DNA from: Nitrospinota bacterium
GTDB taxonomy: Bacteria; Nitrospinota; Nitrospinia; Nitrospinales; VA-1
DNA length: 35,515 bases
Direction of reading: 5' to 3'
Assembly: GCA_014382285.1 (NCBI GenBank)
Contig: JACNKA010000085.1
Location: 1 to 35,515 of the forward strand
The translations under genes were made by a program, and so were the position numbers. Positions 1 to 35,515 of the stretch are shown here, piece after piece (position 1 is the first letter of the stretch; the number at the start of each line of letters is the position of its first letter). Below the pieces are notes generated by a model, which saw only the letters and a program-made list of their open reading frames with translations, was not told the origin of the DNA and made no database searches.

Positions 1-1059
1 CTTCATATAATCAATCAGAGCATCAACGCCAGCTTCAGGCATGGCGTTATAGATACTCGCTCGCATTCCTCCGACTGAACGATGACCTTTTAGGGTGGTT
101 AACCCAACATCCTCAGCACCTGCTAAAAATTCTTTGTCTAAGTCGGCATTGGCCAACACAAATGGCACATTCATCCAAGACCGCGAAGCTTTTTCCACGG
201 GATTACTATAGAAGTTCGAATTATCAATCGCGGCATACAATTTATTGGCCTTGTTTTCGTTCAATTTTGCCATAGCGGAAAGCCCCCCTTGTTTTTTCAT
301 CCATTTGAAGACCAAACCCGCCAAATAGAGCGTATACGTCGGAGGAGTATTCAACATCGAATCCGCTTCAGCTTGTTGCGCGTAATCGAAAACACTCGGG
401 GTCGTGGATAACGAATTCCCAATGAGATCATCGCGAACAATTACTAACGTGACGCCCGCTGATCCCATATTTTTTTGCGCACCCGCATAAATCAGCCCAA
501 AACGACTCACATCGAATGGACGGGATAAAATCGTCGAGGAAAAATCGCCAACCAGTGGCACATCCCCGGTATCAGGAATCCAATGAAATTCCACACCACC
601 TATTGTTTCGTTTGGAGTGTAGTGCACATAAGCAGCATCTGAATTCAAAGACCAGTTCTCAAAGGGAGGAATGGTGGTGAATTTATCAGCTTCAGAGGAA
701 GCCGCAACGTTCACCGTGCAATATTTTTTTGCCTCACTAATAGCTTTCTTTCCCCAAGCACCAGTACAAATATAATCAGCTTTGGTTTTCCCACGAAGCA
801 GATTCATGGGGATTGTTGCAAACTGAGCAGACGCACCCCCTTGTAAAAACAATACCTTATAATTCTTGGGTACATCCAACAGTTCACGGACATCCTTTTC
901 CGCCTCCTCGTGAACAGATACAAATTCCTTGCCTCTGTGACTCATCTCCATGATCGAAGCCCCAGAATCATGCCAATCCGGCAATTCTTCTTGCGCCTGC
1001 TTTAACACGGCTTCTGGTAACATCGCTGGGCCAGCACTGAAATTATATTTTCTGGACAT
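1..1059 (-). CDS. serC: Phosphoserine aminotransferase (partial; C-terminus runs off the window edge)
   Basis: Reverse translation starts MSRKYNFSAGPAM and continues with SerC motifs (LPDWHDSGASIMEMSHRGKEF, HYTPNETIGGVEF, GLIYAGAQKNMG, KGHRSVGGMRASIYNAMP). SD GGAG upstream. Confidence 0.95.
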   Translation of the reverse strand, partial: MSRKYNFSAGPAMLPEAVLKQAQEELPDWHDSGASIMEMSHRGKEFVSVHEEAEKDVRELLDVPKNYKVLFLQGGASAQFATIPMNLLRGKTKADYICTGAWGKKAISEAKKYCTVNVAASSEADKFTTIPPFENWSLNSDAAYVHYTPNETIGGVEFHWIPDTGDVPLVGDFSSTILSRPFDVSRFGLIYAGAQKNMGSAGVTLVIVRDDLIGNSLSTTPSVFDYAQQAEADSMLNTPPTYTLYLAGLVFKWMKKQGGLSAMAKLNENKANKLYAAIDNSNFYSNPVEKASRSWMNVPFVLANADLDKEFLAGAEDVGLTTLKGHRSVGGMRASIYNAMPEAGVDALIDYMK

Positions 1060-1265
1060 TACAACATATCTCCTGCTGTTCCAGTGGCAGCAAGAATAAG
1101 TACATCTTGCTTGCTTTGAAAAAGATATTTAGCGCTTTCCGCCGCTTCACTGAATATTTTGCTGAACTGGGGAGTTCGGTGATGTTGCATGGGAAGAGCC
1201 ATTTCCAGAGAGACATGTTCTGTGACAGGTGTAGGACCAAGTGCGAGTAGATATTTCTTTTTCAT
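1059..1265 (-). pseudogene. N-terminal fragment of a class V aminotransferase (alanine/serine-glyoxylate aminotransferase-like)
   Basis: MKKKYLLALGPTPVTEHVSLEMALPMQHHRTPQFSKIFSEAAESAKYLFQSKQDVLILAATGTAGDML* matches the family N-terminus (LLxPGPTPVP...HHRTPQF...VLILAATGTGAMEA) and stops at the ATGTG motif. Stop overlaps the serC start (TAATG). Confidence 0.75.
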
Positions 1266-1609
1266 GCTGTTATTTTTCCTGATTGGAGTTATCAAAGATT
1301 AAAGGGGCAATTTTTCATTGCCCCAAAATATGCTTGTTTATGACTAAAATAAAATGTTGCCCATATTTCCTATTCTTCACATTAAACATAACTCCACCGG
1401 TCAAGCTTATGACCGACTGCGGTTCTCTTGAGAATCAGGAGGGTCCGGGAGAAAAAGTAGGCTATAAGGATTTCTAGAATTTAGAAGAAAAAAACCAAAC
1501 TGGAGACCTTACCTATATATAGGAGTTTATGCTTCGCTATGAATATTCTTTTATAAAGGAATTTTGTTCTAAAATCCAGTTTTTATGCTCAGGAAAGGAT
1601 TCTGGGGGG

Positions 1610-2515
1610 TCAGGGTTTTTCCGGGTCGGGTGGAGAGTCTGAATCTTCCAGCTCAAGCCCCAAGTCTTCGATTTCGACTTCAGAGATATCTTCATCACTT
1701 ATGACGAGTGGTCCATCTGACTCATCAATTTCCAGTTTTATCTCTAACTCGTCAAGTTGAACCGGGGGTGGAGATAGCTCGGGAGTTTCCGGTACAAGAC
1801 CTTCATCTGCATCCAGTAATATTTCGGTGCCTCCAAGATCCAATACTGGGGGCACTGGTTCCGCTGTATCATCTTCCAGATTATGGGAGGGCGAAAGAGT
1901 TATCTCGATTTCCTCATCAACTTTTTCAAAAGCGGGGTCTTCAGTCGGGAGACTGCTTTCTAAACCATTGATTTTTAGCTCTATATTTTCCGGGCTCAGA
2001 TCGATAGTTTCCAGTTCCTCGCTGACGTCAACCTGAACTTCTTCCGGCTCAGTTTTGGTGGTTGCTGGAGTGGGTGGCTCCTCTTCAAAAGGTTCCAGTC
2101 CCAAACCCAATCCCTCCACTTCCATTTCCTCAAGATTGATATCTGTACCGGAGCCAAATTCCATGGCAGTAAAGTCCGTGGTGTCTAGTTCGGAACTATC
2201 TGGTTTTGAAGTGGTTTTTGCTTGATCTTGCTCGGCATCGGATAAATTTAGAAGGAATTCCTCCGACTTGAGTTCCGGGTTTTCCTGGGAACTTTCGCGA
2301 GTTTCTATAACGGCAATACCTTCCTCAGCTTGGGAAGTGGATGCGCCTGACGATTCTTGTTTGTTCTCGGGTGCTTTCGAGCTGGCAAAAATAGTGAAAG
2401 AATCATTGCGGAAAAGGGACGCAGATGAGGTAGCAGATTTTTTGAAGCTAAAGCCACAGCTGCCACAATCCTTTTCCTGCTTAAACGAAATATAACCACA
2501 ATCTGGACATTGCAT
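1610..2515 (-). CDS. Zinc-ribbon protein with a long acidic low-complexity tail
   Basis: MQCPDCGYISFKQEKDCGSCGFSF (CxxC...CxxC) followed by ~270 aa rich in E/D/P/S. Internal Met preferred over the ORF-track start at 2542. Confidence 0.7.
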   Translation of the reverse strand: MQCPDCGYISFKQEKDCGSCGFSFKKSATSSASLFRNDSFTIFASSKAPENKQESSGASTSQAEEGIAVIETRESSQENPELKSEEFLLNLSDAEQDQAKTTSKPDSSELDTTDFTAMEFGSGTDINLEEMEVEGLGLGLEPFEEEPPTPATTKTEPEEVQVDVSEELETIDLSPENIELKINGLESSLPTEDPAFEKVDEEIEITLSPSHNLEDDTAEPVPPVLDLGGTEILLDADEGLVPETPELSPPPVQLDELEIKLEIDESDGPLVISDEDISEVEIEDLGLELEDSDSPPDPEKP

Positions 2516-2862
2516 ACTAAAAAAGTATATTAAAAAGCCCATAACGTCAAGAATAATAAATGATTATGGGTTTTTAGATGCGTATCTCCCGGTTTTTCTG
2601 AGACATTCTGCAAGGAGGGAAATAGGGCATTTTTATTTCTTTGGCAGAGTTGTGGAACACTTCTCGAGAGTCAAAAGTTTCCACAAGAACACCTAAATCA
2701 TTGATTTATTTAAGTGGTTATTTTTATGGTTTCGCATGATTTTTCTTGGAGGTTGACGCTTGCCAGGATTTTGGTTAAAATCAGGCTATCCATATAGATA
2801 TAGTTTTTTGAAGACCGTGGGGCTTTTATGTTCCCAAGTGATTTTTAGCGCATGGGGTTTTT

Positions 2863-3519
2863 GTGAAGTTAAAAAAAATCAGTCATTTAATTTGTCTAAC
2901 TCAATTTAAGCTTGGCGAACTTATCTTCCCGATGTTTGAGCCTGTGCTCCGTTTTCTTGAAAATAAGGACCCAGAGGTGCGTCGCCATTTCAATCAGGCT
3001 CTTGCCAGCATGGGCGAACAAAAACAAGCCATAGCTTTGCTGAACTTGAATATGGTATTGAGTTTAAATCCTGGGCATTTTCTTGCACGGGTTTTCCGGG
3101 GCAGGATTTATATCAAGGAAGGCCAGTACCGCTTGGCATCCGAAGACTATTTAGAAGCGAACAAGATCAGTCAGTACCGATTTATCCATTATGACCTTTA
3201 TCGGGAATATTTCCGGTCGGTCAACAGCGAGTTTGGAGGGGTAGGAGGTACTATCATCAAAAACTTCGATCAGGTTTTCGAGGCATTACAACTCCAACAG
3301 GATGGCGGTTCCAGAGATGTAAGTGCTGATTTGGGTCAGGAAGTGCAGGAAAGGCTCGCAATGATGGAAGCCGATTTGAAGGAAGGCGATGAAATTACTT
3401 TTCGAGAACTTGTGCTGGGTCCTGACGAAACTGAAAAATTCATGGTTATGGGTCCCATCACCCAGGAAGAAATCGAAGGAACGGATTGGGATCAGCTTGC
3501 CGATGACTTGACACCCTGA
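2863..3519 (+). CDS. TPR-like repeat protein
   Basis: GTG-start ORF, 218 aa; helical repeats ALASMGEQKQAIALLNLNMVLSLNPGHFLARVFRGRIYIKEGQYRLASEDYLEANK. Confidence 0.7.
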   Translation: MKLKKISHLICLTQFKLGELIFPMFEPVLRFLENKDPEVRRHFNQALASMGEQKQAIALLNLNMVLSLNPGHFLARVFRGRIYIKEGQYRLASEDYLEANKISQYRFIHYDLYREYFRSVNSEFGGVGGTIIKNFDQVFEALQLQQDGGSRDVSADLGQEVQERLAMMEADLKEGDEITFRELVLGPDETEKFMVMGPITQEEIEGTDWDQLADDLTP

Positions 3520-3677
3520 TTTCCGCCCTCTGTCGAGGGAGACAAAATGGAAATTGCCAATCAAGCCACCAATACGGTTGGCGAGCAAAATAACGACATT
3601 GCTATTTATACCCCTTCGGGGCACTGAGGATCAGGTATTAAGCCTGTGAGTTGCTCCGCTAAAACTCAGGTCGCACT

Positions 3678-4826
3678 TTGATCAAGCGGCAAGATCTGGA
3701 AAAAATTGAAACGAGTTCACTAGCTCCCTACGCGATGAAAAGTGGGGAAAGCAAAGGACGCCAGTATCAGGAAGAGGAGCACCTCTACCGAACCCGGTTT
3801 CAAAGAGACCGCGATCGCATCATCCACACCTCTGCATTCAGAAGACTGGAATATAAAACCCAGGTTTTTGTCTACCACGAAGGCGACTATTACCGGACCC
3901 GCCTCACCCATTCTCTTGAAGTCGCGCAAATTGCGCGTTCTATTTGTAAATCCTTACAGTTGAATGAAGACCTCACGGAAGCAGTTGCCCTGTCTCACGA
4001 CTTGGGTCATCCTCCTTTCGGGCACACAGGACAAAATGTGTTGAACCGGTTGATGAAAGGGCATGGCGGTTTTGAGCATAACAGACAGAGCTTGAGAATT
4101 GTAAAACTGCTCGAAAAACGTTACCCGGAGTTTGATGGACTCAACCTGACCTGGGAAGTTATGGAAGGTATTAGTAAACACTCTCAAGATGCAGACAATC
4201 CTGTCACTTCTGATGAGGCGGTTCGCTTTCCTTCTCTGGAAGCCCAGGTTGCCGACTATGCCGATGGCATTGCCTATAACGCTCACGATCTGGATGATGG
4301 GATCACCTCGGAATTACTTGACCTGGATCAGTTGAGAAAGGTGGCTCTCTGGAAAGAGAATGAAAAAAAATTCGACGAGCAATATACGGGGTTGGACTTC
4401 AGGTTGAAAAAATACCAGGTGGTTCGAAGTATCATTAATGAACTCATCAGCGATTTCCGTCAGGCTACGCTGAATAACCTTGAGCATCATCAGATCGGTT
4501 CGGTGGACGATGTGCGTCATGCACCCATTCGTATTGCGGCGTTTGGAACAGAGGTTGCTGAAAAAAATAAAGAGTTAAAACTATTTCTCCACAAAAATAT
4601 GTATTCCCATCGCAAAGTTTTACGTATGGAGTTTAAAGCCGAATTGACGCTGGAGGGGATCTTTAAGGCCTACACAAAAATGCCGGGGCTCCTTCCTGAA
4701 CCGGTTCAGAATAATTCGCAATGGGGTTCCCTGGAGCGCCGGATCTGTGACTATGTTTCCGGAATGACGGACCGTTATGCGATCAACGAATACAAAAACC
4801 TGTATTCCGCCGATGTAGATGGCTAG
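3678..4826 (+). CDS. dgt: Deoxyguanosinetriphosphate triphosphohydrolase-like protein
   Basis: HD-domain motifs HTSAFRRLEYKTQVF, RTRLTHSLEVAQIARSI, ALSHDLGHPPFGHTGQ, FEHNRQSLRIV; TTG start. Confidence 0.93.
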   Translation: MIKRQDLEKIETSSLAPYAMKSGESKGRQYQEEEHLYRTRFQRDRDRIIHTSAFRRLEYKTQVFVYHEGDYYRTRLTHSLEVAQIARSICKSLQLNEDLTEAVALSHDLGHPPFGHTGQNVLNRLMKGHGGFEHNRQSLRIVKLLEKRYPEFDGLNLTWEVMEGISKHSQDADNPVTSDEAVRFPSLEAQVADYADGIAYNAHDLDDGITSELLDLDQLRKVALWKENEKKFDEQYTGLDFRLKKYQVVRSIINELISDFRQATLNNLEHHQIGSVDDVRHAPIRIAAFGTEVAEKNKELKLFLHKNMYSHRKVLRMEFKAELTLEGIFKAYTKMPGLLPEPVQNNSQWGSLERRICDYVSGMTDRYAINEYKNLYSADVDG

Positions 4827-4987
4827 CCATAAAAGTTAAAAAAGTCACCCGCCATTGTCTTCAGGTCAAGGTCATTAGCCAAACCACCCATGGTTTTCTA
4901 ACCGGAACAAGTTCACGCCAATTTGCATGATATGAAATAAGTTTTAACTCTCTGTTTATCACTGACCCTATGGAATTAAGCCGTTAG

Positions 4988-6802
4988 ATGAATAAACCTA
5001 TTACGATTTTATTCAAGCTGGTTTTTGTAGGGCTTTTCTTGTTCATGGTGGTTTTCATCATGAAACTGGAAATCAGCAATTATGACAGTTACTCATACCT
5101 GGGGAAGGCCAACTATAACGCCGGTTTCCCATATTTCGAAGAGCCCGAGATAAACACACGCCCACCTTTATACCCGTTTTTACTCACCCCTTTAGCCGCT
5201 TTGCAGCATTTGGGACTTTCCGCTAAGGCGGTAATGACCCTGGCGCATTTTATTGCCCTGATACTTTCTTTTGCGTTCATTGGGGCAAGCTATCTGCTTC
5301 TGAAGTCATTATTGCCTCAGGAATTAGCGGCTTTGGGAGCTTTGCTGATGATGATTCAGCCTGCTTTTCTGCTTTTTTCTTTTGAGCCGATGGTTGATTT
5401 GCCCTGTTCTCTGCTACTGGTGCTGGCAATGCGATCCTATTTGAGGTATCGCGAAAATCCCAGCCAAAAAAATCTCTTATGGGTTTGCCTATTCACGGGG
5501 TTGGGCATAACCATGAAATACAGCCTTATTGTGGCTCCTTTGATATTTGTACTGGCAGAGACATTGGTTTTAAGGACTAAAGAAAAAATGAGTTGGTTAA
5601 TCATTTCTAAAACCAAGTTCATATATCTGGTTCCATTGATATCTGCTGGGTTTTATATGCTGATCAGCCTGATATCTTTTGTGCCTCAATATGGATGGAC
5701 TTGGGAAAATGTGTCCATGATCTATTTACCTTTTTTCCTGCGTATTGATTACAGTGCCTTTGCGAAATTCAAATTTGACCTCTTGGCAAACTTTTCCTTC
5801 CTGGAAATACATATGACGCTGCCATGGTTTATTTTGATGGTTTTGGGACTGTATTTTTGTCTAAAGCATATCAAGTGGCAGAGCATGGTTGTTTGGAGCT
5901 GGTTTGTGGGGTTTATGATATTTATTACTTTTGTTAACTGGAATTACCACGTGCAATACCTTTTCCCGGTTATGCCAGCCTGCTATTTTTTTAGTCTTTA
6001 TGGGGTTAAGAATGTCTATGGTTGGGCACAAAAACGCATGGCTGGTAAAGGTTATTTTTCGGCCTTAAAAATTGTTGTTTTAGTGGTACTTTTTGTATGG
6101 CCTGTTATGAATCTGATTAGCGAGATCCAGTCTTTAAGGAGTGACCTGTATAGCAATAAAATTCCTACCCAGATCGCTACCAAGGTGAAGGAGTTGGCCC
6201 ACGAGAAGAATGATGTGTGGTACTTGGGGGGATTTTATCCTCTTTACCAGTTAGGGCAACAAATTCATCCGCAAGACTGGTTTTATAAAATTTATCATCT
6301 GGGGCATAATGCCCTGAGTTTTTTAAGCGCCCGGAAGATTAGTGCTTTCCCAGGCCACACGCCCTATGATTACTCCGATAAGATAAAAGATGGGGATATA
6401 CTGATCTACTACCCGGGTCCGTCTGTGTGGGTAAATTACCTGCCCGAGCTTGACAGCCGGCCTCCTGTTTTTGTGGGGAAAGTGAAACCCTCGACCTATG
6501 TTTTAAAAAACAAATTCGAAAAAGTGAAAATTTTTCTGACGCAAGATGGGTTGTCTCGCATCCAACTGACTTCTGTGGGCGACAGCCAGATCGTGATTGA
6601 AATGGACATGAATGAAAATAAGGCTCCCCTACATATTTTGTGGTTTAAACTGGACCGTCGAATCATCAATGTAAGAGTGGTAGAGAAAAACTTTTTCTAC
6701 TTTAAAACGGGTGATTACCTGACTCTTCCTGCAGACAGAAATTATTTTGAACGGATTCAGGGAATCACTCTTCTTCATTATCAGGCAGAAGAGTTCCGTT
6801 AA
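4988..6802 (+). CDS. Multi-pass membrane glycosyltransferase (GT39/ArnT-like)
   Basis: 604 aa with many hydrophobic segments; N-terminal luminal motif NYDSYSYLGKANYNAG...EINTRPPLYPFLL typical of GT-C enzymes. Confidence 0.75.
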   Translation: MNKPITILFKLVFVGLFLFMVVFIMKLEISNYDSYSYLGKANYNAGFPYFEEPEINTRPPLYPFLLTPLAALQHLGLSAKAVMTLAHFIALILSFAFIGASYLLLKSLLPQELAALGALLMMIQPAFLLFSFEPMVDLPCSLLLVLAMRSYLRYRENPSQKNLLWVCLFTGLGITMKYSLIVAPLIFVLAETLVLRTKEKMSWLIISKTKFIYLVPLISAGFYMLISLISFVPQYGWTWENVSMIYLPFFLRIDYSAFAKFKFDLLANFSFLEIHMTLPWFILMVLGLYFCLKHIKWQSMVVWSWFVGFMIFITFVNWNYHVQYLFPVMPACYFFSLYGVKNVYGWAQKRMAGKGYFSALKIVVLVVLFVWPVMNLISEIQSLRSDLYSNKIPTQIATKVKELAHEKNDVWYLGGFYPLYQLGQQIHPQDWFYKIYHLGHNALSFLSARKISAFPGHTPYDYSDKIKDGDILIYYPGPSVWVNYLPELDSRPPVFVGKVKPSTYVLKNKFEKVKIFLTQDGLSRIQLTSVGDSQIVIEMDMNENKAPLHILWFKLDRRIINVRVVEKNFFYFKTGDYLTLPADRNYFERIQGITLLHYQAEEFR

Positions 6803-6847
6803 CTTTGATAACTAAAAAAACTTGAGAATGGATGGGCAAGGCTTGCT

Positions 6848-7417
6848 ATGAATAATATTCAATCTATCTGTGTTTTTTGTGCGTCCAGTGAATCGGTGGA
6901 TGATTTATTTAAAAATGTAGCTCTAGAGCTGGGGCGCGAACTGGGCCGCAGGGGGATTGATCTGGTTTATGGTGGGGCCTCGATTGGGCTGATGGGTTGT
7001 GTGGCCCGAGGAGTGCACGAGGAGAAGGGCAAGGTGGTCGGTGTCTTGCCTGAGTTTTTTAAGACCAAAGATATTGAATACTCTGAAGCGGATGAGCTGA
7101 TTGTTACCCGTGATATGCGTGAACGGAAAGCGGTGATGGATCAAAGGTCCGACGCGTTCATTGTCTTACCCGGGGGTATTGGCACCCTTGAAGAAGCAAT
7201 GGAAATTCTTTCCATGCGACAATTGCGTCTTACCGACAAGCCTCTGGTTTTTATCAATACCCAAGGATTTTATGACGGCCTGCGTGCGACCTTTGAGGAA
7301 ATGGTGGATTTGAAATTTGCCAAACCCAATATTATGGATATGTACGAGATGGTTCCTGATCCACAAAGTGCTTTGGACTATCTGCTCACCACTGGGCGTG
7401 GGGCCAGCGTGCAATAA
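6848..7417 (+). CDS. LOG family / TIGR00730 Rossmann-fold protein
   Basis: CVFCASSESVDD, LVYGGASIGLMG, VLPGGIGTLEEAMEI motifs. Confidence 0.92.
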   Translation: MNNIQSICVFCASSESVDDLFKNVALELGRELGRRGIDLVYGGASIGLMGCVARGVHEEKGKVVGVLPEFFKTKDIEYSEADELIVTRDMRERKAVMDQRSDAFIVLPGGIGTLEEAMEILSMRQLRLTDKPLVFINTQGFYDGLRATFEEMVDLKFAKPNIMDMYEMVPDPQSALDYLLTTGRGASVQ

Positions 7418-7463
7418 CTTGTTAAGCCGAGATGAGTTGCTGCTAGCCAGAGAAAGTTATTGC
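7411..7463. terminator. Inverted repeat between convergent LOG and NFU genes, possible bidirectional terminator
   Basis: gcaataactt (7411-7420) / aagttattgc (7454-7463), perfect 10 bp; flanking ccagcgtgc (7404-7412) / gcacgctgg (7479-7487). Confidence 0.5.
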
Positions 7464-7490
7464 CTATTGAGTCCAGCGGCACGCTGGCGG
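7424..7490 (+). repeat. Dispersed intergenic repeat, copy A (more diverged)
   Basis: aagccgagatgagttgctgctagccagagaaagttattgcctattgagtcc... aligns to copy C start and middle. Confidence 0.45.
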
Positions 7491-8171
7491 TCAGCTTGCC
7501 TGAACTTCGACATCGGGGTGAATGGCTTCTTTCAGGAATTGTTCGATGTATTGCAGAGTTCCGGTGGTTGAACTGGGGCAACTACCGCAGGCTCCCTGAT
7601 AGTGAACTTTAATGGTCTTGTCTTCAACAGAGAGTAGATTGATTCCCCCTCCATCATTTGCCAGAGCCGGACGAATGGCAACATCCAGCAGAGCATTAAT
7701 CACCTCGGTTTTCCGGTCGTTGTTGTAAGTGAAAAAATCTTCCTTGATGAAGTCTTCCAATACAGGATGGACATCTTTGTCTCCTGTCGCGTCAGTCCCT
7801 TTTTCATAAAAATGTAAATGGGCTTCTATGGCGCCGCCGATTTTTTCCATGATCGTGTGCCACCCCACGGTATTAGCTTTGGTAATGGTGACAAAGTTTT
7901 CTTTGATGAAAATACTTTGCATTCCAAAAATACCAAACAAGGCTTGAGCCATTGGGTCTTCCCCAGCATCATCGGGGGAGTCAAACGTTTTTGTACCCGC
8001 CTCAATGACCTTGCCATTTAAGATAAACTGGAAGGCGTCAGGGTTAGGGGTTGGCTGTATGCGAAGAACCTTGAATACGCCTTCCTTTGCAGGTGCGGAC
8101 TCATGATTGCTTTCATTTTCTACATTCATTGGAATGCCAAATTGTTTTTGTATCCAGGCTAGTAATCCCAT
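7491..8171 (-). CDS. NFU-type iron-sulfur scaffold (Nfu_N + NifU C-terminal domain)
   Basis: Nfu_N: VLRIQPTPNPDAFQFILNGKVIEAGTKTF; NifU C-terminal: RPALANDGGGINLLSVED...VHYQGACGSCPSSTTGTLQYIEQFL with CxxC. Confidence 0.9.
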   Translation of the reverse strand: MGLLAWIQKQFGIPMNVENESNHESAPAKEGVFKVLRIQPTPNPDAFQFILNGKVIEAGTKTFDSPDDAGEDPMAQALFGIFGMQSIFIKENFVTITKANTVGWHTIMEKIGGAIEAHLHFYEKGTDATGDKDVHPVLEDFIKEDFFTYNNDRKTEVINALLDVAIRPALANDGGGINLLSVEDKTIKVHYQGACGSCPSSTTGTLQYIEQFLKEAIHPDVEVQAS

Positions 8172-8401
8172 GCGGTGCTCACAAAAATATTGATAGATGC
8201 CCTCATTATATCTGATTTCTCAGCCAGGGGGGCAAACGGATTCCCCCTTTTTCAAGAAAAGTGGGTTGGCCTTTGAAAATATTGACGATTTATGAGTTGG
8301 GCAGAATAAATGTCACAGTTTTAATTGTGGTTTTCTAGGGAAGATATTGCAAAGCTATTTTCAACAGGGCTTCAGCCGCAAGGTCGCGCTGAAAAAAGGT
8401 G

Positions 8402-8854
8402 TCATTGCCCCGAATTGGCACCAGGCAGGTCTCCCGTTGATCCAAAACCCGCTGTGTTGCGGACGGTTTCACTCAACTTGTCGCTGGCTATGAACTTGAC
8501 CGTTTCTACTTTTTGAATGACCAACTGGGCGATACGGTCTCCCGACTGGATACAGATTTCATCATCAGAGTGGTTGAACAGAAGAACTTTAATTTCGCCT
8601 CGATAATGCGAGTCAATCACTCCGGCGCCGCAGTCGAGCCCCAGTTTAACCGCAGGTCCACTGCGCGGCCATATCAAACCGACATAACCTTCGGGAAGCT
8701 CCAGACTAACTCCGGTAGCTACCAGTTCCCGGTTTCGGGGGGCGATGACTTTGGTTTCTACAGCTTTTAAGTCAGCACCGGCATCGCCTTTGTGGGCATA
8801 CTGGGGAAGGTAATCGCCTTTGCAGGGAACGGGAACTGAGTCGGTTTTGTTCAC
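8402..8854 (-). CDS. dut: dUTP diphosphatase
   Basis: HKGDAGADLKA, WPRSGPAVKLGL, GVIDSHYRGEIKVLLFN, GDRIAQLVI, NTAGFGSTG motifs. Confidence 0.95.
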   Translation of the reverse strand: MNKTDSVPVPCKGDYLPQYAHKGDAGADLKAVETKVIAPRNRELVATGVSLELPEGYVGLIWPRSGPAVKLGLDCGAGVIDSHYRGEIKVLLFNHSDDEICIQSGDRIAQLVIQKVETVKFIASDKLSETVRNTAGFGSTGDLPGANSGQ

Positions 8855-8932
8855 AATAGTTACCCTAATTTATTTTTCGGAGAGGATTATAAACAAGCGG
8901 GAAAAGAAAAGCGATTAAAATTAATTTAAGAC

Positions 8933-8972
8933 AAAAAAACGGGAAAGGGGGTTAACGCGCCCCACCTTCCCG
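8933..8972 (-). terminator. Rho-independent terminator-like hairpin, minus strand
   Basis: Minus strand CGGGAAGG-T-GGG...CCC-CC-T-TTCCCG stem followed by TTTTTTT (7 A on the plus strand at 8933-8939). Confidence 0.6.
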
Positions 8973-9445
8973 AATGAAACCTTAAAATGGATCCTTTTAA
9001 CTAACCGTCCTTGACATGGAGGCAAATACTACCAATACCTGCAAACTCACGAAAAGGCGGGGCGCGTCCTTTTAAAGAAAGGAGGCGGGTTACTATTTTG
9101 CCGGGTAAAACCCAGCGCCAAAAAAGGGTTCCATTTCACGCCAATTGGATGGAAATCATCTGCCGACATTGAACGGAGGATTCGGCTGGCGCTCAGTACA
9201 TTTGGGGGTTTGGGAAGGGGTTTGAGACTGGTACGTATCCCACTGGTTGCTTTCAAAAAATCGAATTTGGGATACATCTCATTCATTGCTATGGAACCCA
9301 CTTTTTTTAGTAACCCGCCGTTGGAAGATCTGTAGCTCTTTCAATTCATTTTCTATTCTGAAAAGCTGGACTCGGAATCTGACCCAGTACCCTTGAAGGC
9401 ACCTAAGCCGATTGAGCATTTCCTTATATATTGTATACTTTCGAA

Positions 9446-9474
9446 AAAGTACCACTACATATAGTACCTGTCAA
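9446..9474 (-). promoter_or_regulatory. Sigma-70-like promoter with an internal dyad
   Basis: Minus strand TTGACA-N17-TACTTT; spacer contains GTACTATATGTAGTGGTAC (dyad ACTA-TATG-TAGT). Confidence 0.5.
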
Positions 9475-9668
9475 GCATTTATTTGAAAGAAATTACCAAA
9501 AAACATATAACTCATTTGTTTATAACTATTTATGAGGGCGGGAAAAACTTATGTTCAAGTGTTTTTTTTATTGCCTACCATATAATGTGTGCTTCGAATA
9601 ATGGTATGACAATATAGGGTGGGCTAATATAATCCAGTCTTTCCTGATTGATATTAGTTTAAAATTGC

Positions 9669-11423
9669 CTATTTTAGCTTGAATTTGTCCAGGCTCCGGG
9701 GGATGGAATCCAGATATTTATTTTTAACGCGATATTGTTGGTCACCCACCTCAACGAGATATTCCTGCTCCAGTTCAAAAAACTTCCCAACTTTAAGGGC
9801 TGTAATTTCATCCTGTTCATTTTTGAAAAGGCGGATGGTGAATGAGGGGGAATCGAGGCCTGATAGATTGGTGGGCAAGGGTGAGGTGATCGTAGAGTTA
9901 AACTCCAAACCTTTCAGAGCCCAGACCAGATCATTGCCAATGTGCTCGGTCTTGATTTTTTCGGGTTTTTCGAGATTCCATAGGGAGCCATTTTTCCTCA
10001 GTTCGAAGAGTTTGTCAGGAGTTTGGATTAAAATTTTATTCACTTCCGCATTTTCAAATTTCAGCAGCTTTTTATTTCTTAAATCATGAAGGTTGCGAAA
10101 TAGTTTGTCGATGACTTCTTTTGAAATTGAAAACACGGTTTGTTCGCCGGTTCGTTGGGCAAACACCTGCTGACCATCGGCAGATCGATTGCCCAATTGC
10201 AGAGCCCATGTTTTTGAGTTTTTCATTTTCAGACTTAAAGATTTTCGCGGAGTATCCAGGCCAAACGATTCGGGGATGTCCATGGAAATTTTTATGAACT
10301 CGTTGATTTTGGCATCCTTAAGGTCAAAAAGCAGGCTGTTAATGGTGGACAGGTCGGCGGAGGTTTTTAGCGGGCTTTGAATGCTCCAACTATTATTTTC
10401 TTCCCGGATCAAGTGAATGGTTTCATTTTCAGATCGCAGTGCCAACTCCAGAATTTCCTCTTCCTCAAACTCCAGTAATTTTTTATCGAGGAAGGCTACG
10501 GTTTTTTGGGAAAGTGTTTCAAAAAGCCGGGTGTCTATCAGCACGATATTTTTAGAGTCATTGATCTGCGCAAAATAGCCTTTTCCTTCCTTGAGGTTGC
10601 CCAGAGAAAGTGTGTGGGTTTCATCATTCTCTAAAACCAGTTTCAGTTTTGGCGGATTCAGGCCATAGGGTTTCAGGGAGTCAGGGTTTTCGTCGACAAA
10701 CTCTCGGACTCGGGAAAACTGAACGGACTGGAGAAAATTCATGATGGCATCTTTGTCTCCCTGGGCGCGAATACCTCCTGATATTTCCCAGACCGCACCT
10801 GTCTTCTTGAACTCCAGGGATTTTTCCTCTCTAATAATTTGTATGCGCTGGATGGAACCTGTATTGAAGTTGAGCAGGGTTTTGTCGCGAAAATTGTAGA
10901 CAGATTTTTCAAAAATCGATTGGGACGAATCAGCCATTATCACGGCGGGGTGACTTTCCCGTTTGAAATAGAGACTGCCCCCCAGTGGAGTTTCGTTCCC
11001 CACTAATAAGGTTTCCTCTTTTTTGTTTTCAAATTTGAAATAGAGTTTGAGATATGGGGAACTCAGGCCATAAATAGAAAGGTCTTTGGGGTTTTCTTCC
11101 ACCACCCGGGTTTTTTTCAAGCTTTCGATTTCTGATATAAAGGCTTCTGCTTCGGTAGAGTCGCCGGATGCCAAAAAAGGGCGGATGAGATTCCATTTAT
11201 GCGGGGCTTTACGTTTTAAGGCTATGGGTTCGCCATTGCCGGTCAGGGAAAACTCAACCACTTTTTCAACTTCAAGAGGAAGAAGTTTTTCAGCTTGCTC
11301 TTTTTGGTTTTTTTCTTTTAGCTCGGCGGGAAGGTCAACGAAAAAATAATAGAGAGCCAGACTCAGGAAAACAGCCGCCATCAAGGCCGTTCCTTTAAAT
11401 TTCATAGTCGGCGTCTCCGCCAC
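9669..11423 (-). CDS. DUF4340-type protein (membrane-anchored)
   Basis: N-terminal TM segment followed by repeated modules (WNLIRPF, VWEISGG, SWSIQSPLKTSADLSTINSLLFDLKDAK, LWNLEKPEKIKTEHIGNDLVWALKGLEF); next to GldG-like ORF. Confidence 0.75.
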   Translation of the reverse strand: MAETPTMKFKGTALMAAVFLSLALYYFFVDLPAELKEKNQKEQAEKLLPLEVEKVVEFSLTGNGEPIALKRKAPHKWNLIRPFLASGDSTEAEAFISEIESLKKTRVVEENPKDLSIYGLSSPYLKLYFKFENKKEETLLVGNETPLGGSLYFKRESHPAVIMADSSQSIFEKSVYNFRDKTLLNFNTGSIQRIQIIREEKSLEFKKTGAVWEISGGIRAQGDKDAIMNFLQSVQFSRVREFVDENPDSLKPYGLNPPKLKLVLENDETHTLSLGNLKEGKGYFAQINDSKNIVLIDTRLFETLSQKTVAFLDKKLLEFEEEEILELALRSENETIHLIREENNSWSIQSPLKTSADLSTINSLLFDLKDAKINEFIKISMDIPESFGLDTPRKSLSLKMKNSKTWALQLGNRSADGQQVFAQRTGEQTVFSISKEVIDKLFRNLHDLRNKKLLKFENAEVNKILIQTPDKLFELRKNGSLWNLEKPEKIKTEHIGNDLVWALKGLEFNSTITSPLPTNLSGLDSPSFTIRLFKNEQDEITALKVGKFFELEQEYLVEVGDQQYRVKNKYLDSIPRSLDKFKLK

Positions 11424-12925
11424 CAGATACGAACCCCCATTGCGGCAATCAGGCCGGGGAATACAATGATACCCATTATGAAAATTGCATTACCCAATGA
11501 CTGGGTCATTTGAATGGGGGTGCTTTTTCTTTCTTTAGGGCGAATGGAAATCAGTTGTTCCTCTTCTGCCAGCCAGGAAACAGCATTGAGAAAGAAATCG
11601 CCATTGCCCGAAAAGTTAGTGTAGCGATTATTGGAAAAATCCGAATCGCCCACCACCAAAAGTGTGGCCTTTAAAGGAGGTTCATTTGGTTTTTCATTCA
11701 GGTTTTTTGTGGCAATGACTGAGACGGAAACAGGTCCTTTGATATCCTTGCCTTCGTCATAGTTCACAGTCCCGGAATCAAAATCAGATTCTCCCCAGCT
11801 GTTGGCGCCGGTTTTCAAGAGTTCGGTGGTGGTGATGCCTGATACCGGAACTCCCTGGACCGATCTTATAATCGGAAAGATAGTTGGCAGAACAAAGTCG
11901 CTGGTGATTTCATGTGCTGTATATTGATTGACCACCGGTGCAGCGAAATCGCCTCCAAAAAGTTTGGACATGGGGTCGATAACGATATTTTCACCCAGCT
12001 CAATGCCCCATTTTTTGAGAAATGTTTCCATTCCAGATGAAGACTTGGGGTCGATAAGCATGAAAACGGCACCGCCAGAGTTTAAATAGTTTTCGATCGC
12101 TTTTTGCTCTTCGTCTTGGAGCGGTTTTTTGGGTCCTGGGACGACCAGTACTGAAGCGTCTTCAGGAATTTCCCCCGACTGAAGCAGGAGCAGGGATCTC
12201 ACAATGAATCCATCCTGCTCAAGATTTTTTTTGGCGGTGGCGTAGCCTTCGTTTTCAACGCTACTTATTGCGCTCTCGTTGTGTCCTTCGAGAAAATAGA
12301 TAACTTTTTGTTCGTCGCGGGTTACCTTTAATAAAGCATTCGTGATGTTTTCTTCGGTGGGATTTTGAATTTTTGTTTCCTTGGCTCCACTTTCCAGAAC
12401 AATGGTTCCATAAGTGGTGACGCCATATTGCTTGGTGACCGACGGGTTTTTATCCGGGTCAATATATTGCAGTTTGATTTTATCGGTCTCTTCACGATAA
12501 CCGGCAATCAAATTGGTAAAAGCGATTTTCTCGGGAGACTCGGTTTGGAAAAAAGCAGTCAGACTCACCTCACGTGGAAGATTGGAAATGAATTTTTTAG
12601 TTTGAGGTGCCAGGGTGAAGTAGCCCCCCTCTGTAAAGTCGAAACGATGTTTATGGCGGAAGGCAAGCAGGTTTACAAATATCAATATGCCCAGAAATAT
12701 AGAGGTCAGGATCAGGGTGTTCGCGCCATATAAGGCAGAACGCGAGGAAAGGCTCTGTTTTAATTCTGGGCCATTGGCGACCACGAAAAATATTCCGTTA
12801 ATCAAGCAGACGAGCGCCAGTGAGGCCGACACGCTTTTGAGTTCAGGAAGGACGACATATAAAAACAGGGCAATAAAACCTGTTGTCAGAGCCAGCCATC
12901 CTGCCATAGGTGCAAGTTTTTTCAT
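11402..12925 (-). CDS. GldG-like ABC transporter auxiliary protein
   Basis: TM at both ends; RFDFTEGGYFTLAPQTKKFISNLPREVSLTAFFQ, IYFLEGHNE, VLVVPGPKKPLQDEEQKAIENYLNSGGAVFMLIDP, VVGDSDFSNN typical of the family. Confidence 0.85.
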   Translation of the reverse strand: MKKLAPMAGWLALTTGFIALFLYVVLPELKSVSASLALVCLINGIFFVVANGPELKQSLSSRSALYGANTLILTSIFLGILIFVNLLAFRHKHRFDFTEGGYFTLAPQTKKFISNLPREVSLTAFFQTESPEKIAFTNLIAGYREETDKIKLQYIDPDKNPSVTKQYGVTTYGTIVLESGAKETKIQNPTEENITNALLKVTRDEQKVIYFLEGHNESAISSVENEGYATAKKNLEQDGFIVRSLLLLQSGEIPEDASVLVVPGPKKPLQDEEQKAIENYLNSGGAVFMLIDPKSSSGMETFLKKWGIELGENIVIDPMSKLFGGDFAAPVVNQYTAHEITSDFVLPTIFPIIRSVQGVPVSGITTTELLKTGANSWGESDFDSGTVNYDEGKDIKGPVSVSVIATKNLNEKPNEPPLKATLLVVGDSDFSNNRYTNFSGNGDFFLNAVSWLAEEEQLISIRPKERKSTPIQMTQSLGNAIFIMGIIVFPGLIAAMGVRIWWRRRRL

Positions 12926-12929
12926 TTCC

Positions 12930-13697
12930 TCATCTCCATCGATTGGAATCCAGCACGCGGTGACAGAGAAAAAGGCTGAGCAAAATAAAACTCAGGTAAT
13001 ACACCAGATCGCTGGTATCCACCATGCCTTTTAAGAAACGTTCCATGTGGTCAACAATAGAAAGGAATTGCAGCACCTGCCCGGCAGTGGCCCCTGCCGC
13101 TTGAGCTCCCCAGCCGATGACCCACATGAACAAGGAGAACCCGAAGGTCATAACGGCGGCAACAATTTGATTGTCTGTTAAAGATGAAGCGAAGACCCCC
13201 ACCGACACATAACAACCCGCCATCAATAGAACCCCTAGATAACCTGTAACAATGGGGCCGAGTTCAGGTTCTCCCAGAAGGAATAGGAATCCGATAGAAT
13301 AGGAGGAGATTGAAATCATCACTGTCACCACGATCATGCAGGCCAGAAATTTTCCAAGAACTATTTCCCTTAGAGGTACAGGGGAAGAAAGCAGGAGGCG
13401 GAAGGTTTTCGTTTTTTTCTCATCGGCAAAGCTACGCATGGTGATTATGGGAATGATCATCAGTAGAATCACCGACATGTTTTGCAGGCTGGGTTCAATG
13501 ACCATTTCGTTCAGGCTCAGGTTCATCCCCATAGCCTGAAGTTGACCTGCTTGTAAACTTTGGAAGCTGAAAAAATTCAGGATATTAAAAAATATAAAAC
13601 TATAGATGATTAAAAATACCGTGGTGACCACGTAAAAAATGGGCGAGTTAAAAAATGACCCCAAATCTCTCTTTGCAATGATCCAGGCGTTTCTCAT
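12930..13697 (-). CDS. ABC-2 type permease (GldF-like)
   Basis: MRNAWIIAKRDLGSFFNSPIFYVVTTVFLI, hydrophobic ORF; MRSFADEKKTKTFRLLLSSPVPLREIVLGKFLA motif. Confidence 0.87.
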   Translation of the reverse strand: MRNAWIIAKRDLGSFFNSPIFYVVTTVFLIIYSFIFFNILNFFSFQSLQAGQLQAMGMNLSLNEMVIEPSLQNMSVILLMIIPIITMRSFADEKKTKTFRLLLSSPVPLREIVLGKFLACMIVVTVMISISSYSIGFLFLLGEPELGPIVTGYLGVLLMAGCYVSVGVFASSLTDNQIVAAVMTFGFSLFMWVIGWGAQAAGATAGQVLQFLSIVDHMERFLKGMVDTSDLVYYLSFILLSLFLCHRVLDSNRWR

Positions 13698-14629
13698 GCC
13701 TTCACATCCTTTTCTTCAATAGTTAGTTTGAGGAATACATCTTCCAGGGTCATAGAGAGGGGTTTGATTTCTACAAGGCCCCATTGGTTGTCCAGTGCCA
13801 GACGTGCGAACTCATCTTGAAGGTTGGAATTCAATGCACATTCAATCAGAAACTGGTTTTTCTCTCCAGGCAAAACAGAAAGCACCTGATTGATGGAATT
13901 TAATTTCTTCTCTATATCATCGCTGGCATTTCTTACGGTCAGGGAGAGGCGTTCACTTTTTCTCAGTGAAGCGGTCAACCCTTCCAGGGAGTCCACCGCT
14001 GCAATTTCTCCTTCATTGATGATGATGACCCTCTGGCATATTTGTGTGATTTCGGGAAGAATGTGTGAACTGAGGATGATGGTATGTGAGGAGGCCAACT
14101 GCTGAATCAATTTTCGGATTTCTATAATTTGAATGGGGTCCAGGCCAATGGTCGGTTCATCAAGGATAAGAATGTCAGGGTCATGTACCATGGCCTGCGC
14201 CAACCCAACGCGTTGCTGGTATCCTTTAGAGAGTCGTCCGATGATACGGTGGCTGACATTTTTCAGAGAACATTTTTCGATCACTGCTTCCACTGCACTC
14301 CCGGTTTGCTTGCTTGTTAGTCCTCGAACTTGCGCGGCGAACATAAGGTAATCACGAACACTCATGTCCGGGTAGAGAGGCGGAGTTTCTGGTAGGTAAC
14401 CGATTATTTTCCTGAGCTCTATCGAATGCTCAAAGGTGTCGTATCCCTTAATTCGGGCCGTTCCGCTGGATGCGGGAAGGATGCATGAAAGGATGTTCAT
14501 GGTCGTGCTTTTACCCGCCCCATTGGGGCCTAGAAAGCCGACGACTTCTCCCTGCGCGATTTGGAACGTTAAATTGTTGATGGCCTTTCTTGGCCCGTAG
14601 TACTTGGTAAGATTCTCAACCTCAATCAT
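13694..14629 (-). CDS. ABC transporter ATP-binding protein (GldA-like)
   Basis: Walker A GPNGAGKST, signature LSKGYQQRVGLAQAMVHDP, Walker B ILILDEPTIGLDP. Overlaps permease start. Confidence 0.93.
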   Translation of the reverse strand: MIEVENLTKYYGPRKAINNLTFQIAQGEVVGFLGPNGAGKSTTMNILSCILPASSGTARIKGYDTFEHSIELRKIIGYLPETPPLYPDMSVRDYLMFAAQVRGLTSKQTGSAVEAVIEKCSLKNVSHRIIGRLSKGYQQRVGLAQAMVHDPDILILDEPTIGLDPIQIIEIRKLIQQLASSHTIILSSHILPEITQICQRVIIINEGEIAAVDSLEGLTASLRKSERLSLTVRNASDDIEKKLNSINQVLSVLPGEKNQFLIECALNSNLQDEFARLALDNQWGLVEIKPLSMTLEDVFLKLTIEEKDVKA

Positions 14630-14892
14630 CTCGACTCTCCATATGACTGTAATCTTTCCAAGGGTTCTTTAACTCATCGATGCGGCATAAAATTTCAAGT
14701 GGACTAGCATGCGGGAAATTTGTGCATAAAAAAACTATCACAGGGTATTCATGACTTTCAATTAAATATTTTTAATATTGAGTGGTTTAGCCTTATGGGT
14801 TGACCCTACCCCTGGTTCACATTCTGTTCATTATGATTTATTGTTGCTATGAGGGTTGTCGGTGCGGCCAGTATACATGTGAATTTTGGAAT

Positions 14893-15933
14893 TCATCCGA
14901 CAAAAACGCGTTTCCCATTTTGCTGTGCCGATTGATAAACGGCGGAAATGATCTCAAGAGCCCGTAACCCGTCTTTGCCAGTTGAGACACCGGCCTTTCC
15001 TGTTCGGAGTGTCCTGAGCATTTCGCGCGCTCCCCCAATGAAAGGAGACTCTAAATTTCCAGGCTCAGGAAAAGGGATTTTTTCCAGTTCTTGAAAGCCG
15101 GTGAAGCGGCGACTTTTTTTAGTGACATAAAGTTCTCGTCCGGCATTACCAATGAGTATCCGGCCTTCCGAGCCTTGAATATCCAGTTCGAAATTAAAAT
15201 ACTTTCTCGCGCCACCGCCTTCGATAAATCCGATAGCACCATTTTTAAAGCCGAGCATGGCACTTGCGGTTTCTTCAATATGTTTTTTCCCGCCTGGTCT
15301 GGTTTCGTGACCGGAGACCCAGGCGACAGGGCCGCCGAAAAAAAGTAAGAGATCTGTAAGGTGAGTGCCATCATGGAAGAGAGGGCCGCCGCCATGGTCG
15401 GATACAGAAAGCTTTCCCGGTTTCCAACTCAAGGCATTTCCAATTAGAGTTTTTATTTCCCCAATTTTTCCAGAGAGAATCAGTTTGCGGGCTTGTTGGT
15501 AATAAGCGTCCCATCTTCTTTCATGATTGATGATCAAGGGAATTTTTTTTCTCTGACAAATACGAACCATTTCCTGTGCTTGATCCAGATTGGTCGCAAT
15601 GGGTTTTTCGCAGAAAATACCTTTGACTCCAGCCTGTGTTGCTTCAAGGGTCATTTTTGCGTGGAGCGGAGTCCAGGTAGCGATGCAAAGTATGTCCAAG
15701 TTTTCCTTTTCCAGCATTTCCCGGTAATCAGAATATAAACCGGTTACGTTCCAGCGTTTTCCAAATTTCTGGAGTCGTTCAGGGTCGATATCACATCCTG
15801 CGGACAAACGGGTTGTGGGCAAGGCCGAAAACCCCCCGGCATGAGTACAAGGTTTTCCGCGTAAAGGGTCCTCTTCGAGAAGACTTCCTATACGTCCACA
15901 CCCAACGATACCTGTTTTAAAATTTTTCACCAA
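14893..15933 (-). CDS. Gfo/Idh/MocA family oxidoreductase
   Basis: GIVGCGRIGSLLEEDP, CEKPIATNLDQAQEMV, NHERRWDAYYQQARKLILSGKIGEI motifs. Confidence 0.9.
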   Translation of the reverse strand: MVKNFKTGIVGCGRIGSLLEEDPLRGKPCTHAGGFSALPTTRLSAGCDIDPERLQKFGKRWNVTGLYSDYREMLEKENLDILCIATWTPLHAKMTLEATQAGVKGIFCEKPIATNLDQAQEMVRICQRKKIPLIINHERRWDAYYQQARKLILSGKIGEIKTLIGNALSWKPGKLSVSDHGGGPLFHDGTHLTDLLLFFGGPVAWVSGHETRPGGKKHIEETASAMLGFKNGAIGFIEGGGARKYFNFELDIQGSEGRILIGNAGRELYVTKKSRRFTGFQELEKIPFPEPGNLESPFIGGAREMLRTLRTGKAGVSTGKDGLRALEIISAVYQSAQQNGKRVFVG

Positions 15934-16015
15934 AAATTATGAAAGAGAGGGTTTGTTGATATGACTCAGACGACCGAGGCTATTATAACACCGGTGGGAG
16001 AGGAGCGAGAGGTAT

Positions 16016-16051
16016 AACAAATCACTCCTGTTAAAACAGGAATGATTTGTT
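16016..16051 (-). terminator. Terminator-like hairpin downstream of FlaG
   Basis: aacaaatca-c-tcctgt ttaa-loop acagga-a-tgatttgtt, long stem with one mismatch. Could act on either strand. Confidence 0.55.
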
Positions 16052-16056
16052 TTATA

Positions 16057-16080
16057 CGGGGCCTTTTCGTGATGGCCCCG
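16057..16080 (-). terminator. GC-rich hairpin downstream of FlaG
   Basis: cggggcc-N10-ggccccg, perfect 7-bp stem. Confidence 0.5.
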
Positions 16081-16103
16081 GTTTATGACTGCGATAGGAA
16101 GAG

Positions 16104-16487
16104 CTAAGCGGGTCGATTGTGATTGAAGGCCACGCTATTGTATTCGCTGATTCCTTTACTGAGGCGCAACCGTTGCTCCCCAGGAATCTGGCGAACCTCT
16201 TCCCCTGTTTTATCATTCACGACTTCGACGATCACATCCTGAGACTCGGGGTCTATACGGACCCGGGTTTTGTTTTCTGAACCGGTAAGACCGGTACTGT
16301 CAGAAGAAACATTGTTGTCGTCGGAAATGATTTTCACTGTGCTCAGATCAGTCTGGTTGCCTGAAACCTGTCCATTGGAATCTACCTGAGGAGGGCCGCC
16401 GGTGGCTTCTTGCGATTGCGGTTTTGCAGGATGATACTGGGGCGAAAAACCCACAGAAAACGCTTTCGGGAAAATGGTTAATGACAT
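16104..16487 (-). CDS. flaG: FlaG-type flagellar protein
   Basis: C-terminal VRIDPESQDVIVEVVNDKTGEEVRQIPGEQRLRLSKGISEYN; adjacent to flagellins. Confidence 0.85.
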   Translation of the reverse strand: MSLTIFPKAFSVGFSPQYHPAKPQSQEATGGPPQVDSNGQVSGNQTDLSTVKIISDDNNVSSDSTGLTGSENKTRVRIDPESQDVIVEVVNDKTGEEVRQIPGEQRLRLSKGISEYNSVAFNHNRPA

Positions 16488-16558
16488 TGTAAACCTCCTG
16501 ATTATTGTTGAAAGAAATGTCGGGAAGCCAAGGCTCCTCTCATCTCATCAGTATTAAA

Positions 16559-17422
16559 TTACTGGACTCCTTCAAACAGGGTCAAAACATTTTGAGGAAT
16601 CAGATTGGCCTGCCCAATCATCGCGGCACCTGCCTGAACCAGAATCTGGTTTTTGGTCAGGGTCGTCAGTTCTTCAGCCATGTCAGCATCTCGAATGACT
16701 GACCCCGCTCTTGTCAAACCCTCAACTTGCGAATTGATACTGTTCAGGGCATGACTCAGGCGAATTTGTGTTGAACCCACTTTGCTGCGGATATCAATCA
16801 TATCGCTGATGGCGGCTGTTAAATCATTGAGAGCCAGAAAGGAGCTACCCTGTGATGTGATATTTGAACCAGCCAGGTTCAAACCTGTTGTGCTCACCTC
16901 AGTTAAATCGGTAGCCTCGTTCAGGTCAATCTGATTGTCAGCAGTGGCATTTATCCCCAATTGGAGAATGAGATGTTCTAAAGCACCTGCTGCCAGAGAG
17001 CCATCGAGAAGTTTGGTGCCTCTGAATTCTGTCACGCTTGAGATTCTGTCGAGTTCAGCCAACAGGTTTTGATATTCAAGGTCGATGGTTTGTCTTTCGT
17101 CCTGCCCTACGGTTCCGTTAGCCGACTGGGAAGCCAGAGATCGAAGCCGGATGAGAATGCTCGAAACTTCATTCAAAGCACCTTCTGCAGTACGAGTCAA
17201 AGACAGCCCGTCACTCACATTTTTGGAGCCTTGTTGGAGAGCCCGGACGTCTGAGCGAATGCTTTCGCTTAAGGCAAGTTCGGCCGCTCCGTCAGAGGCC
17301 TCTGAAATCCGGATACCTGATGCTAGCCGGGAAATGGACTTCCCAAGCTGGGATCGGCTTAATTCGAGAACGCGTTGTGCGTTCAGCGAAGATAAATTAG
17401 TGTTGATGGTTAATGTACCCAT
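16559..17422 (-). CDS. Flagellin (fla1 in this report; short, D0/D1 only)
   Basis: MGTLTINTNLSSLNAQRVLELSRSQLGKSISRLASGIRI ... AEELTTLTKNQILVQAGAAMIGQANLIPQNVLTLF. Confidence 0.95.
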   Translation of the reverse strand: MGTLTINTNLSSLNAQRVLELSRSQLGKSISRLASGIRISEASDGAAELALSESIRSDVRALQQGSKNVSDGLSLTRTAEGALNEVSSILIRLRSLASQSANGTVGQDERQTIDLEYQNLLAELDRISSVTEFRGTKLLDGSLAAGALEHLILQLGINATADNQIDLNEATDLTEVSTTGLNLAGSNITSQGSSFLALNDLTAAISDMIDIRSKVGSTQIRLSHALNSINSQVEGLTRAGSVIRDADMAEELTTLTKNQILVQAGAAMIGQANLIPQNVLTLFEGVQ

Positions 17423-17425
17423 ATT

Positions 17426-17443
17426 CTTTTCCTCCCTGAAAAG
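17426..17443 (-). promoter_or_regulatory. SD-sequestering hairpin with GGA loop, fla1 leader (putative CsrA site)
   Basis: RNA sense CTTTTC[AGGGAG]GAAAAG, 6-bp perfect stem, hexaloop, immediately 5' of ATG. Confidence 0.65.
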
Positions 17444-17525
17444 GTCTGGTGTTTAATTATTGAGTTTCAGCTTCCTTGCTTTATTTACTCGGTCAAAAAT
17501 GTTTTGTCCCGAGATAAATCTTTTA

Positions 17526-18383
17526 TTACTGGAGAAGCTGCAAGACAGATTGCGGAATCAGGTTGGCCTGACCCACCATCGCGGTTGATGCCTGAACCAA
17601 AATCTGGTTCCGCGTCAACAGGGCTACCTCTTCGGCGATATCCGCATCACGGATGGCCGATTCGGCGGCTTGCAGATTTTCAATAGTAATAGAAAGGTTC
17701 GAAATGGTCCTGACCAATCGGTTTTGCACCGCACCTACTTTACCTCGCCCTTGAGTCACCACTGAGATTGAAGAATTCATCTGGTCGAGGGTTGTCAAAG
17801 CTGCCCCGGCCGTGGTCAAGTTCAAATCGGCAAGTCCAAGGCTGGATGAGGTTACTGCTGTCAAATTCACCTGCTCATTCAGGTCAATTCGGCTGTCGGC
17901 GTTACTGTTAATACCGACCTGGATAAGAATGTGATTAGCGTTGGAAACGGATGACGCCAAAGAACCGTCCACCAGCCTTTGGCCGTTGAACTCGGTGGTA
18001 TTGGCGATACGGTCGATTTCCAACCGCAGTGCATCAAATTCCAATTGGATGGTTTGGCGTTCTGTGGAGCCAACGGTTCCCGTTGCAGCCTGAGAAGCCA
18101 GTTCCCGGAGACGAATTAAAATTCCGGATTGTTCGTTGAGGGCACCCTCTGTAACGTTGATGAGAGAGATGCCGTCATTGGCGTTTCTTACCGCTTGGCG
18201 CAGGGCTCGAATATCGGATCTTAAAGCCTCGGAGATGGCCAGACCCGCAGCATCGTCAGCACCTCGGTTAATACGGATCCCGGAGGAGATCCTTTCAACC
18301 GATGTTGCCAGGCGGTCGTTATTGACACCCAGGATTCTTTGGGCGTTCAAAGACGGAATGTTGTTAAAAATTCTGATGGGCAT
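17526..18383 (-). CDS. Flagellin (fla2)
   Basis: MPIRIFNNIPSLNAQRILGVNNDRLATSVERISSGIRINRGADDAAGLAISEALRSDIRALRQ ... NQILVQASTAMVGQANLIPQSVLQLLQ. Confidence 0.96.
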   Translation of the reverse strand: MPIRIFNNIPSLNAQRILGVNNDRLATSVERISSGIRINRGADDAAGLAISEALRSDIRALRQAVRNANDGISLINVTEGALNEQSGILIRLRELASQAATGTVGSTERQTIQLEFDALRLEIDRIANTTEFNGQRLVDGSLASSVSNANHILIQVGINSNADSRIDLNEQVNLTAVTSSSLGLADLNLTTAGAALTTLDQMNSSISVVTQGRGKVGAVQNRLVRTISNLSITIENLQAAESAIRDADIAEEVALLTRNQILVQASTAMVGQANLIPQSVLQLLQ

Positions 18384-18387
18384 GTTT

Positions 18388-18405
18388 ATTATCCTCCTTG
18401 ATAAT
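18388..18405 (-). promoter_or_regulatory. SD-sequestering hairpin with GGA loop, fla2 leader
   Basis: RNA sense ATTATC[AAGGAG]GATAAT, 6-bp perfect stem. Confidence 0.65.
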
Positions 18406-18427
18406 TAGGGATGAAGCTGATTCCCGT

Positions 18428-18447
18428 TTTCAGCATCCGTGCTGAAA
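18428..18447 (-). promoter_or_regulatory. Upstream GGA-loop hairpin, fla2 leader
   Basis: RNA sense TTTCAGC[ACGGAT]GCTGAAA; up to 8 bp if the A-T pair closes (tetraloop CGGA). Confidence 0.65.
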
Positions 18448-18576
18448 TTGAAAAATGTAGATGTTTCTTTTCTGAAAATTTTCAAACTTTAAAGCTATGA
18501 AGTTTAGAGTTCCAATGCCAGCTCGACCAATCCCCTCCAGGAAAATCGAACTTAAGTTTTACTAAACTCAAGATTT

Positions 18577-18604
18577 CTATCGGGATTTGGAAAAAATAGC
18601 TTTA
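18577..18604 (-). promoter_or_regulatory. Sigma-28 (FliA)-like promoter for fla2
   Basis: Minus strand TAAAGCTA-N12-CCCGATAG versus E. coli-type TAAAGTTT-N11-GCCGATAA. Confidence 0.55.
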
Positions 18605-18727
18605 CAGTTTTTTTTGATAAGCGCGGGAATAGGCGAGAAAAAAGTGACTATTTGATCGACAAATCAAGGTTTGAATGAGAGCAACCCATTGTTTTTATTG
18701 GTGTCTGTTTATTTCTGGGCGGGGGAA

Positions 18728-18764
18728 TAAAAAAATGCACCCTCCAAATACTTGGAGGGTGCAT
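18728..18764 (-). terminator. Rho-independent terminator after FlaG2
   Basis: atgcaccctccaa (18735-18747) / ttggagggtgcat (18752-18764), perfect 13-bp stem, 4-nt loop; U-tract on the minus strand. Confidence 0.9.
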
Positions 18765-18818
18765 AAATCATCCTGAGGGATGGTCGGAGGAGCCAGTTGG
18801 TGATAATCGAATCAGTTG

Positions 18819-19166
18819 TCAGACAGTTTCGTTGAGATGTTCCTGGTTGAACTCCGCGATCCGTTGAGTTAGTTTTAAAAAATCTTCTCCGGGAATCTGC
18901 CGAACCACTTCTCCCGTTTCACGATCCACAACACGAATGACCACTTCACGAGTTTCCTGATTGATCTTGTAGTCCACCGTGTGATCCGCTGAAAAACTTA
19001 TTTGATCTAACGTTTCTGTTAAACCAGATTTCCCTTCATATGCATCAATATCCTTTGTGGGGTTTGATGACCCGCTTTGGTAATGCTCCTTCGAAGGCTT
19101 TTGGCTTTGCCCGGTATGCACAGGGCTGTTTAAGCTGCCTGTAAAGGAGGAAATATCCAATGACAT
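18819..19166 (-). CDS. flaG: FlaG-type flagellar protein (second copy)
   Basis: DYKINQETREVVIRVVDRETGEVVRQIPGEDFLKLTQRIAEFNQEHL. Confidence 0.87.
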   Translation of the reverse strand: MSLDISSFTGSLNSPVHTGQSQKPSKEHYQSGSSNPTKDIDAYEGKSGLTETLDQISFSADHTVDYKINQETREVVIRVVDRETGEVVRQIPGEDFLKLTQRIAEFNQEHLNETV

Positions 19167-19191
19167 TTAACGACCTCCTGCTAATTAAACG

Positions 19192-19227
19192 TTTTTGAAA
19201 ACTATAATAGCGTTTTGTTTTCAAAAA
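19192..19227 (-). terminator. Inverted repeat between fla3 and FlaG2 (attenuator or processing hairpin)
   Basis: tttttgaaaac (19192-19202) / gttttcaaaaa (19217-19227), perfect 11 bp, 14-nt loop. Confidence 0.45.
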
Positions 19228-19244
19228 GGCGGTTAGTAAAAATA

Positions 19245-20102
19245 TTATCCCAAGAGCTGTAATACCGATTGCGGGATCAAGTTTGCCTGGCCTACCATGG
19301 CCGTTGAAGCCTGCACCAAAATCTGGTTCCGAGTCAGCAGAGCCACTTCTTCGGCGATGTCGGCATCGCGAATGGCGGATTCCGCTGATTGCAGGTTCTC
19401 AACTGAAATGGACAGGTTCGAAATAGTACGAACAAGCCGGTTTTGCACGGCACCCACTTTACCTCGAGACTGGGTGACAATGGAAATCGCAGAGTTAATG
19501 GTATCCAATGCTGTGAGAGCTCCCTCAGCACTGGTTACGCTCAACCCAGCCACCCCAAGAGCGGATGCTGTAACTGCTGTCAAGTTGATCTGTTCATTCA
19601 AGTTGATGCGGCTGTCAGCGCTACTGTTAATGCCCACTTGAATGAGGATCTGGCTTGTAGAAGCTACCGATGAAGCCAAAGAACCATCGACCAGGTTTTG
19701 CCCGTTAAATGCTGTGGTGTTGGCGATACGGTCAATTTCCAAGCGCAGAGCGTCAAACTCCAATTGAACGGTTTGTCGTTCGGTTGATCCTACTGTTCCG
19801 GTGGCTGCCTGAGAGGAAAGTTCTCTCAGACGGATCAGGATGCTGGACTGCTCGTTGAGCGCACCCTCCGTAACGTTGATGAGTGAAATTCCATCGTTGG
19901 CGTTTCGAACTGCCTGCCGAAGGGCTCGAATATCAGAGCGCAATGCCTCTGAAATTGCTAGACCCGCGGCATCATCAGCACCTCTGTTGATCCGGAGGCC
20001 GGATGAGATACGTTCTACTGATGTTGCAAGACGATCGTTGTTAATACCCAAAATTCTTTGGGCGTTAAGTGAGGGGATGTTGTTAAAGATTCGAACTGGC
20101 AT
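19245..20102 (-). CDS. Flagellin (fla3)
   Basis: MPVRIFNNIPSLNAQRILGINNDRLATSVERISSGLRINRGADDAAGLAISEALRSD...; near-identical ends to fla2. Confidence 0.96.
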   Translation of the reverse strand: MPVRIFNNIPSLNAQRILGINNDRLATSVERISSGLRINRGADDAAGLAISEALRSDIRALRQAVRNANDGISLINVTEGALNEQSSILIRLRELSSQAATGTVGSTERQTVQLEFDALRLEIDRIANTTAFNGQNLVDGSLASSVASTSQILIQVGINSSADSRINLNEQINLTAVTASALGVAGLSVTSAEGALTALDTINSAISIVTQSRGKVGAVQNRLVRTISNLSISVENLQSAESAIRDADIAEEVALLTRNQILVQASTAMVGQANLIPQSVLQLLG

Positions 20103-20104
20103 TG

Positions 20105-20120
20105 TAATCCTCCATGATTA
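20105..20120 (-). promoter_or_regulatory. SD-sequestering GGA-loop hairpin, fla3 leader
   Basis: RNA sense TAATC[ATGGAG]GATTA, 5-bp perfect stem. Confidence 0.65.
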
Positions 20121-20135
20121 ATTTTACGGGTTACT

Positions 20136-20157
20136 GTTTTGGTCTCCGAACCAAAAC
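20136..20157 (-). promoter_or_regulatory. GGA-loop hairpin, fla3 leader
   Basis: RNA sense GTTTTGGT[TCGGAG]ACCAAAAC, 8-bp perfect stem. Confidence 0.7.
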
Positions 20158-20171
20158 AAGCCTCCAAGCTT
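20158..20171 (-). promoter_or_regulatory. GGA-loop hairpin, fla3 leader
   Basis: RNA sense AAGC[TTGGAG]GCTT, 4-bp perfect stem. Confidence 0.5.
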
Positions 20172-20181
20172 TTAACCCTTT

Positions 20182-20204
20182 AGTGAAAAATCCGTTTTTT
20201 CACT
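20182..20204 (-). promoter_or_regulatory. GGA-loop hairpin, fla3 leader
   Basis: RNA sense AGTGAAAAA[ACGGA]TTTTTCACT, 9-bp perfect stem. Confidence 0.65.
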
Positions 20205-20279
20205 ATGACACTTTTGTTACCTCCTGATCATACGTTAATGATTTGCTTCTAACTCAGGATACAAACATGCTCAATGAGG

Positions 20280-20307
20280 CCTATCGGAAAAGGATGAGAT
20301 ATCTTTA
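20280..20307 (-). promoter_or_regulatory. Sigma-28-like promoter for fla3
   Basis: Minus strand TAAAGATA-N12-CCGATAGG; 16 nt from TAAA to CCGATA, the same spacing as the E. coli FliA consensus. Confidence 0.65.
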
Positions 20308-20455
20308 GAAAAAAATCGCGCAGGAGCGCAGGTGGGCGTTCTGGAGTGGTTATGAAATATCAAGGGCAATGTGGGCTTGAGCTATCTAAAGCATTATAGA
20401 ATAATGACTATTGCTCTCTGTAACTCGTGCCCGCCCTGGGTTTAGATCAGAAAAG

Positions 20456-21316
20456 TTATTGCAGAATATTCAATAAATTCTGACCCGACAAATTGGTTTG
20501 CCCAACCATGGACACCGAAGCCTGGGCAATAATCTGGTTTCGGGTTAGTTGAGCAATTTCCTCTGCGATGTCTGCATCACGGATGGAGGAATCTGCAGCT
20601 GTCAGGTTTTCGATGGAAACTCCGAGGTTGCCAAGTGCTTTTAAAAAGCGATTTTGCAGGGCACCGGTTCTTCCTCGAGTCGAATTTAGAGAGCCCAGAC
20701 TGATGTCAATTTGGTCCAAAGTCTTTTGCGCATCTGCAGTTGTTGTAACCGACAGATTGCTGATTCCCAATTTAGTGGAGTTGCTGGCATTTAAGTCGAG
20801 TTCAACATTAAGGTTGATCCGGCTGGCATTCTCGCTATTGACTCCAATCTGCACAGATGCCTGTTCGGAAGCTTGAACTGTTTGGGCTAAAGATCCATCC
20901 AGCAGGGTTTTGCCATTGAATTCGGTAGTTGCGGCGATCCGATCAATTTCGGCCACCAGAGAAGAAAACTCTAGTTGGAGAGTCTGGCGTTCAAACTGCC
21001 CGATGGTTCCTGAAGCTCCTTGCGTGGCCAGTTCTTTAAGGCGAATGAAGGCTCCGGCTTGCTCATTCAAAGCACCCTCGATAATATTGATCATTGAAAT
21101 TCCATCATTGAGGTTGCGAGAACCCTGTCTCAACGCTCGTACATCGGACCGGAGGGATTCTGACACAGCAAGGCTCGCTACATTGTCTGCGCCTCTATTG
21201 ACTCGGGTTCCAAATGATATTCGCTCTATGGATTGCCCAACTCGCTTGTTATTGATATCTAAAAATCTCTGAGCGGTATTAGATAATGTGTTGGTGATTA
21301 TGCTGTTAGTAGACAT
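20456..21316 (-). CDS. Flagellin (fla4, more divergent)
   Basis: NTLSNTAQRFLDINNKRVGQSIERISFGTRVNRGADNVASLAVSESLRSDVRALRQ ... NQIIAQASVSMVGQTNLSGQNLLNILQ. Confidence 0.94.
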   Translation of the reverse strand: MSTNSIITNTLSNTAQRFLDINNKRVGQSIERISFGTRVNRGADNVASLAVSESLRSDVRALRQGSRNLNDGISMINIIEGALNEQAGAFIRLKELATQGASGTIGQFERQTLQLEFSSLVAEIDRIAATTEFNGKTLLDGSLAQTVQASEQASVQIGVNSENASRINLNVELDLNASNSTKLGISNLSVTTTADAQKTLDQIDISLGSLNSTRGRTGALQNRFLKALGNLGVSIENLTAADSSIRDADIAEEIAQLTRNQIIAQASVSMVGQTNLSGQNLLNILQ

Positions 21317-21387
21317 GACATCTTCCTTCCCTGAATATTTTATCGTACATTTCGTTGTACTGAAATAACTGAAGGGAGCGTCCTCTT

Positions 21388-22131
21388 CTAATCCGCTCCC
21401 ATGTCTTTTTTTATGCAGTCGGTTGCCACCCGAAGAAACTCTCTGGCCTGTGTATAGGAGTCCGGTGCCGAGTTTGCGGCGTGGTGATTCTCAATAGCGG
21501 TAGCCAGATGTCTTTTGATTTCCTGCAGGTGAGTTCCCAATGCGGCGGATCTTTGCTTCAATCGGCTTATGATTGCCAAAGCATTTTCCAGAACCATTAA
21601 CCCCTTCAATCCCTTTTGTGGAGAATCGATTGATAAATCTCCCAGCCCCAGAGTTTTTGCGGTGATGGAGGGAATGTTCAGGCTAGTGTTAAGGTTGATG
21701 CGGTTTTCGGGTGAACCATTTGCCCCGACAACCAGAAAGGAATGCGAATCGTTATGCACGGAAGCGGATATCGAGCCATCGAGAAATTTCTGCCCTCTAT
21801 GTTTGAAGGTTTCTACCGCTTGATCCAACGCCCTCAACTTCTGGCAAATATTAAATTCCAAATCGGATTTTTGTGGAGTTCCCAGGTTGGATGCCAAGCT
21901 GGGGGTGACCCATTGCTTGACTTGCGACAAAACAGCTTCAATTTCAGCGTAAGCATTTTCCACGACCGAGACCAACTCCATCCCCAATGAGACATTGTGA
22001 ATGGCCTGATCCAGGTTTTTAGGGTCGGTTTCCTGGTTGGTGAACTTTTTAAACTCTAACCCGGAAACTTTCTGGCCGGACTCGATATCTTCAATTTTAT
22101 AGACAAAATTGGCGATCACTTTCTGATTCAT
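21388..22131 (-). CDS. Degenerate flagellin-like protein lacking both D0 segments
   Basis: Aligns by eye to neighbours through KIEDIESGQKV (cf. VERISSGLRI), GQKFLDGSISASVHNDSHSFLVVGANGSPENRINLNTSLN (cf. GQNLVDGSLASSVASTSQILIQVGINSSADSRINLNEQIN) and LGLGDLSIDSPQKGLKGLMVLENALAIISRLKQRSAALGTHLQEIKRHLATAIENHHAANS. Confidence 0.8.
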   Translation of the reverse strand: MNQKVIANFVYKIEDIESGQKVSGLEFKKFTNQETDPKNLDQAIHNVSLGMELVSVVENAYAEIEAVLSQVKQWVTPSLASNLGTPQKSDLEFNICQKLRALDQAVETFKHRGQKFLDGSISASVHNDSHSFLVVGANGSPENRINLNTSLNIPSITAKTLGLGDLSIDSPQKGLKGLMVLENALAIISRLKQRSAALGTHLQEIKRHLATAIENHHAANSAPDSYTQAREFLRVATDCIKKDMGAD

Positions 22132-22176
22132 GACAGACTCCTGACAGTTGATGGATTAAATCGGTGAATAAATCGA

Positions 22177-23034
22177 TTAAGCCAGTAACTGTAAAATTGA
22201 CTGTGGGATCAGATTTGCCTGACCAACCATTGCCGTAGCAGACTGTACGAGAATTTGATTTCGAGTCAGGGTCGCGATTTCTTCGGCGATATCAGCGTCT
22301 CGGATAGCGGACTCTGCGGCTTGCAGATTTTCAATTGTAACGGAAAGGTTTCCCACCGACCGAGTCAACCTGTTTTGCACCGCACCCACCTTACCACGGC
22401 CCTGAGTAACGGCAGAGATAGCAGTGTTAATGGTATCGAGAGTGGTTAAGGCTTCAGCCGCCGCAGTGACGGACAGGGTATCGATTCCCAAACTCGAAGA
22501 AGTGATTGCAGCGAGGTTGATCTCTGTATTCAGGTTAATCCGACTGTTGACACCGCTGTCAATACCAACCTGAATAAGAACCTGATTTGTGCCGGACGAG
22601 GAAGAAGCCAGAGAGCCATCTACCAGTCCCTGTCCATTAAACTGTGTGGTTGCCGCAATACGGTCGATCTCACTACGCAGGGAGGAAAACTCTAGCTGAA
22701 TGGTCGCACGTTCTGTGGAACCTACGGTACCGGTTGCGGCCTGAGATGCCAGTTCCCGGAGTCGAATCAGGATGCTCGATTGTTCATTGAGCGCCCCTTC
22801 AGCAACGTTGATGAGTGAAATACCATCGTTTGCGTTTCGAACTGCCTGGCGCAGTCCACGGATATCAGAACGTAGGGCTTCAGAAATAGCCAGTCCAGCC
22901 GCATCATCAGCACCACGGTTGATCCTGATACCTGAAGAAATTCGTTCTACTGATGTTGCAAGACGGTCGTTGTTGGTACCCAAAATCCTTTGGGCATTAA
23001 GCGAAGCTATGTTGTTGAAAATTCGTACTGGCAT
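22177..23034 (-). CDS. Flagellin (fla5)
   Basis: MPVRIFNNIASLNAQRILGTNNDRLATSVERISSGIRINRGADDAAGLAISEALRSDIRGLRQ ... NQILVQSATAMVGQANLIPQSILQLLA. Confidence 0.96.
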   Translation of the reverse strand: MPVRIFNNIASLNAQRILGTNNDRLATSVERISSGIRINRGADDAAGLAISEALRSDIRGLRQAVRNANDGISLINVAEGALNEQSSILIRLRELASQAATGTVGSTERATIQLEFSSLRSEIDRIAATTQFNGQGLVDGSLASSSSGTNQVLIQVGIDSGVNSRINLNTEINLAAITSSSLGIDTLSVTAAAEALTTLDTINTAISAVTQGRGKVGAVQNRLTRSVGNLSVTIENLQAAESAIRDADIAEEIATLTRNQILVQSATAMVGQANLIPQSILQLLA

Positions 23035-23087
23035 TTCCTAATCCTCCACCATGAGTTGGAATTATTTTTGCTGCTATTACTTTTAAA

Positions 23088-23200
23088 CGTTTGCTGCTGC
23101 CCCTGAAGAGTCTTTATTTTGGTGGCTCTCCTCAGCATTCCACCGTTTACTGCTGCCCCTGAAGAGTTTTTATTTTCGGTGGCTCTCCTCAGCATTCCAC
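23088..23200 (-). repeat. Two tandem 56/57-bp direct repeats in the fla5 5' leader
   Basis: cgttt(g/a)ctgctgcccctgaagagt(c/t)tttatttt(c)ggtggctctcctcagcattccac twice (23088-23143, 23144-23200). Each encodes RNA GGTGG...CT[GAGGAG]AG-CCACC (23121-23144, 23178-23201). Confidence 0.85.
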
Positions 23201-23251
23201 CTTTATTTTCAAACCCATAAAGCAGAAAACCGGGTTTAAATAGCTTGTTTC

Positions 23252-23264
23252 ATTGTCCATCAAT
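23252..23264 (-). promoter_or_regulatory. GGA-loop hairpin, fla5 leader
   Basis: RNA sense ATTG[ATGGA]CAAT, 4-bp stem. Confidence 0.45.
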
Positions 23265-23291
23265 CTTTCGAGACAATTCTGCTTAATTGGG

Positions 23292-23318
23292 TTATCGGTG
23301 AGAAAACTTAGAACTTTA
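23292..23318 (-). promoter_or_regulatory. Sigma-28-like promoter for fla5
   Basis: Minus strand TAAAGTTC-N11-ACCGATAA, two mismatches to TAAAGTTT-N11-GCCGATAA with exact spacing. Confidence 0.8.
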
Positions 23319-23335
23319 ATAAAAAACTTATAAAA

Positions 23336-24082
23336 CTATAAGTTTTCTTCACGCCAGTTTTTCTGAGGAATATCAATGTTTAAGGAAGCGGTTTCTGGAT
23401 GGGTATTCAGGTATTCGATAGCTGTTTGCAGGCTCAAGGGCGAATCGGGGGAGTGAGGGAGGTTTTTAAAAAGCTCTTCCATAAGTCGAAAATCTTGTTC
23501 CGTATCAACGGTCAGGCGAAAATTGCGATCTTTTAAATAATCCGGAGCGTTAACGCGCTTGATCCTGAAAGAAGAAGGGTGGTCGTGAAACCAGGTGGTA
23601 ACGTGTTCGCGATAAATAGAACTTTTAGCCAGTTCACCGATTTTTTTCAAGGTTTCAAATCGAATGATTTCGCAGGCACTGCCCAGAGGAACGGGATCGT
23701 GGGGAAGAGTGTAATCGGCTTTCTCCGATAGATGGGCTTGAATGAGCGAGCTTAAGAACGGTGCATCAATAAGAGGGTTATCGCCGCAGACCCGAACCAC
23801 CTGTTCTGTTTGCACGCTTTCTCCTGCTTTTATGAACCGGCCCAGGACATCTTCTTCCGAGCCTTGGAAAACTGGAATCTGGAGTCGGCGGGCAAACTCA
23901 ATCAACGGGAGTTCTGATTCTTTTTCGGGAATTGCCAGGAGGATGAGATCAATTTCCGGCACCTGTTTTAAACGAATAATGATATGCTCCAGCAGGGGCA
24001 GGCCCGCAATTGGGCGCAGGCTTTTGCCGGGGAACCGGGTAGACCCCATTCGGGCTTGAATGATAGCGGTGACAGAAACCAT
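23336..24082 (-). CDS. SpsF-like cytidylyltransferase / NTP-transferase
   Basis: VTAIIQARMGSTRFPGKSLRPIAGLPLLEHIIIRLKQ...EEDVLGRFIKAGE...VVRVCGDNPLIDAPFL. Confidence 0.87.
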   Translation of the reverse strand: MVSVTAIIQARMGSTRFPGKSLRPIAGLPLLEHIIIRLKQVPEIDLILLAIPEKESELPLIEFARRLQIPVFQGSEEDVLGRFIKAGESVQTEQVVRVCGDNPLIDAPFLSSLIQAHLSEKADYTLPHDPVPLGSACEIIRFETLKKIGELAKSSIYREHVTTWFHDHPSSFRIKRVNAPDYLKDRNFRLTVDTEQDFRLMEELFKNLPHSPDSPLSLQTAIEYLNTHPETASLNIDIPQKNWREENL

Positions 24083-24138
24083 TTTTCAATAAAAGGATAA
24101 TGTTCGCCGGTATTGTAACCTTTCAAAGGGGATTTGTA

Positions 24139-25077
24139 ATGTCGAATTCTATTCGTTCCCTGCTCCGTCCACCTGCATTGAAAGAAGGAGATGTTGTGGG
24201 TGTGGTGGCTCCAGCTGGTCCGGTGGATAGGGCGCAGTTGGAAACCGGGTTGGAAGTGATCCGAGGCATGGGGTTTAAGCCCTTGTTAGGCAAACATATT
24301 TATGCCCGTTCCCGTTTTATGGCAGGCTCCGACAAGGATCGGGCTCAGGATATTATGGGTATGTTCAGGAATCCTGAAGTCAGGGCAATTTTTTGCGCTC
24401 GTGGGGGGTACGGTGCCAATCGCATTCTCTCTCATCTTAATCCTGATGAGATAAGAGCTCACCCAAAAGCCGTGGTGGGGTCCAGCGATATTACCCTGCT
24501 TCTCCATTTTCTAGTTCAAGAATGCGGGCTGGTCGCGTTTCACGGTCCGATGGTTGCTGGAAGTTTTGGGCGGGCTGCAATGAAAAAGTCACGCCGACAA
24601 TTCAGGGCATTGTTGACTGGCGATGCCAGGGCCAGGGCTTTCCACGCTCCCGGAGCGAAGGTGTTTTCCAGTGGGGTGGCTCAGGGTAAAATTGCTGGAG
24701 GTTGTTTGACCTTGTTGTGTCGTTCATTAAACACTCCCTATGAAATTAACACCAGAAACAGAATTTTGTTGATAGAAGATGTCAACGAGCCTTTATACCG
24801 GATTGATGGAATGCTTTGGCAATTAAAAAATGCGGGGATGTTTAAAGGTGTGCGCGGGTTAATTTTCGGGGAAATGGTCAACTGCCAGTCACAACGCAAA
24901 GGTGATGGGACGATTGCAGACATTCTCGCGGATCTTTTCCCAAAACCGGGATTCCCGATTCTGACTCACTGTCCAATAGGTCACGGCAAAGAGGTCTGGA
25001 CCCTTCCTTTAGAAACATCAGCGACTCTGGATAGCGAATCCAAAACCCTGGAGCTGAAACACTGCGGGGTCAAGTAG
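24139..25077 (+). CDS. LD-carboxypeptidase (S66 / MccF-LdcA family)
   Basis: RPPALKEGDVVGVVAPAGPV, IFCARGGYGANRILSHL, AVVGSSDITLLLHFL, HGPMV, RILLIEDVNEPLYRIDGMLWQL. Internal Met preferred over 24100. Confidence 0.92.
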   Translation: MSNSIRSLLRPPALKEGDVVGVVAPAGPVDRAQLETGLEVIRGMGFKPLLGKHIYARSRFMAGSDKDRAQDIMGMFRNPEVRAIFCARGGYGANRILSHLNPDEIRAHPKAVVGSSDITLLLHFLVQECGLVAFHGPMVAGSFGRAAMKKSRRQFRALLTGDARARAFHAPGAKVFSSGVAQGKIAGGCLTLLCRSLNTPYEINTRNRILLIEDVNEPLYRIDGMLWQLKNAGMFKGVRGLIFGEMVNCQSQRKGDGTIADILADLFPKPGFPILTHCPIGHGKEVWTLPLETSATLDSESKTLELKHCGVK

Positions 25078-25078
25078 A

Positions 25079-25915
25079 TCAACTGGGCCTGACCGTCACC
25101 CCTTTGGATTGCAGGAAAGTTTTGGTTTCCTGAATGGTGAATTCCTTAAAATGAAAAATGGAAGCGGCCAGCACCGCTGAGGCTTTTCCTTTTACAATAC
25201 CTTCATATAAATGCTCAAGGGTTCCCGCTCCTCCTGAGGCGATCAAGGGAATGGTGATCGATTCTGAAACCATTTTGTTGAGTTCGATGTCGTATCCGGC
25301 CTTGGTGCCATCGCGGTCCATGCTGGTGAGCAAAATTTCTCCTGCGCCATAAAAATCCATTTTTTGAGCCCACCTTTGCACATGAATTCCAGTTGGGTTT
25401 CTCCCTCCATGTGTGTAGACCTCCCAGGCAGGCGATGAATCAGATTGCTTCAGTAATAGTTCCGGGTGCTCGGATGCCCAATCAGGCGGGGTAGATGAGG
25501 AAAGGGAAGCTTGCACTTCTTTGGCATCAATAGCGACAACAATGCACTGGCTGCCAAAACGGTTTGCTGCACGCTGCACAAAACCAGGGTCTTTGACGGC
25601 GGCTGTGTTGATAGCGACTTTATCAGCGCCGGCTTTTAGAAGGTTTCGGATATCATCCAGCGTGCGCACTCCTCCGCCAACCGTTAAAGGCATGAACACC
25701 TTTTCGGCAGTGCGGGCGACCACATCCAGAATAATGTCACGCTTCTCGTGTGAGGCCGTGATGTCTAAAAAGGTGAGCTCATCGGCACCTTCTATTTCAT
25801 AGGCTGAAGCGATTTCAACCGGGTCGCCAGCATCGCGGAGATTGACAAAGTTGACCCCCTTGACCACTCGGCCATCCTTGACATCCAAACAGGGTATGAT
25901 GCGTTTAGCTAGCAT
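25079..25915 (-). CDS. hisF: Imidazole glycerol phosphate synthase subunit HisF
   Basis: [88 protein letters not shown]. Confidence 0.96.
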
Positions 25916-26633
25916 GAAGTGCGTCTCGCGCCTCCTTAAAGGAAATGGTTTTGTCGTACAGAGCTTTGCCGATGATAACTCCTTCGACGCCATAGGACTC
26001 CAGCTTGGCTAGATTTTTTATGTCTTCCAGGCGACTCACTCCCCCTGATGCAATTACAGGTAGTTGTGCGCACTCGGCAAACTCCTTGATGCTTTCCAGA
26101 TTAGGACCCTGCAGCATGCCATCGCGACTGATGTCGGTGAATATAAACCCGGCAATTCCATAGCCCTTCATTTTTTGGGCGAGGTCAGTGGCTTTTTGCT
26201 CAGAAACTTCCACCCAGCCTTTCACAGCGACTAAACCGTCCCGGGCATCAATGCCGACAATAATTTTATCTGGGAAACGTCGGCAGGCTTCTTCAACAAA
26301 CTCTGGTTCCTTTTGAGCAATGGTGCCTAAGATGACTCGGTATGCGCCAGCTTTAACATATGCTTCAATGGTTTCAAGGGTTCGAATTCCTCCTCCGACC
26401 TGTATATCCACAGAACTGCTATAGATAATGTTTTTTACGATCTCAGAATTGATGGGTGAACCCTGGAATGCGCCATCAAGGTCTACAACATGAATAGTCT
26501 GCGCTCCTTCTTCATCCCAATGATTGGCCATTGAGAGAGGGTCATTGGAATAGACTGTTTCCTGATCTGCTTTTCCCTGAACAAGGCGCACGCACCTTCC
26601 TTCTTTTATATCCACTGCCGGTATTATTCTCAT
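25905..26633 (-). CDS. hisA: Phosphoribosylformimino-5-aminoimidazole carboxamide ribotide isomerase
   Basis: [51 protein letters not shown]; 11-nt overlap with hisF start. Confidence 0.95.
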
Positions 26634-26741
26634 TAGAAGCTTTGTATTAAGGTTTCAAAGTAAACCCTGATATTAACAGAGGTGTTTCACATCTTCAACG
26701 TTGTTTGCCAAGCTCAGGATTGCGTTATATAATCTCCCCCA

Positions 26742-26802
26742 CCACTAGGCGTGGGGCCAAATGGAAAAGGCTTTATTGGCTGGCAAAGGGTTGTCTCGAC
26801 TG
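26742..26802 (-). repeat. Dispersed intergenic repeat, copy B
   Basis: Reverse complement ...gtcgagacaaccctttgccagccaataaagccttttccatttggccccacgcctagtgg aligned to copy C. Confidence 0.7.
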
Positions 26803-26848
26803 ATGAGTCCTTGCTATCTGATGCCCTATAAAAGAATTTAATTTTGGA

Positions 26849-27382
26849 GTGATTATGAAAGCCAGCCAAACCGAGCTTGATGGAGTTTTGCTCATCGAGC
26901 CCACTGTTCACATTGATTCCCGGGGACGGTTTTTTGAAAGCTATGAAAAGGAAAAATACCGTGCGTTGGGAATCCATGAAGAATTTGTTCAGGATAACCA
27001 GTCGCTCTCAAATAAAAATGTTTTAAGAGGGCTGCATTACCGGGTTGACCCGGAACAGGCCAAACTGGTTAGAGTGGTTAAGGGCGAAGTGTTTGATGTG
27101 GTTGTGGACATTAGAAAAAGTTCGCCTACTTTTGGGAAATGGCAGAGCTTTATTTTGTCGGCCACTAATAATCTTCAGGTTTATGTCCCTGTAGGTTTTG
27201 CCCACGGGTTTTGTGTGCTCAGTGATACGGCGGAGTTTTTATATAAGGTTTCTGAATATTACTCGGCGGAAAAAGAAAAAGGAATTATCTGGAACGACCC
27301 GGATATTGGGATTGACTGGCCAATATCAGATCCTATTCTCTCTGACAAAGATGAAAGCAATCCTCGATTGAGGAGCTTGTAG
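26849..27382 (+). CDS. rfbC: dTDP-4-dehydrorhamnose 3,5-epimerase
   Basis: HIDSRGRFFESYEKEKY, FVQDNQSLSNKNVLRGLHYRVDPEQAKLVRVVKGEVFDVVVDIRKSSPTFGKW, VPVGFAHGFCVLSDTAEFLYKVSEYYS. Confidence 0.94.
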   Translation: MIMKASQTELDGVLLIEPTVHIDSRGRFFESYEKEKYRALGIHEEFVQDNQSLSNKNVLRGLHYRVDPEQAKLVRVVKGEVFDVVVDIRKSSPTFGKWQSFILSATNNLQVYVPVGFAHGFCVLSDTAEFLYKVSEYYSAEKEKGIIWNDPDIGIDWPISDPILSDKDESNPRLRSL

Positions 27383-27424
27383 TATTTGTAAAGAGCTTTA
27401 AAAGAATTTTTTTCAGGGGCAGAC

Positions 27425-28057
27425 TCATTTGGCGTGGAGGTATTTGTTGAATTCATTGAAAGCCAGATTGACGGTATCTTCTATGTTCAACTCCGGGCCA
27501 TTTTCAATGGATTTGATATTTTTAACAAGAGTTTCATCAAGATTATTTTTGAGTTGTTTTGCAAAACTTGGCGAACTTGATTCAGCGCGGTAAAGCGACA
27601 AAATTTCTGTCGCGATGGTTTTCCCCGGTTTGCTGTTCAGTATCTGGTCGTAATCATAGCCCTTCTTCTCGCCAAACTCCAACAAGCGGTCGATCTTCTT
27701 TGCCACCTGCTCGTAAGCATCTTCGCCGATGGTGGACTGAACGGATTTCGCAAAAACGGGTATCAGACAATCAGGGACACCAGGCTGTCTGATATTTTTT
27801 TCCAACATGCGAACAAAAAAGCGGCCAACATGTTCTTTGCGCTGGTTTCGGTCCTTCCGTTTCATTCGTCTTTTGATTCGGGACTTGTCGTCCTTCTCGC
27901 TGGGAGCATTTTCCGCATTGGAATTGATCAGTTGGTTGAACATGGACAGAGTTTCCGACTCTATTTGATTAAACAAGTTATCCGAGCTTAAATCGGAGTT
28001 ATCCTTTGCGATTTTTAAAATTTTAAAAATAATATCCTGCCTGAGAGTGTCGCTCAT
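27425..28057 (-). CDS. Hypothetical charged protein
   Basis: 210-aa ORF; basic patch KSRIKRRMKRKDRNQRKEH then KIDRLLEFGEKKGYDYDQIL; no family recognised. Confidence 0.6.
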   Translation of the reverse strand: MSDTLRQDIIFKILKIAKDNSDLSSDNLFNQIESETLSMFNQLINSNAENAPSEKDDKSRIKRRMKRKDRNQRKEHVGRFFVRMLEKNIRQPGVPDCLIPVFAKSVQSTIGEDAYEQVAKKIDRLLEFGEKKGYDYDQILNSKPGKTIATEILSLYRAESSSPSFAKQLKNNLDETLVKNIKSIENGPELNIEDTVNLAFNEFNKYLHAK

Positions 28058-28296
28058 ATTGATTTTTGAACTTCCAGTTTAAAAAGATCTACGTAAATAC
28101 TCTCGCTTTCGGTGAGGAATTCTAATACCTCAACGGAAGCCAGTACCCAACGCCACTGTAACTAAATGGTGGCAAGCTTTTATAAAAAGCCTACCACAAA
28201 CTTCCTGAACTACTCAATCGGAACATTGGAGGGGGCATAATAACCATTATGAAATCAATGGTTTGTTGGTATGTCGGTGCTGCGATATTTCACCCC

Positions 28297-28324
28297 TAAT
28301 GTTTTAATCTTTTTATGCCGATAA
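28297..28324 (+). promoter_or_regulatory. Sigma-28-like promoter upstream of the 28375 ORF
   Basis: TAATGTTT-N12-GCCGATAA; perfect -10 GCCGATAA, one mismatch in the -35, spacer one longer than consensus. Confidence 0.6.
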
Positions 28325-28374
28325 AAAATATAAGCATGAAAAGAAGAGTGTGAAAAACTTTTAGGTTATCAAAA

Positions 28375-29166
28375 ATGTCTTTAAATGTGTCCGAAATAGG
28401 TTTTCAAAATACTTCACTGGAACAGAAAAGTGTCTTAGCTTCTGTGGATGCGTTCGTTTCCAGCGAGTTGAACTTGAAAACCAGTGAGGGCGACCTTGTC
28501 AGTTTATCGTTTGCCGGAGAGCAGTCTTTGTCGGAATCATTGACCCAGACGCAAACTCAAGAAAACGGAGCTGTACAGGAGTTCAGTTCGGTTGCTAGGG
28601 CCGCTGCTTCTTATTCTCTGACTGTGCAGGGAGATTTGAATGCCGAAGAACTGGCCGCTATTAACAAACTGGCTGAGGAGATTGCTCCGCTGGCTAGAGA
28701 GTTTTTTGCGAGCGGGGAATTAAACCTGGAAGACTCCGCCAATGTCCTGGCTGACAACCTCGGCGTGCTCCAGCAAGTAGAATTGTCGCTGGAAAGAACT
28801 GTGGTGGCAATCTTTGAAACCCGAAGCGTTACGCGATTGCCGGAAGAGGGTGGCGACATCACCAATATTGAAGCCCTGCCTAATCAGGCATCAGAGCTTG
28901 AAACAGATGGGATCCGGGATTTCCCGGCTCTGGTTCAAGCAACGATTGACGCGGTTTTTAAGTCCGAAGCGGAAGAGGTTCCCGATCAGGATTCTATTCT
29001 CAGATCTTTGAATGATCTGTTAGCTTTCATTCGTGATCGACTTGGCGAGTTTTTTAATCCGCCGACCGGTCTGGCTGCCTTACCTATCGAGCCTGCCTCT
29101 GCTGGTGATGAAGCGGTAGATGCCGTAGTAGAGAACGAGCCATCTCCTCCTCAGCTTGAGCAATAA
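28375..29166 (+). CDS. Uncharacterised protein, weakly DUF5610-like
   Basis: FSSVARAAASYSLTVQGDLNAEELAAINKLAEEIAPLAREFFASGELNLEDSANVLADNLGVL resembles the VxGDLDxxExxAIxxLxxxIxxLAxxFFxG pattern I associate with DUF5610; family call tentative. Confidence 0.5.
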   Translation: MSLNVSEIGFQNTSLEQKSVLASVDAFVSSELNLKTSEGDLVSLSFAGEQSLSESLTQTQTQENGAVQEFSSVARAAASYSLTVQGDLNAEELAAINKLAEEIAPLAREFFASGELNLEDSANVLADNLGVLQQVELSLERTVVAIFETRSVTRLPEEGGDITNIEALPNQASELETDGIRDFPALVQATIDAVFKSEAEEVPDQDSILRSLNDLLAFIRDRLGEFFNPPTGLAALPIEPASAGDEAVDAVVENEPSPPQLEQ

Positions 29167-29218
29167 CTCGCTAGCGCGAGAAGCAGATAGCAGTGCCCCG
29201 TCAAGCAATCCACACCTG

Positions 29219-29280
29219 AAGCCGAGATAACTCTTTGCCAGCCAAATAAAGCGTTGGCTCATTGGCCCCACGCCGAGTGG
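29219..29280 (+). repeat. Dispersed intergenic repeat, copy C
   Basis: aagccgagataactctttgccagccaaataaagcgttggctcattggccccacgccgagtgg; matches copy B in reverse complement. Confidence 0.7.
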
Positions 29281-29281
29281 G

Positions 29282-30028
29282 CTAGGGCATGAGCGCGCCG
29301 TTGTTGATGTCGAGGGTTTGTCCGGTGAAGGAAGTTTGTTCTTCTGAAATCAGGAAAGCCACTAGTTTGGCGACTTCTTCAGGTTGGGACATTTTGCCCA
29401 ATGGTACTGGCTTCATCGCTTCCTTATAAGCTTCGTCTTTGGAAACCTTCAAAGCATCTGCAAAACCTTGCAAACCTTCCTGCGCCATATCGGTGTCGAC
29501 CCAACCGGGACACAAAGCGTTCACCAGAATTCCATCGCCGCTGTGTTCCGCCGCCAAAGATCGAGTGAGACCCAGTAACCCGGCTTTGGATGCACAGTAG
29601 GCGGAATAACCCGGAACCCCTAGTCTTGCCAAAATGGATGAGATGATGATAATTTTTTTGAACGGTGCAGAATCTTTTTTAATTAGAGGAAGGCATTCCT
29701 GAATGGTTTGGTAGGTTCCGGTCAAGTTGGTGTTTATAACTTCCTGCCAGCGATCCTGATCTCCGTACTGGTTTTCGCCACCAATACCGGCATTGGCGAT
29801 GAGCCCGTAAAGAGATGTAACATTTTCCAGAGCTTTTTTGATTTCCCCTGAGTTCCTGATATCGCAAGTGTGGCATTGGTGCTGTTCAGGGTTTTTCAAT
29901 AAACTTTTTGTGGATTTCAGGTTTTCCAGATTGCGTCCCAAGAGGATGAGGGAGTATCCACGTTCGGCCAGGGTTTCAGAAATGCTTCTGCCTATCCCTG
30001 AACCGGCTCCTGTTATAACAATATGCAT
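29282..30028 (-). CDS. Short-chain dehydrogenase/reductase
   Basis: ITGAGSGIGRSISETLAERGYSLILLGR, ANAGIGG, YSAYCASKAGLLGLTRSLAAE, NALCPGWVDTDM. Confidence 0.93.
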   Translation of the reverse strand: MHIVITGAGSGIGRSISETLAERGYSLILLGRNLENLKSTKSLLKNPEQHQCHTCDIRNSGEIKKALENVTSLYGLIANAGIGGENQYGDQDRWQEVINTNLTGTYQTIQECLPLIKKDSAPFKKIIIISSILARLGVPGYSAYCASKAGLLGLTRSLAAEHSGDGILVNALCPGWVDTDMAQEGLQGFADALKVSKDEAYKEAMKPVPLGKMSQPEEVAKLVAFLISEEQTSFTGQTLDINNGALMP

Positions 30029-30919
30029 TTATATTTCCCGGGTGTTTTCTGAAAATGGGTTTTTAGAAGGGTTCAACAGAATCTTGATGTATCCCGATAA
30101 GGTTTCGGCTTTTTCTGGTTCGTTAGAACCCTGGTAAACCTGGATCAGGTTATTCATCATTCGGATCAGCGTTTCCCGGTGTGTGGACTGGGACAGGAAA
30201 TGCTCCTCAAAAGGTTGGCCAAACTGTTCAACGATTTGAATGCAGTCCGCACGGGTCAACAGGCGACCTTGATGGAATGGGTCGAAATAAATTGCATTTT
30301 TAGGAAGATTGTATTTGACGATGTAATGGCCTGGCAGACCCACACCGACAATGGGCAACCCCAATCGGCTGGCAACCAGAATACAAAGGGTTGAAAGTGT
30401 GATGGGCAAACCGGTTTTATGTTGCAGAACTTTATTGAGGTAGCTGTTATCCGGGTCCAGATAGTTTTTTTGGTTGCCGCGGAAATGTTCCTGCTGAAAA
30501 AGCAGATGGGTCAATGTGGAAACGACCTGAGAGGGGTTCGCTTCTGGAACCAGATTCTGTTCCAGCCGTTGCGCCAGCGAGTCCAGGTTTTCCCGGCAGG
30601 CTTCAGGCTTGGAATCGGGATAGCCGAATTCCATGAGCAAAAGTATTCCAGCTTCCAGGTCGACATCCCGGCCGAGTCCTTTATGTGCTAGTTGCCGGAA
30701 CTTCTCTCCCAGCTTTTTCGGGAAAATCGCGTTAATCACTTCCTGCGCCTGCAAGCGGAGAGCGACTTCCTCACTGCGAACCGCCATTTCCAGAAAGGGT
30801 AAGGCGTCTTCCCCCAGTTCGATCAACTGGAGACGAACCTTTTCGCGGATGAACTCATCCCGGTCCGTCAACAATTGGATCAAGTATGAAATTTGGCCGA
30901 GGGCCTTTTGATTGCTCAT
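30029..30919 (-). CDS. SirB1/transglutaminase-like family protein
   Basis: LTHLLFQQEHFRGNQKNYLDPDNSYLNKVLQHKTGLPITLSTLCILVASRLGLPIVGVGLPGHYIVKY; N-terminal HEAT-like helices. Confidence 0.87.
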   Translation of the reverse strand: MSNQKALGQISYLIQLLTDRDEFIREKVRLQLIELGEDALPFLEMAVRSEEVALRLQAQEVINAIFPKKLGEKFRQLAHKGLGRDVDLEAGILLLMEFGYPDSKPEACRENLDSLAQRLEQNLVPEANPSQVVSTLTHLLFQQEHFRGNQKNYLDPDNSYLNKVLQHKTGLPITLSTLCILVASRLGLPIVGVGLPGHYIVKYNLPKNAIYFDPFHQGRLLTRADCIQIVEQFGQPFEEHFLSQSTHRETLIRMMNNLIQVYQGSNEPEKAETLSGYIKILLNPSKNPFSENTREI

Positions 30920-30923
30920 GGCA

Positions 30924-30952
30924 TAAAAAAACAAGCGGGCATTTCAGCCCGC
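30924..30952 (-). terminator. Rho-independent terminator downstream of peroxiredoxin
   Basis: gcgggc-atttca-gcccgc with U-tract TTGTTTTTTT on the minus strand, ending just before the SirB1 start. Confidence 0.85.
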
Positions 30953-30975
30953 CTGAACGGGGAAATCGAAACCGA

Positions 30976-31611
30976 CTAAAGGTCCGGTTGTGGTGTTGTG
31001 CGTAAATAAGGTTTGATGACTTTATGTCCCTTGGGAAACTTTGCCGGAATATCTTCTGTCTTGATTGCGGGGACGACCACGCAGTCCTCGCCATGTTTCC
31101 AGTCAACCGGTGTGGCGACCTGATAATTGGCGGTGAGTTGCAGTGAATCGATAACACGCAGGATCTCGGCAAAGTTTCTACCCGTTGAAGCGGGATAGGT
31201 GAGTGTCAGTTTTACGCTCTTGTCTGGTCCGATGATGAAAACCGAGCGGACTGTCAGGTTGTTCAGCGCATTCGGGTGTATCATGTCATACATTTCCGCG
31301 ACTTTTTTGTCGGGATCAGCAATGATGGGGTAGTTCACCGTACAACCCTGCGTTTCGTTAATGTCATTAACCCAGCCCTTGTGCGAATCCAAAGAGTCTA
31401 CGCTCAAGGCGAGAACTTTGACATTCCGCTTGTCGAATTCATTTTTAAGACTGGCCACTCGGCCCAACTCGGTGGTACAAACCGGGGTGTAGTCTTTGGG
31501 GTGGGAAAACAAAACCCCCCAGCTATCACCCAGATACTTATGAAACTCAATGGTGCCTTCGGTGGTTTCTGCCGTGAAATCTGGTGCAATATCTCCTAAT
31601 CTTATAGCCAT
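30976..31611 (-). CDS. 1-Cys peroxiredoxin (Prx6-like)
   Basis: LGDIAPDFTAETTEGTIEFHKYLGDSWGVLFSHPKDYTPVCTTELGRVA; C-terminal KWKHGEDCVVVPAI-like segment. Confidence 0.95.
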   Translation of the reverse strand: MAIRLGDIAPDFTAETTEGTIEFHKYLGDSWGVLFSHPKDYTPVCTTELGRVASLKNEFDKRNVKVLALSVDSLDSHKGWVNDINETQGCTVNYPIIADPDKKVAEMYDMIHPNALNNLTVRSVFIIGPDKSVKLTLTYPASTGRNFAEILRVIDSLQLTANYQVATPVDWKHGEDCVVVPAIKTEDIPAKFPKGHKVIKPYLRTTPQPDL

Positions 31612-31892
31612 AATCTGCTTCCTTCTTAAAAAAGATTATAATTGGTAAAAGCATTTTTCCTATGCTATCCAGACAACCCCTAAAATGGGGCAAAGTTCTT
31701 TAAAAGGGCAACGGAAACAAGAGCAATTATACCATAGCCGAAAGCCAGGGGAAACGACCGGACACTTGCTGGAACTTATCTGCTTTTGCCTGGGTTTAAC
31801 TTCTGCATATATTAACTTGTATATAAGGTTCTTAGATGATCCCCGCTGACATAGGGTGTAAATATTTTTAACACTGATTTCTAAGAGGTTCT

Positions 31893-32228
31893 GTGGCTGA
31901 CATTAATCTGGATGAGACAAAAATACTCTTGCGTCAGGTCTGGGCTTTTATGCTGATGGGGCTTTATGGCATCGGGGCTTTTCAGGAGCGTGCGGTGATC
32001 CTTCAGGCAGAGGTGCTCCCGGCGGCAGAATCGATTCTGCCGGATGTGGCCAAGGTGATATTTTTTGGCTTGCTCTTTGTGTCGTTCCTGATAGATATCG
32101 TGGAAATGCGTGAAGATAAAGACAAGGCCTACCAGTTTTTATTTTTGTCGTTGATCGCGGGAGGGCTTTCTGCTCCAGTTAGTGCCCTGCAATATCGAGT
32201 GATCACTTGGATTTCCGGGGGCGGATAA
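31893..32228 (+). CDS. Small membrane protein of unknown function
   Basis: GTG-start 111-aa ORF with about three hydrophobic segments. Confidence 0.55.
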   Translation: MADINLDETKILLRQVWAFMLMGLYGIGAFQERAVILQAEVLPAAESILPDVAKVIFFGLLFVSFLIDIVEMREDKDKAYQFLFLSLIAGGLSAPVSALQYRVITWISGGG

Positions 32229-32386
32229 TCGATTAGCATATTAATGTTTGCGTAAACAGTTTAACAAATACAGTACCTTGTTTAAATCAGCAGGATTGAC
32301 CCAATTATAACAACTTTGTGACGTTAAAGTTACAGGGGATAGTTATAATGACTTACAGGTATTCGTAATGCTTAAGCCTGTTGACA

Positions 32387-32401
32387 TGCATATTCTATGC
32401 A
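32387..32401. promoter_or_regulatory. Operator-like palindrome next to TTGACA
   Basis: TTGACA then TGCATA-TTC-TATGCA, perfect 6-bp arms, upstream of the sensor kinase. Confidence 0.4.
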
Positions 32402-32473
32402 AGCGAGTGTTGCCCAGCACTTTTAAATGTGTTTTTTAAAGGACTGGGCAAAAGCTATTCTCTCAGCTTTTAA

Positions 32474-35292
<2,819 letters not shown>

Positions 35293-35457
35293 GAGAATAT
35301 ATTGAAAATTGCAGCACCATCATGTCGAAGTGCGCCCGGGTTTACTCTTATCGTTCAGCTATAGAGTTTTGATTTTTGAAAAGGCCTGAACCACAGCTTG
35401 CCAGTCCGACACAGATTGGGTAGAATGATCCATTATTTATTTCCAGACAAATAGTGA

Positions 35458-35515
<58 letters not shown>

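Follow-up and report, generated by a model that had tools for sequence, protein, structure and literature searches.

A probable CsrA-FliW-flagellin switch in the fla3 leader of Nitrospinaceae, with four GGA-loop hairpins and a three-way junction

A row of small hairpins, each carrying GGA in its loop, lies in front of the flagellin gene fla3 of a Nitrospinaceae bacterium, and the question raised by this locus is whether these hairpins form a control element read by the RNA-binding protein CsrA and, if so, why there should be as many as four of them. The stretch of DNA that was analysed, referred to here as the window (35,515 nucleotides), is a single contig (G000:C19) that carries on its minus strand a cluster of five flagellins, one degenerate flagellin-like ORF and two FlaG-like ORFs, the degenerate flagellin-like and FlaG-like names having been assigned by reading the translations. 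The closest named record to Fla3 comes from MAG OFTM91 (96% protein identity). The degenerate ORF (window 21388-22131, minus strand) lies between fla1 and fla2, a position kept in many relatives, and its leader is without a GGA hairpin. The leader of fla1 (window 23050-23205, minus strand) contains an element of about 57 nt in two tandem copies (GGTGGAATGCTGAGGAGAGCCACC...CTCTTCAGGGGCAGCAG), and the motif CGGTGGAAAGCTG is found again near -110 in the fla1 leaders of several relatives; this element may represent a separate structured leader.

Architecture of the fla3 leader

A conserved sigma28-like promoter leads to a predicted transcription start at about 20274 and hence to a leader of about 172 nt. 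Reading 5' to 3', the promoter is followed by a CAGGAGG element, hairpin 1 (hp1), a GGGTTA arm, hp2, hp3, a TAACCC arm, the hairpin over the Shine-Dalgarno sequence (SD hairpin) and the fla3 ATG (Table 1). An earlier note on this DNA had described three GGA-loop hairpins at 20136-20204 upstream of the SD hairpin, and all of them are present on the minus strand with perfect stems; the SD hairpin was said to bring the number of candidate sites to four in a leader of some 170 nt, and four were indeed found, with the promoter supporting that length. All four have GGA in the loop of a perfectly paired hairpin and one of them, with the loop ATGGAG, overlaps the SD. The upstream hairpins had further been described as lying back to back, which is correct for hp2 and hp3, between which there is no gap, but not for hp1 and hp2, which are separated by the GGGTTA arm of an outer helix (GGGTTA/TAACCC) that the same note had missed. 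Enclosure of hp2 and hp3 by this helix produces a three-way junction, and hp1, hp2, hp3 and the outer helix are all present in the minimum-free-energy fold of the leader; the SD hairpin has a weak stem (-1.2 kcal/mol). The GGA-to-GGA spacings along the leader are 28, 18 and 34 nt. The full ANGGA motif is found in this genome only in hp1 and the SD hairpin, hp2 having UUGGA and hp3 UCGGA.

Table 1. Positions of the promoter, leader elements and regulated gene at the fla3 locus, with the fla4 and fla5 hairpins used for comparison
Feature	Position in window	Strand	Remarks
Sigma28-type promoter TAAAG-N15-CCGATA	20282..20307	-	pattern upstream of 24/25 orthologous leaders
CAGGAGG element, 5' part of leader	20220..20226	-	GGAGG at same place in 23/25 relatives
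hp1 AGTGAAAAA[ACGGA]TTTTTCACT, pentaloop	20182..20204	-	9-bp stem, 10 with flanking T-A
Outer helix, 5' arm GGGTTA, encloses hp2 and hp3	20173..20178	-	94% of cells paired, one double-change pair
hp2 AAGC[TTGGAG]GCTT, most conserved leader part	20158..20171	-	columns GCTTGGAGGC invariant, 22 aligned leaders
hp3 GTTTTGGT[TCGGAG]ACCAAAAC, hexaloop, 8-bp stem	20136..20157	-	100% of cells paired
Outer helix, 3' arm TAACCC	20128..20133	-	pairs with GGGTTA
SD hairpin TAATC[ATGGAG]GATTA, SD inside ANGGA loop	20105..20120	-	GGA kept 25/25
fla3 flagellin CDS, 285 aa, regulated gene	19245..20102	-	ATG at 20102
fla4 leader, two-site comparison	18388..18447	-	without hp1, hp2, outer helix
fla4 upstream hairpin TTTCAGCA[CGGA]TGCTGAAA	18428-18447	-	
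fla4 SD hairpin ATTATC[AAGGAG]GATAAT	18388-18405	-	
fla5 SD hairpin CTTTTC[AGGGAG]GAAAAG	17426..17443	-	

The CAGGAGG element lies about 20 nt upstream of hp1 and, judged by its sequence, is a possible fifth GGA/CsrA site. No conserved start codon was found at the usual distance behind it among the relatives, and a leader mini-ORF was considered and discarded, since the GTG TCA TAG that exists in the window has a start codon that is not conserved in relatives. Right behind the promoter there is a palindrome, CTCATTGAG (window 20270-20278, minus strand), of which CATT[GA]AG is kept in 23 of 25 fla3 leaders.

The likelihood that such an array arises by chance was assessed with a site scan that required GGA within a loop of 4-7 nt and at least 4 bp of perfectly paired stem. 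When the leader was shuffled 20,000 times with its dinucleotides preserved, four sites were never reached, and four sites within 90 nt appeared in one of 400 shuffles of the whole window strand. When the whole window was scanned, three or more sites within 90 nt were seen in the fla3 leader only; among the 30 window genes it was again fla3 alone that had more than two sites, and a GGA hairpin overlapped the SD in just three (fla3, fla4 and fla5), all of them flagellins. Three or more sites were found in none of 64 flagellin leaders of other lineages (mostly Gammaproteobacteria), and a search of the organism's own genome at E up to 0.1 with strict filters revealed no array besides that at the fla3 locus. 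Rfam returned no match in the window at the gathering threshold except a tRNA, and none on 20080-20310 at E up to 1, so that identity with an Rfam family was rejected; an intrinsic terminator was likewise rejected because there is no U-tract after hp1.

Conservation and covariation among relatives

With the leader and the start of fla3 as a DNA query, matches at some flagellin were obtained in 32 of the 47 genomes of the family, and the array proper was found in 25 of the 47. Comparative folding, which had been named earlier as a check, bears the structure out: over 22 aligned leaders 92.6% of the structure cells pair, and changes on both sides were observed in 11 of 31 pairs as against a mean of 4.3 in shuffled alignments, with none of 500 shuffles as high. 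When the pairing partners were slid as a control, the proportion of paired cells dropped to 35-59% and every measure was lower. The most changeable hairpin is hp1, with double changes in 5 of its 9 pairs and stem variants such as TAGTGAAAAA[ATGGA], CAGCGAAGAA[ATGGA], AGGCGAGAAA[ATGGA] and GGTGAGGAA[AGGGA] in which the GGA loop is retained, while hp3 is paired in every sequence and has double changes in 4 of its 8 pairs. The sequence of hp2 is nearly frozen, one pair having changed from A-U to C-G in four sequences. RNAalifold run alone on the sequence alignment recovered only hp2 and hp3, and we think that it misses hp1 and the outer helix because the alignment shifts and has gaps there. Because the fold is kept in the relatives while the letters change, a genuine control function of the fla3 leader is very likely. 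The idea of a structured multi-site array with the SD as one of its sites is upheld by conservation and covariation, and the genome has one csrA next to fliW.

The loops tell a more differentiated story than the stems. GGA is retained in hp2 and the SD hairpin in all 25 genomes, in hp3 in 22 and in hp1 in 14, the last figure comprising 13 found by script and one (L134, in which a U-U mismatch interrupts the stem) read by eye from the alignment. The four sites claimed earlier therefore stand for this genome but not as a state of the family, since the GGA of hp1 has gone in 11 of the 25 relatives, in most of which the stem is retained; because of this loss the fourth site (hp1) is regarded, from the sequences, as optional. 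ANGGA occurs at hp3 in 17 of 25 relatives, and the hp2 loop is UUGGA, never ANGGA, in all 25. Partition-function folds gave the GGA of the hp2 loop as open at 0.76-1.00, except for 0.32 in the divergent L119, that of hp3 as open at 0.95-1.00 wherever it is present and that of the SD hairpin at 0.30-0.97. Of the 22 leaders with an hp3 GGA, 20 have the GGAs of hp2 and hp3 spaced by 18 nt and the other two by 19 or 20 nt; the spacing between hp1 and hp2 is 26-28 nt among the relatives, and that between hp3 and the SD 34-40 nt, apart from two genomes that have about 70 nt in between, a stretch that can itself form a long hairpin. Two irregular leaders were also encountered. In L119 (G032:C308:8196-8342 and 8495-8639) the array occurs twice on the same strand, about 300 nt apart, which suggests a partial duplication of the leader, and L138-L140, from one genus, have an extra CGG[TTGGAG]CCG hairpin at about -155 from the fla3 ATG, with the loop of hp2 on a different stem.

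Two-site leaders, CsrA and FliW

A simpler version of the design is found in the same cluster, where the fla4 leader shares the upstream ANGGA hairpin and the SD hairpin with fla3 and is without hp1, hp2 and the outer helix; its loops, A[N]GGA upstream and AAGGAG at the SD, are invariant in 23 aligned leaders. Covariance-model matches in other families of the order were weak, but each of the five loci inspected ends exactly at the start codon of a flagellin; most of them keep an hp3-like GGA hairpin, e.g. TGTTTTAGCA[AGGA]TGCTAAAACA, and an SD-like one, and the flagellins of those families have the two-site version only. As hp3 matches the upstream site of this two-site core, we infer from the comparison that hp3 and the SD hairpin would be the older core, to which hp1, hp2 and the junction would have been added in Nitrospinaceae fla3.

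Two-site leaders are also known from well studied flagellins. The Campylobacter jejuni flaA leader has two ANGGA stem-loops and has been shown to titrate CsrA (PMC4894983). It resembles fla3 in being a flagellin mRNA whose hairpins display GGA in their loops, with one hairpin covering the ribosome-binding site, in the compensatory changes that keep its structure, in its sigma28 promoter and in being controlled through fliW rather than an sRNA (PMC4894983), but it is a 45-nt leader with two stem-loops, whereas the fla3 leader is about 172 nt long and has four stem-loops, a pair of which lies within a three-way junction. In Bacillus subtilis, CsrA represses hag from two sites in the leader of this flagellin mRNA, of which one covers the SD, and is antagonised by FliW (PMC7652899); hag differs in having only those two sites, and an enclosing helix is absent from the descriptions compared. 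Escherichia coli pgaA likewise has many CsrA sites, six of them, in a single mRNA leader, but this is not a flagellin, is not controlled by FliW and includes Rho-dependent termination (PMC7652899); a conserved junction of sites is absent from the part of the description that was compared.

The partners required for such control are present in the host, which has a single csrA (E 1.1e-23) adjoining fliW (E 3e-35) on contig C173, with fliW (5069-5530) overlapping the end of csrA (stop at 5072). In an alignment with CsrA/RsmA proteins of solved structure, the host CsrA keeps Arg at the position of R44, the residue that was mutated in the bridging study to disable the RNA-binding surfaces (PMC7652899). 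Among the relatives csrA is present in 23 of the 25 genomes with the leader and in 10 of the 22 that lack the leader (Fisher p 0.001), a co-occurrence that is confounded by assembly incompleteness and by the complete loss of flagellar systems, genomes without any flagellin being counted among the 22; although significant, it was for the reason of incomplete assemblies rejected as proof. Individual genomes point in different directions. In G035 flagellins are present, csrA and fliW were undetected and the leaders are without strong upstream and SD GGA hairpins, so that the missing genes fit the missing hairpins, but G001 (94% complete), in which the leader is present and csrA and fliW were undetected, points the opposite way. 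The csrA of G009 is fragmentary and its fliW and one flagellin carry stop codons, and the set therefore appears to decay together. It was also observed that no more than a few hundred bases separate csrA from the end of its contig in G007, G016, G018, G019, G020, G028, G033 and G044, and the absence of the gene in some assemblies may therefore be an assembly effect.

The proposed switch and its rivals

The reading preferred here, to which a probability of about 0.82 is assigned, is that the fla3 leader works as a translational switch of the CsrA-FliW-flagellin type, in which Nitrospinaceae have enlarged a core of two sites to four. CsrA would read the GGA motifs in the hairpin loops of the leader and, when on the SD hairpin, would block the ribosome so that no Fla3 is made; while flagellin export was under way FliW would take CsrA away, and unexported flagellin would recapture FliW. 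The core pair would be hp3 and the SD hairpin, 34 nt apart and bridged by one dimer as in two-site leaders, the same design as in fla4, Bacillus hag and Campylobacter flaA. To this core fla3 would have gained hp1, plus hp2 fixed 18 nt from hp3 in the GGGTTA/TAACCC three-way junction, and a second CsrA dimer could sit on hp1 and hp2 or on hp2 and hp3; the extra sites would most likely load this second dimer and raise local occupancy, giving tighter or more cooperative repression of Fla3. CsrA binding and bridging, the number of dimers and the repressive direction of control at fla3 are what we infer. It is known that a CsrA dimer bridges two sites over 10-63 nt, best above 18, and that its ligands have GGA in hairpin loops, mostly hexaloops (PMC7652899), and the spacings of 28, 18 and 34 nt are inside that published range. 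In SELEX, stems of four or fewer pairs prevailed among CsrA ligands (PMC7652899), and the stems of hp1 and hp3 (9 and 8 bp) exceed most of these. Such long stems count against the preferred reading, as do the weak SD hairpin, the loss of the hp1 GGA, the UUGGAG rather than ANGGAN loop of hp2, the failure of RNAalifold to recover more than hp2 and hp3, and the case of G001.

An important consideration is what the extra sites are for. It has been suggested that they act as a sponge, the abundant fla3 mRNA, itself repressed, also titrating CsrA and so freeing other flagellar messages. There is a precedent in the Campylobacter flaA leader, which titrates CsrA with two sites (PMC4894983), and no other leader of the window equals the fla3 array in number of sites, but selection for capacity would not favour the loss of the hp1 motif in 11 of 25 relatives, and control of CsrA would already be supplied by FliW; this reading is rather unlikely. 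The frozen, non-consensus hp2 poses a separate problem: CsrA may tolerate its loop, or some other factor may bind there. In the latter case hp2 and the junction would be a recognition element for, e.g., FliW, or a support of the fold, with CsrA using hp3, the SD hairpin and sometimes hp1. The near-invariance of the hp2 sequence, beyond what pairing demands, and the lack of ANGGA in its loop in all 25 genomes speak for this, and binding of FliW to the hag leader has been reported (PMC6529632). However, UUGGAG also occurs on unrelated stems, namely CGG[TTGGAG]CCG in the 5' leader of one clade, hp3 of L141 and GAATC[TTGGAG]GATTC of another Nitrospina flagellin, as would be expected of a loop read by a CsrA-like protein, and a non-CsrA role for hp2 is thus held to be doubtful. 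More speculative still is the thought that the three-way junction, together with its invariant UUGGAG hairpin, offers FliW or a CsrA-FliW complex a second place to bind. The leader would then sense CsrA and FliW alike by direct contact, and hp1 and the 5' GGAGG would adjust how CsrA is loaded or titrated.

Two further readings dispense with CsrA altogether. If the repeated GGAGG sequences recruited 30S subunits, as standby or decoy SDs, the occurrence of GGAG or GGAGG in hp2, in hp3 of many species, in the 5' CAGGAGG and in the SD would be accounted for, but in the hp1 loops GGA is followed by U (ANGGAU), AGGAU also makes up several hp3 loops, the fla4 upstream loops are all GGAU, GGAA or GGAC and the extra sites have no conserved start codon behind them. 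Because the loops of hp1, hp3 and fla4 vary after GGA, the common core is GGA in a loop and not GGAGG, and recruitment of ribosomal subunits is very improbable. That the inverted repeats act in DNA, as binding sites of a regulator or as the remnant of a terminator, can hardly be credited: complementarity would likewise be kept by inverted repeats in DNA, but the array lies downstream of the promoter and within the leader, its arms vary with complementarity retained, the loop GGA is strand-specific and a U-tract is absent.

The CsrA-FliW-flagellin switch that is preferred here is of a kind already known from hag and flaA, and what is new is its four-hairpin, three-way-junction form in Nitrospinaceae, of which no report was found in the literature searched. 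On this proposal, a switch known from work on Bacillus and Campylobacter would also operate in a family whose members are mostly uncultured. The paralogous and orthologous flagellins of these bacteria provide a natural series of two-, three- and four-site leaders, with which the effect of the number and spacing of sites on control by CsrA therefore becomes testable.
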